Source: Bacillota bacterium
Lineage (GTDB): Bacteria; Bacillota; Sulfobacillia; Sulfobacillales; JAIMBI01
Length of the DNA stretch: 48,250 bases
Reading direction: 5' to 3'
Assembly: GCA_021846565.1 (NCBI GenBank)
Contig: JAJZWS010000020.1
Location: forward strand, 1-48,250
Shown here: positions 1 to 48,250 of the stretch, piece after piece
How the letters are laid out: the number at the start of each line of letters is the position of its first letter
How positions within the stretch are numbered: the stretch's first letter is position 1
Translations under genes and position numbers: made by a program
The notes under the pieces: model-generated
What the model was told of the DNA's origin: nothing
What the model saw: the letters and a program-made list of their open reading frames with translations, nothing else
Databases searched by the model: none

Positions 1-111
1 CCCTTGGTTCGTCCCGTGGTCGAGGGCTATCATCAGGAGATCCTGACGGGCAGCGACGTCGCGGACTATCTTGGCGTGCGCTGGAAGCACATTCCCCAGC
101 AGAAAAAGTGA
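1..111 (+). CDS. C-terminal end of an ImmA/IrrE-like protein (partial)
   Basis: The window opens inside a reading frame that runs 36 codons to a TGA at 109-111. The visible tail has a polar helix, then ILTGSDVADYLGVRWKHIP and a basic end. This resembles the C-terminus of ImmA/IrrE-family metallo-endopeptidases or related antitoxins, which often end in a short helix-turn-helix-like segment. The HExxH core would lie upstream, outside the window, so the family call rests on the tail and on the neighbour: ImmA-like genes often precede DUF4411 toxin genes, and a DUF4411 relic follows here. The stop region overlaps an ATG at 111, as in a coupled pair. Confidence 0.45.
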   Translation, partial: PLVRPVVEGYHQEILTGSDVADYLGVRWKHIPQQKK

Positions 112-410
112 TGAGCTCTTGGCCTGAGCGCGCGGGCAGATAAACTTCGTTGTGCCATTGGATGGTCCCGTTCAGCTCGCGGCGTCCGATATCCTGGCCC
201 AGTTTTCCAGACGTGGTGGATGCCAATGCCACAGAAAACAGTGCTGACCCCTTCATGGTGGCGCTGGCGCGGGTTCATGGCTTGATGGCGGTCACTCAGG
301 AGCGGCCCAATTCGGGCCGGCCGCACATACCCGACGTCTGCGGTACGTACCAGATCGCGTGCTGTGACCTTTTGGGGCTGATGCGGCAAGAATCCTTCGC
401 GTTCGGCTAA
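112..410 (+). pseudogene. DUF4411 (PIN-like toxin) relic, truncated and frameshifted
   Basis: The C-terminal half of a DUF4411 protein can be read in two frames. One frame (about 131-205) gives FVVPLDGPVQLAASDILAQF. The frame then shifts by one near 203-208 and continues as FPDVVDANATENSADPFMVA and on to the stop at 410, with the family-like segments VHGLMAVTQE and IPDVC. DUF4411 proteins are usually about 160 residues. Here the first 60 or so residues, with the first acidic PIN motif, are missing, and the ATG at 111 runs into a stop after ten codons. The gene cannot make a full toxin. Its position after an ImmA-like gene fits a decayed TA module. Confidence 0.6.
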
Positions 411-444
411 CGGCCGCCGCGCCGAGGCTAATCGCCTTCGTGGC

Positions 445-1176
445 CTACGGTGGAGATAGTGCTGGCTCGGGACCCAGGCGAGTTGCCGCGAAGTCGGCGC
501 CTTTTGTCCACGCCTGCTCCCAAAACAGCCACTCATAGCGTACGCTGCGCCAGTGCGCACGCGCGGCACGGGCCGCGACCGTCGGGTCCAGTGTGGTCCC
601 CAGCCGATTGGCGAGCGTGGTCATCTCCGCGACCGCCTGGCCGTACTCGTCGCCCGCATACGTGTCGATCCATTCCCGGTACTCGTAGACGCCGGGCTCG
701 CGGGCACGGGGCGCCATGGCGCGAGCCACTTCCTGATACAGCACGTAGCAGGGCAAGAGCGCCGCCACCAGGACGGCCAGCGGTTCGGTCCAGGCGGCGC
801 GCACCAGGTGGTCCTGGTACGCCACGGTCACCGGGCCCGGCACCGTGGCGGCGAGGGTTTCCGCGGATAGGCCCAGCCGCGGTCCCAAATCCTGATGCAG
901 CGCCGCCTCCACGGCGTGCACGGTGTCCGCATGGCGCAGGAACAGCCGCTCATCGCTCCGCACGTCGCTCTTCGCCGCCCCCATGGCCAGCACCCGGGAG
1001 AAGTCCAGGAGATATACGGCGTCCTGCCCAATAAAGTACGTAAAACGGTCGCGCGGCAAGGTGTGGTCCGCCAGTGCCTGCACGAAGGGATGCTGATGCG
1101 CCGCCGCCCAAGGCAGAGCGGCGTGCTGAATCAATTGCTCCGTCCACAAGGCGGGCGGACCATTCGACAGTGCCAA
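445..1176 (-). CDS. tenA: TenA-family aminopyrimidine aminohydrolase (thiaminase II)
   Basis: This 243-residue, all-helical TenA/THI-4 family protein hydrolyses aminopyrimidine breakdown products of thiamine so that the hydroxymethylpyrimidine moiety can be salvaged. The family active-site cysteine is Cys143 in LLPCYVLYQEV. A late glutamate in the stretch EWLFWEQAW matches the conserved C-terminal acid. The start is TTG at 1176: an SD core GGGGAGG (complement of 1185-1191) lies 8 bases upstream, and no better start is in frame. It is the last gene of a thiD-thiE-tenA operon, 24 bases after thiE. Function is well supported by both family and neighbours. Confidence 0.93.
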   Translation of the reverse strand: MALSNGPPALWTEQLIQHAALPWAAAHQHPFVQALADHTLPRDRFTYFIGQDAVYLLDFSRVLAMGAAKSDVRSDERLFLRHADTVHAVEAALHQDLGPRLGLSAETLAATVPGPVTVAYQDHLVRAAWTEPLAVLVAALLPCYVLYQEVARAMAPRAREPGVYEYREWIDTYAGDEYGQAVAEMTTLANRLGTTLDPTVAARAARAHWRSVRYEWLFWEQAWTKGADFAATRLGPEPALSPP

Positions 1177-1200
1177 CAGCCAAGCCTCCCCGTTCTATGA

Positions 1201-1881
1201 TTAATAACGGCCGTGGGAGCCGGCTCCCACGTCAGGGTAAGCCGACCTAGCCGCCAACAGTGCCCGGACGGCGGCTTTGGGGTCGGGGGCGCCGCAGACC
1301 GCCTGGATGACCGCCAAGCCGGCGACGCCGGTATGCCACACGGTGGCGGCGTTGTCAGGGAGTATCCCTCCAATGGCAACGGCCGACGGCGGATTGGGCT
1401 GGTTCTCGAGCCATGTCACCAAGGCGCGGAGACCCGCCGGTGTGAGTGGAGACCCAGCGTCCGGTTTGGAGGGCGTGGCATACACGGGCCCGATGCCCAC
1501 ATAATCCGCCCCGCTCTGATAGGCGACTTCCAGTTCCTGAAGCGTGCCGGCCGACGCACCCAGGATGAAGTCCGGAGCGCCACGACGGGCCTCGGCCAGG
1601 GGGGTGTCGTCCTGGCCTAGGTGCACACCGTCGGCACCCGCCGCCAGCGCCCAATCCACGCGGTCGTTGACAATGCTCACCAATCCGAGCGCGCGCACCC
1701 GCGCAACCGCGCGCTCCGTGTAAGCGAGGCCGTCCGCATCGGTGGCGCCCTTGACCCGCACCTGCACGACCCGGGCCCCGGCTTCAGCAATGTCGCCCAA
1801 AAAGCCGTCGAGGCGGCTTGTCGGGACCCGTCCCGGATCAATAAGGACATGAAGGCCGCGGACGCTCAGTTCTGGTGCCAT
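1201..1881 (-). CDS. thiE: Thiamine-phosphate synthase ThiE
   Basis: The 226-residue product is a TIM-barrel thiamine-phosphate synthase, joining HMP-pyrophosphate and thiazole phosphate to thiamine phosphate. Visible family motifs, in order: QVRVKGATD, VNDRVDWALAAGADGVHLGQ with the adjoining DD, GIGPVYATPSKPDAGSPL and AIGGI. The start is the ATG at 1881 (MAPELSVRG), which overlaps the end of thiD by 16 bases, so translation is probably coupled. The frame stays open upstream inside thiD, but that extension is not ThiE-like. A 20-base perfect palindrome sits within the last codons. Confidence 0.95.
   Translation of the reverse strand: MAPELSVRGLHVLIDPGRVPTSRLDGFLGDIAEAGARVVQVRVKGATDADGLAYTERAVARVRALGLVSIVNDRVDWALAAGADGVHLGQDDTPLAEARRGAPDFILGASAGTLQELEVAYQSGADYVGIGPVYATPSKPDAGSPLTPAGLRALVTWLENQPNPPSAVAIGGILPDNAATVWHTGVAGLAVIQAVCGAPDPKAAVRALLAARSAYPDVGAGSHGRY
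1212..1231. repeat. Perfect 20-base palindrome at the 3' end of thiE
   Basis: CGTGGGAGCCGGCTCCCACG is a perfect inverted repeat inside the last thiE codons, 36 bases before the tenA start. In RNA it would form a very stable stem and could protect the thiDE message or tune tenA translation. No U-tract follows, so it is not a standard terminator. Confidence 0.6.
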
Positions 1882-2720
1882 GGCTTTAGGTCCTTTCCGA
1901 TTTTCCGAGCCTCGTGGTCTTCCGGGCTTTGGACGGGACCAAACGCCCACAGGTGGTTTAGGGGACCATGTCCGCGACCCAGACCGGGCGCATGGCGAAT
2001 CGCCCCGGCTACGTAGCGCTCCGCCAAGTCCACGGCCTCGGGTACGGTCAGCCCCCGGGCCAATCCCACGGCGATGGCACTGGAAAGCGTACACCCGGTG
2101 CCGTGGGTATGGGGCGTGGCGATGCGGGGGTGGCGGTAGTCCTGGGGCTCGGGTCCGGCCAGGTAGTCCACAATCTCGGCTCCCGCGCCGTGGCCGCCCT
2201 TCACCAAGACCCACCGGGGACCGCCCGCCAAGATGTGCTGCCCGGCGCGCACCTGGTCTCCGACCGTCTCCACGGCGAATCCCACCAGCGCGGCGGCTTC
2301 CGGCAAGTTGGGGGTGACGACGGTGGCTAGTGGCAAGAGGTTCCGCCGAAGCTCGGCCACCGCGTCGGTGGCCAACAGCGCGTGACCGCCCTTGGCCTGC
2401 ATCACGGGGTCCACCACCAGCGGACAGCCGGGCAGGTGCCTCTTGAGCGCCTCGGCCACCGCGGCCACCAGAGGGGCGCTTGCGAGCATGCCCACCTTCA
2501 CGGCGTCAACGCCTAGGTCCTGGGCCACTGCTCGAATTTGTTCACTCACCGCCTCGGGAGGCAGTTCCCACACGCCCGACACCCCCTGGGTGTCTTGCGC
2601 GGTCACGGCCGTGACCGCGCTCATGCCAAAGGTGCCCAGTGCCGTAAAGGTTTTGAGGTCAGCCTGGATGCCAGCTCCCCCACCCGAGTCCGACCCGGCC
2701 ACTGTCAGCAGTCTCAGCAT
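1866..2720 (-). CDS. thiD: Hydroxymethylpyrimidine/phosphomethylpyrimidine kinase ThiD
   Basis: A 284-residue ribokinase-fold kinase that phosphorylates HMP twice to HMP-pyrophosphate. Motifs: the N-terminal [36 protein letters not shown] and the anion-hole motif [12 protein letters not shown] near the C-terminus. The start is the ATG at 2720 ([12 protein letters not shown]) with a strong SD AGGAGG just upstream; the longer open frame to 3104 runs antisense to the TA genes and is not homologous. It heads the thiD-thiE-tenA operon. I saw no TPP-riboswitch signature in the 140 bases upstream, so regulation is not evident. Confidence 0.95.
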
Positions 2721-2856
2721 GCCATCCCTCCTGGTGCCCGGCCGGCGACCGGCCACGCCCGAGTTTAACAAAAAGGGCCCGCCGCAGCGCACCCACTGGC
2801 CCCGTTGCGTGTTGGGACGCGTACGTGATCGTGTACACCAAAGAGTACGGAGGTGT

Positions 2857-3150
2857 TTGAGTGCGGCTAATGTCCTCCCGCGCGTGCGCGAGCAACTGGG
2901 TGACGTGTGGCGGATCCGGGAGTCGGAGGGGGAAGTGGTGGTGACGTCGAACGGCAAGCCCATCGCCCTCATCACTCCAACGTCGGAGAGCTCCCTCGAA
3001 GACGATCTGAGGGCCGTGCGAAGGGCGAGAGCGGTCGCAGCCCTGGAACTGTTGCAGATGGCGTCCGCGAAGAGTGGTGCGGACCAACTGACGGACGAGG
3101 ACATCGACGAAGAGAGTCTGACGGGGCGCCGAGCGCGTAATGGGGCGTAG
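2857..3150 (+). CDS. Phd/YefM-type antitoxin
   Basis: About 97 residues. The core reads [20 protein letters not shown] followed by ALITPT, the classic Phd/YefM fold in which a helix, then a VVVTxxGKPxA strand, ends at a proline. The rest is an acidic helical tail that would wrap the toxin. The start is uncertain. TTG 2857 is the best in-frame choice but sits only one base after the SD-like GGAGGTG (2849-2855); GTG 2884 is an alternative. The last 11 bases overlap the PIN toxin gene, the usual antitoxin-first order. The antitoxin would neutralise the PIN RNase and autoregulate the operon. Confidence 0.8.
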
Positions 3151-3595
3151 CGTCGGTCGGGTCCCGGTCCAAGTCGTCTTGGACACCAACGTGTTCATTT
3201 CGGCCCTGCTGAAGCCCTTCAGCAAGGCGGCGGACGTGCTGCGACTGGTGCTCTCGAACCAAGTCCGCCTGCTGTACGACGGCCGGATCTTGACCGAATA
3301 CCGTGAGGTGGCCCTGCGGCCGACGTTCGGATTCGACCCGGACCGAGTCAGGATCCTGTTGGACGTGTTCGCCTACGATGGGCTGTCCGTCGAAACGACC
3401 CCCTTGGCTGCGCCTTTGCCGGCTCCCGATGACAAACCCTTCCTCCAGGTGGCGCTGGCCGGCGGAGCTCACGCCTCCCTGGTGACCGGCCACCTCCGGC
3501 ACTTCCCCCCGGAACTTCGTCAGGGGTGCCTCGGATTAAGTCCGCGAGAATGGGTTGACGGCTGGATGGCGAGCGATTCCTCAGTCACCTTCTAA
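3140..3595 (+). CDS. PIN-domain toxin (COG1569-type putative RNase)
   Basis: The 151-residue product starts at ATG 3140, inside the antitoxin gene. It opens with [19 protein letters not shown], carrying the first PIN acid (D in LDTN). It continues with the middle acid in ILTEYREV and the late acids in [15 protein letters not shown], the arrangement of the COG1569 PIN subfamily. Such proteins are Mg-dependent endoribonucleases held in check by the upstream antitoxin. All four expected acidic positions look present, so the toxin may be active. A frame ending in SVTF completes the domain without truncation. Confidence 0.87.
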
Positions 3596-3701
3596 GTACG
3601 ATGGAAGGTGACGAAGTGCCTGCTGGCCCGATCGTCAGCGTTTCGCTGTGATCCGCAAATCGCTACTCCGAGTGGCATTAAATGTCGCGAGGCAGTCTCC
3701 G

Positions 3702-3730
3702 TCGACATTCCGATGACACCATCGTACTAT
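3702..3730 (+). promoter_or_regulatory. Candidate sigma-A promoter for the MFS gene
   Basis: TCGACA (3702-3707) and TACTAT (3725-3730) are separated by 17 bases and match the -35 and -10 consensus at 5/6 and 4/6. They lie in the gap after the PIN toxin, 17 bases before the first in-frame GTG of the MFS gene. The short leader leaves little room for an SD. Confidence 0.45.
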
Positions 3731-3746
3731 CTTTGATGGTGATTAA

Positions 3747-5021
3747 GTGGTATGGTGCCCGGGGGGTGATCCCATCGGACGCCATGGGCCGCCGCTCGAC
3801 TTTGGCCGACTGTGGCTGGGCCAGGGGCTAGCCGCCGCCGGGACTCAGGTGGCCACGCTGGCCCTGCCCCTGACGGCTATTTTGTTTCTGCATGCCTCGG
3901 CCGGCGTCGTGGGGATGCTGAACGCCCTGCAGTGGGCGCCTTTCCTGGTGCTGAGTCTCGTCGTAGGCATCGTCTTGGACCGCCGTCGCCGGCGTCCACT
4001 GCTCATCCTGGGGAACCTGATGCGCGCCGGAGCGCTGGGGGCTATTGTCTACCTGGCTTACACGGGGCACCTCACCGTAGCGTGGCTGCTGGCTCTGGTA
4101 TTTGTGCTGGGATGTGGCGCCGTGGTGTTCGAATTGGCCTTGCCGGCATACGTGCCGGGTTTGGTAGGCACGGGCGATCTCATGGCGGTCAACCAGCGTC
4201 TGCAGTCCGCCGCCACGGGGGCGCAACTGGGAGGACCCATGGCATCGGGGCTGTTGGTGCAAGTGCTGACGGCGCCGCTGACCCTCGGCCTCACTGCGCT
4301 GGGATTTGTCGGGTCGGCCTGGGCGTTCGGGACCATCAGACAGGCGGAAGTGGCGCCCTCCCTGGCCGCCACCCGACCGTGGCGTGAACTCCGTGAGGGG
4401 GTGCGGTTCACGTGGTCTCATCCCTACTTGCGGTCGCTCATTCCCGTGTCGGCGTCTTACAACCTGTTCAACGAGTGGCTGCTGACGGTGTACGTCGTCT
4501 ATGCGGTCCGCGACCTGCACCTGTCGCCCTTCCTGATTGGTGTGACGCTGGCAGCGGGTACGGGCGGCGCGTTTTTGGGCGCAAGGGCTTCTGGGGCAAT
4601 GTCCCAGCGGTTTGGCTTGGGCACGAGCTTTGTCGTGGTCGTCATCGCGGAGTGTGGCGCGGCGCTGATGGTGCCGTTCGCGCCACGGCAGTCACCCTGG
4701 GAACTGCCTCTCTTGCTGGGAGCCTTTGCTCTCATGGATTTCGGCGCCACCCTCTCGGGGGTGATTGCGATGGCCGTGCGTCAAACCGTAACACCCAACG
4801 CCCTATTGGGCCGGATGACCGCGTTCTACCGGATGGTGTCCTACGGAACCATCCCGATCGGGGCCGCGGCGGGAGGGGGGGTCGCCGAATGGCTGGGGCT
4901 GTGGCCGGGTGTGTTCGTCGGCGCGGTCTTGCTGCTGACGACGATTGCGTGGGCTGCGGGGTCGCCGCTGTTGGGGGTGCGGAGCCTTATTGAATTACCC
5001 GCCCCACCCCGCTCGTCCTGA
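3747..5021 (+). CDS. MFS transporter (MFS_3 / EntS-like exporter)
   Basis: About 420 residues with roughly 12 hydrophobic segments. The first is near residues 20-50, and the basic loop DRRRRRPLLI after the second helix is the MFS motif A region. The layout matches the MFS_3 group of drug and siderophore exporters: no large loops, and a central linker REGVRFTWSHPYLRSL, which is typical of that family. The start is uncertain; GTG 3747 is the first available but has no clear SD, and the N-terminus may begin nearer LDFGRLWLGQGL. It stands alone after a TA pair. Substrate unknown. Confidence 0.85.
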   Translation: MVWCPGGDPIGRHGPPLDFGRLWLGQGLAAAGTQVATLALPLTAILFLHASAGVVGMLNALQWAPFLVLSLVVGIVLDRRRRRPLLILGNLMRAGALGAIVYLAYTGHLTVAWLLALVFVLGCGAVVFELALPAYVPGLVGTGDLMAVNQRLQSAATGAQLGGPMASGLLVQVLTAPLTLGLTALGFVGSAWAFGTIRQAEVAPSLAATRPWRELREGVRFTWSHPYLRSLIPVSASYNLFNEWLLTVYVVYAVRDLHLSPFLIGVTLAAGTGGAFLGARASGAMSQRFGLGTSFVVVVIAECGAALMVPFAPRQSPWELPLLLGAFALMDFGATLSGVIAMAVRQTVTPNALLGRMTAFYRMVSYGTIPIGAAAGGGVAEWLGLWPGVFVGAVLLLTTIAWAAGSPLLGVRSLIELPAPPRSS

Positions 5022-5053
5022 GGGATGATAGATCCGGCGTCCCGGGGAAGAAG

Positions 5054-5080
5054 GCGACCGAGCGCCGGGGCGCCGGTCGG
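5054..5080. other. GC-rich hairpin between the MFS and CGNR genes
   Basis: CGACCG and CGGTCG enclose a second inverted pair of CGC/GCG, giving a long GC-rich stem with a small bulge. It lies 33 bases after the MFS stop and about 40 before the next gene. With no U-run it is only a possible terminator or mRNA-stabilising element. Confidence 0.35.
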
Positions 5081-5119
5081 CATCGTACCCGGGTCGCATT
5101 GCAGGAGGGGGTATGCATC

Positions 5120-5725
5120 ATGGCACCTTCAGCCAAGGCGGGAACCGCCGTGACACCGGCCGTGGGCGTGTTGCGGGCTTTCTTGAATACCCGCGAGATG
5201 GCGGAAGGCACCGACCAGCTGGCGTCGTCCGAGGGCTTGCGTGACTGGATGGCGTCTATGGGGTTGGTGGGTTCAGAGCACGAGGTGGCGCCGGGCGACG
5301 GCGAGTGGGTGCGTGCGGTCCGAGAGGCGCTACGGGACGTGTTGGCCGCACACAATGGCGCCGAGGTGCCGCTAGACAGCCTTAGCGTGCTGAATCAGGC
5401 AGCGACCCGCACGCCACTGGTGGCAGGCTTTGACGAAAGCGGGAACCTGGCCATGAGGGCGGCGGCCCTCGGCGCGCCGGGCGCCATCGGTCGCATATGG
5501 AGCGCGGTGCTGACCTCGCAGATGGAGAAGACGTGGCCGCGCCTCAAAGCGTGCCGACGCGATGACTGCCGATGGATCTTTCTGGACCAGTCCAAGAACC
5601 ATTCGGGAACCTGGTGCACATCGGAGGGGTGTGGCGCGCTGATGAAAGCGAGAGCCTACCGGCGGCGGCAGGCAGGCGGGGCGGCAACCGGCTCAAGCGC
5701 CTCGCCGCGGGCCCGAACCGACTGA
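5120..5725 (+). CDS. ABATE/CGNR zinc-finger-type protein
   Basis: A 201-residue protein with an N-terminal helical ABATE-like domain (about residues 10-130) and a C-terminal zinc finger. The metal site is visible as CRRDDCRWIFLDQSKN followed by WCTSEGCGALMKARAYRRR, which gives C-x4-C and C-x4-C pairs and a basic helix. The family usually has CGNR here; this copy reads CGAL, so the signature motif is altered although the cysteines remain. CGNR proteins are thought to be transcription regulators, often of stress or transport genes. ATG 5120 is chosen because AGGAGGGG lies 9 bases before it. It may regulate the preceding MFS exporter, but this is inferred from position only. Confidence 0.8.
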   Translation: MAPSAKAGTAVTPAVGVLRAFLNTREMAEGTDQLASSEGLRDWMASMGLVGSEHEVAPGDGEWVRAVREALRDVLAAHNGAEVPLDSLSVLNQAATRTPLVAGFDESGNLAMRAAALGAPGAIGRIWSAVLTSQMEKTWPRLKACRRDDCRWIFLDQSKNHSGTWCTSEGCGALMKARAYRRRQAGGAATGSSASPRARTD

Positions 5726-5880
5726 GCGCCAGATCGACTCTCAGGGACGGGCTGTGGCCGCGTGTAGCGCATGGCGGCGGCCTCTCGTCGAGGGTGCGCT
5801 GCCTCCAGCGCCCGGATCTGGGCGTGAGCCCGCTTACGAGCGCCAACCCGATGGCACCGCCAGGCCTTCTTTGGCGGCCT

Positions 5881-6009
5881 CTAGCTGTCAAGCGTCGGTG
5901 GCGCGGAGCGGGAGACGCGCCGACAACTGTTCGGCGATTGCTCGGCCGGCTCCGTCGTGGGCTGGCGGACGATCAGCGGCATCAGCGCAGCACTGTCCAA
6001 AAAGGTCAT
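5881..6009 (-). pseudogene. VapC-type PIN toxin relic
   Basis: The ATG at 6009 overlaps the TGA of the antitoxin relic (ATGA), and the frame starts MTFLDSAALMPLIVRQ, a typical PIN beginning with the first acid. After about 16 codons the PIN-like reading moves to another frame (GAGRAIAEQLSARLPLRATDA) and then hits a stop. The rest of the roughly 130-residue domain is missing. The gene is dead, but the operon structure with its partner is still visible. Confidence 0.5.
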
Positions 6010-6306
6010 GGGTCGGTGCGGCGTTCATCCAGCAGCGCGGCGAGGCTGCGACCTTGGGGATCCCTGGGCTGCGGCCGGTCCCGATCCCAAAACGCTGGCG
6101 GTACCGCGCCGCCGCCTCGGGCGGCGTACCCGGCCCGCAGCCGTCGCCCGGTCCGGGCGTCCACCGCGACGTCGCCTTCCAGTCCAGTGAGCGGGGCGAC
6201 GGGCACCCCCGCGCCGTCACACCATCTCGCCACCCAGGACGACCGGCGTCCGGTATGTACTTAAGCGTGCTTTCACTTGGACGACGCTGGCCGTCTCCAC
6301 GGGCAT
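6006..6306 (-). pseudogene. Phd-type antitoxin relic
   Basis: From the ATG at 6306, preceded by GGCGGGG, the frame reads METASVVQVKARLSTY after two residues and then VVLGGEMV, the N-terminal Phd pattern, before a TGA. One base over, the family continues as DGAGVPVAPLTGLEG and ends with RPQPRDPQGRSLAALLDERR, matching the tails of Phd antitoxins paired with VapC. A single frameshift near 6220-6235 separates the halves. It overlaps the PIN relic by four bases. Confidence 0.5.
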
Positions 6307-6583
6307 CCCCGCCGTAACATTACAGTCATGTTGCCGTCGGTCGGTTCGGGGGGCTCGATGCTCCCGGGCGTGTGCCACTCGAGCTTGGTCCCCGATCTTT
6401 GTCCGCTGGAATGGCCGGGTGGTGCGGACCGGGCGCCCAGCACAGCGCGTGCGCCCTTTCGGTTGATCGCCTGCCTGCCATCCGACACAATGCGACCGAG
6501 GCGGCGGTTGGCGTGGGCGCTGCCCGCGATCGGGACCAAACCGTCAAGGGAATGTCGACCTGGACCCGGTATGGAGGGGTGGC
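6307..6583. other. Intergenic stretch with no further gene seen
   Basis: Apart from the small inverted repeat at its left edge I see no coding signal, RNA gene or clear promoter here. Open frames on both strands are GC-driven and lack start signals. Confidence 0.5.
6316..6332. promoter_or_regulatory. Inverted repeat upstream of the Phd relic
   Basis: AACAT-7-ATGTT lies 10 bases upstream of the antitoxin relic start. Position and symmetry suit an old autoregulatory operator. It is short, so chance is possible. Confidence 0.3.
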
Positions 6584-8224
6584 ATGCGGCGACGCCGACG
6601 CTCGCGCCGGTCCCATTGGCGCATCCGACTCAACTGGGGCGAGGTGGGGCTGGCAGCGGTGTGGGTGGCCACCAGCCTCTCAGCCGGCTTTTACTACCGA
6701 CCGTATCGGGATGACTGGGTGTTGCTGGGCCGGGCCGCCACCTGGCCGCACGGCAGTGCGTGGCAGTTTCTCTTGGCCCACGCCCTTTACGGCGACCGTC
6801 CCCTGTCGTTCGTGGCGGACGTCGAGCTGTGGGCCCGCTTCTGGCCCGACGCCACGATTCCCTGGGCCATTCTCATGGCGCTGATGCTGCTGGCCGTGCT
6901 CATGGGCCGGCGGCTGGTGGAACGCGTGACCGGCCACGGCTTTTGGCTGGGGGCGGTCGTCGTGCTGCTGTTTCCGGCGGTGGTCGAGGGGCAGTACTGG
7001 ATCGCTGCGTCGTCAGGCATCGTCTTGAGCCTTTGGCTGCTGGTGCTGGGGGCCTGGGCCGCCTACCGGGCCCTGACCGCTGCCGCCGCCAACCGGGCGT
7101 ATGGCTGGTGGATCGCGTCCGGCGTGGCGTTGCTGCTGGCCGACATGACGTACCCACAGGTGTGGCTGCCGTCGCTCGCGGTGCTGGCCGCGCTCGCGTG
7201 GCGCTGCGGGGCGCCCTGGCTGCGTAGTGTGCTCCCTGGCGCCGCGGCGTTGGGCCTCACCGGTGCCTGGTACGTCCTGCAGCGTGCGGCGCTCCATGCC
7301 AACGGCAAACACGCCGTGCACACCATCGCCCAGTTCCGTCACGAGGCGGCGCAGGTGGACCTCCAGCTGGCCACCCTGTGGCTGCACACCGTGTGGCAAG
7401 CATTTGGGCAGGCGTGGCAGGGGCTCACGGCGATCTCGGGCTTGGGGGAGGGCGGATGGTGGTGGCTCGGCGTCGTCGGGGGCACGCTATTGGTGCTGTG
7501 GGCGGCGGTCGCGCGGCCACGGCAGGAGGGGACCGGGGCCATAGCACCCACCCCGCTCGCGTGGGCAGGCTTCGGCGTGGCGTGGGGGGTGCTGTCGGTG
7601 GTGCCCTGGTATCTCGTCACTCAGGGGTTCGTCTCGGCGCGGACCGCTGCCACCACGGTGGTGGGGGTGGCGTTTCTGGCCGAGGCGGTGGGGCTGCTGG
7701 CCCAGCGAGCCCACCTCCGTGCCGGGCGCGTGGCGGCGGGTGTGCTGGTGGGGGTGATGCTGCTCTTGGGGGCAAGCCTCCGGGCGCAGGATGTTCAGGC
7801 GTACCAGCAAAGCGGCCGCCTCGACGTCTCGTTGATGCTCACGACGCTGGCTGGCCTGCATCAGGAGGGGATAAACGGAGGGGCGCTGGTGTCCTATGTG
7901 GGGCCGTACACCTGGGTGCCCTATCTATATGACTTTGGAACCCCGATTGAGAGCACCGTTCATACGGCATCGGTTTTCCAGGCCGGCCTTGAGGATCTGA
8001 CGGGCGGTCGCGACGCCTTTGTGGTGCAGAACGCCAACTTGGGCCCGCCGGTGCCGCCGGGGGCGGTGGGCATTGTGGTCAACACGGTGCCGCCAGAGGC
8101 CAGCGCGCTCGCGCTGACCCACACGCAACGGGGCCTGGTGATTCAGGTCTCGCTGACGCGGGGCGACCCGCACATCGTCCAGGCGGCGTGGCTTACGGCG
8201 CCCACCGCGTCGGGCGGCGGCTAA
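6584..8224 (+). CDS. Polytopic membrane protein, GT-C glycosyltransferase-like
   Basis: A 546-residue protein with a very basic N-terminus (MRRRRRSRRSHWR), then about 10-11 hydrophobic segments up to residue 400 and a soluble, probably extracytoplasmic C-terminal domain of roughly 140 residues. After the first helix it carries YYRPYRDDWVLL, an acidic pair in the first outer loop, as in GT-C fold glycosyltransferases that use polyprenyl-phosphate sugars. I cannot name the family. ATG 6584 follows a good SD (GGAGGGG, 4 bases before). No cell-wall gene is adjacent; the next gene is convergent. Its function could be sugar transfer to a surface polymer, inferred from architecture only. Confidence 0.75.
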   Translation: MRRRRRSRRSHWRIRLNWGEVGLAAVWVATSLSAGFYYRPYRDDWVLLGRAATWPHGSAWQFLLAHALYGDRPLSFVADVELWARFWPDATIPWAILMALMLLAVLMGRRLVERVTGHGFWLGAVVVLLFPAVVEGQYWIAASSGIVLSLWLLVLGAWAAYRALTAAAANRAYGWWIASGVALLLADMTYPQVWLPSLAVLAALAWRCGAPWLRSVLPGAAALGLTGAWYVLQRAALHANGKHAVHTIAQFRHEAAQVDLQLATLWLHTVWQAFGQAWQGLTAISGLGEGGWWWLGVVGGTLLVLWAAVARPRQEGTGAIAPTPLAWAGFGVAWGVLSVVPWYLVTQGFVSARTAATTVVGVAFLAEAVGLLAQRAHLRAGRVAAGVLVGVMLLLGASLRAQDVQAYQQSGRLDVSLMLTTLAGLHQEGINGGALVSYVGPYTWVPYLYDFGTPIESTVHTASVFQAGLEDLTGGRDAFVVQNANLGPPVPPGAVGIVVNTVPPEASALALTHTQRGLVIQVSLTRGDPHIVQAAWLTAPTASGGG

Positions 8225-8242
8225 CCGCGCGCCCCGCGGAGG

Positions 8243-8551
8243 CTATACGGTACGCGAGTAGAACGTGATCCCCCATCGCTCAATGTGCTCGCGCACATCG
8301 GGGTCCCGCATCTGATCAAACAGCGACAGGTCCACGCGGTAGGGGATGGGGGCGTCGCCCCGTTCGTCCATGATGTGCAGGAGCGTGCGGTGGGTGAGTC
8401 CCGCGCCCACCAGCGTCAGGTCGATGTCGGACCCGGGGCGAAAGGTGCCCTGGGCCCGGGAGCCGAACAGCACGGCCCGTTCGACGGGAGGATGGCGCCG
8501 CAGCACGCCGACAATGAGGTCGATGGTCCCGTCCGGCAAGCCAAACCTCAT
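8243..8551 (-). CDS. mntA: MntA-type nucleotidyltransferase antitoxin
   Basis: A 102-residue minimal nucleotidyltransferase. The signature GSRAQGTFRPGSDIDL (about residues 31-46) fits the GSx10DxD motif of MntA antitoxins, and a third acid lies in YRVDLSLFD. MntA proteins add AMP to a tyrosine in the HEPN toxin HepT and so silence it. The ATG overlaps the TGA of the HEPN gene (ATGA), the standard hepT-mntA order. The coding frame is intact although its partner is frameshifted. Confidence 0.88.
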   Translation of the reverse strand: MRFGLPDGTIDLIVGVLRRHPPVERAVLFGSRAQGTFRPGSDIDLTLVGAGLTHRTLLHIMDERGDAPIPYRVDLSLFDQMRDPDVREHIERWGITFYSRTV

Positions 8552-8981
8552 GACGGGTCCTCCAGATGGCGGTGGTGATCCAGCGTGGCGTAAAGCCGGT
8601 CAAACTGCGGGAGGTATGCCTCGCACACCATTTGGATGATGGCGGTCGCGGTGTCGGCGTCGTATGTGTGCGCGGTGAGGTTTCGGCTTTGAATCATCTC
8701 CATCCAGACCTCGGCGCGGCCCCCGTCACCGATGAGGCCTGCCTCGTGACCGGCTCGCACGGCATCTCGGGACCCGAACAGGTTCTGACCCCTCGACTGG
8801 AGAGGAAGTCCCTCAGCGTGTTCCAAGCCAGCGCGAAGGTCAACTCAAAAGACTTGACCACACCCTGTTGCTCCAGCTCTGAGAGCGGGCGGTTGGCGGC
8901 CAAGTCGACGGCTGCCCGCAACTGAGCCAGCGCCCGCCGGAAATGTGCCAGGCGCTGTCTCCCTCGCACATCGGCGTCCAT
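8548..8981 (-). pseudogene. hepT: HepT-type HEPN toxin with a one-base frameshift
   Basis: The N-terminal part starts at ATG 8981 (MDADVRGRQRL, SD GAGAGGAG) and reads through SFELTFALAWNTLRDFLSSRG. The family then continues only in another frame as QNLFGSRDAVRAGHEAGLI up to the stop. The shift falls at the run of four C at 8789-8792 (G4 in the mRNA). The C-terminal piece still holds RNLTAHTY, the Rx4HxY motif that cuts RNA and is AMPylated by MntA. Read as one protein it would be about 144 residues, the normal HI0074/HepT size. Either the toxin is truly inactivated, the G4 run is a sequencing error, or slippage restores it. Confidence 0.75.
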
Positions 8982-9264
8982 GAGTTCTCCTCTCTTTCCC
9001 CACCCGGGTTACCGGGCTCAAGAGGGTTGCCGCAGCCTAAGAATACGTCGCGGCGCAACGCCCGCCAACGAGGTTTGGCCAACCTTCGGTCCCCAAACGG
9101 CCCCGTGATCGCGGGAGCGTGCGTCTGGGCATAAAGAGTACTCCTCGTGCGCGCCGGCGCGTCCAACGGGCGGATGGCGTGTGCCGCCACGTGACCGCGC
9201 AACGTGGCTTGCGGTGGACAGCCTACTTGCGGAGTGCCTTCGCCGGGACACGCGGGCAAAGCGT
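8982..9264. other. Intergenic region between the hepT-mntA and MFS operons
   Basis: No gene seen. A 7-bp inverted repeat GCCACGT-9-ACGTGGC lies at 9186-9208, some 57 bases downstream of the MFS stop, and may end or protect that message, although no U-run follows. The stretch just upstream of hepT is purine-rich and serves as its leader and SD. Confidence 0.4.
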
Positions 9265-10497
9265 CTAGGGCTGCCGGACCGCCGCCCGGTGGGTTTCCGG
9301 CAGGCGCCACGCGATGAATCCGGTCGCGGCCAGCACCAGGACGCTCACGACCAAAAGGCTCGCCCGCATGCCGACGGCGGCCAGCAGCAGGCCGAGTCCC
9401 ACGCCCCCGACGGCATAGCCGCCGTCCCGCCACAGCCGATAGACCCCCAGCACCGCGCCGCGCTCGTGCGGGGGCGCCACGTCGGCCACGGCGGCGTTTA
9501 AGACGGGATAGGCCATCGCCATTCCCAGTCCCATCGTGGCGGCGGCGGCCGCCCAGGGGATGGTCCCGGTGACCAGGATCATGGCGGCCAAACCCAGACC
9601 GACCAACAAGAGGCCGGAAACAATGAGCGGCTTGCGGCCGGTGTGGTCGGACCAGAGGCCGGTGCCAAACTGTCCGAGTCCCCACACGCCCGCGTAGATG
9701 CCTGACAGGAGCGCAATCACCGGCACCGACTCGTGGGCGCTGGCGAAGTACAGCGGCAGGAGGCCCCAGGCCACGGTGTCGGCGAGCTTGTTGACAAACC
9801 CGCCGACGGTGAGTGAGGACAGCGCCGGATGCCCCCAGGTGGTGTGCGCCAGGATGCGGCCAAAGGGCCGGACGCCCTCCGCGGCGGGGGCGGGCGGGAC
9901 ATGCCCGTGGGTTTCCCGAATGATGGCCAGGCTCTGGATGCCGCCCACCAGGACGATGGCGCCCGCCAGGTAAAACGGCCGGGTGGTGAGGTGGCCGTGG
10001 GCGGCCAGGAAGCCGGTGGCCACCGTGGCCAGTGCCACGCCCAGATACCCCATCGCTTCGTTGACCCCCATGGAGAGCCCGCGCTCGTTCGGGCGCACCA
10101 GGTCCAGCTGAGCGGTCACGGTCATGGTCCAGGCCAGACCCTGGTTCGCCCCCAGCAGCACGTTGGCCACAATCACCGCCCACCACGCATGCACCAGCAG
10201 CAGCAGCACCACCAGCGGGACGGCTGCGAGCCACCCCGCAATGAGGAGCGGGCGGCGGCCCACGGAGTCGGACCACCGGCCCGCCCCCATGTTCACGAAC
10301 GCCTTGGTGAGGCCAAACGAGGCGATGAACGACAGCGCCAGGGCGGCCGCGACGTGATACACGTCGCGGCCCAAGAGAGGTACGACGGCACGCTCGGTGC
10401 CCAGCACACCACCCACCAAGAGGACATTGACCGACAGCCAGAGAAACTGAGTCCGGTTCTTGGAAAGTCCCGGGGTGGCTGGGGCGGACTGCGTCAC
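9265..10497 (-). CDS. MFS transporter, last gene of the ArsR-rhodanese/MBL operon
   Basis: A 410-residue transporter with 12 predicted membrane segments. Motif A-like loops are seen as GAGRWSDSVGRRPLLIAG in the first half and GTGLWSDHTGRKPLIVSG in the second, so the two-fold MFS repeat is clear. The GTG start at 10497 overlaps the TGA of the MBL gene (GTGA, 10494-10497), which points to coupled translation and to one functional unit. Substrate is not evident from sequence. The neighbours suggest export or import of a sulfur compound or other anion, but this is inference. Confidence 0.88.
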   Translation of the reverse strand: MTQSAPATPGLSKNRTQFLWLSVNVLLVGGVLGTERAVVPLLGRDVYHVAAALALSFIASFGLTKAFVNMGAGRWSDSVGRRPLLIAGWLAAVPLVVLLLLVHAWWAVIVANVLLGANQGLAWTMTVTAQLDLVRPNERGLSMGVNEAMGYLGVALATVATGFLAAHGHLTTRPFYLAGAIVLVGGIQSLAIIRETHGHVPPAPAAEGVRPFGRILAHTTWGHPALSSLTVGGFVNKLADTVAWGLLPLYFASAHESVPVIALLSGIYAGVWGLGQFGTGLWSDHTGRKPLIVSGLLLVGLGLAAMILVTGTIPWAAAAATMGLGMAMAYPVLNAAVADVAPPHERGAVLGVYRLWRDGGYAVGGVGLGLLLAAVGMRASLLVVSVLVLAATGFIAWRLPETHRAAVRQP

Positions 10498-11225
10498 GGC
10501 GCGCCCACCTCGGTGTTGGCCGCCACCACGGCCTCGAAGTTGGGCGGCTTCTCAGGCAGGGTGGACAGGATGAACTCTAAAAACGCATCGGGCGTACGGG
10601 GACGGAGCGCCGGGTTGAAGCGCCGCTCAAAGCCAATGGTGGAAACGACCTTTCCACTTAGGTCGCGGCCTCAGGTGGATCCGCTGAAGGCACCGGGATA
10701 CACCTCAACATAGTCCGGCAGCGTCAGGAGCTTCGCCAGGCTTTGCTGCAGGGCCTCGGCGCCCTGCACGGGCGCAAGGTCCGGCCGGCCGGCGTCGCCA
10801 ATCATCAGAGCGTGGCCCGTGAGTACGAACCAAGGATCTGGCCCGCGCCGCCGGTCGGTCACGACGAGGCTCACGTGATCCGGCGTGTGGCCGGGGGTGT
10901 GCCAGATGGCGACGTCCACGTTGCCCATGTCCAGATGATCGCCATCGACCACCCGCCGAACCGGAGATCGGACGGGGGCATCGGCATGCCGGACGTAGGT
11001 GGCACCGGTGGCAGCCACCAGGGCCCGCGAGCCCGACAGGTGGTCGGCATGCGTGTGCGTGTCCACGACGAACCGCAACTTGAGTCCCAACGTTGCCAGA
11101 TCATCGAGATATGGAGCCGTATGAGGGAGTGGATCCACCACTGCCGCGATGCCCTGGCTGCCTCACCCAAACAGATAGGACGCCGCCACCACCGGTTCGG
11201 TGTGCAGATACTGGCGAAAAATCAT
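10494..11225 (-). CDS. MBL-fold persulfide-dioxygenase-like protein with two in-frame TGA codons (putative selenoprotein)
   Basis: The frame runs from ATG 11225 (SD AGGGGG 7 bases before) for 243 codons to the TGA at 10494-10496. It is interrupted only by TGA at 11163-11165 (codon 21) and 10671-10673 (codon 185). Metal motif HTHADH is at residues 57-62, HTPGH at 109-113 and GDAGRPDL at 143-150. The TGAs fall in SYLFG(TGA)GSQG and GST(TGA)GRDLSGK. I recall homologues having SYLxGC and GSxCGK there, so both replace cysteine. Conserved sequence continues after the second TGA (STIGFERRFNPAL). The last histidine ligand region reads YPGAFSGS, lacking the H of related enzymes. Selenocysteine at both sites is my preferred reading; two nonsense mutations, both at cysteines, is the alternative. 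No sel gene lies in the window. Confidence 0.72.
10639..10657 (-). promoter_or_regulatory. SECIS-like hairpin after the second TGA
   Basis: On the coding strand GTGGAAA-GGTCG-TTTCCAC forms a perfect 7-bp stem with a 5-base loop. The loop begins 21 bases after the TGA and starts with G. This fits the bacterial SECIS pattern as I know it (UGA to loop 16-37 bases, G in the first two loop positions). The GGUC loop resembles that of E. coli fdhF. Confidence 0.55.
11125..11145 (-). promoter_or_regulatory. SECIS-like hairpin after the first TGA
   Basis: On the coding strand GGCAGTGG-TGGAT-CCACTCCC pairs as 7 bp with one C/C mismatch. The loop starts 26 bases after the TGA and has G as its second base, so spacing and loop also meet the bacterial SECIS pattern. 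The stem is weaker than the second one, and part of it comes from a GGATCC palindrome. Confidence 0.4.
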
Positions 11226-11307
11226 CGGTCAGCCCCCTAAGCTTGTGAAAGCCGCATTGGTCCTTCCGTCGAGGGGATGGGTGTCCGGTCCCTCCGACGC
11301 GATGCGT

Positions 11308-11970
11308 TCAGCCTATGGCCTGGGGTCTTGGGGGCCAGTCGCGGACGCTGGCTTCCGTGCGGCGTGCAGCGATGCCCTGTTGGGCCAGGTAGCGAACGGC
11401 GTCGCGGGCGTACAGGCAGTAGCGGCCCCGGCAATACGCCACCACGGGCTTTTGACCCTGCCAGCCGCGGAAGTGCTCGGCCAGCATGGGCAGCGGGACG
11501 GAAACGGCTCCAGGCAGGTGCTGAGCGGCATACTCCGCCACCGGCCGCACGTCAATCAGGTAGAGAGCGTCGGACGCCATCAGGGACTGGAGCTCGCCGA
11601 GCGGCACGGGGTCCGCATCGGCCGGGTCGGGGAAGTACTGCTGCCGGGCGACCCCTAGCTCCAGGAGCAGGGACTCTCCCGCCACTTCTACGGACTCCAG
11701 CAGCCGATTCACGGCTGGGCCGGCCAACTCGTAGATCACGTAGGTGCCAGCCTTGTGCGACCGCACCAAGCGGGCGCCCTTCAGCTGGTGCAGATGCTGC
11801 GAGGTGTTGGCGACGCTGGCCAGAAGCTCCCCGGCCAGCTGCTCCACACTTTTCGGACCCTGCGCCAGCAGGTCCAGGATCTCCAGCCGACGTGGGCTGG
11901 CCATCGCCTTGCCCATGCGCGCCACGTGGCCGTACACCTCGTCCTTCCACGCGCGATGGTCGTCACGCAT
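11308..11970 (-). CDS. ArsR-family regulator fused to a rhodanese domain
   Basis: A 220-residue fusion. Residues about 5-95 form a winged helix-turn-helix of the ArsR type (SPRRLEILDLLAQGPKSVEQ, then ANTSQHLHQLKGARLVRSHK). No metal-binding cysteine motif is seen in the recognition region. Residues about 120-215 form a rhodanese domain with DVRPVAEYAAQHLPGAVSVP and the active loop CRGRYC. The rhodanese cysteine could sense or carry persulfide sulfur, linking control to sulfur state. ATG 11970 has SD GAGGGG. A palindromic operator and a promoter lie directly upstream, so autoregulation is likely. It heads the operon with the MBL and MFS genes (82 bases to the MBL start). Confidence 0.9.
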   Translation of the reverse strand: MRDDHRAWKDEVYGHVARMGKAMASPRRLEILDLLAQGPKSVEQLAGELLASVANTSQHLHQLKGARLVRSHKAGTYVIYELAGPAVNRLLESVEVAGESLLLELGVARQQYFPDPADADPVPLGELQSLMASDALYLIDVRPVAEYAAQHLPGAVSVPLPMLAEHFRGWQGQKPVVAYCRGRYCLYARDAVRYLAQQGIAARRTEASVRDWPPRPQAIG

Positions 11971-11985
11971 CGGCTCACCCCTCAA

Positions 11986-12001
11986 GTATTCAAGTGAATA
12001 C
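11986..12001. promoter_or_regulatory. ArsR-type operator palindrome
   Basis: GTATTC-AAGT-GAATAC is a perfect inverted repeat 15 bases upstream of the regulator start and immediately after the -10 element. The TTCAAnTGAA-like core is typical of ArsR-family sites. Confidence 0.7.
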
Positions 12002-12002
12002 G

Positions 12003-12031
12003 ATAATACCAGGGCGCCAAGCCATATGCAA
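12003..12031 (-). promoter_or_regulatory. Promoter of the ArsR-rhodanese operon
   Basis: On the - strand TTGCAT (12031-12026) and TATTAT (12008-12003) are 17 bases apart. The operator palindrome begins two bases after the -10, so bound repressor would cover the start of transcription. Confidence 0.65.
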
Positions 12032-12169
12032 GCGGTAGGCCGAGGGTTCGTCGCGGAGTTGGAGGCGTTGATTGGAGCCCAGGGTCCCGAAGTGAATCCG
12101 GTGCGCATGGGTTTTCCCCAACGGTGGGAAGCGTATCTACGAACGGGCGATCCTTCACATCAGTCGTAG
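12027..12169 (+). pseudogene. Possible C-terminal relic of an Abi-family protein
   Basis: A short open frame contains LEALIGAQGPEVNPVRMGFP followed by QRWEAYL. Abi_2-family abortive-infection proteins often end in a similar MGFPxxWE motif. Only about 45 residues remain, and the start overlaps the promoter of the divergent operon. I treat it as a weak relic, not a gene. Confidence 0.25.
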
Positions 12170-12647
12170 AACCAGGGCGGCGCGGCTGCGACGCAAGTGG
12201 CTACTGCCCAGCGTTCCGCCCACCCTGCTGGCCACAGCAGCCAATGACCGGCTTCGCGCGGCCTGCTCCGGCTCTCCTGCGTGACCGCGGCCGCAGTGGG
12301 CAGCGCCGGAACCAAGACGGTCCGCCGGACTGCGATGGATGTGCGTGTCCAACGTTTTCGATGGGTGGGCCATCGGCCCAGACGTGGGCTGCGTCCGCTC
12401 ACGGCCCAACGGCTTCCCGCGCGTTCTCTGTCGGATCCCTGGCACTCATGAGAGACGCGGAGATCCCACGGGGCCCTTCCGCCAGTGGTGGGCGTTGTCA
12501 TAAAATGAGCCACGTGGTTTTCGGAGGGGGCCGCACCGGGGTCGAATGCCATCACGTGGTGTGTTCGCTGCGTGGGCGGACGGCAACGGTGCGCGACCAG
12601 TATGCCGGTGGCGCTGAGAAGCCCACCGGCGACACGGAGGTGTCGTG
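12170..12647. other. 478-base stretch without a recognised gene
   Basis: Open frames on both strands here show no family signal or SD. A TAAAAT hexamer near 12500 may be the -10 of a promoter for msrA, but the -35 is poor. No RNA gene was seen. Confidence 0.4.
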
Positions 12648-13193
12648 ATGACCGAGAGTCTAGGACACGACGAGTCATTGGCCGTGGCCACGTTCGCGGG
12701 CGGGTGCTTTTGGTGCATGGTTCACCCCTTTGACCAGTGGCCCGGGGTCAGGCGCGTGGTGTCGGGCTATACCGGTGGCACCACGGTGAACCCCACCTAC
12801 GAAGAGGTGTGCAGCGAGGTGACTGGCCACCGTGAGGCCGTGCAGATCACGTTTGACCCGCGGGAGATGCCATACGAGCGGCTGCTGGAGCTTTTTTGGC
12901 AGCAGATTGACCCGACCGATGCCGGCGGCCAGTTTGTCGACCGGGGTTCGTCGTACCGGGCAGCCATCTTCTACCACACGGAAGAGCAACGGCAGTTGGC
13001 CGAGGGGTCCAAGGCAGCGCTCGCGGCCAGCGGCCGGTTCGACCGTCCCATCGCGACCGAAATCCTGCCGGCGGCGCCGTTCTACCCGGCCGAATCCTAC
13101 CACCAAGACTACTATAAGAAGAATCCGGGGCACTACGGACGGTACCAGCAGGGATCGGGCCGCCTGACGTTTGTGCAGCGCCACTGGTCCTGA
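12648..13193 (+). CDS. msrA: Peptide methionine-S-sulfoxide reductase MsrA
   Basis: A 181-residue MsrA that reduces the S-form of methionine sulfoxide in proteins. The catalytic motif GGCFWC is near residues 19-24, followed by [35 protein letters not shown] and the Tyr-rich end [16 protein letters not shown], all family hallmarks. The catalytic residue is an ordinary Cys codon, unlike in some selenium-using MsrA proteins. ATG 12648 follows GGAGGTG at good spacing; a GTG just before is less likely. It is 6 bases from the GNAT gene and likely cotranscribed with it. Confidence 0.96.
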
Positions 13194-13199
13194 CGGGCG

Positions 13200-13952
13200 A
13201 TGCCCCAGGACTTCACCGTTCGGCCCGCCCGCGCCGACGACGCGGGCGCCATTGCCGACTTCGCGGACGTTCGCCGGCGCATCTACCAAGCGTACTCTCC
13301 CGTGTTTTGGCGGCCCGCAGCCGATGCCCGAATGCACCACGCGCCGTTTCTTGCGGCCTGTCTGGCGGACGGGCACCATACCGCCTTCGTGGCGGAGTCC
13401 CGCGGGGTTGTCGTCGGGGCAGCCATCGCCAACCACCGGGTGAGGGTGCCGCCGTTCGCACTAGACGACAAAGCCTCATGGCTGGTGGATGACTTCTATG
13501 TGGCGGCGCCGGATTGGTGGCGCACGGTGGGGGGCGCCTTGCTGGAATCGGTGGCCGCCGCTGCACGGGTGAGCCGGCCAGACCGCCTCATCGTGGTGTC
13601 GGCCGGGCGGGATGGCGCCAAGAACGCGATGCTGCAAGACCGGGCGTTTCGCCAGGAGGCGACGTGGTGGGTGCGGCCGTTGGACCCACCGGAGAGCCCG
13701 GTGCCCGCCGAGGAGGAGCCCCTCCCCATGCTGGTGGGGTCGGCGCCATCGGTTTACGATCCAGGCGGTCCCGTGGCGCTGGCACTTGATACGGCGCCCC
13801 CCTTTGCTGTCGACCGGTTTGAGCGCCAGGCCCTCGCCGCCGAGGCGGTCTTGGCCATTGTGCCGGTGCGCACGGCGGCCGGCACCCTCACCGAAGTGCT
13901 GGCGGCCGCGGGCTATGGGGTGGCGAGTGTCTGGTACGTCCGTGGGGCCTAG
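13200..13952 (+). CDS. GNAT-family N-acetyltransferase
   Basis: A 250-residue protein. Residues 4-60 have the GNAT start FTVRPARADDAGAIADFADV, and a central strand ASWLVDDFYVAAPDWWRTVG followed by GALLESV matches the beta4-alpha3 acetyl-CoA binding region, although the usual Q/RxxGxG/A loop is loose. The C-terminal 90 residues are an extension of unknown role with a second partial repeat. It starts 6 bases after msrA, so the two are probably one operon. The substrate is unknown; a small-molecule or protein amine is possible. Confidence 0.75.
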   Translation: MPQDFTVRPARADDAGAIADFADVRRRIYQAYSPVFWRPAADARMHHAPFLAACLADGHHTAFVAESRGVVVGAAIANHRVRVPPFALDDKASWLVDDFYVAAPDWWRTVGGALLESVAAAARVSRPDRLIVVSAGRDGAKNAMLQDRAFRQEATWWVRPLDPPESPVPAEEEPLPMLVGSAPSVYDPGGPVALALDTAPPFAVDRFERQALAAEAVLAIVPVRTAAGTLTEVLAAAGYGVASVWYVRGA

Positions 13953-14292
13953 ACGAGGTTGAGACGCACCCCGGGCCCAGCGGGCCCGACGCGGCCGAAA
14001 GCCCTCACCCGCAGCCGAGTCGGCGGGCGACCCGCGCGTGCGACCACTCGTAAGCCACACGCACTACGCCCTGTCCATAGCGACGCTTCGCAGCGGCGAG
14101 GGTGCATTCCCCAGCCTGCAGCACCCGTCGTCGTTCGCCCGAAGGGTTTGAGATCGGGCGATGAAACCCTGCCAGCCCTTGTATAAGGGCGGACGAAGGC
14201 TGTCGAGCCGGACGTCGGAACGTTAGCGAAGTGTAGGTGCGCGACTACGCCGGGCGACACCCCGCTTCTCGAAGAACCAGACTTTGTTGGCC
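13953..14292. other. Gap after the GNAT gene, with a GC hairpin
   Basis: No gene seen. CGGGCCC-AGC-GGGCCCG (13972-13988) is a perfect 7-bp stem 20 bases after the GNAT stop and may act as a terminator or message stabiliser; no U-run follows. Confidence 0.45.
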
Positions 14293-14724
14293 CTACCGCA
14301 ACGGATTCTGCACCAGCACCCCTTCGATAACTTGCCCGTCATTCAAGTCCTGGGTCCATAAGGTGGCGCAGCCGAGCGCACGGGCACTCTGGACGATGAG
14401 CGCGTCCCACAGAGAGATGACGTGCTCGCGGTGAATGCGAACCGCCGCCAAAACGTCCTCAGCATTCGGCGAGTGCACCCGCCACGCCGTCAGGTCCTCC
14501 AGCAGGGCATACGCCTGATCCACGTCGAGGGGACGCACCAGCTTCCGTGTTACCGTGACAAAGCATTCCTGAAGGACCTGAACGGACACACATCCGTTAC
14601 CCTGCAACCACAGCCGCTCCATGAGTTCCCGGGCTTTGGCCTGTTCGCTCGCGGATTTTGGAGACCGATCATGTGCATAGACGATGACATTGCTGTCCAC
14701 AAACTCACGTTCATTCGCGCTCAT
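14293..14724 (-). CDS. PIN-domain toxin (VapC-like)
   Basis: A 143-residue PIN protein, starting MSANEREFVDSNVIVYAHDR with the first acid in VDSN. The middle acid is in VLQECFVTVTRK, and the late acids in SLWDALIVQSARALG and TLWTQDLNDGQ, a complete PIN active site. Such toxins are endoribonucleases. ATG 14724 is preferred because GAGAGGA lies just before it; a start at 14748 would lengthen the overlap. The gene overlaps the end of its antitoxin by 14 bases. Confidence 0.87.
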   Translation of the reverse strand: MSANEREFVDSNVIVYAHDRSPKSASEQAKARELMERLWLQGNGCVSVQVLQECFVTVTRKLVRPLDVDQAYALLEDLTAWRVHSPNAEDVLAAVRIHREHVISLWDALIVQSARALGCATLWTQDLNDGQVIEGVLVQNPLR

Positions 14725-14962
14725 GAAGTTCCTCTCGTGACCAGGCATAGGAGTTGCCGACCACGCCCACGGGGAATCCCGCGTGCAGTCGCGCTAGCGC
14801 CCTCACCCGCGCCGCTGCGTAGTTGTCATGTTCCTCGACGATTCGCTCTAGATAGCTGGTGAGAAGTCCCGATACCGATGTGTCGCCTTGGACAGCCAGC
14901 CACTTGGCTCGCTTCAAGAGATCGTCGGGCACGCTGAGCGTGATGTTTCTCGTCCGCGCCAT
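14711..14962 (-). CDS. Ribbon-helix-helix antitoxin
   Basis: An 83-residue protein with the N-terminal MARTRNITLSVPDDLLKRAK followed by WLAVQGDTSVSGLLTSYLER, the beta-strand plus two helices of a CopG/RHH DNA-binding antitoxin. The C-terminal half is a helical, basic/acidic tail that would bind the PIN toxin. ATG 14962 follows the strong SD GAGGAGGGG. The pair reads away from spoIIE. It probably autoregulates through the region 14963-15000. Confidence 0.85.
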   Translation of the reverse strand: MARTRNITLSVPDDLLKRAKWLAVQGDTSVSGLLTSYLERIVEEHDNYAAARVRALARLHAGFPVGVVGNSYAWSREELHERE

Positions 14963-15325
14963 GGAACCCCTCCTCACGCAAACCAGTGTACCACTCGTGT
15001 GCGTGCTCGCAAAGCGCGGAGCGGGCCATCCGTTCTCCTTACCTCGGCGTCCTGCATTTTCTCTCTGGCGGCTTGGGGTGATGCCTCGCCATGGGGCAGA
15101 GGGGGACGGCACGACTTGGGGCGGCAGTGGCCCCGTGAGTGGTGGCGTGGCCAACCGTGTGGGGCCAGCCGACACGTGCCGTCGTTCAGCCGGGGCGGGC
15201 CCCACAATGTGTCGGGCGATTTGCCACCGTGCCGCCAAAGCCTGTCAGGTTTCCACGGAGAGGGCTGTTACCGTGGCCATGGCGGTCGTCGGTGCAGACG
15301 GTTGCCGCCATCGGGAGGGATCACC
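14963..15325. other. Divergent intergenic region upstream of spoIIE
   Basis: 363 bases separate the antitoxin and spoIIE starts. The spoIIE frame remains open through much of it, but no membrane-protein-like sequence is encoded before 15326. I saw no clear Spo0A box or tRNA. The promoter must lie here but I cannot place it. Confidence 0.4.
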
Positions 15326-17461
15326 GTGGCGGTACACGTGCCAAAGCCCACGACGCGCATCCCCTGGAATGGGTGGCACTGGCCGCGCTGGCCGCTGGCC
15401 CTCGGGATCTCGCTGTTGGCCCTGATATTGGGACAAGCCACGCTGTACGCCCACGCGGCGCCGTTCGCGTGGGCACTCGTGGTCGTGGTGTGGCAGACCG
15501 ACCGCGGCTCACTGGGGCCGGCGCTGGGGGGGGCGTCTGCTGGGACCGCGCTGGCGGTGGGCTGGCACCCGGCCCTGCTGCTGCTCCTGATGGGCCTGGG
15601 GCTCTGGTCGCTGCCGCGGGCGCGCTGGCCGGTGTGGGCGGCCGCCGGGCTGGGTGGCCTCGGGGCGGTGCCGCTCGTGGTGCTGGGGTGGGTGCTGGCG
15701 GCCGCCGACGCCCCCATGGCAGGCTTGGCGGCCGCCATGGGCGTGTCGGCCGTGCTGAGCATGTCCGCCGCCGTCGCCTGGGTGGCCGCGGGCGTCCCTC
15801 GCGGGCGGGAGGCCGTGCCGCTGGCCGTGGTCCTGTACTGCGCGGCGGCGATGTTTTCCGGACTGGAGGGATTTCACTGGGGATGGTTTCTCCCGGGATT
15901 CACCGTCGGGACGGCGGCGGTGCTGCTGGCGGCCAGTGTCGGCGGGCCGGCCGGCGGGGCGCTGGCGGGCGCCACCCTGGGGGTGGTGTCGGTACTCCGG
16001 GCCACGGGCGTCCTGGGCAGCGTGGGCATGCTGGCGGTGGCGGGGTTTGTCGCCGGGTTGGCCCGGGGGCGGTTTGAGAGGGCCGCCGGCGTCCTGCTGG
16101 TGGGGGCCACCGTGGCGTACGCCGTCTTCTTGTCGTCGCCGCGGCTATTTTTCCCGGAGCTCATGTCAATGGCCCTCGGGGCGGCGGCGTTTTCCCTGCT
16201 GCCAACGGCGGCGGTGCGGTGGCTCCGTGCCCGGGCCACCCAGCTCGCCCCCCGCGATCCGCCGGGCGTCCAGGAACGCATCTTGGATTTGGCGCGCGTG
16301 CTAGGCGAGATGGCCCGTCTTTTTCAAACGGCTGAGGGCATGACCGAGGACCATCCGCCCGACGCCGTGCCCGCGGTGGTGAGCGCTGTATGCCGACGCT
16401 GCTCTCTCTACGGCCAGTGCTGGGAGATGCGGCGCGACGCCAGCGTGGCGGGTGTCAGGACCCTGTTGGACCGATCTCGGCGGCAGTCGGTTGGACCAGC
16501 CCTGGTGGCCGCCGAACTGGATGGTCGATGCATCAAGCCCGAGCGCGTGGCCGAGGCCGTGAATCGGGTGGGGGTGGAGCAGGGCCGGCTGGAGCGCCGC
16601 GACCGCCTGTTGATGGACACTCGCCAACTGGTGCGTCGGCAGCTGAACGCCATGGCCGACCTGGTAGAGGACATGGCGCGCGAAACCGCGCAACTAAAAC
16701 GGCCCAAGTCCGTGCAGCGCCGACTGGCCTTCTCCGTGGGCGTCGCGAAGCGGGCCCGCGGCGGGGCCGTGGTAAGCGGCGACACGCATCTGGTGCAGGA
16801 AGTGATGCCCGGGCGCGTCGCGATTGGGTTGTCGGATGGCATGGGGGTGGGCCAGGAGGCGGCCTGGGAGTCGGCCGCCGCGCTGGCCCTCCTGGAAGAA
16901 ATGCTGCGTGCCGGGTTTTCGGAAACCTTGGCGGTGCGCGCGGTCAACACGGCGCTGTTGGTGCGCGACCCGGCAGAACGGTTTGCCACGCTGGACGTCA
17001 TGGTGGTGGATCTGGATGAACACGAGGGGCAGCTCCTGAAAGTGGCGGCGGCGCCGACGTTTTTGGTGCGTGGCAGCCAGGTGGAGGTGATTCGCGGAGA
17101 GAGCCTGCCGGTCGGGATATTGGATTCGGTGCAGGTCACGCCGGTCTGTCGTAAATTAGAAGCCGGTGACGTGGTCGTGATGGTGTCGGATGGCGCGCTG
17201 GTGGTTCCTGACGCCAGCGGGGAGGAGCGGCTGGCGGGCTACCTCGAGACGGTCACGGTGGAGCGGCCCGACGTGATGGCCGAGACCCTGTTGGCGCTCA
17301 TGCTGGACCTGGACGAGGAACGCGCGGCCCGTGACGACGCGCTGGTCATGGTGATTCGGGTCAGCGGGACGCCGGTGGCGATGCCGGAACGCGTCGGCGG
17401 TCAGATTATCGGGGAGTGGCGGCGAATCACATCGCGGCACGTGGCGGGAGCCCGGGGATGA
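15326..17461 (+). CDS. spoIIE: Stage II sporulation protein E (SpoIIE phosphatase)
   Basis: A 711-residue protein, somewhat shorter than the roughly 830 residues of B. subtilis SpoIIE. Residues about 20-310 hold some ten membrane helices. A central region with coiled parts (330-460) includes a cysteine cluster VCRRCSLYGQCWEM. The C-terminal PP2C phosphatase domain (470-705) carries SDGMG at 503-507 and a late VMVSDGALVVPD. SpoIIE dephosphorylates SpoIIAA to release sigma-F in the forespore and works at the asymmetric septum. GTG 15326 is chosen from the SD GGGAGGGAT just upstream. It is followed one base later by the tilS frame, the order expected in Bacillota. Confidence 0.95.
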   Translation: MAVHVPKPTTRIPWNGWHWPRWPLALGISLLALILGQATLYAHAAPFAWALVVVVWQTDRGSLGPALGGASAGTALAVGWHPALLLLLMGLGLWSLPRARWPVWAAAGLGGLGAVPLVVLGWVLAAADAPMAGLAAAMGVSAVLSMSAAVAWVAAGVPRGREAVPLAVVLYCAAAMFSGLEGFHWGWFLPGFTVGTAAVLLAASVGGPAGGALAGATLGVVSVLRATGVLGSVGMLAVAGFVAGLARGRFERAAGVLLVGATVAYAVFLSSPRLFFPELMSMALGAAAFSLLPTAAVRWLRARATQLAPRDPPGVQERILDLARVLGEMARLFQTAEGMTEDHPPDAVPAVVSAVCRRCSLYGQCWEMRRDASVAGVRTLLDRSRRQSVGPALVAAELDGRCIKPERVAEAVNRVGVEQGRLERRDRLLMDTRQLVRRQLNAMADLVEDMARETAQLKRPKSVQRRLAFSVGVAKRARGGAVVSGDTHLVQEVMPGRVAIGLSDGMGVGQEAAWESAAALALLEEMLRAGFSETLAVRAVNTALLVRDPAERFATLDVMVVDLDEHEGQLLKVAAAPTFLVRGSQVEVIRGESLPVGILDSVQVTPVCRKLEAGDVVVMVSDGALVVPDASGEERLAGYLETVTVERPDVMAETLLALMLDLDEERAARDDALVMVIRVSGTPVAMPERVGGQIIGEWRRITSRHVAGARG

Positions 17462-17462
17462 G

Positions 17463-18878
17463 GTGTCGTGGAGCGTCGGAGGCACACCGGAGGCACACCG
17501 GAGGCACAGCGGAAGGAGTGTGGGCAGCGCGGGGCTGTGGGAAAACTTTCACACCACGCTCGAGCACGAGGGCTGGCTGCCCTACGGCGGGCGGGTGGTG
17601 GCGGGTGTCTCGGGCGGGTCGGATTCCATGGCGCTGTTGGGGTTGTTGGCGCGCTCCGCCCCGTCTTTTGGCTGGGACCTGTCGGTGGTGCACGTGCACC
17701 ACGGGCACCGCGGCGAGGATGCCGACCTCGATGCCGACCTGGTGCGCCGCTGGAGTGCGGGCCTGGGCATCGCGTGTGTGGTCGACCGGGTCACCGTAGC
17801 CCCGCGTGGCGGCGAATCGTGGGAGATGGCCGCCCGCGACGTGCGCCGGACCGCGTTGTTGCGCCATGCCGGCTCGGATGGCAGGCTGGTGCTGGCCCAC
17901 CACCGGGATGACCAGGTCGAGACGGTGCTGTACCGCATCCTGCGCGGCACGGGCGTGGCCGGCATTGCCGGCATGCGGCCCGTGGCCGGCCCCGTGGTGC
18001 GCCCCCTGCTCCCATGGTCGCGCGCAGAGCTGGCGGCGTGGCGCGAAGGCGCCGGCATTCCCTGCCGTGAAGATGCCACCAACCAGTCGCGCCGAGCCGT
18101 CCGCAACCGCATCCGTCATGAGCTGCTGCCCCACCTGGCGGACACCTACAACCCGCGGGTGGCCGATGCCGTGATGAGGCTGACCCAGTCCGCCGGCGAA
18201 CTGGAGGACTGGGCGGACCAAGAGGCGGCCGCCTGGCTCAGCGGCCACTGGGACCGGGATGTGGCACCGGGCCAGCAACGCCTGGCGGGGGCCCGCCCGC
18301 TGCCGCCGGCGCTTCTGGACCGCGTGCTGCGCCGGGTGGCCCAAACGCTCGGGTTTGGCCTCACCGAGGAGCAGGTGCGCGCCGCCCGCCAGGGTGCGAC
18401 CGGGTGGCCCCGCCGCCACCAGGTGGCCTGGCACGGGGAGGATCTGTGGATTGCCGGACCACCGCCCGATCCGGTGCCCTTCGTCGAGCGGCCGCTCGCG
18501 CTGCCGGGTATGACCGCGCTGCCGGACGGACAGCTGTGGGTGGCGGACGTCCCTGATGCGTCCCGCCCGCTCGAACCGCCGCCGCCTCACCTGGGGAGGG
18601 TCCTGGTGAGCCGAGTCCCCGCACTGACGGTGCGCGGATGGCAGGCGGGCGATCGGATTGCCCTCGCCGGAGGCACGAAGAAGCTGCAGGATGTGTTTGT
18701 GGACGCGCGGGTGCCGCGGCGGCTCAGGCCCTTGTGGCCGGTGGTCGTGGACGCGGACGGCGTGGCGGCGGTGCCCGGGCTCGCAGTGGCGGCCCGGCTG
18801 ACGCCCCGGGTCAACGACGCAGCTTGGGCGCTGGCGTGGGTGCGGCCACCCGCCGGTAAGCCCGCAGCTCCCCCGTGA
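17463..18878 (+). CDS. tilS: tRNA(Ile)-lysidine synthase TilS
   Basis: A 471-residue enzyme that modifies C34 of tRNA-Ile(CAU) to lysidine, an essential step for reading AUA. The PP-loop motif SGGSDS is at residues 50-55, followed by VHVHHGHRGEDADLDA, VLAHHRDDQVETVLYRILRG and EDATNQSRRAVRNRIRHELL. The TilS C-terminal domain is seen from about residue 385 (VRGWQAGDRIALAGGTKKLQ). The N-terminus is uncertain: GTG 17463 abuts spoIIE and includes residues encoded by an 11-base tandem repeat, while GTG 17520 would give a more usual length. No hpt gene follows; a TA module does. Confidence 0.94.
   Translation: MSWSVGGTPEAHRRHSGRSVGSAGLWENFHTTLEHEGWLPYGGRVVAGVSGGSDSMALLGLLARSAPSFGWDLSVVHVHHGHRGEDADLDADLVRRWSAGLGIACVVDRVTVAPRGGESWEMAARDVRRTALLRHAGSDGRLVLAHHRDDQVETVLYRILRGTGVAGIAGMRPVAGPVVRPLLPWSRAELAAWREGAGIPCREDATNQSRRAVRNRIRHELLPHLADTYNPRVADAVMRLTQSAGELEDWADQEAAAWLSGHWDRDVAPGQQRLAGARPLPPALLDRVLRRVAQTLGFGLTEEQVRAARQGATGWPRRHQVAWHGEDLWIAGPPPDPVPFVERPLALPGMTALPDGQLWVADVPDASRPLEPPPPHLGRVLVSRVPALTVRGWQAGDRIALAGGTKKLQDVFVDARVPRRLRPLWPVVVDADGVAAVPGLAVAARLTPRVNDAAWALAWVRPPAGKPAAPP
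17477..17509 (+). repeat. Three tandem copies of an 11-base unit at the tilS start
   Basis: CGGAGGCACAC is repeated three times (the last copy ends in G). The unit is not a multiple of three, so each copy is read in a new frame. It contains GGAGG, which may act as multiple SD sites for a downstream start at 17520, and could change copy number by slippage. Confidence 0.8.
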
Positions 18879-18893
18879 GGTGGGCGCCGCGCT

Positions 18894-19277
18894 CTAAGAC
18901 GGTACGACGATCACTCGGGGGGAGTAGTTGGCCAAGATGGCGTCAGCCGTGAGCAGATGAAGCGCGGCGGCCTGGGCCTGAGCCACGAGCAGGCGATCGA
19001 ACGGGTCACGATGGATCGGGGGAAGCTCCGTCACCCCTATGGCGTGGATGGCGAGCACCGGCAACTCGGCAAACCCGCTCGCGGTGATGTTGTGGACCAG
19101 CCCCGCGATGGGCGCGTCCAGCTTGCCGAGCATCATCTTGATGCAGGCTTCCCAAATGGACGCGGCACTGACGTACACTTCGTCGGCAGCTTGGACCAGC
19201 TTGCGGGCATGCGGGCGGAGCCGCGGAGAATTGTTAACGGCCCAAAGGTATATCTGCGTGTCCAGCAAGAGGTTCAC
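18894..19277 (-). CDS. VapC-type PIN toxin
   Basis: A 127-residue PIN protein of the COG3744 type: NLLLDTQIYLWAVNNSPRLR gives the first acid, VSAASIWEACIKMMLGKL the middle acid, and PPIHRDPFDRLLVAQAQAAA followed by LLTADAIL the last acids. The GTG start at 19277 overlaps the TGA of the antitoxin (GTGA). It lies between tilS and ftsH on the opposite strand, 15 bases after tilS, where Bacillota usually have hpt. The active site looks whole, so this is a live module. Confidence 0.9.
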   Translation of the reverse strand: MNLLLDTQIYLWAVNNSPRLRPHARKLVQAADEVYVSAASIWEACIKMMLGKLDAPIAGLVHNITASGFAELPVLAIHAIGVTELPPIHRDPFDRLLVAQAQAAALHLLTADAILANYSPRVIVVPS

Positions 19278-19519
19278 AGCTCTGAGCCTTCGAAGTTTTT
19301 CAGCACGTCGTCCGGCAACGGAGCATCAAAGTCGTCCGCGATCCGGATCTGCCCGGCCAAAAGTCCAAACACCCGCCGGGGACGTTCCGGGACCAGCGGG
19401 ACTAGGCGGGCCATAGGCTTGCCCGCCTTGGCAATCACGATGGGCTCGCGCCGCGTGGCCACATCTTCCACGAGGCGGCTCAGATGGGTCTTGGCCTCAT
19501 GAATGTTGACGACTCGCAC
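19274..19519 (-). CDS. Phd/YefM antitoxin
   Basis: An 81-residue antitoxin. MRVVNIHEAKTHLSRLVEDV is the standard Phd N-terminus and PIVIAKAGKPMARLVPL the dimer strand; the rest, ending in PLPDDVLKNFEGSEL, is the toxin-binding tail typical of partners of COG3744 PIN toxins. The GTG start at 19519 follows a G-rich SD. A consensus promoter lies 34 bases upstream. Confidence 0.92.
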   Translation of the reverse strand: MRVVNIHEAKTHLSRLVEDVATRREPIVIAKAGKPMARLVPLVPERPRRVFGLLAGQIRIADDFDAPLPDDVLKNFEGSEL

Positions 19520-19552
19520 GGACCATCCCCCCCTGGAATACCGACTAGGTTT

Positions 19553-19581
19553 AGTTTAGTTTACTTGAAGCCGGGTGTCAA
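19553..19581 (-). promoter_or_regulatory. Promoter of the Phd-VapC operon
   Basis: On the - strand TTGACA (19581-19576) and TAAACT (19558-19553) are 17 bases apart. The -10 lies in a short direct repeat of ACTAA units, which may be the antitoxin operator. The AT-rich block contrasts with the GC-rich surroundings. Confidence 0.6.
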
Positions 19582-19635
19582 CGAGTGGAGCCCGGCACCC
19601 AGTTGTCCCGTACCGCTGGCGCGGTCGCGGTATGC

Positions 19636-19641
19636 TATAAT
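19636..19641 (+). promoter_or_regulatory. Extended -10 promoter of ftsH
   Basis: TATGCTATAAT carries a perfect TATAAT with an upstream TG, an extended -10 that can work without a good -35; none is evident. It lies 73 bases before the ftsH ATG. Confidence 0.6.
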
Positions 19642-19713
19642 CCGGTTGCCGACTGCGGGTCGGCCAGTTTTCTTGTGCGCGGGCGCCGCGCGGTTGTGAA
19701 CGGGAGGTGCGGC

Positions 19714-21531
19714 ATGGCAGGCGGCCGTTGGCTGAGGGGCATTGTGACCATTGTCCTGGTGGTACTGTTTGTGGCGACGCTGATGGAACTGTTCAGCTCC
19801 CAGACGCCCACGATTCCCACCCGGCCCATCAGTCAGATGATGACGATGGCCAAGGCGGGTGAGATTCATTCGGTGACGATGAATCCGTCCAGCAGCACCA
19901 TCACCGTCACAGAACAAAATGGCTCTAAGTACCAAAGCATCTATGACTCGGGGGGCACAACCTCGGTCAGCAATGCGCTCATGACCGACGGCATCGCCGT
20001 GACCATTCTGCCGCCGGCCACCACGTCCTTCTGGCTGTCGCTCGCGAGCAACTTCCTGCCGCTGTTGTTTGTGGCCGGGATTCTCTATCTCCTGTTCAGC
20101 CAGACGCAGGGTGGCGGCAACCGCGTGATGCAGTTTGGGAAGAGCCGCGCCCGCATGCATACGGAAGAACGCCGGCGCGTCACGTTTGACGACGTGGCCG
20201 GCGTCGAAGAAGAGAAGCAGGAACTGGCCGAGATCGTCGACTTCCTGCGCTATCCCAAGAAATATCTGGAGCTGGGCGCACGCATCCCCAAGGGCGTGTT
20301 GCTTTTTGGTGAGCCCGGCACCGGCAAAACCCTCTTGGCCCGCGCCGTGGCTGGCGAGGCGGGCGTGCCGTTCTTCTCCGACAGCGGCTCGGACTTCGTC
20401 GAAATGTTTGTGGGCGTTGGCGCGTCCCGCGTGCGGGACTTGTTTGACCAGGCTAAGAAAAACTCTCCCTGCATTGTGTTCATCGATGAGATTGACGCGG
20501 TCGGCCGGATGCGGGGCGCTGGTTACGGCGGCGGCCACGACGAGCGGGAGCAGACCCTCAATCAGCTGCTGGTGGAGATGGACGGGTTTGGCATCAACGA
20601 GGGCATCATCGTGATTGCCGCGACCAACCGGCCCGACGTGCTGGACCCGGCCCTGCTGCGGCCGGGCCGGTTTGACCGCCAGGTGGTGGTGCACCGTCCC
20701 GACGTCAAGGGCCGGATAGCGATTCTGGAAGTGCACACCCGCGGCAAGCCGCTGGACCAGGACGTGAGTTTGGAGACCATTGCCAAGCGCACGCCGGGGT
20801 TCACCGGGGCGGACTTGGCCAACCTGGCCAACGAGGCGGCGCTCTTAGCTGCCCGCAAGCGGGCCAAGCGCATTCACATGGAGCACTTCGAAGAGGCCGC
20901 CGAGCGCGTGATGGGTGGCCCCGAGAAGAAGTCGCGTGTTATCAGCGACAAGGAGAAGCGCGCGGTCGCGTTCCACGAATCGGGCCACACCCTGGTGGGG
21001 ATGCTGGTGACGCACGGCGACCCGATTCACAAGGTGAGCATCATCCCACGTGGGATGGCCATGGGGTACACGCTGCCCTTGCCGGAGGAGGACCGGTACC
21101 TCCTGACGCGGGATCAGATCCTCGACCAGATGGCGATGGCGCTTGGGGGCCGGGCGGCCGAGGAGCTGGTGTTTGGCGAAATCTCGACCGGCGCCTCGGA
21201 CGACTTGGAGAAAGTCTCGAAGCTGGTGCGCCGCATGATCACCGAGTACGGCATGTCGGACGAGCTGGGGCCCATGACGTACGGCACGCGGCACGACCAA
21301 GTCTTTTTGGGTCGCGACCTTATGCGGGACCGCGACTACGGCGAGGAAGTGGCGGCGGCGATTGACCGAGAGGCGCGCCGCATCGTGATGCAGCAGTTTG
21401 AGCGGGCCAAGCGAATCCTGGAGAAGCACCGCGAGGTGCTGAACCGCATTGCGCAGACCCTGATCGAGAAGGAGACGCTGGAAGCCGAGGAGCTGTTGAA
21501 CCTGGTGGGCCCGATTGAGCGGGCCAGCTGA
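19714..21531 (+). CDS. ftsH: ATP-dependent zinc metalloprotease FtsH
   Basis: A 605-residue membrane AAA+ protease for quality control of membrane and regulatory proteins. Membrane helices lie at about 8-26 and 106-128, flanking the extracytoplasmic domain. Walker A GEPGTGKT is at 199-206, Walker [11 protein letters not shown] and the second region of homology [20 protein letters not shown] follow, and the zinc site is HESGH at 421-425 (often HEAGH). ATG 19714 has SD GGGAGGT. It has its own promoter. The extracytoplasmic loop is short and the C-terminus lacks a long disordered tail. Confidence 0.97.
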
Positions 21532-21542
21532 CGCCGCCGAAC

Positions 21543-22889
21543 TTGACAGGCGAAGGAGTGCGCGGACTGGGACAGGATAAGCCGAATCACGACCCCAATG
21601 CATTTGTGGGCGCGACGGAGCAGGGCATCGGTGTATACACGCATGCCACCGATCGGTTCAAGACGATCTCGCTGCATGCGGTGTGGATCACGCCGCTCGC
21701 CGAAGACACCGCCAGCGTCACGGCGCTGGTGCCGTCCCTGTTGCGCCGGGGTGCTCGCCGCTGGCCTGACTGGCGGTCGATGGAAATGCGCCTGGAAGAG
21801 CTTTATGGCGCCGCCTTTCGGGCGGCCGTGGAAAAAGTCGGGGACCAGCAACTGGTGTCCTGTCACCTTGAGATGCCCGACGGGCGCTTTTTGCCTGGCC
21901 ACCCCGACACGCTCGCAGCGGGCATCGAGTTTTTAAACCACGTCATGTCGGAGCCGCACCTGGTCGAGGGCACATTTCCGCCCGAGGCGGTGGCTCAGGA
22001 ACAGGAGACCATGACCCGCCGCATCCAGGGCATCATCAACGACAAGGCTCAATACGCCACCCTGCGCCTCATGCAGGTGATGGCCGAGGGGCGGCCGTTT
22101 GGCCTGTCCCGCTACGGGCGCGTGGAGGATGTGGCCACCGTCACGCCGCTGGCGGTCACCGAGCGGTACTGGGAGGTGTCGCGCCAGGCACCCCTGCTGT
22201 TCTTTGGGGTGGGGGCGTTGGACGGGGAGGCGCTGGAGCGCGCGGTGCGGGCCACCTGGCAGCCACGCCCCGCCGGCGTCGGCATGCCGCCGATGGCCCC
22301 CGTGCCGGGCCTGCACCAGCGCAACCTGGTGGTGGATGAGCAGGAGGTGAACCAGGGCAAGCTCAACCTGGGCTACACGACCGGGGCGCGCCTGCCCGAT
22401 GCGGACTACCCAGCGCTCATGATGTACGCGGGGATCTTAGGAGGCTTCAGCCACAGCAAGCTGTTTGTCAACGTCCGGGAAAAGGCCAGCCTGGCCTATT
22501 ACGCGTATGCCCGCGTCGACGGCGTTCTGGGCCTGATGCACATCGGCGCGGGCATCGAGTTCAAGGATTTCAGCGAGGCGATGCGCATCACCGAGCAGCA
22601 GGTGGCGGACATGGCCGCGGGGCGCATCACCGAGCAGGAGATGGACTTCACCCGGCGGGGATACGTGACGAGCCTCAAAACGACCGAGGATTCTCCCGGG
22701 TCCCTGATTGGCCTCCAGATGCAGCGCCTCCTCATGGGAGGGGGCCTCTTGCCGGCGGATCTCATCCCGGCGCTGGAGCGCGTGACCGTCGAGGACATCA
22801 GGCGGGTGGCCGAAGGCGTGTCGCTGGACACGGTGTACTTTTTGACCGCGAAAGGAGAGGGTCACGACGTCCGCCTCCCGGTATCATGA
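21543..22889 (+). CDS. yfmF: YfmF-like M16 peptidase homologue
   Basis: About 440 residues of the M16 (insulinase/pitrilysin) family. The HxxEH zinc motif is absent, as in YfmF, which is the inactive half of a two-subunit M16 pair; the partner YfmH follows. Family features include KTISLHAVWITPLAEDTASV, GYTTGARLPDADYPALMMYA and KLFVNVREKASLAYYAYARV. In B. subtilis these genes are linked to the 5-aminopentanol modification of EF-P. The start is uncertain: TTG 21543 is the first, and the SD-like AAGGAG at 21552-21557 points to a start slightly downstream. It begins just after ftsH. Confidence 0.88.
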   Translation: MTGEGVRGLGQDKPNHDPNAFVGATEQGIGVYTHATDRFKTISLHAVWITPLAEDTASVTALVPSLLRRGARRWPDWRSMEMRLEELYGAAFRAAVEKVGDQQLVSCHLEMPDGRFLPGHPDTLAAGIEFLNHVMSEPHLVEGTFPPEAVAQEQETMTRRIQGIINDKAQYATLRLMQVMAEGRPFGLSRYGRVEDVATVTPLAVTERYWEVSRQAPLLFFGVGALDGEALERAVRATWQPRPAGVGMPPMAPVPGLHQRNLVVDEQEVNQGKLNLGYTTGARLPDADYPALMMYAGILGGFSHSKLFVNVREKASLAYYAYARVDGVLGLMHIGAGIEFKDFSEAMRITEQQVADMAAGRITEQEMDFTRRGYVTSLKTTEDSPGSLIGLQMQRLLMGGGLLPADLIPALERVTVEDIRRVAEGVSLDTVYFLTAKGEGHDVRLPVS

Positions 22890-22908
22890 TCCGCTGGTAG
22901 ACGAAACG

Positions 22909-24156
22909 GTGGTGCGCACCACGCTGCCGTCGGGGCTCGAGGTGGTCGTGATGCCCCGGCCTGGCCAGCGCCGCACGTACGCGACGTTTGCCACGTACTA
23001 CGGGTCCATCGACAGTCACTTCCGCGTGCCGACGACGGGCGCCGATCTGGAGGTGCCGGACGGCATCGCGCACTTTCTGGAACACAAAATGTTTGCCAAG
23101 CCCGAGGGCGATGTCATGGACCAATTTGCCGCGCTGGGGGCGTCCACCAATGCCTATACCGAATACCTCACGACCAGCTATCTGTTCTCCACCACCGATC
23201 GGGTGGCAGAGTGCCTGACTATCCTGATGGACCTGGTGCAGCGTCCGCACTTTACGGAGGAGAACGTCCAAAAGGAGCAGGGCATCATCGAGCAGGAGCT
23301 CAGGATGTACCTGGACATGCCCGGGGATCGGGTGCACTCCAACCTGATGCGGGCCCTGTACCAAAAGCATCCGGTGCGGCTTGACATCGGCGGCAGTGTG
23401 GCGTCCATCCGAACCATTACGCCGGACGTGCTGTACCGGTGCTACGAGACGTTTTATCATCCCAGCAACATGCTGCTGTTCGTCGTCGGGGATCTCGACC
23501 CCCAGCAGGTGATCGACCAGATTGCCGAGGCCCAGTGGGACAAGGGGCTCACCGAGAGCCAGGCCGAGATCGTCCGCTACCTGCCCGACGAACCGGACCC
23601 GGTGGCCGAGGCGTGGGTGGAGCAGGTGATGCCCGTGTCGCTTCCTCTGGTATCCATTGGCTATAAAGACCCGGTCAGCCGACTCGAGGGCCAAGACCTC
23701 CTGACCCGGGAAGTGGTCAGCGACGTCATGTGGGGCGTGCTGTTGGGCAAGGCGTCCCCGCTGTGGAGCCGCCTCTACGAAGAGGGGCTGATCAACGACC
23801 GGTTCGGCGCGCACTACACGGCCGCCACCACCTACGCCTATTCGTCGATGGGGGGCGAGACCCCCCACCCGGAGCGGCTGGCCGAGGTACTGGCGGAAGA
23901 ACTTGCGCGCGTCGCCATTACGGCCGAGGACGTGGAACGCCAGAAGAAGAGCCAGTGGGGTGGGTTTGCCACGCTGTTCAACAGCCCCGGCGACTTGGCG
24001 TACCAGTACAACGCGTGGCATTTTCGGGGGGTGGACCTGTTTCAGTTCTCCGACGCACTCGCGAGCGTTTCGCACAAGGATGTGGAAGCCCGGCGGGACG
24101 AACACCTCCAGCCCGTGCACCGCGCCATCTCGGTCATTCGCCCCGAGTCCTCATGA
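22909..24156 (+). CDS. yfmH: YfmH-like M16 peptidase (active subunit)
   Basis: A 415-residue M16 peptidase with the inverted zinc motif HFLEH (in IAHFLEHKMFAKPEGD) and the downstream glutamate in EEN...EQGIIEQELRMY. It also has the partner-type C-terminal R/Y region. GTG 22909 is the first ordinary in-frame start, but YfmH-like sequence (YHDPLVDETVVRTTL) and a strong SD AAAGGAGAGG at 22851-22860 lie upstream, where only non-standard start codons are in frame. The true start may therefore be an ACG, GTC or CTG codon. Its end overlaps hutH by four bases. Confidence 0.9.
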   Translation: MVRTTLPSGLEVVVMPRPGQRRTYATFATYYGSIDSHFRVPTTGADLEVPDGIAHFLEHKMFAKPEGDVMDQFAALGASTNAYTEYLTTSYLFSTTDRVAECLTILMDLVQRPHFTEENVQKEQGIIEQELRMYLDMPGDRVHSNLMRALYQKHPVRLDIGGSVASIRTITPDVLYRCYETFYHPSNMLLFVVGDLDPQQVIDQIAEAQWDKGLTESQAEIVRYLPDEPDPVAEAWVEQVMPVSLPLVSIGYKDPVSRLEGQDLLTREVVSDVMWGVLLGKASPLWSRLYEEGLINDRFGAHYTAATTYAYSSMGGETPHPERLAEVLAEELARVAITAEDVERQKKSQWGGFATLFNSPGDLAYQYNAWHFRGVDLFQFSDALASVSHKDVEARRDEHLQPVHRAISVIRPESS

Positions 24157-25661
24157 CCAGGCGGCCGGTGCTAGCGCTGGACGGGGGACATCTCACCATC
24201 GCCGACGTGGCCTTTGTGGCCAATCACCCGGGCGCCGCGCCCGTCTTGGACCCCGCGGCGAAAGAACGCATGGTGGCGAGCCGTGCGGTCGTGGACCGAG
24301 CGGTGGCCGCCGACCGCCCCGTGTACGGGGTGACCACCGGGTTTGGCCGTTTCAGCGATGTCGCGATTGCAGAGGCAGATCGCGGCCGTCTGCAGGTCAA
24401 TCTCATTGAAAGCCACAGCGCAGGCGTGGGTGAGGCCCTCCCCGCGCCCGTCGCGCGGGCCATGGTGCTGCTCCGGGCCAACGCGCTGGCCAAAGGCTTC
24501 TCGGGGGCACGGCCGGTGCTGGTCGAACGTCTCCTGGACCTCTTGACGCACGACATCGTGCCCGAAATTCCCCGGTTTGGGTCGGTAGGGGCCAGCGGCG
24601 ATTTGGCGCCACTGTCGCACCTGGCGCTGGTGTTGACCGGCCGCGGATTTGCCACGTGGCGCGGTGAGCGGATGACCGGTGCCGAAGCGTTGGCCCAGGC
24701 TGGCCTCGCGCCGGTGGTGCTCGAGGCCAAAGAGGGCCTGGCGCTTATCAACGGCACCCAAATGATGACGGCGTACGCCGCGCTCATCGTGGCCCAGGCG
24801 GAGACCCTGCTGGACTGGGCGGATCGGGCCGCCGCGCTCACGGTGGACGTCCTGCGCGGCATTCCCGCCGCTTTCGACGAGCGGGTGGCCGCCATCCGGC
24901 CGCATCCCGGCCATGCGCTGAGTGCGCGCCACCTGCGGGAGGCGCTGGAGGGCAGCCGGCTCATCACCCACCCCGGCGAGCTCCGGGTGCAGGATGCCTA
25001 TTCACTTCGCTGCATCCCTCAGATTCACGGCGCGTCGCGCGACGCCCTCGTCCACATTGCCGAGGTGGTGGAGCGGGAGATTAACTCGGCCACCGACAAC
25101 CCCCTGATTTTCGCGGATGACGACACGGCGGTGTCGGCTGGCAACTTTCATGGGCAGCCCGTGGCGCTGGTGCTGGACTACCTGGCCATCGCGCTCGCCG
25201 AGCTGGCGGACGTCAGCGAGCGGCGCATCGAGCGGATGGTCAACCCGGCGCTGTCGGGTCTGCCGCCGTTTCTGGTGCGCGAAGGCGGCCTCAACTCGGG
25301 ATTGATGGTGGCGCAGTACACCGCAGCCGCGCTGGTGTCACAGAACAAAGTGTTGGCCCATCCCGCCAGCGTAGACTCCATCCCCACGTCCGCCAACCAG
25401 GAGGACCACGTGTCGATGGGGTCGGTGTCCGCGGTCAAGGCGCACGACGTGTTGCGCAATGTAACCTGGGTGATCGCGGCTGAGCTGATTTGCGGCGCCC
25501 AGGCGGCCGAGCTGGTGGGGCCCGAGCGGCTGGGCCAGGGGACCCGCACCGCGTATGACTGGGTGCGCCAGCGCGTGGCCCCGTGGGATCACGATCGGGT
25601 GCTGTCGCCCGACCTGGAACGGGTGGCGGGCGATCTGGCAAACGGGGCGGGCACCGTCTAG
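24153..25661 (+). CDS. hutH: Histidine ammonia-lyase
   Basis: A 502-residue enzyme that converts histidine to urocanate and ammonia, the first step of histidine use. The MIO-forming triad Ala-Ser-Gly is at 147-149 in GSVGASGDLAPLSH. Other marks are YGVTTGFGRFSD, NGTQMMTAYAAL, RVQDAYSLRCIPQIHGASRD, NSATDNPLIF and SIPTSANQEDHVSMG, all HutH-type. ATG 24153 overlaps the yfmH stop (ATGA), so it is translationally coupled to the peptidase genes. No hutU, hutI or hutG is in view. Confidence 0.95.
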   Translation: MTRRPVLALDGGHLTIADVAFVANHPGAAPVLDPAAKERMVASRAVVDRAVAADRPVYGVTTGFGRFSDVAIAEADRGRLQVNLIESHSAGVGEALPAPVARAMVLLRANALAKGFSGARPVLVERLLDLLTHDIVPEIPRFGSVGASGDLAPLSHLALVLTGRGFATWRGERMTGAEALAQAGLAPVVLEAKEGLALINGTQMMTAYAALIVAQAETLLDWADRAAALTVDVLRGIPAAFDERVAAIRPHPGHALSARHLREALEGSRLITHPGELRVQDAYSLRCIPQIHGASRDALVHIAEVVEREINSATDNPLIFADDDTAVSAGNFHGQPVALVLDYLAIALAELADVSERRIERMVNPALSGLPPFLVREGGLNSGLMVAQYTAAALVSQNKVLAHPASVDSIPTSANQEDHVSMGSVSAVKAHDVLRNVTWVIAAELICGAQAAELVGPERLGQGTRTAYDWVRQRVAPWDHDRVLSPDLERVAGDLANGAGTV

Positions 25662-26179
25662 CAACCGTCCAGCGCTTGGCGCCCGGCGAAGGGTGGAGAT
25701 CAGGCGCGCGCTGCCGACATGGCGACCCTCCGTCGCAAGCCAGAGGCGGTCACAACGCCAACCCCTCATGTCGCGGTCTCGGCCAGACGCTACCAATACG
25801 TGCACGATGAACCCATTCAGGGACCATGCCCGCGGTGGGGCAGCGCGAGACGATGGCGTCTGCCGGAAGACACGACCGAGGCGCTCACCGCGGACGCTTT
25901 AAAGTGTGCCGAGCCGTTCTGTCCCAAACCCTGGCACCGGTCCTCAAGCGTCGGCGTCGGGTGCAGGCGTGGCGCGTTGCAGCGGGTTTCGAGCCGGCGT
26001 ACGACCCCACCCCGCAGTGCCCGTCCGACGTGGTTGTGTATGCCCGAGGCTCTCGGAAGCGGGGGGAGGGCGGGCGTGAGTCGATGCCGGGTTGCCACGG
26101 GCGTCATCTGGGTTCTCCGCAATGGGTCGGCGTCTGACCGCTTGGGCCAGAGCGCCCGTGTTGGCTGCGAGGCCGCGTG
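25662..26179. other. 518-base gap without a recognised gene
   Basis: Open frames on both strands show no family likeness or SD. No hairpin with a U-run, RNA gene or repeat was seen. The two flanking genes converge here. Confidence 0.5.
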
Positions 26180-27451
26180 TCACAGTGCCGCCGTCGCAGG
26201 CGGGCCGGATGCGGTCATGCCCTTCAGCGAGGGGTTCACCGCCAGCGCCAGGGTGGCGGCCAGGTAGAGGACGGAGAAAATTAGGATGGCGCCCCACGGG
26301 CTGGCCAGCGCCGCCAGGCTGCCTGCCAGCACAGCACCCACCGGCGTCCCAAGGGTGACCCCGGTGGTGAGGGCGCCAAACACCCGGGGCTGGAGCCGCG
26401 GAGGAACGGCCTGGTACATAGCGGTATGGATCGCGGGGTTGAGCGGTCCAATGCCGATGCTCAAGAGGCCGGTTAACAGCAACAGCGGTGCGGCCCAGGG
26501 CACCAGGGCCAGAACCCAGAAGCGCGGCGCGCCAGCGGCCAGGTATCCGCCCACAAACGTGGCGCGCCGCGGGAGCCGATAGCCGAACCAGCCGTAGAGG
26601 ACCGTGCCCACGACCGCACCCAGGCCCAGAGCCCCTCCCACCGCACCAAACAAGACGGCGCTGTGGTATGTGCTCCGAATGAAGGCTGGCGCCAGCACCG
26701 AATACAGCCCGCCATCCAGCAAGTTGGTCACCATGACCACAAGCATCAGGCTTCTCAGCATGGGGTGGTGGCGAATGAAGTGCACCCCTTCGCGGAGATG
26801 GGCCATCGTCGTCCGCAGCGCGGTCGGCGTCAAACGCTCGGAGGCGGCGAGGTGGGGAATCAGGAGGAGGAGCAGGCTCGCGGAGGCCAGAAAACTTATG
26901 CCATCTAGCGCGAACAGATTGAGGGCACCCATGACCGCGATGAGGATGCCCGCCAGGGGCGCCCCCACCAGCGTGCCGATGCGGTTCACCCCGTCCAGGA
27001 CCGTGTTCACCCGGTCCAGGTTGGCGTGAGCGCGGTCCGCCAGCTGGGGAACCAGCGCGGTGCGTGCGGTGTTGCCCGGCGTGGTGGACAGGCCCGCCAA
27101 AAACACCAGTGCCAACAGCACGCCAAACGGCAGCGCCTGGGCCCGGTACAGCACCGGAACCCCGAGCACCACGAGGCCACTCAGCAAATCGCTCAGCACG
27201 CTTACCCGCTTCTTGCCCCAGGCATCCACCAGCACCGCGCCCGAAACGCCGGCTAGTGCCACGCCGGCGGTGGCCGACGCGGCGGCCAAACCGGTCAGGC
27301 CCACGCTGCCTGTGGTCTGCAGCACGAACCAGGGCAACGCCAACAGCATCAGGGTGTCGCCGATCCGGGATATCGCATTGGCGAAGTACAAGGCATAGAG
27401 AGGCAGGGCCGCCGCCACGCGCGGAACGTCACCGGGACGTCGATCGCCCAA
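26180..27451 (-). CDS. MFS transporter (MFS_3-type exporter)
   Basis: A 423-residue protein with about 12 membrane segments, beginning LYALYFANAISRIGDTLMLL and a helix-2/3 loop VDAWGKKRVSVLSDLLSGLV. The middle contains LREGVHFIRHHPMLRSLMLV, the linker typical of the EntS/MFS_3 exporter group, as in the gene at 3747. The start is TTG 27451 with SD AGGGGG 7 bases before. No partner regulator is adjacent. The substrate is unknown; drug or siderophore export would be typical. Confidence 0.88.
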   Translation of the reverse strand: MGDRRPGDVPRVAAALPLYALYFANAISRIGDTLMLLALPWFVLQTTGSVGLTGLAAASATAGVALAGVSGAVLVDAWGKKRVSVLSDLLSGLVVLGVPVLYRAQALPFGVLLALVFLAGLSTTPGNTARTALVPQLADRAHANLDRVNTVLDGVNRIGTLVGAPLAGILIAVMGALNLFALDGISFLASASLLLLLIPHLAASERLTPTALRTTMAHLREGVHFIRHHPMLRSLMLVVMVTNLLDGGLYSVLAPAFIRSTYHSAVLFGAVGGALGLGAVVGTVLYGWFGYRLPRRATFVGGYLAAGAPRFWVLALVPWAAPLLLLTGLLSIGIGPLNPAIHTAMYQAVPPRLQPRVFGALTTGVTLGTPVGAVLAGSLAALASPWGAILIFSVLYLAATLALAVNPSLKGMTASGPPATAAL

Positions 27452-28049
27452 GACTCAGCCCCCTCACTTGTACAAAGCCGCCGTTCATGAACCGGAGAGC
27501 GCCGCACTGCGGGCAGTCTACCACCGGCGGCGAGGCACAGTATCGGTCGGAGGTCCAATCCAACCGACGGCAAGCGCTGAACCCGTACCGGGCTGACCCG
27601 CAATCCCATCGTCAGTCACACGCGCCCCGAGAGAGGGCGACTGGACCGGAACGGTTCTCACAGGAGGGCTCCCCTTTTCGAAGGCGGAGCGCTTCACGCC
27701 AGCCGGTCCGCCCATTTCAGGAAACAGCGGGCGAGGAGTTCGTGTGCACAGCCAACCACTTAGGGCGGTGGACACCCGCTCGATGAAGCTCACTCCCAGA
27801 CCGCCGCCTTATCAAGCCCGGTCTTGCCGCGGGGCCAGCAGAGTCCCTTTGCGCCGCGGTGGTCAAGTCGCCCCGCAGGATCTCTGGGTGCCAACCGCTC
27901 CGAAAGACCTGGAGATTTATAGGCCCCAGGGTTTCCTCGCCTGCAAGGATGTCAATCTGGGATTCGGAGGCATCGGGGGCCGCCGCCAGCGGCTCGGGCG
28001 GCATCGCGGGGACCTCGTCATTGCGGTCGAGGAGCTTGGCGCAGCCCCG
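27452..28049. other. 598-base stretch without a recognised gene
   Basis: The - strand has a frame with MPPEPLAAAPDASESQIDIL and TLGPINLQVFRSGWHPEILR that I could not assign. It may be decayed sequence continuing from the relic upstream of it. No promoter or RNA gene was recognised. Confidence 0.3.
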
Positions 28050-28375
28050 GCCGTCGGCCTGCGCGCGAGTGTCCGCCTGGGCGGAAAAACGTCCGTCGGG
28101 GGCGTCCCCGTCAGCACGGCGGCCGTGCCGTTGATGGCCCTCACTGGGGCAACGTACGCGGTGGGCCCGCCGGGGAGCGGCTTGCCGAACAAGTGACCCC
28201 CGGTGCTCCCGGCGCCGGAGGAGTCGGGCGGCCGGCCCCAGCAGTTCGCGCCGTCGTGTCCCAAGCGGCGAGCCTGCCGAAGAACGTGGCGGGGCATGCC
28301 TGCGAAACCTTCGTCCACGGCTGCCTCCTCCAAGTGCCTGGCGGCACTCACAAGGGTCCGCGAGATGCGTGCCGC
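28050..28375 (-). pseudogene. Possible MmgE/PrpD-family N-terminal relic
   Basis: The - strand reads ARISRTLVSAARHLEEAAVD, then FAGMPRHVLRQARRLGHDGA and later APVRAINGTAAVL. The pattern of a helix with F..(L/M)P..V...A+.L, followed by NGTAA, resembles the start of MmgE/PrpD proteins (2-methylcitrate dehydratase and relatives). The expected LDxxDT segment and the remaining 300 residues are missing, and frames change. This is a weak call. Confidence 0.25.
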
Positions 28376-28394
28376 CCCGCCGGCGCTGCGTCTG

Positions 28395-29249
28395 TCATCC
28401 CACCGGATCCGGTCCCGGCTCCCACGGCGGCTCTAAGCCAAAGCGGGCCCAGGCCCAGCGAATGGCGTCCAACACCGGATCCGCCATGTCGGGCGTGGTG
28501 ACGTAGTCGGCCACGCGCTTGGCTGAGTCGAGGCCGGTCCCCATGGCCGCCGCCATGCCCGCCCAGCGCATGAGCGCGACGTCGTTCAAGCCATCGCCGA
28601 TAGCCAGGACTTCATCAGACTGGATGCCGAGGCGCTGGCACGCCTGCCGCACCCCGTCCAGTTTGTCGACCCCCGGGGCGCAGACGCTCACCTCGCGGAC
28701 GCCGCGGTCGGGGTGGGGGAACACCAAGGTTTCATAACCATACCCTTTGGGTCCGAAGCGCTCCAGAAACTGGTCCACCTCGTCGGTGCCAAACAGGAAC
28801 AGCTCCAGCGGCTTTTTGTCCAGCGTGCGGGCCAAATGGTCCACCACCCGGTCCTCACGCCGCTGGAAGTGCTGGCGGTGCTCGGTGGTCATAAGGTTGA
28901 ACAGCACGGGCTCTCCCACCCCCAGATAGCACCGCAACATGATGTTGCGGGTGGTGGCCCAGGCCAGCATGCGACGTGCTTCGCCCACCGGGACCCGGTT
29001 CGAGTACCACTGGTTGCGGCCCCGCGTGTCGTAAACGTACGCCCCGTTGTGTGCTACAAAGGGCCCCCGCACCCCCAAATCCCGCTGAACGCGAAGCGCC
29101 GTGCGCCAGCTGCGGCCGGTCGCAATCACCACCAGCACGCCGCGGCGCGACATCGCGGACAGCCGCGCGCCCGTCTCAGCGGTCAGCGAGCCATCGGCTT
29201 TCAGCAGGGTCCCGTCCAAATCCGTGACTACCATGCGAATGCGTCGCAT
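28395..29249 (-). CDS. Cof-type HAD phosphatase
   Basis: A 284-residue HAD hydrolase of the Cof/YidA subfamily. Motif I is TDLDGTLLKADG (residues 9-20), motif II VVIATGR, motif III a lysine in GVDKLDGVRQAC and motif IV EVLAIGDGLNDVALMRWAG. The C2B cap lies between residues 85 and 200. Such enzymes dephosphorylate sugar phosphates, FMN or pyridoxal phosphate; the true substrate is unknown. The ATG at 29249 follows GGGGG. It stands alone. Confidence 0.93.
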   Translation of the reverse strand: MRRIRMVVTDLDGTLLKADGSLTAETGARLSAMSRRGVLVVIATGRSWRTALRVQRDLGVRGPFVAHNGAYVYDTRGRNQWYSNRVPVGEARRMLAWATTRNIMLRCYLGVGEPVLFNLMTTEHRQHFQRREDRVVDHLARTLDKKPLELFLFGTDEVDQFLERFGPKGYGYETLVFPHPDRGVREVSVCAPGVDKLDGVRQACQRLGIQSDEVLAIGDGLNDVALMRWAGMAAAMGTGLDSAKRVADYVTTPDMADPVLDAIRWAWARFGLEPPWEPGPDPVG

Positions 29250-29518
29250 TCCGTGCCCCCTTCATCATCGTCCACCGCGTCGGGCCATTCATTGAGGCGG
29301 CGCCAGCTTTGGACCCATCATACATGGACCAGCCCTCTTGCCGCTGGACTGCTACGGTATGCGGGTCGGGAGGGGGAGTGCCACCGGCGGGCCCGGCTGG
29401 CGAAGGGTCGGCTCGTCAGGGGCTGGCCTGCGTCCAGCCAGCCGCTTTGCGTTGGGGACCGCTGGCGAACGCCCCGGCACGCACTGCCGCCTGGGCAGGC
29501 CGCCAGCCCGTGGCGCTG

Positions 29519-30108
29519 CTATCCCAGGCGCTCCAAAGACGCGAGGGATCGTTGTAGGACAAGGGCTCTGGCATCGGGGCCGCAAGAAGCGAGCGAGCTG
29601 TCGGTAAACAGATGGCGGTCGCCGGGATACAAAAATAGCTCTCCCTGGCTGGCGCCGACGGTGGCCACCAATTCCCGCGCGGCGTCCCAATCCCCTTCAA
29701 GCGCGAAGAAGGGGTCGCGGTCCATGCCATGGATCTGGACGGGCACCCTGGCGCGCCACGGGCCAAACGCCCACGCCCCGGTGAGGGGGAGGCACGCCTC
29801 GTACAGCAGGGCACCCTGGCTGCCGGGCCGCGTCTGTGCGAAGCGCTGTGCCTGGGCGCCCCAAACGAAAACCCCGCATACACCACATGGGCCGAGAGCC
29901 CCGTCACGGCCCGATCGGCCCTCTGGTTCAGTTCCGCATCACCCAGTTTCTCCGTGAGCGCCACGCCCGCCTTGATCGTGGGCGGGCGGGCACCGTTAAA
30001 CAGGTCGGGTGTGTACACGGTGTGTCCGGCCGCCTGGAGGTGCTCCGCGAAGGCCAGCACCCCCTCGGTCAGCCCCTGCACGTGATGAAACAACACGACC
30101 TCGGCCAC
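29519..30108 (-). pseudogene. Dienelactone hydrolase family protein with a frameshift
   Basis: From GTG 30108 (SD GGAGGGGA) the frame reads VAEVVLFHHVQGLTEGVLAF and on through TVYTPDLFNGARPPTI to HVVYAGFSFGA, the nucleophile elbow with Ser instead of the usual DLH Cys. The family then continues one base over as QAQRFAQTRPGSQGALLYEA and RVPVQIHGMDRDPFFA (family acid), ending in LYPGDRHLFTDSS with the catalytic-type His. The shift coincides with C4 at 29859-29862. Joined, the product would be about 196 residues, normal for the family. It is decay, sequencing error or slippage. Confidence 0.75.
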
Positions 30109-30302
30109 GCCGTCCCCTCCGTCCGCAGCGCCCATGGAATCTGTGGCCAGTGCCCGCGAGGTGAGTCTTGGGCTGTGACAGCCCGGAACCCCCCACCGCG
30201 GATCCCTTCCTTTGGGACCTCAGCAGAGTCTGGGTGCGCTCACGGCGGCGGGACTGAAGCTGCTAAACGGCCAGCAACCGCCTTACAAACGGATGCAGCG
30301 CG

Positions 30303-30620
30303 TCACCAGCCCGCTTCGCCAGTAAAGAAGAGCATCAGCCCAGGACTGCTCATGCTGGCTCTGGCGTCGCGCCGCATCTCGAGATACTCGTGCACGGCCT
30401 GCAGGTGGGTGACGTCGGCGGCCGTAATGGTGTCTCCCTTGTGCTTCAGGTGGCCGGTGGCGGTCAGATAGTTGAGCCAATCCAGGACGTTCTCGCGGCA
30501 GGTGTCCGGGTGCACGCCTGCGCTGTCGGCCGTCTTCTGGACCAGGGTCTCTGCGTCGGCCCCCTGATGGTGATGAATGAGCTGCTTCAGAAAGTGGTGC
30601 TTAAGGGTCTGTTCGTCCAT
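30303..30620 (-). CDS. Small hypothetical protein, winged-helix-like
   Basis: A 105-residue mostly helical protein: MDEQTLKHHFLKQLIHHHQG, then ENVLDWLNYLTATGHLKHKG, which reads like a helix-turn-helix followed by a wing. The end SSPGLMLFFTGEAGW is hydrophobic. I know no family for it. The SD GAGGGGG before ATG 30620 supports translation. It is followed by the dienelactone hydrolase relic on the same strand. Confidence 0.6.
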   Translation of the reverse strand: MDEQTLKHHFLKQLIHHHQGADAETLVQKTADSAGVHPDTCRENVLDWLNYLTATGHLKHKGDTITAADVTHLQAVHEYLEMRRDARASMSSPGLMLFFTGEAGW

Positions 30621-30806
30621 GATGGCCCCCTCAATTTCAGTCTCTGGCCGCTCTGCACCGGTGGGTCGTTGGATACACGTGGTCGAAGGGATTCTATCAC
30701 GATTCCGAATTTTCCTGGAGGTTTGCTGTCGTCGTCGGATTCCGGCGGCGGGCAGGCCGCTCGTGTGTACCCTCGCTCCCGGCAGGGTGTGCGGAGGCTT
30801 ACCGGG

Positions 30807-30834
30807 TTGACATGGTGAACTTACCGGTTAGTAT
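30807..30834 (+). promoter_or_regulatory. Promoter/operator of the TetR operon
   Basis: TTGACA (30807-30812) and TAGTAT (30829-30834) are 16 bases apart. The spacer contains TTACCGGTTA, a symmetric element that fits a TetR operator. The -10 ends 7 bases before the ATG, so the message is probably leaderless. Confidence 0.65.
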
Positions 30835-30841
30835 AGTGGAC

Positions 30842-31468
30842 ATGAATACAGTGGCATTGGGAACCCGAGACCGCATGGCGGCGGCGGCGGCCGACTTGTT
30901 CTACGCGGAGGGCATCACGGCGTCGGGGGTGGACGCCATCGCCCGACATGCGGCCGTGGCCAAGCCCACCCTGTACAGCCACTTTCGGTCCAAGGCGGAC
31001 TTGGTGGTCGCCGCACTGGCAGCGCAGCATCGCGGGCGTGAGCAGATGATGGAACGCTGGCTGGTGGAGCGGTCCGCGGCACCGCCCGCCCTCCGTCTGC
31101 TGGCCGTGTTTGATTGGCTGGAAGCCTGGTCGGCCGAGGCGGGCGGTCGCGGGTGTCCGTTTCTGAACGCCGCTGCGGAACTGGTGGGTCCCCAGTACCA
31201 GGCGGCGCGGGAGGTGGTCCGCCAGCACAAGGCGTGGTGGCTGGCCCTCCTGGCCGGGCTGGCGCGGGACGCCGGCGCCCGGAACCCCGACACCCTGGCG
31301 CAGGAGCTGCTCCTGCTAATGGACGGCGCCAACGCCCGCGTCCTGGTGACGGGTGATCCCTCGATGGTGGCGGTCGCGCGCGGCATCGCCACCCGCTTGG
31401 TGTGCGAGTCCCTCGGGCTGGCGCCAGCGGTCCCGGGCGATGACCCTGCCAGGGCTTCCGACGCATGA
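30842..31468 (+). CDS. TetR-family regulator
   Basis: A 208-residue TetR protein. Residues 8-60 form the helix-turn-helix: RDRMAAAAADLFYAEGITAS, then IARHAAVAKPTLYSHFRSKA. The ligand domain includes AGGRGCPFLNAAAEL, characteristic of the TetR_C_33/YcdC-like group. ATG 30842 is chosen because the likely transcription start lies at or beside it and no SD precedes it. The gene overlaps the MFS gene by four bases (ATGA) and likely represses the operon until a ligand, possibly exported by the MFS protein, binds. Confidence 0.93.
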   Translation: MNTVALGTRDRMAAAAADLFYAEGITASGVDAIARHAAVAKPTLYSHFRSKADLVVAALAAQHRGREQMMERWLVERSAAPPALRLLAVFDWLEAWSAEAGGRGCPFLNAAAELVGPQYQAAREVVRQHKAWWLALLAGLARDAGARNPDTLAQELLLLMDGANARVLVTGDPSMVAVARGIATRLVCESLGLAPAVPGDDPARASDA

Positions 31469-32733
31469 CGCCGGTATCTGGCCCGGTGCCACGACCGGCC
31501 CCTCTCTGGAGCGCGGCGGGTTTGGCGGCAGGGCCGCTGGTGGCACTAGGATTTGCGCGGTTTGCCTACGCGTTGGTGCTGCCGGCCATGGTTCGCCAGC
31601 TCGGATGGTCGCTGGCGACCGCGGGGGCCATGAACACCGCGAACGGTCTGGGCTATCTCTTGGGAGCACTGGCGGCCGCGCCCCTCGGTCGGCGATGGGG
31701 GCTCGCCCACGTATTTTTGGTGAGCTTGGTGGTCACGGTGGTTGCCGTTCTGGGGACGGGCGCCACCAGCAGCACCTTCGTGTTGGCCGTGGCTCGCCTG
31801 GTGAGTGGCGTGGGTGGTGGCGTCGTGTTTGTCGTGGGTGGGGGACTGGTGGCCGAAGCGAGCGAGACGGATGCCCCACGCCGCGCCAGCGTGCTGTTGG
31901 GAACGTACTTCGGGGGGGCGGGTGTGGGTATCGTGGTGTCGGCCTGGCTGGTGCCGCGGATCCTCGCGACGTGGGCGCCCGATCTCGCGTGGCGCGTGGC
32001 CTGGGAAGCCCTGGGGGTGGTGAGCGTGGTGGCGCTTGCGGTGGCCGTGCCGGCCGTGCGCCGCCTGGCCGCTCTGCCCCGGGCACGGGAGCAACGGGCC
32101 CGCGCGGCCCGGGGGCGCACGCCGCTTAAGATGCTCCGCCCGCTGTTGGTGGCGTATGGAGCGTACGGGCTAGGTTACATTGTATACATGACCTTCGTTG
32201 TTGCACTGCTGGAGCATCATGGAGCAGGAACCCTGGAAATCACCTGGTTTTGGACCGCGCTGGGTGCGGCGGCCGCGCTGTCGGCCTTTCTTTGGGGTGG
32301 CGTGGTGGGAAGGGCGTCCGGGGGCCGCGGTGTCGCCGCAGCCATGTTGGTCGTGCTGGCGGGCACGATGCTGCCTCTGTGGTCATCCGCGGCCATCTGG
32401 GCTCTCTTGTCCGCGTTGCTGTTCGGCTCCGCCTTTCTGGCCGTCGTGACGGCGGTGACCAGCGTGGCGCGTCGCAACCTGCCGGCCGAGGGGTGGACGG
32501 CAGCCCTCGGGGCCCTCACCGTGATGTTTGGCGTGGGCCAGAGCATCGGACCGGTTGCCGCCGGTCTCCTGGCGCCGACGGCGGGCGGAATCCAGGGCGG
32601 GCTACTTGTCAGTGCCCTGGTTCTCGCCCTCGCCGCCGCGATCGCGTGGGCACAGCGGGACGCGGGCCCGGCAAGGCCCCGCCCCCTGGACCGGGCGAGT
32701 GACCCACTCTTCGAGAAAGGGTGTAATCAATGA
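31465..32733 (+). CDS. YbfB/YjiJ-type MFS transporter
   Basis: A 422-residue MFS protein with 12 segments. The first helix ends GPLVALGFARFAYALVLPAM, the motif of YbfB/YjiJ-family transporters (F(A)RF.Y..ILP.M). The loop AAPLGRRWGLAHVF follows helix 2. It overlaps both neighbours by four bases (ATGA), so regulator, transporter and thioesterase are translated together. Substrate unknown. Confidence 0.9.
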   Translation: MTPVSGPVPRPAPLWSAAGLAAGPLVALGFARFAYALVLPAMVRQLGWSLATAGAMNTANGLGYLLGALAAAPLGRRWGLAHVFLVSLVVTVVAVLGTGATSSTFVLAVARLVSGVGGGVVFVVGGGLVAEASETDAPRRASVLLGTYFGGAGVGIVVSAWLVPRILATWAPDLAWRVAWEALGVVSVVALAVAVPAVRRLAALPRAREQRARAARGRTPLKMLRPLLVAYGAYGLGYIVYMTFVVALLEHHGAGTLEITWFWTALGAAAALSAFLWGGVVGRASGGRGVAAAMLVVLAGTMLPLWSSAAIWALLSALLFGSAFLAVVTAVTSVARRNLPAEGWTAALGALTVMFGVGQSIGPVAAGLLAPTAGGIQGGLLVSALVLALAAAIAWAQRDAGPARPRPLDRASDPLFEKGCNQ

Positions 32734-33152
32734 AGACGTCGTTGCAACCGGGCATTCGGCACGTGATGCAGTTCACGGTGCCCGAGTCCAAAGTGGTCCC
32801 CGCGCTTTATCCGGAAGCGCCGGAGTTCCAGAACATGCCGCGTGTGTTCGCCACAGGATTCTTGGTGGGGCTGTTGGAGTGGGCCTGCGTTCAGGCGGTG
32901 ACCCCTCACCTGGATGCGGAGGAGCTGACCGTGGGCACTCACATCGATATCAGTCACGAGGCGGCGACGCCACCCGGCCTGGAGGTGACCGTGACGGCCG
33001 AGCTCACGCGCCGCGAGGGGCGGCGTCTGTGGTTTGCCGTGGAGGCGCATGACGGCATCGACCGGATCAGCGGCGGGCAGCACCAGCGGGTGGTTGTGGA
33101 TGCCAAGCGATTTGTCCAAATCGCCGAGGGCAAGAAGCGGCCCTCGGGCTGA
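32730..33152 (+). CDS. Hotdog-fold thioesterase (FlK-like)
   Basis: A 140-residue hotdog protein. MPRVFATGFLVGLLEWACVQ followed by TVGTHIDISHEAATPPG matches the FlK group (fluoroacetyl-CoA thioesterase and relatives), including the catalytic-type Glu and His in LEWA and ISHEAATP. The end GIDRISGGQHQRVVVDAKRF is the family tail, with QHQR in place of the common THER. It probably hydrolyses a small acyl-CoA. Its place after a TetR regulator and an MFS exporter suggests detoxification of a toxic acid, by inference. Confidence 0.87.
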   Translation: MKTSLQPGIRHVMQFTVPESKVVPALYPEAPEFQNMPRVFATGFLVGLLEWACVQAVTPHLDAEELTVGTHIDISHEAATPPGLEVTVTAELTRREGRRLWFAVEAHDGIDRISGGQHQRVVVDAKRFVQIAEGKKRPSG

Positions 33153-33330
33153 TTTGACGTAGGGAAAGACGAACGGGTCCGCCGGATGGTCGCGTGCCCA
33201 TCCGGCGCCCTCCCATGGCTCGGGCACGGGTGTGGCCGCGGGGGGTCAGGAGCGGACGGGGCCGTCCCCCTGGGCGGCTTAAGCCGCCGACCTGGCGAGC
33301 ACCGCCGCGAGTTGAGGGCCGGCAGCCCCA

Positions 33331-33687
33331 TCACGGCTTGCGCACCGCCTCCTGAAACCTCTCGGGATCATCGGCTCTGCATGGCAACCACGCTTCGCCG
33401 AATTCCTGCAGGGCATGAAGGACCGGTGCCACCGCGCGCCCTTTATCGGTCAGGGCATATTCGACCCGGGGAGGGGATTGGGCGTAGGAAGTTCGCGTGA
33501 CGATCTCCTCATCGACGAGCCGCTGCAAGCGCTTGGATAAGGAACGGGGGTTGATGCCCACGCCAATAAAGTGGCCAAAGCGCTTTGGGCCATCTTGCAG
33601 TTCCCGCAATATAACGATCACAACCACGTCGGCAACCAACGTGGCGGCTCTTTGAATGGGACACACAATACTAGATATGTCGTCCAT
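33331..33687 (-). CDS. HxlR-family regulator
   Basis: A 118-residue winged helix-turn-helix protein: SSIVCPIQRAATLVADVVVI then ILRELQDGPKRFGHF, matching the HxlR start with its N-terminal Cys, followed by the INPRSLSKRLQRLVDEEIVT recognition region and YALTDKGRAVAPVLHAL. The usual GxKWT/S is replaced by ADVVVIVI. The ATG at 33687 gives MDDISS; 33693 is possible too. HxlR proteins often sense aldehydes or redox state through the cysteine. It may control the adjacent MFS gene, which is on the same strand upstream. Confidence 0.87.
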   Translation of the reverse strand: MDDISSIVCPIQRAATLVADVVVIVILRELQDGPKRFGHFIGVGINPRSLSKRLQRLVDEEIVTRTSYAQSPPRVEYALTDKGRAVAPVLHALQEFGEAWLPCRADDPERFQEAVRKP

Positions 33688-33842
33688 GGCCATCCTGACC
33701 GGCTGCCCTTCCCGCTCCACGACAACTCCCCCCTGCTTCCAGCCCCCGTCCGTGGTTCCGTCACTCCAGTCTTGTAATGAATCGGCCAACGGACGCGGGC
33801 TGGGTGAGTGCATCAGGTGGCCAGACCCCCCACAATTCTACG

Positions 33843-35081
33843 CTAGCGCAAGCCCTGAGCCAATCGCGCTGCTTCCGGGCGATGGCGCAAACGCGCCATC
33901 GCGATGCTCCCTAGCAACGGGCCTACGGCCAACAGCATCATGACGTGATTCCAGCCCCAGAGGGGCGCCAGCCATCCGACCAAGTCGATGGACCCAATGG
34001 TCAGGAGAAAACCGATGGCCATCTGGATGGTCAATGCGCTGCCCACGAGGTCCACCGCACTCAGTTCGGTGACCGCCGTGGAGAATTGGGCCGAGTCGGC
34101 GATGACGCTGATGCCCCAGATGATCGCCACGAGAAAGGTCCACGCCGGGCTTCCGCGATAGGTCAATCCAATGAGGACCGCCATGCTGCCGCTCAGGCTC
34201 ATGGCCATGATGGTCGCACGGGTGCGCCCCCACCGGTCGGCTGCCCATCCTCCAGCCAAGGCACCGAGAAAGCCGGCCACGCCAATGGCCAAAAAACTGA
34301 CGCCACTAATGACCCCGATAAGCGCAGACCCATGCCAGAAAGGGACCTCACTGGCCAGCAAAAAGGCCGGGAGCCATGTCCACATCGCATACAACTCCCA
34401 CATGTGCCCCCAGTAGCCCAGGTTGGCCAGCATCACGGGCCGATCCTGCATAACCAGGCGGATCCGATTCCACCGGAAGGCTGGAGGGCGGACGGCACTT
34501 GCCCGCTCGGGCACCACCCACAGCACCAGCACACCGCCGATGGCCGCCAAACCGGCGCTGCCGGCCAAAACCGCTTGCCAATGGTGCGCGAGCGGCATGC
34601 TGGTCATCACATGGGGCAAGGCGGACCCGATCGTGAGACCGCCGATCAGAATGCCGACGGCCAGTCCCCGTTGGCGCGGGAACCACTGGGCAATCCACTG
34701 TACGGCCACGGGATACACGACCGCCAGGCACGCGCCCGTCACCACGCGCAAGATAAAAGGGCCCAGGCCGCCGGTGGGGAAGGCCAGCAGAGCCACGGTG
34801 CTGACAGCCGCCCCAAACGTGCCCAGCGCCATCAGGCGCCTCAACGGGACGCGATCGGCGATCCCCAACGTTGCGCTGAGCAGCGCACCCGCCACGAATC
34901 CCAGCTGGACAGACGCCGTCAGCCAGGGCACGGCGGATAGAGCAAGATGCCACTGGCGGACGAGGGCCGGGGTAACCGCGGAGGCACTGAACCACACGCT
35001 CATGGCCAGCAGTTCGGCAACGGCAATCCAAATCAAAGCCTTCCAGCGTCTTGCATCCGCACTTTCTGTGGTTGGCGTCAT
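33843..35081 (-). CDS. MFS transporter (CynX/NarK-like)
   Basis: A 412-residue protein with 12 hydrophobic segments, starting WIAVAELLAMSVWFSASAVT. The loops GIADRVPLRRLMALG and GGWAADRWGRTRATIMAMSL are the two motif A copies. Helix 4-5 contains VYPVAVQWIAQWFPRQRGLA as in oxalate/nitrate-type MFS proteins. The ATG at 35081 has SD GGAAGGGGAG. A 31-base palindrome 78 bases upstream may be its operator. Substrate unknown. Confidence 0.88.
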   Translation of the reverse strand: MTPTTESADARRWKALIWIAVAELLAMSVWFSASAVTPALVRQWHLALSAVPWLTASVQLGFVAGALLSATLGIADRVPLRRLMALGTFGAAVSTVALLAFPTGGLGPFILRVVTGACLAVVYPVAVQWIAQWFPRQRGLAVGILIGGLTIGSALPHVMTSMPLAHHWQAVLAGSAGLAAIGGVLVLWVVPERASAVRPPAFRWNRIRLVMQDRPVMLANLGYWGHMWELYAMWTWLPAFLLASEVPFWHGSALIGVISGVSFLAIGVAGFLGALAGGWAADRWGRTRATIMAMSLSGSMAVLIGLTYRGSPAWTFLVAIIWGISVIADSAQFSTAVTELSAVDLVGSALTIQMAIGFLLTIGSIDLVGWLAPLWGWNHVMMLLAVGPLLGSIAMARLRHRPEAARLAQGLR

Positions 35082-35158
35082 CCCGGGAACTCCCCTTCCT
35101 GCAGCACGTCGTGGCGCTGAGTCCGCATCCGCTCCCTGGGCGGGCTATCACCTGTGCC

Positions 35159-35189
35159 ATTTAAAAATATACGATGTATACTTTTAAAT
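35159..35189. promoter_or_regulatory. 31-base AT-rich near-perfect palindrome (operator)
   Basis: Arms of 14 bases (35159-35172 and 35176-35189) match at 13 of 14 positions around the centre GAT; the inner part reads TATAC-GAT-GTATA. In this GC-rich region such an AT-rich palindrome is striking. It lies upstream of the MFS gene and probably covers its promoter. The regulator is not known. Confidence 0.7.
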
Positions 35190-35648
35190 GTCCAGCCGTC
35201 GCACCGATTTCGGAGCTTGGCGCTGTCCTGCGACACGCTCGTTCCCGACCAAGACGCGTTTGTCGCCGTCGAACCTGGGATCAGTGAAGCCGACCGCGGC
35301 CGCCGCGTGGCCCGTGCCGAGGAAACGTGGAGTCTCTCGATCCCACGGGCTGAAGCGAGCCGACCGAGCCCACGGCACCGGCCAGCCGCACGAAGTCCCC
35401 CGCGTGTCCGGCAGGGCAGTGGTCTGCTATCACAGAACTCGTGGCCTAGCGTTTTCCCGGTATTGGTTGCACGGGACTGCTTTGTCGGATTGTGGGGGGG
35501 AATCGGGCACGCGTGGGTGGCATTGTCTCCTGGGGCCGCCTGTGTGCTGGCAACGGAGCCTGGGATGCGGGGGTTGGCACTCGCCTGGCGCTGGGGGCTT
35601 GCCCACCCACCCCTTGGGTTCAGACGCCCGTGTCCTCCGGGCAGCACA
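35190..35648. other. 459-base gap without a recognised gene
   Basis: No family-like frame, RNA gene or terminator was seen. The gap ends at the stop of the PIG-V-like gene. Confidence 0.5.
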
Positions 35649-36791
35649 TCAGCCCCAGAACCAGCCGTGAGCAAACAATACGGCGTCGACCATGGCCCAC
35701 GCAGCAAACGCGGCCACCGCGGCCACGCCCAGGCGGCGGGGCAACAGACCGGCGGCCGCGACAGTGATGGGCAGGTCGACGGAGACAAACAGGGCGGTCA
35801 TGGCCAGCGGGAGTCGGTTGGAATAGAAAGAGAGCGGAATCAACAGCAGGATCACGCCAATCGCCGCCGTTGCGACGTGCCACTCGGAGCGGCGGGCGGC
35901 CACCACCACCCCGGCGGTCCCCAGCACCGCCACCGGGAGCATGGTGAGAAATGCCCCACCGGTGAGCGACAGCCGCCCGGTCAGTGCCTGGACGATTTGC
36001 ACGCCGGGAAAAAGCCACCGCGTGTGCCAGGCCTGCTGCTCCCCAATAAACGCGAGCGGACGCCCGATGCTGACCCAAAGTGTGCCCCCCACCAGGGCGA
36101 GCGCCAGGAGGCTGCCCGTACCCCAGACCAGGCCGGATCGAACCCGGGGCCAGTCGCGGCGCAAAAACGCTGCGACCGTCCAGGCGCCCGCCCCCGTGCC
36201 CATGGCCAGCCCCAGCGGGTCCATGGTGCCGGCCAGCACCGCCCAGCCGGCCGCGCGCCACGGGTGGTTGGCCCGCATGGCCAGCAGCATGCCGGCCAAC
36301 CCGATCGCCACCCAGGTTTCGGGGTACGCGGTGCTGTAGTACACGGTGGCCGGGGTGAGGGCGACCAGCGCCTGGGCCAGGGCGGCTGCGCGCGGTGGCA
36401 GCCCCCAAGCCTGGGCTAGGGCACGCACCTGGAACAAAAGCGCCAGCACGGCCAGCTGCATGAGCAGCAGCGCGGCCCAGGGCCAGTGCGTCAGCCAGAG
36501 GTATACCGGCATGCCGGGAAAGAAGGCCATGGAACTGGGAGGACTGCCGGCGTACCCGAGGTGGGTCAACTGCTCGTACAGGCCAACATCCCAGCGGAAC
36601 CAGGGCAGGCCATACAGTGCGGTCACGGGTCCTGGGGCCAGCGGCACCCAGGCACCCACCCCTAAGAGCAGTTCGTGGGCAACCCACAAGCCCAGAGTCG
36701 TCCCGCCGAGGGCCTTTCTCCATTGCACCGGGACCGCAGGGTCCCTCGGGACCCCGTCGGTCCCCCGGCGACGCACAGCAACCATCTTCAT
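35649..36791 (-). CDS. PIG-V-like (GT-C) mannosyltransferase family membrane protein
   Basis: A 380-residue membrane protein with about 9-10 helices. After the first helix comes WFRWDVGLYEQLTHLGYAGS, then SSMAFFPGMPVYLWLTHWPW, close to the W(D)xxHY...GY...AFFPxxP signature of the PIG-V mannosyltransferase family, the acid being the GT-C catalytic-type residue. Later YYSTAYPETWVAIGLAG also matches. Such bacterial proteins probably move a sugar from a polyprenyl carrier to a surface molecule. The start is ATG 36791 or 36785, with GCGAGGA just upstream; the open frame to 36872 has no support. Confidence 0.82.
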   Translation of the reverse strand: MKMVAVRRRGTDGVPRDPAVPVQWRKALGGTTLGLWVAHELLLGVGAWVPLAPGPVTALYGLPWFRWDVGLYEQLTHLGYAGSPPSSMAFFPGMPVYLWLTHWPWAALLLMQLAVLALLFQVRALAQAWGLPPRAAALAQALVALTPATVYYSTAYPETWVAIGLAGMLLAMRANHPWRAAGWAVLAGTMDPLGLAMGTGAGAWTVAAFLRRDWPRVRSGLVWGTGSLLALALVGGTLWVSIGRPLAFIGEQQAWHTRWLFPGVQIVQALTGRLSLTGGAFLTMLPVAVLGTAGVVVAARRSEWHVATAAIGVILLLIPLSFYSNRLPLAMTALFVSVDLPITVAAAGLLPRRLGVAAVAAFAAWAMVDAVLFAHGWFWG

Positions 36792-36959
36792 CCTCGCTGC
36801 ATCTTGGATGCATCCCACCTGTTCCTGACCATGGGGCACCAGGTTGACGGTGTCAAGCGCAGTAAGAGGCACGCGCGCTGCATCTGGCAGGGGGGCGCAG
36901 ACGACCCGGAGACCCTGGGGCGCAAGCCCAACACGTCATGAGGACGCCGCACGGGTTGG

Positions 36960-37310
36960 GCTCGGGCTTACAGAGGGTAGTCCCGTTGCCGACGCCGTTG
37001 GAGCACCACGGTCGCGGCCCGGGCGTGGATCGTGCGCCTGGCGTGTCAGAAACCCCAGGATCTGGGCGTGGCCCCCGAGTGCTGGACCGAGGCCCGGCTC
37101 GCCCGCTCCGTGCGCGACCACGTCGCGGTGGCCGACCATCCCAGTGCGGGGCAGATCCAGCAGGGGACCCTCTCGACGCGGTTGGCCGCGCAGGACTGGC
37201 ACCTGCAGCGGGTGCCGTACTCCCTCCAACGCAAGGTCCCGCACTGGCGAGGACCAGATGGTGCAGGTCCTCCACGTGTATTTATCATCTGACGATGAAA
37301 TGTTGTTAGC
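36960..37310 (+). pseudogene. IS630-family transposase relic
   Basis: The + strand reads MRLACQKPQDLGVAPECWTE, ARLARSVRDHVAVADHPSAG and QRVPYSLQRKVPHWRG, then after a frameshift MVQVLHVYLSS. This follows the helix-turn-helix region of IS630 transposases (I...AC.KPE.LG....WT...LA......, then KVRYYLERRDPEFE and VLCVY). Ends and the DDE domain are missing. It sits exactly at the left edge of the GC-poorer catabolic island. Confidence 0.65.
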
Positions 37311-39465
37311 TAGTAGTCTGCCAAGATGGAATTAATCTGTGAAGCTCATTATTGTCATATAGCCACGTGTAGGCCGCTATGTCTATGGCGATCGCTTCGT
37401 GTTTATTATTCGGATAGTACCCCAATATATTAAATGCCTTATGTAGTCTAAACCTAACAGTATTGATATGCACATATAACATCTCGGCAGCGTGCTCGCG
37501 TGATTGGCATATGCGTGAATAACACAATGTCTTCAACAAATCACTATTATGGCTAGCGTCCCAAGAAGACAGAGGATGAAATAATGTATTGGTAAAGGCT
37601 GTTAATGCGGAGTGTACTGCTTGGTTTGCCATCAGGAAGCGTAGATCCAGTGATTCTATGTCAGTAACATACGGTGAGTCTGGGCTTCCTGAAAGTGACC
37701 GCAGGGTTTCAAGTGCGCTGGAAATACCGTCCGCCAACATCTGCAGGTTATCAAATTTCCCGATCCGTACGACTCGAACTTGCCGAGCACCACACTGTGT
37801 CAACAACGCCTCTCTCACATGCCAAGGATCTGGCATCGTTACAGTTGGGAAGCAAATCAAGATGTCTCCGAGTGGAATCGATAACATCAGAAAAGTCGTC
37901 TCTAAAAACTCTTGTATAGATGCACCGCGGGCTGTTAACCGCCCCCCATCCCAAAGACTGTCGGTCATCGCGATTACCCAACAGATCCCGTCGGAGACTG
38001 GAATTCCCAGGTGGACGCCCGCACTGGCCATACGGTTCGACCGGTCTCCTCCCAAAAGATCCGACACCCATCCCTGTCGTTCTGCTGTGATCGTATTCGC
38101 AGTTCGGAAGTCTCTCTCATAGAGCAGGGCCGCCGCTAGCGAGACTTGACGCAGCAACTCGGGGGAATGTTCTTCTTCGGGTCCCATGAAGTGAACCAGC
38201 ATGGGCGCATCGCGCCCGAGCACGGGCGCAGACACACTTACAGTGGTTTTCTCAGCCTTTTCATCGCCCTGCAACCAGTCATATCGGTGGAGGTCAGTGG
38301 CGAGGACGGGGTTGTTGGTGGAATCCGTCACCAAAACGGGGACACCAAGGGCTCGCTCCACCCAATCTTCAAGGGTTCTCAGATGCCCTTGCAGGAGGAT
38401 GTCGGTTAGCTCGCCCCAGTGCGAGGTGTGTCCAGGAAGTCCCACGACCATCTTTCGGGAGGGACTGGTTCCCTCGGGAGCCTCCGTACGCGTCAACGAC
38501 AGCACCAATTGGCGGATGACCGCCTGTTCTACAACCGAGTACGGGTTCACGTTTCTACGCGTAGCGTACAACACTCTCCATATTCGGTTGTTCCGGAAAA
38601 CCGGAATTGCCATCCCAGATCGGATGTGCTCGGCATCGCAGACATCGCGGACGCCTGAATAGCGATACCGCGCATTCTGGTAGTCCACAGTTCCCAGGGT
38701 TCGCCCTCTCAGCAAAGCGCGTCCGCCAAATCCTTCTCCGATAGGGAGAGAAAACCCGAAGTTGGCATGGAGTGCTCCGACCTGCTGCTCCACGATGAGT
38801 TCCTTGCCGATGGGTCTGCCCAGATACACGAGATCGGAGCGGGTGCCGGCTCTTACGAGGCCGAGCAAGGCGCCAATACCAGTGGCAGAGGACGATGACG
38901 TACGGTTCGCGGCGGGATGCGGCGGCTCGCCCCACGGCACCAAGAATGCGATACGTTCTACAACTTCCAACACCGTCTGAATGGCACGCACCAGATCACC
39001 GACGCGAGATTGATTGTCGACATCTTCCCAATAAGCTTTGTCTCCCCACACGAAGACGGCCGCCTCGCCAACATGACGACTGCTTTCGACAATCCAAGAA
39101 CGCTCCCTCAGTCGGTCGATCTGGTGGCTCCTCCGGGGCTGAACGATGGACCTCAAGGGTAGTTGCTCAGCTAGAGCCACCGAAAGATATCGACGGGCAG
39201 CCCCGGTATCGTCACCGGCGACAAACGTCCACCAACGCAAATGGGGTGGGTCATCGCGGAAGGTCGGAAACACCAAGGCCAAGACGGGAATCTTGAGTGC
39301 GCGCCGAGCCGCGTCAATGCCGTCCGCCAGATGCTCCCGAACGCTTGTGAGATGGAACGCCGCGGCGTGCAGCTTCCGTTCCCAACCCTCGCCCACCACG
39401 GCCACATCACCTCGCGCTGCAAGATTGTAGGGAAAACACAGCGGCGGCCTGCGTCGTTGGACCAT
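37306..39465 (-). CDS. PucR/CdaR-type regulator with a GAF-like domain
   Basis: A 719-residue protein. The C-terminal 60 residues (LLKTLCYSRICQSREHAAEM then LYVHINTVRFRLHKAFNILG) are the PucR-type helix-turn-helix (HTH_30). A GAF-like domain lies at about 195-340 (GIGALLGLVRAGTRSDLVYL, GEGFGGRALLRGRTLGTVDY). The region 380-620 looks like the PucR/CdaR middle domain. Such regulators sense small metabolites and switch on nearby catabolic genes. It is divergent from the lyase-transferase cluster and so is its likely activator. The last part is AT-rich compared with the rest of the window. ATG 39465 lacks a strong SD. Confidence 0.82.
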   Translation of the reverse strand: MVQRRRPPLCFPYNLAARGDVAVVGEGWERKLHAAAFHLTSVREHLADGIDAARRALKIPVLALVFPTFRDDPPHLRWWTFVAGDDTGAARRYLSVALAEQLPLRSIVQPRRSHQIDRLRERSWIVESSRHVGEAAVFVWGDKAYWEDVDNQSRVGDLVRAIQTVLEVVERIAFLVPWGEPPHPAANRTSSSSATGIGALLGLVRAGTRSDLVYLGRPIGKELIVEQQVGALHANFGFSLPIGEGFGGRALLRGRTLGTVDYQNARYRYSGVRDVCDAEHIRSGMAIPVFRNNRIWRVLYATRRNVNPYSVVEQAVIRQLVLSLTRTEAPEGTSPSRKMVVGLPGHTSHWGELTDILLQGHLRTLEDWVERALGVPVLVTDSTNNPVLATDLHRYDWLQGDEKAEKTTVSVSAPVLGRDAPMLVHFMGPEEEHSPELLRQVSLAAALLYERDFRTANTITAERQGWVSDLLGGDRSNRMASAGVHLGIPVSDGICWVIAMTDSLWDGGRLTARGASIQEFLETTFLMLSIPLGDILICFPTVTMPDPWHVREALLTQCGARQVRVVRIGKFDNLQMLADGISSALETLRSLSGSPDSPYVTDIESLDLRFLMANQAVHSALTAFTNTLFHPLSSWDASHNSDLLKTLCYSRICQSREHAAEMLYVHINTVRFRLHKAFNILGYYPNNKHEAIAIDIAAYTWLYDNNELHRLIPSWQTTS

Positions 39466-39503
39466 AGAGACAATGCCTCGCTCTTCTCATGGTACTACAC
39501 TCG

Positions 39504-39513
39504 GGTTCGAACC
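39504..39513. promoter_or_regulatory. Palindrome in the divergent island promoter region
   Basis: GGTTCGAACC is a perfect 10-base palindrome between the divergent regulator and lyase genes. It could be a half-site or core operator for the regulator. It resembles a tRNA T-loop by chance; the stems do not fit a tRNA. Confidence 0.35.
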
Positions 39514-39556
39514 GAACATTGCGACAACGGCCGATCGGATGAGGGGGGGGAGGACC

Positions 39557-40536
39557 ATGTCGGGCCACATTGCCATACGAGAGTCTCGGCCCGCGACGGG
39601 TTGCAGCACGAACTCGAGTTCGTGGCGACCGACCGAAAACTGGCGATGATTCGCGCGTTTTCGGAAGCCGGGTTCTCAAGTATCGAGGTAACTTCCTTTG
39701 CGCACCCACTGTATGTCCCGCAGTTCGTGGATGCCGACGAATTGCTACGAGCGCTCGCTGACCGTCCTTCAGCCGAGCTGGTCGCCGTGGTTATGAACGA
39801 GCGGGCTGTGGAGAGGGCGGTCCGTGCTCAGCAAGCTGGAGCCGGACCAGACCTCATCGGCGTTGCTGTCTCGGCTAGCGATGCCCATAGCTTAAAGAAT
39901 GTGCACAAGACACGCGACGAACACAAGCGGGAGGTGGCGAAGATGGCCGCTGCCGCCCTGCGAGCGCACCTGCCCATAGAAGGAGCGGTCGCCACCGCCT
40001 GGGGATGCCCATTCACCGGGCCTGTTCCCTTTTGGCATGTGCTTGACCTCGTCCAGTTCTATTGCGACTTGGGAATTCATACAATTACCCTAGCAGACAC
40101 AACCGGATTGGCAACCCCAACGTCTGTTACCGAGCGCATTGGTCAATTGCTTGTGCGCTATCCTAATATTACGTTCCGCGCCCACTTTCATGACACGCAC
40201 GGCACAGGTATCGCTAATTCCATAGCAGCGATTACTGCCGGTATACGTCACCTGGACAGTTCATTCGGTGGACTCGGTGGGAATCCACCACGCATCCAAT
40301 ACTCGCTCGGATATACCGGAAATGTAGTAACAGAGGATTTGATTTGTGTTCTGAATGGAATGGGTTATGAAACAGGCTTGGATCTTGACAAAGTGCTAGA
40401 GGCAGCCGAACTGGTTGAACAGGTTCTGGAGCGGCCTTTGCACGGCCATGTCCTTCGGGCGGGTCCGCCGTGGAAACGACTTGATGATCCGGAGGTCACC
40501 CAGCTCATGGAGTCTAATGGCCTGCGGTTGAGCTAG
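39557..40536 (+). pseudogene. HMG-CoA-lyase-like protein with a frameshift near its start
   Basis: ATG 39557 has the ideal SD GGGGAGGACC and gives MSGHIAIRE, the first strand of an HMGL barrel. One base later the family continues in another frame as VSARDGLQHELEFVATDRKL, with the catalytic-type RD, and stays open to 40536. So one base appears lost near 39582-39585. Other motifs: VMNERAVERAV, WGCPFTGPVPF, TLADTTG, HFHDTHGTG and GLGGNPPRI. In true HMG-CoA lyases the last loop is GLGGCP with an active-site Cys; here it is Asn, so activity on HMG-CoA is not certain. It heads the transferase-hydratase cluster. The frame is otherwise clean, so a sequencing error is plausible. Confidence 0.75.
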
Positions 40537-40572
40537 CACGTTTACCGATAGAGACCACAAGGAGCGATCGTT

Positions 40573-41343
40573 ATGGAGTGGGACGGAGCACCCGTCGTTG
40601 CAGATAAACAAGGGTTTGTCACCGTGCTGACGTTGAACCGCGATGCGTACCGAAACGCACTGAGTCAGGAGATTGTTGACGCGCTTCTCCGTCAACTAGC
40701 GATCGCCCGGGAGAACGACAGCCGTGTGGTGGTGCTTCGGGCGCGGGGCCGGGCATTTTGCGCTGGTGCCAAGCTGGATGAGCTGGTCGCCACGGCGGAT
40801 GGTCCTGATGCGCGGCGTCGCCAGATGAGTGCTCGCAGACTCTTCTCCGACCTCGTGACGTTTCCAAAGCCCACGATTGCTGTCGTCCAAGGCCCTGCGG
40901 TGGCGGGGGGAGCCGGCTTAGCCACGGCTTGCGACTTTGTCATCGCAGCGGCTGATGTCTACTTTGCGTATCCCGAAGTGAACATCGCGGCTGCGCCGTC
41001 CATGGTGATGCAAATTCTTCTGCGGCGTGTCCCGTGGAGGGTCGGCACAGCATGGTGCATGCTGGGGCGCAAGGTTCCAGCTGGAGAGGCGAAGGATTAC
41101 GGGCTCATCAACGATGTGGTGCCGAGCGACCAGCTGGAAGAAGTCGGGCGGAACTTGGCGGAGCTGTTAGCGAACAAGAATCCCGATGCTCTTGCTATTA
41201 TCAAAGAGATGGCGTTAGTCGGCCCCGAAATGACTTTGCGTAACTCGCTTGATTATGCAGCCACTATGACGGCCCTTATTAGTGTCTCGGAAGCAAACCG
41301 TGAATCAGCGAAGCACGTTCTGTCACATAACGATCCAAAATGA
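40573..41343 (+). CDS. Enoyl-CoA hydratase/isomerase (crotonase) family protein
   Basis: A 256-residue crotonase. The oxyanion-hole segments are FCAGAKLDEL and VAGGAGLATACDFVIAAADV. At the positions of the two catalytic glutamates the protein has PAVAGGAG and AYPEVNIAAAPSMV, so the second acid (E in PEV) is present and the first is replaced by Ala. ATG 40573 has SD AAGGAGCGA. It follows the lyase gene by 36 bases. A role as hydratase for an unsaturated branched acyl-CoA feeding the lyase is plausible. Confidence 0.87.
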   Translation: MEWDGAPVVADKQGFVTVLTLNRDAYRNALSQEIVDALLRQLAIARENDSRVVVLRARGRAFCAGAKLDELVATADGPDARRRQMSARRLFSDLVTFPKPTIAVVQGPAVAGGAGLATACDFVIAAADVYFAYPEVNIAAAPSMVMQILLRRVPWRVGTAWCMLGRKVPAGEAKDYGLINDVVPSDQLEEVGRNLAELLANKNPDALAIIKEMALVGPEMTLRNSLDYAATMTALISVSEANRESAKHVLSHNDPK

Positions 41344-41359
41344 CGAATTACAGGGGGGG

Positions 41360-42586
41360 ATGTGTGTGCGACCAATAGGACCGTTAAGCGGGATGAGAGT
41401 GCTCGACTTGTCGACGATGTTGGTTGGGCCGTATACTACTCAAATTCTTGCCGACCTAGGGGCGGATGTCATTAAGGTGGAGTCGGCGGCTGGGGACCCC
41501 ATGCGCCATGTCGGCCCGATGAGAAACCCCGGCATGGGAGGGATCTTCCTTACGGCCAACCGCGGCAAGCGCAGCCTGGTATTGGACTTGAAAGCCAAAG
41601 GGGCCGCGGCGGTGATCCTGCGGATGTCGGAACAGTGTGATGTGTTCGTGCACAATATGCGGTCAAGGGCAGCCAAACGCCTCGGGATTGAGTATGAGAG
41701 GGTCCGCCAAGTGAATCCTCGCATCATTTATTGCGGCATTACCGGATATGGGGAGGGCGGGCCCTACGCCGGTCGGCCAGCTTATGATGACACCATTCAA
41801 GCGGCTGCCGGGATGGCGTATCTGGAATCATTCGTGGCGGGAGAGCCGCGATACTCCCCATCCGACATCGCCGACAAGGTGAGCGGGCTGTACGCCGCCA
41901 TTGGAATCCTTGCGGCCCTGACAGAACGAGAGCGATCGGGGCAAGGCCACAAGGTCTCCACACCCATGTTTGAAAGCATGGCGGCCTTTGTCCTGATGGA
42001 GCACCTGTACGCCGCTGCCTTTCAACCCCCCTTGTCACCTCCATACTATGAGCGGACGGTTTCCAAGGAGCGTCGGCCGTACCCGACGAAGGATGGGTTC
42101 ATTTCGGTGGCCATCTATACCGATAGGCACTGGAGCCGATTCTTCGAAGTGGTGGGCAGACGAGATTTGGCAGTCGACCCCAGATTTTGCGACTTGTCGG
42201 CCAGGTCCAAACACTACGATGAGCTTTATGCCCTGATCACCGGGTATTTCGCCTCGAAAACCACCCGCGAGTGGTTGGACATCTTTGCGGACGAGGACGT
42301 TCCGGCCATGCCGGTCAACTCGACGGAAGACTTGCTCCGCGATCCGCATCTGCAAGCGGTGCGATTCTTCGAAAGCATCGACCATCCCACGGAAGGCGCC
42401 GTCCTTCGCGTTGGGAATCCCATTCACATTGATCCCTATGACGGAGGTTCCAGCGAACTGGCCGACGGCTTGGGAGCCAGCGGAGAAGAAGTACTGGCAG
42501 AGTTGGGTTGGTCGGCTGAAAGCATCGCCGAACTGCTGTCCAGTGGCGTTGTCAAGCTGCCGAGGCACTCCGCGCAGGAGCGGTGA
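41360..42586 (+). CDS. Class III CoA-transferase (CaiB/BaiF family)
   Basis: A 408-residue protein. It starts LSGMRVLDLSTMLVGPYTTQ, ILADLGADVIKVESAAGDPM and FLTANRGKRSLVLDLKAKG, all CaiB/BaiF landmarks. The nucleophilic Asp is D143 or D144 in PAYDDTIQAAAGM. Such enzymes move CoA between acyl groups, typically from succinyl-CoA to a dicarboxylic or aromatic acid. ATG 41360 follows a G-run SD (GGGGGG). It lies 16 bases after the hydratase gene, in the same operon. Confidence 0.92.
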   Translation: MCVRPIGPLSGMRVLDLSTMLVGPYTTQILADLGADVIKVESAAGDPMRHVGPMRNPGMGGIFLTANRGKRSLVLDLKAKGAAAVILRMSEQCDVFVHNMRSRAAKRLGIEYERVRQVNPRIIYCGITGYGEGGPYAGRPAYDDTIQAAAGMAYLESFVAGEPRYSPSDIADKVSGLYAAIGILAALTERERSGQGHKVSTPMFESMAAFVLMEHLYAAAFQPPLSPPYYERTVSKERRPYPTKDGFISVAIYTDRHWSRFFEVVGRRDLAVDPRFCDLSARSKHYDELYALITGYFASKTTREWLDIFADEDVPAMPVNSTEDLLRDPHLQAVRFFESIDHPTEGAVLRVGNPIHIDPYDGGSSELADGLGASGEEVLAELGWSAESIAELLSSGVVKLPRHSAQER

Positions 42587-42626
42587 AGGCCGACTAGACA
42601 CACAACGTAGAAGGAGGTTGCCTGGG

Positions 42627-44033
42627 GTGAACGAACGTGATAGGACGATCCTCGCGCGCTTGGAACGTCTGCCCGCATGGCCCTACTCGTGGCGGTTGTT
42701 GCTCGTGATTGCGGCCGCTTGGTTCTTTGCATTCTTCGACATCGGCAATATCGCCGACGTGTTGCCCAGCGCCCTCAGGACGTACCACGCCACGGCCACG
42801 CTGGGGGCAGCCGCCGTAAGCGCCGGACTATTTGGTTACGTGGTGGGCGAACTGGCCAACAGCACCCTGAGTGACCTGAGGGGTCGGCGGGTGGCAATCG
42901 TTTCTGCAGCGCTTCTGTACTCCGTCGGTTCCCTTATCAACGGGTTCAGCCCCAGCCTCGGTGTGTTCATTGCCACGCGGTTCCTGGTCGGAGCCGGGGT
43001 CGGCGCTACTATCAGCGTGATGAGCACGTACCTGAGTGAGATTCTCCCGACGGGCGTGCGCGGTCGGTATGCAGCGTGGGCCACCATGCCAGCGCTCGTC
43101 GGATTGGGCGTTGTTCCGCTAGTGGCACTTGCGATTGTCCCGGGGACCGTCTTTGGGTGGCGCTTGCTGCTGATGGTGCCTGTCCTGGGCATCGTTCCGC
43201 TCCTCCTCTATTGGCGATCCATCCCGGAGTCCCCGCGCTGGTTGATCGAGCATCGTCACCCTGAAAGTGCGGACCAGTTGGTGAGCGAGGCAGAAGCACG
43301 CGTAGCTCGCCGTGGCCGCGATCTTCCCCCGGTGTCGTTGCCCACCCAGCCCCGGGGGGAGACGGGACACCGGAAGCAGTCCCGACTGGGCCTGGGAGCC
43401 ATTTTTCGCCCGCCTTTGTTGAGGATCACAGTTATCTTGCTACTCGTTTGGCTGTTCAACTATTTCGGCGCGTATGGGATCGCTGGTGTAGGGGTGACTG
43501 CCCTGGTGCAACACGGCTTTTCCCTCACGACCAGCATTCAGTTGACCATAGGTGGCAGTGTGGGAGGAGTGGTGGGGGCTTTAGTGGCACCCCATGTGAG
43601 CGACTTGTGGGTTCGCAAGTGGCCGTTGTTCGTGGTCACATTGGTCCTGGCTGCCTGCCTGGTGACGCTCGGAATGGCTCCGGCCAACTGGCTCATCTTT
43701 TTGGCATTCACCCTGCTGTATTTCCAGGTCGGCTTCTTTGCTCCCATCGGCTATCTGTTGACGGCCGAACACTTTCCCACAGCTGGCCGCAACTTGGGAG
43801 TGGCAGTCACGGATGGGCTTGGCCACCTCGGTGGGATGCTGGGTCCTGTCGCGGCACTGACCGTGTTGCAGCTGGCGGGGTTCGGCCCGATGTGGGTCAT
43901 GTTTGGAGTGGGATTCATCTTGTGCGCCATCATGGTGAGCTTCACCCAACCTACCACTCGTCGCACCTTGGAAGCGATCATAGAGACCGAGCGCACCCAG
44001 GGACGCGCAGGCAGCACCGAGGTCGGCGCGTGA
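42627..44033 (+). CDS. MFS metabolite:proton symporter
   Basis: A 468-residue MFS protein with 12 segments of the sugar-porter/aromatic-acid symporter type: WFFAFFDIGNIADVLPSALR (helix 1), the loop STLSDLRGRRVAIV, ISVMSTYLSEILPTGVRGRY and SIPESPRWLIEHRHPESADQ after helix 6. These porters usually import organic acids with protons. GTG 42627 has a strong SD AAGGAGG 9 bases before. It likely brings in the substrate of the island pathway. Confidence 0.9.
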   Translation: MNERDRTILARLERLPAWPYSWRLLLVIAAAWFFAFFDIGNIADVLPSALRTYHATATLGAAAVSAGLFGYVVGELANSTLSDLRGRRVAIVSAALLYSVGSLINGFSPSLGVFIATRFLVGAGVGATISVMSTYLSEILPTGVRGRYAAWATMPALVGLGVVPLVALAIVPGTVFGWRLLLMVPVLGIVPLLLYWRSIPESPRWLIEHRHPESADQLVSEAEARVARRGRDLPPVSLPTQPRGETGHRKQSRLGLGAIFRPPLLRITVILLLVWLFNYFGAYGIAGVGVTALVQHGFSLTTSIQLTIGGSVGGVVGALVAPHVSDLWVRKWPLFVVTLVLAACLVTLGMAPANWLIFLAFTLLYFQVGFFAPIGYLLTAEHFPTAGRNLGVAVTDGLGHLGGMLGPVAALTVLQLAGFGPMWVMFGVGFILCAIMVSFTQPTTRRTLEAIIETERTQGRAGSTEVGA

Positions 44034-44309
44034 AGAACGGATCCCTCCAGAGGCGGCGGTGGGTTGTCGCCCCTGGCGACGGGAAGACGACGAGGTGGGA
44101 CGGGGCGTTCCGTACCGCACACGCGCGGTATGTGGCAGAACTGCGCCGGCGTGTGGCGTGGGGGCGGGGAGTGTGCCGTGCATCGGGTGGACACGCTCTC
44201 CAGCCGGAGGTGTGGCATGACATCCCCTCCGCCGTGAGGCCCGGAAGCGATGAGATCCCTGGCCGACAGCAGTTTGAAAGCATCTGGTGAAGAGATGGAG
44301 GGTGAACAG
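44034..44309. other. Gap between the symporter and hydrolase genes
   Basis: 276 bases with no gene seen. The region returns to high GC and may contain a separate promoter for the hydrolase and synthetase genes, but none is clear. Confidence 0.35.
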
Positions 44310-45140
44310 ATGAACCGACGAGAATGCTGGGTCACCAGTTCAAGCGGCGTGCGCTTGGCGGTAACGGACACCGGCAACCCCCGTGGTATCCCGATGGTGT
44401 TCGTCCATGGATTCAACCAGGCACGCCAATGCTGGGAGCGCCAGTTGTCGAGTGATCTGGCCCGGGACTTCCGATGTATCGCCTTTGACCTCCGGGGACA
44501 CGGGGAATCGGACAAGCCCGACGACGCATACAACGCGGAGGACTGGGCCACCGATCTTCAATCAGTGCTGGACCAACTGGAGTTGGACCAACCAGTTCTT
44601 GTTGGCTGGTCGTTTGCCGGGATCATCATTGGAGACTACCTCCGGCATTTTGGGGACCGGCGTTTGCGCGGGATCGCGCTGGTGGGCGCCGTCACGCAAG
44701 AGCGGACAGAGACTGAAGAGGCTGTCACCAGCGCCGATCTGGCGATGTTGGTTCCGGGGTTGCTGAGCGACGACCTGACTGAGGGGCTCATCGCCCTGTC
44801 AGAGTTTGTCCGTTTGTTGTCGGCGGAATCCTTACAATCAAGTACATTTTATCAAATGTTGGGGTATAATGTCACTGTTCCTGTGTTTGTTCGTCGTCAA
44901 GGTTGGGCCGGAAGAGCTATCTCGCACTTTGACGTCTTACCAACCATTTCGAAGCCGGTGCTTATCGTTCACGGCCTGAAGGACAAAGTCGCTGTACCTC
45001 GTGTGGCGTACGTCAACGCTCATCTAATCCCACGTTCCATGCTGCGGGTTTATCCTGAGTCGGGTCACATGCCGTTCTGGGAGGAGGCATCCCGTTTTAA
45101 TCAGGATCTTCGTGAATTTGTGCGATCCACGGAGTCTTAG
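44310..45140 (+). CDS. Alpha/beta hydrolase
   Basis: A 276-residue alpha/beta hydrolase. Motifs: VFVHGFNQARQCWERQL (oxyanion region), AFDLRGHGESDKPDD, the nucleophile elbow GWSFAG, the acid in IVHGLKDKVAVP and the histidine in ESGHMPFWEE, a full triad. ATG 44310 follows GGAGGGTGA. The nearest relatives are small-molecule esterases, lactonases and haloperoxidase-like proteins. It could open a lactone or ester feeding the island pathway. The codon use of residues 175-200 is AT-rich. Confidence 0.9.
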   Translation: MNRRECWVTSSSGVRLAVTDTGNPRGIPMVFVHGFNQARQCWERQLSSDLARDFRCIAFDLRGHGESDKPDDAYNAEDWATDLQSVLDQLELDQPVLVGWSFAGIIIGDYLRHFGDRRLRGIALVGAVTQERTETEEAVTSADLAMLVPGLLSDDLTEGLIALSEFVRLLSAESLQSSTFYQMLGYNVTVPVFVRRQGWAGRAISHFDVLPTISKPVLIVHGLKDKVAVPRVAYVNAHLIPRSMLRVYPESGHMPFWEEASRFNQDLREFVRSTES

Positions 45141-45215
45141 TCGATCCGGCGATGGACGGTAGACCTGCTGAGCTCCCAGTCTCACGCCGGGCGCCAGAAA
45201 CAAAGAGGTGGTAAG

Positions 45216-47207
45216 ATGCCTGTTAAACGAGACGAATCAAGCAATGTTTTATGGACTCCATCGCACGAGATGGTTGTTGAATCGCATATATATGACTTTA
45301 TGACCTCAGTAAATAAGTCGTCGTATGTCGATCTATGGAAGTGGTCAGTTGACGATTTAGATGGATTTTGGGGAGCCGTGTGGAACTATTTTTCCTTGGG
45401 AGACCACGGAGAAGTCGTTTTGCAGAATCGTCGCATGCCGGGAGCTGAGTGGTTCCCGGGAACAACATTGAATTATGCCCAGCATTTATTGGCGCGCTTT
45501 ACGGATCCTGAGGCACCTCTAATCAGTTTCACCGATGAGCGCGGACCCACCAAAACGTGGTGCGTACGTCAGGTGTCTGAGATGGCGGGCGGCCTGGGAC
45601 ACACCCTGCGAAAGTGGGGAATTCGGCCGGGAGATCGCGTCGCTGCCTACCTACCCAACGTACCCGAGGCGGTTGTGGCGTTTATTGCAAGTGTCAGTAT
45701 CGGAGCAATTTGGTCGATTTGCTCTCCCGATTTCGGGTTGCTGAGCGTAACTGACCGGTTTCGGCAGATTGAACCCAAAGTCCTCTTGGTGACCGATGGA
45801 TATCGCTACAAGGGCGTGGCCCACGATCGACGAGGCATAGGGCAGGCCATGGTTGAGGCCTTGCCCACCGTGACCCATGTCATCGAGGTGCCAAATCTAG
45901 CCGAGGATACGAAAGCCGAGAGATGGATTTCGGGAGTTGAGAGCATCACGTGGAACGAGGCATGCCGCGACCGTGCTGCCTTGAGGTTCGAGCCGCTACC
46001 CTTTGACCATCCGTTGTGGATCCTGTACTCTTCAGGGACGACGGGGCTACCGAAGGCCATCGTGCACGGACACGGTGGTATGTTGCTTGCGCATTTGGTC
46101 ACAGACTTCTTTCACTTCGATCTGCACCCCGGAGATCGCTTCTTCTGGTTTAGCACGACCGGCTGGATGATGTGGAACATCGTCGTCAGCGCGTTGCTGG
46201 CTGGAAGTCACATCATGCTGTACGACGGCGACCCCACGTACCCAGAGATGGATCGCCTGTGGAGATGGGCGAGCGAGGAGCGATTCACTCTGTTCGGCAC
46301 AGGCGCCGCGTATCTTCACGGGCAGCAGAAGGCAGGCATCATACCGAGGCAACGGTATGACTTGAGCTCTTTGGTGGCGCTCGGGTCTACAGGGTCGCCG
46401 CTAAACCCGGAGGCGTACGACTGGGTGTATAACGCGGTCAAGCCCGACATATGGCTCGCACCTGCGAGTGGGGGGACCGATGTATGCTCCCCCTTTGTTG
46501 GAGGGTGTCCGCTGCTACCCGTCCGTCGCGGCGTGATGCAATGTCGCGTGCTGGGAGCGCGGGTTGAGTCTTTTGACCCGACAGGTCGGAGCCTTGTCAA
46601 CGAGACCGGCGAGCTGGTGGTAACCGCACCGATGCCCGGGATGCCCCTGTACTTTTGGGGCGACCATAATTTCGAGCGGTATCGGTCCAGTTATTTTGAG
46701 ATGTTCCCCGGAGTCTGGCGGCACGGTGATTGGCTGCGGTTGAACAGCGACGGCGAAGCTGTCATCCTCGGACGCTCGGACGCTACAATTAATCGATATG
46801 GGGTTAGGATGGGTTCAAGTGATATCTATCGGGCAGTACAAGGAACACAAGGCGTACAGGATAGTCTTGTAGTTGATTTGGAGGGTCTTCACGGTAATTC
46901 GTTTATGCCTCTGTTTGTCCAACTTGAACCTGGTGTAACATTGAGCAACGCCTTGCAGACCAAAATCCGCAAAGCGATCCAGAGTGCGCTATCGCCGCGC
47001 CACTTACCTGACGTCATCATACCGGTGTCGGACATTCCGCGGACGCTGAACGGCAAAAAACTGGAAGTGCCAATTCGGCGCATTCTTCAGGGACAATCTG
47101 TTCAGGAGGCAGTGGACCCAGATGCTATGGTGAACCCGGACAGCCTCCACGCGTTCGTGGAATACGCTCAGCGCCTTCGCGCGAGATCAGGAAAACGTGG
47201 TGAGTAA
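45216..47207 (+). CDS. Acetoacetyl-CoA synthetase (AcsA/AACS type)
   Basis: A 663-residue adenylate-forming enzyme. The N-terminus LWKWSVDDLDGFWGAVWNYF and PGAEWFPGTTLNYAQHLLAR are typical of acetoacetate-CoA ligases. The AMP-binding loop YSSGTTGLPKAI is at 271-282, followed by FWFSTTGWMMWN, PASGGTDVCSPFVGG and WRHGDWL, and the C-terminal catalytic Lys in TLNGKKLEVP. It would make acetoacetyl-CoA from acetoacetate and ATP. This fits beside the HMG-CoA-lyase-like gene, as lyase action releases acetoacetate. ATG 45216 has SD AGAGGTGG. Its first 250 bases are AT-rich. Confidence 0.92.
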   Translation: MPVKRDESSNVLWTPSHEMVVESHIYDFMTSVNKSSYVDLWKWSVDDLDGFWGAVWNYFSLGDHGEVVLQNRRMPGAEWFPGTTLNYAQHLLARFTDPEAPLISFTDERGPTKTWCVRQVSEMAGGLGHTLRKWGIRPGDRVAAYLPNVPEAVVAFIASVSIGAIWSICSPDFGLLSVTDRFRQIEPKVLLVTDGYRYKGVAHDRRGIGQAMVEALPTVTHVIEVPNLAEDTKAERWISGVESITWNEACRDRAALRFEPLPFDHPLWILYSSGTTGLPKAIVHGHGGMLLAHLVTDFFHFDLHPGDRFFWFSTTGWMMWNIVVSALLAGSHIMLYDGDPTYPEMDRLWRWASEERFTLFGTGAAYLHGQQKAGIIPRQRYDLSSLVALGSTGSPLNPEAYDWVYNAVKPDIWLAPASGGTDVCSPFVGGCPLLPVRRGVMQCRVLGARVESFDPTGRSLVNETGELVVTAPMPGMPLYFWGDHNFERYRSSYFEMFPGVWRHGDWLRLNSDGEAVILGRSDATINRYGVRMGSSDIYRAVQGTQGVQDSLVVDLEGLHGNSFMPLFVQLEPGVTLSNALQTKIRKAIQSALSPRHLPDVIIPVSDIPRTLNGKKLEVPIRRILQGQSVQEAVDPDAMVNPDSLHAFVEYAQRLRARSGKRGE

Positions 47208-47212
47208 GTGCT

Positions 47213-48010
47213 TTAGATCTCTGTGGATGATGCAAACCTCACGGAGGAGGCCGCAAATGTAGTGGAACATGCGGGAGGTGTCCTAAAACCAAGGGTGTCT
47301 CTGGACAAGGAGCATCCCTGTAGAATCCCGCACCATGTGACCGCGGTAGTGGCTGGGGAAGGCTGTCGAGTCCCACACTGTTTGGCCAGGCAAGTCCCAC
47401 GCTCCCTGGCCGCGGCGGTGGCGGCAAAGAGCGGCGGCAGGTGGTCGGCCACCGTAACCCGCTGGCGCATCGCGTCGAGCGGCCGCAACGCCAGTGTGTG
47501 GGGCCACGCGGTGTGCCCCCAGAGGACCAGCGCCACCGGGGCGGTGCTGTCGAGCGGGTCATTGCGCACGAAGCGGAGTTCTTGCAGCAGTCGGGGTGGC
47601 AGCCGGTGCGCGTCATCCACCGCCAGTTCCGGCTGCCGCCCCTGTTGGGTCGCCAGGGTCCACAGGGTGTCGCGGACCTGTCGATCCGTCGCTTCGGGGA
47701 ACTGGGCCGGGGGGGTCCCCAGCCGATGGGCGAGTTGTCGGTGGCACGGCCGAGGTGTCCCGTCATCCGAGGCGGGCAGAGGCTGCGGGAGGTACGGGCT
47801 GGGGGACAAGTCGCCTAGCCCGCCGGTAACGCGGCGCTGTTCCCCACCCCGGCCTCCCCGGTGAAGACCGCGAACCCCCGGTCGGCCACCACGGCGGCCA
47901 AGTGCGCCGCCCCCGCCCGGCGGGCCGGCGCGGCCCAGAGGTGCCCCACCGACAGGGCCCGCGTGCGCGTGAACGCCGGCCTGCTGCCGGCGCGGGTTCC
48001 AGGTATCGAC
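47213..48010 (-). pseudogene. TniB/ExeA-like transposition ATPase relic
   Basis: Reading the - strand in several frames recovers an AAA ATPase of the type found beside transposases. Walker A appears as FAVFTGEAGVGNSAALPAG, where the usual GKS/T lysine is Asn, and is followed by a stop. In another frame come Walker B PELAVDDAHRLPPRLLQELR and then NDPLDSTAPVALVLWG and DAMRQRV. The mutated P-loop and frameshifts show it is dead. It lies at the right edge of the island. Confidence 0.6.
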
Positions 48011-48250
48011 CCAACAACACCTCGTCAGAAGATACGATGTCACGCGCCCCGGCGGTCCAGGGTCGAAACCGGTTGCCGCAAGGGGATCGCACCGGGCCCC
48101 GAAAGACTGCCAATCGTCCCCGCCACCGCGGTGCACCCGGGTCCATGTTTTTTGCTGGGAGCCGGCCGCTTCCGAGCAAAGGATTAACACGCGACCAGCG
48201 CCCGTGCGTAGGCCGGCCAGCCAACCGTGACGTCAGACAAGTTGTCCAAC
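48011..48250. other. Window end, no gene recognised
   Basis: The ATPase relic frame may start here, but no conserved motif or start signal was seen. A transposable-element end could lie beyond the window. Confidence 0.35.

Follow-up and report, generated by a model that had tools for sequence, protein, structure and literature searches.

An MBL-fold protein resembling persulfide dioxygenases (PDOs), enzymes that clear toxic sulfur compounds, is described here in which two in-frame UGA codons, 21 and 185, are almost certainly decoded as selenocysteine (Sec); no protein or selenium data and no mass spectrometry are available. Its gene lies in a 48,250-nucleotide stretch (positions 1 to 48,250 of contig JAJZWS010000020.1, a Sulfobacillales assembly), which we refer to as the window. 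The overall explanation, a MBL protein of the PDO/CstB kind with Sec at residues 21 and 185, is considered likely, its strength lying mainly in the double-Sec claim. We regard it as a new selenoprotein family and as a variant within an enzyme kind already known; the mechanism of Sec decoding is not new. A MBL-fold family is absent both from the 2022 list (PMC9312934) and from the 2026 list of 119 prokaryotic selenoprotein families (PMC13188914). No report of a MBL-fold or persulfide-dioxygenase selenoprotein was found in the literature searched; Deng et al. 2026 (Cell Rep), who give further candidates from groundwater MAGs, could list one.

The gene begins with an ATG at 11225, preceded by the Shine-Dalgarno sequence AGGGGG, and its terminal TGA overlaps the GTG start of an MFS transporter gene at 10497 (GTGA overlap). 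The first-pass annotation had claimed a single frame with TGA at codons 21 and 185 as its sole interruptions and ending at the MFS overlap, the motifs HTHADH, HTPGH and GDAGRPDL, automatic gene calls limited to residues 29-184, and Cys at both TGA columns in related proteins. All of this held. The translation from 11225 to 10494 contains no other internal stop, HTPGH and GDAGRPDL are found at residues 109-113 and 143-150, and a standard ORF caller returns only a GTG ORF of 156 aa (10671..11141). Genes of this kind come out truncated under standard ORF calling. What had been missed is that the PDO metal-ligand motif 'TGD' reads 'TGH' here.

The protein matches Pfam Lactamase_B (E 1.8e-9), and no NCBIfam model scored above its cut-off. 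A phmmer search against the PDB returned 3tp9 (E 1.2e-42) and 3r2u (E 6.7e-34), the nearest solved structures, both carrying Cys opposite each TGA. An AlphaFold model built on a 50-sequence alignment (pLDDT 93.6, pTM 0.92) has 3tp9 and 3r2u as its closest folds, followed by ETHE1 and other PDOs. The window's genome (3.42 Mb, 134 contigs) also has a second PDO-like MBL gene (G000:C9:12848-13564), with 43% identity and no stops. The features of the locus are collected in Table 1.

Table 1. Positions in the window of the double-Sec gene, its predicted elements and the adjoining genes.
Feature	Position	Strand	Basis
Double-Sec MBL-fold (PDO-like) gene, predicted	10494..11225	minus	243 aa when the two UGA codons are read through (TGA=U translation)
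UGA codon 21, predicted Sec (SYLFG-U)	11163..11165	minus	TGA/TGC/TGT at the column in close relatives; Cys in 3tp9/3r2u
UGA codon 185, predicted Sec (GST-U-GR)	10671..10673	minus	15 distinct Sulfobacillales loci, as well as loci of Nitrospinota and Chloroflexota, have TGA; the others have TGC/TGT
SECIS-like stem-loop 1, GGCAGUGG[UGGAU]CCACUCCC	11125..11145	minus	Loop starts 26 nt after UGA 21
SECIS-like stem-loop 2, GUGGAAA[GGUCG]UUUCCAC	10639..10657	minus	Loop starts 21 nt after UGA 185
HTHADH metal-ligand region, residues 57-62, first ligand H57	11040..11057	minus	H57/H59/D61 invariant; numbering as AcPDO H57 (PMC6060420)
His138 where PDOs have the iron-ligand Asp (TGD to TGH)	10812..10814	minus	His in 20/20 clade members; others Asp 45, Gly 3
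MFS transporter, translationally coupled	9265..10497	minus	Pfam MFS_1 E 1.1e-42; adjoins the MBL gene in many relatives
ArsR-type regulator fused to a rhodanese domain, upstream	11308..11970	minus	Pfam HTH_5 E 6.3e-12, Rhodanese E 1e-10; NF033788 above cut-off

Relatives were collected by a class-wide search of 154 genomes together with one scan of a genome collection, and for each relative we noted which codon stands at either column. TGA at both sites was found in 13 distinct Sulfobacillales loci (the window's and 12 further ones, down to about 60% identity), among them one from the cultured Sulfobacillus harzensis DSM 109850 (L053). Two loci, L029 and L032, have TGC at site 21 and TGA at site 185. 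TGA followed by Cys occurs in L062 and L093 (Vulcanimicrobiota/Eremiobacterota), and the reverse order, Cys and then TGA, in L060 (Nitrospinota) and in L064 and L065 (Chloroflexota); two further Chloroflexota genomes have Cys/TGA (L132) and Ser/TGA (L133). Genes with Cys in both columns come from Paenibacillus, Aquificaceae, Metallosphaera, other Sulfobacillales and more. The exchange of TGA and Cys at both columns spans four bacterial phyla.

No TGA was present elsewhere in the aligned region of any TGA-bearing row, and over about 243 codons the 13 TGA/TGA genes are free of further stops, a pattern far beyond chance. Trp was never seen at either TGA column among the relatives; Cys is found there instead. 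Residue 21 is Asp, Ser or absent in some more distant relatives and is therefore not universally needed. Differences at the three codon positions 3' of the second UGA are 0.25, 0.22 and 0.58, which indicates coding constraint there. In the tree, the TGA/TGA genes group in a single Sulfobacillales clade, inside which the TGC/TGA pair branches, and we infer from this that TGC at site 21 of that pair is a Sec-to-Cys reversion. The Cys/Cys genes of Sulfobacillales and Paenibacillus lie just outside this clade, and the Nitrospinota plus Chloroflexota genes and the Vulcanimicrobiota genes are separate lineages.

The bacterial SECIS model calls for a small apical loop with a G in its first two bases, located 16-37 nt from the UGA (PMC13188914), and the stem-loops after both UGA codons fit it (UGGAU at +26, GGUCG at +21). 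All TGA genes of the clade carry AGUGG[UGGAU]CCACU or near variants after UGA 21, with outer pairs at one position being C-G, U-A or U-G, and GUGGAAA[GGUCG]UUUCCAC with small changes after UGA 185. In the alignments, 90% of the cells of stem-loop 1 are paired, compared with 39-53% when slid, and 100% of those of stem-loop 2. Furthermore, the two highest peaks of synonymous-codon conservation in the gene, at codons 24-38 (the highest) and 187-199 (the second), lie directly 3' of the UGAs. Where the amino acid is the same, codon identity amounts to 0.62 across the 15-codon windows that follow the two UGAs, as against 0.40 elsewhere; 0 of 20,000 column permutations reached the higher value, and circular shifts did so only within 5 codons.

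Orthologues with Cys give the matching comparison. Stem-loop 1 is broken in TGC/TGT orthologues, stem-loop 2 is absent from Cys orthologues, and Cys/Cys genes have lost both. In L029 and L032, stem-loop 1 is broken and stem-loop 2 is intact beside TGA 185, so that a reversion at site 21 losing only the SECIS of that site makes a clean natural experiment. Folding of single sequences was unremarkable and not significant alone (z-scores -0.5 and -1.7), and at site 185 a different stem folds best in a few sequences, that of the window among them. Formal covariation gives only weak support at site 21 (34/500 shuffles), and the stem at site 185 is nearly invariant, leaving no covariation to test. 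The SECIS evidence therefore rests on synonymous conservation and on the comparison with Cys orthologues, not on single-sequence folding or formal covariation.

The window's genome has one tRNA-Sec above the Rfam cut-off (67.8 bits against 47), and ARAGORN calls the same gene tRNA-SeC(tca). Hits above the curated cut-offs were obtained for selB (300-321 bits, cut-off 242), selA (511 bits, cut-off 268) and selD (350 bits). The selD gene has an in-frame TGA at its UGCK catalytic loop, which gives the genome one or more selenoprotein genes of an established kind. We searched for selA and tRNA-Sec in 30 genomes; those with TGA-bearing genes have one or both, with the exception of the genome behind the TGA/Cys locus L093, where neither was found. 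Neither was found in the Paenibacillus (Cys/Cys) genomes among those examined. Two tRNA-Sec-like genes, a strong one (70-73 bits) and a weaker one (55-59 bits), were observed in the Sulfobacillales genomes G092, G102, G111, G115 and G116, of which G111 is a two-contig genome.

With respect to the metal site, H57, H59, D61, H113 and R147 are invariant in the alignment, and the window's protein keeps the PDO residues H57, H59, D61, H62, H113, R147 and D149. The iron ligands of AcPDO are H57, H113 and D130 (PMC6060420), and this 2-His-1-carboxylate triad defines the PDO site (PMC6060420, PMC12856154). Residue 138, corresponding to the ligand Asp, is His throughout the clade (Table 1). Residue 179, the second-sphere His of PDOs (AcPDO H171), is Ala in 19/19 clade members and His in all 45 others with the column filled. 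Both replacements are shared by the Cys-only clade members L036, L037, L041 and L055, so the swap is most simply older than Sec on the tree. An engineered triple-His variant of AcPDO showed low activity only, and ligand variants lose most activity (PMC6060420). The PDO criteria of a MBL fold and a HxHxDH/HTPGH core are met, whereas those of the 2-His-1-carboxylate triad and the second-sphere His are not. The alignment thus shows the clade to be PDO-like in fold yet without a defining PDO feature, and it should not be classed as a proven dioxygenase.

The pairing of the MBL and MFS genes recurs in Paenibacillus, Aquificaceae, other Sulfobacillales and Vulcanimicrobiota (there with the MFS gene upstream), often together with ArsR or ArsR-rhodanese genes. 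Most Paenibacillales copies have the order ArsR-rhodanese, NifS, MBL, MFS. In L055 (52-5996) and L155 the 2-selenouridine genes selD and mnmH precede ArsR/rhodanese-NifS-MBL(-MFS), and further Paenibacillales copies have sulfane-sulfur genes around them (TauE-like, rhodanese, TusA-like and thioredoxin-like, as read from sequence). The Chloroflexota Cys/TGA proteins are MBL-rhodanese fusions adjoining a molybdopterin oxidoreductase and a Sulf_transp (YeeE-type sulfur transporter) protein. These neighbours link the family with sulfane sulfur and partly also with selenium, and from this gene context we infer a role in persulfide or selenium handling.

Some further observations concern the neighbouring genes. 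The regulator in the window carries cysteines nowhere but in the rhodanese loop CRGRYC; with none in its HTH domain, it may sense by way of the rhodanese domain. A MsrA-like ORF (12645-13193, plus strand; GCFWC motif, Cys-type), named from sequence only, is divergent from the regulator gene. The order seen in L055 and L155 suggests that the MFS protein and the regulator may serve selenium homeostasis in Paenibacillales.

We propose the following mechanism. The tRNA-Sec, SelA, SelB and SelD would insert Sec at residues 21 and 185, each UGA being directed by its own stem-loop; the sequence conservation of the stem-loops is shown, the insertion is inferred. From the alignment, a mononuclear metal, probably iron, would be ligated by H57, H113 and, unusually, H138. 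The two selenols would occupy the positions of conserved Cys in CstB-like proteins, and we infer that they act in or close to the substrate pocket, where they would bind, reduce or transfer sulfane sulfur (or selenium). Operon logic further suggests that the ArsR-rhodanese protein may sense persulfide or selenium stress, that the MBL protein may convert low-molecular-weight persulfides or selenopersulfides, and that the MFS protein may export a product.

Other readings of the two UGA codons have been considered. In a decaying pseudogene both TGAs would be nonsense and fragments or nothing would be made. It can be said in favour of this that ORF callers find residues 29-184 only, and that a genuine nonsense TGA exists in the family, at an Arg column at the start of the L148/L155 gene (Paenibacillales genome G511), which lacks its MFS partner downstream; this is an ordinary nonsense mutation, unlike the Sec TGAs. 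Decay is all but excluded here by the recurrence of both TGAs in 13 distinct genes, with identity falling to about 60% and no other stops, and by purifying selection 3' of both TGAs. Alternatively, UGA could be read as Trp or Cys, through a code change, a special tRNA-Cys or leaky read-through, and a Cys-inserting UGA tRNA would fit the Cys columns too. This is very unlikely, as TGA is an ordinary stop here (for example at the end of the MBL gene itself), the genome has complete Sec machinery with a Sec-type SelD, a stem-loop stands beside each UGA and is lost where UGA became TGC, and the columns have Cys, never Trp. The pseudogene, code-change and sequencing-error readings were rejected on the cross-genome evidence. 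The first-pass annotation had claimed that both UGAs encode Sec, and had proposed a search of the genome for selC, selA, selB and selD, all four of which are present, and of related genomes for TGA or Cys at both columns, which were found. Every computational check it proposed supports the Sec claim, without direct detection of selenium.

The enzymatic role is less certain. The same annotation had called the protein persulfide-dioxygenase-like; the fold and the HxHxDH/HTPGH core bear this out, and the label 'dioxygenase' remains unsettled since the iron-ligand Asp is His. The protein may be an ordinary PDO in which Sec replaces Cys merely as protection against over-oxidation, the MFS protein exporting sulfite or thiosulfate. 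Its nearest relatives of solved structure are 3tp9 and 3r2u (S. aureus), an ArsR-family sensor with a PDO and a transporter resembles the BigR operon (PMC7315123), and in Chloroflexota the members are fusions of PDO and rhodanese that have the usual Asp; the His in place of that Asp throughout the clade, Cys members included, weighs against this, and we see the case as evenly balanced. Asp-to-His together with His-to-Ala argues against ordinary PDO activity. Alternatively, the protein may be a selenoprotein and no dioxygenase, its H138/A179 site repurposed in the service of selenium metabolism, for example in sulfane-sulfur or selenium transfer, reduction of peroxide or selenium compounds, or hydrolysis. 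The perfect clade split at the two residues (His and Ala, against D/G and H elsewhere), the loss of activity in AcPDO ligand variants (PMC6060420) and the selD-mnmH-ArsR/rhodanese-NifS-MBL(-MFS) order in L055 and L155 speak for it. The retained PDO fold and residues and the several relatives in sulfur clusters speak against, and we lean slightly away from this reading. In the absence of activity data, whether the MBL protein is a true dioxygenase could be decided either way, and persulfide or selenium-persulfide chemistry at a triple-His metal site is a plausible inference. A bolder reading, which is no more than possible, is that two Sec and a natural triple-His centre act jointly in one MBL-fold enzyme on selenium compounds, such as selenopersulfides or selenide/selenite products, in selenium homeostasis and not as a plain persulfide dioxygenase.

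Under the preferred double-Sec reading, the MBL fold would join the folds known to use selenocysteine, and a selenoprotein would be placed at the persulfide-oxidation step, beside the known Sec-type sulfide:quinone reductase. Two-Sec selenoproteins are few. The protein resembles the PDO-rhodaneses of the CstB/3tp9 type (Type III PDO; S. aureus 3r2u, Alicyclobacillus 3tp9) in its MBL fold (TM 0.91-0.93), in the same two Cys/Sec columns (SYLxGC, GSxCGK) and in its thiol-persulfide gene context. It differs from them in having predicted Sec at both columns, H138 and not Asp, A179 and not His, and no fused rhodanese (243 aa, MBL only), the rhodanese being on the regulator instead; the Chloroflexota Cys/Sec relatives do have a C-terminal rhodanese on the same chain. 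With the Type I enzymes ETHE1 and AcPDO it shares the HxHxDH, HTPGH and GRxD core, H57 and H113 aligning with the AcPDO iron ligands, whereas it has His for the Asp ligand (AcPDO D130), different cysteines and an extra Sec185 loop where Type I has GHDYxG. The correlated Asp-to-His/His-to-Ala swap makes it a natural triple-His counterpart to a family known for its 2-His-1-carboxylate triad. The Cys version, found beside selD and mnmH in two Paenibacillales genomes, recalls the SelD-MnmH (2-selenouridine) clusters. UGA-encoded Sec in sulfane-sulfur proteins is shared with the type III SQR selenoprotein subtype NF049943, the Sec rhodaneses and YeeE/YedE; unlike the protein described here, none of the listed sulfur-metabolism selenoproteins has a MBL fold (PMC13188914 Table 1; PMC9312934 Table 1).
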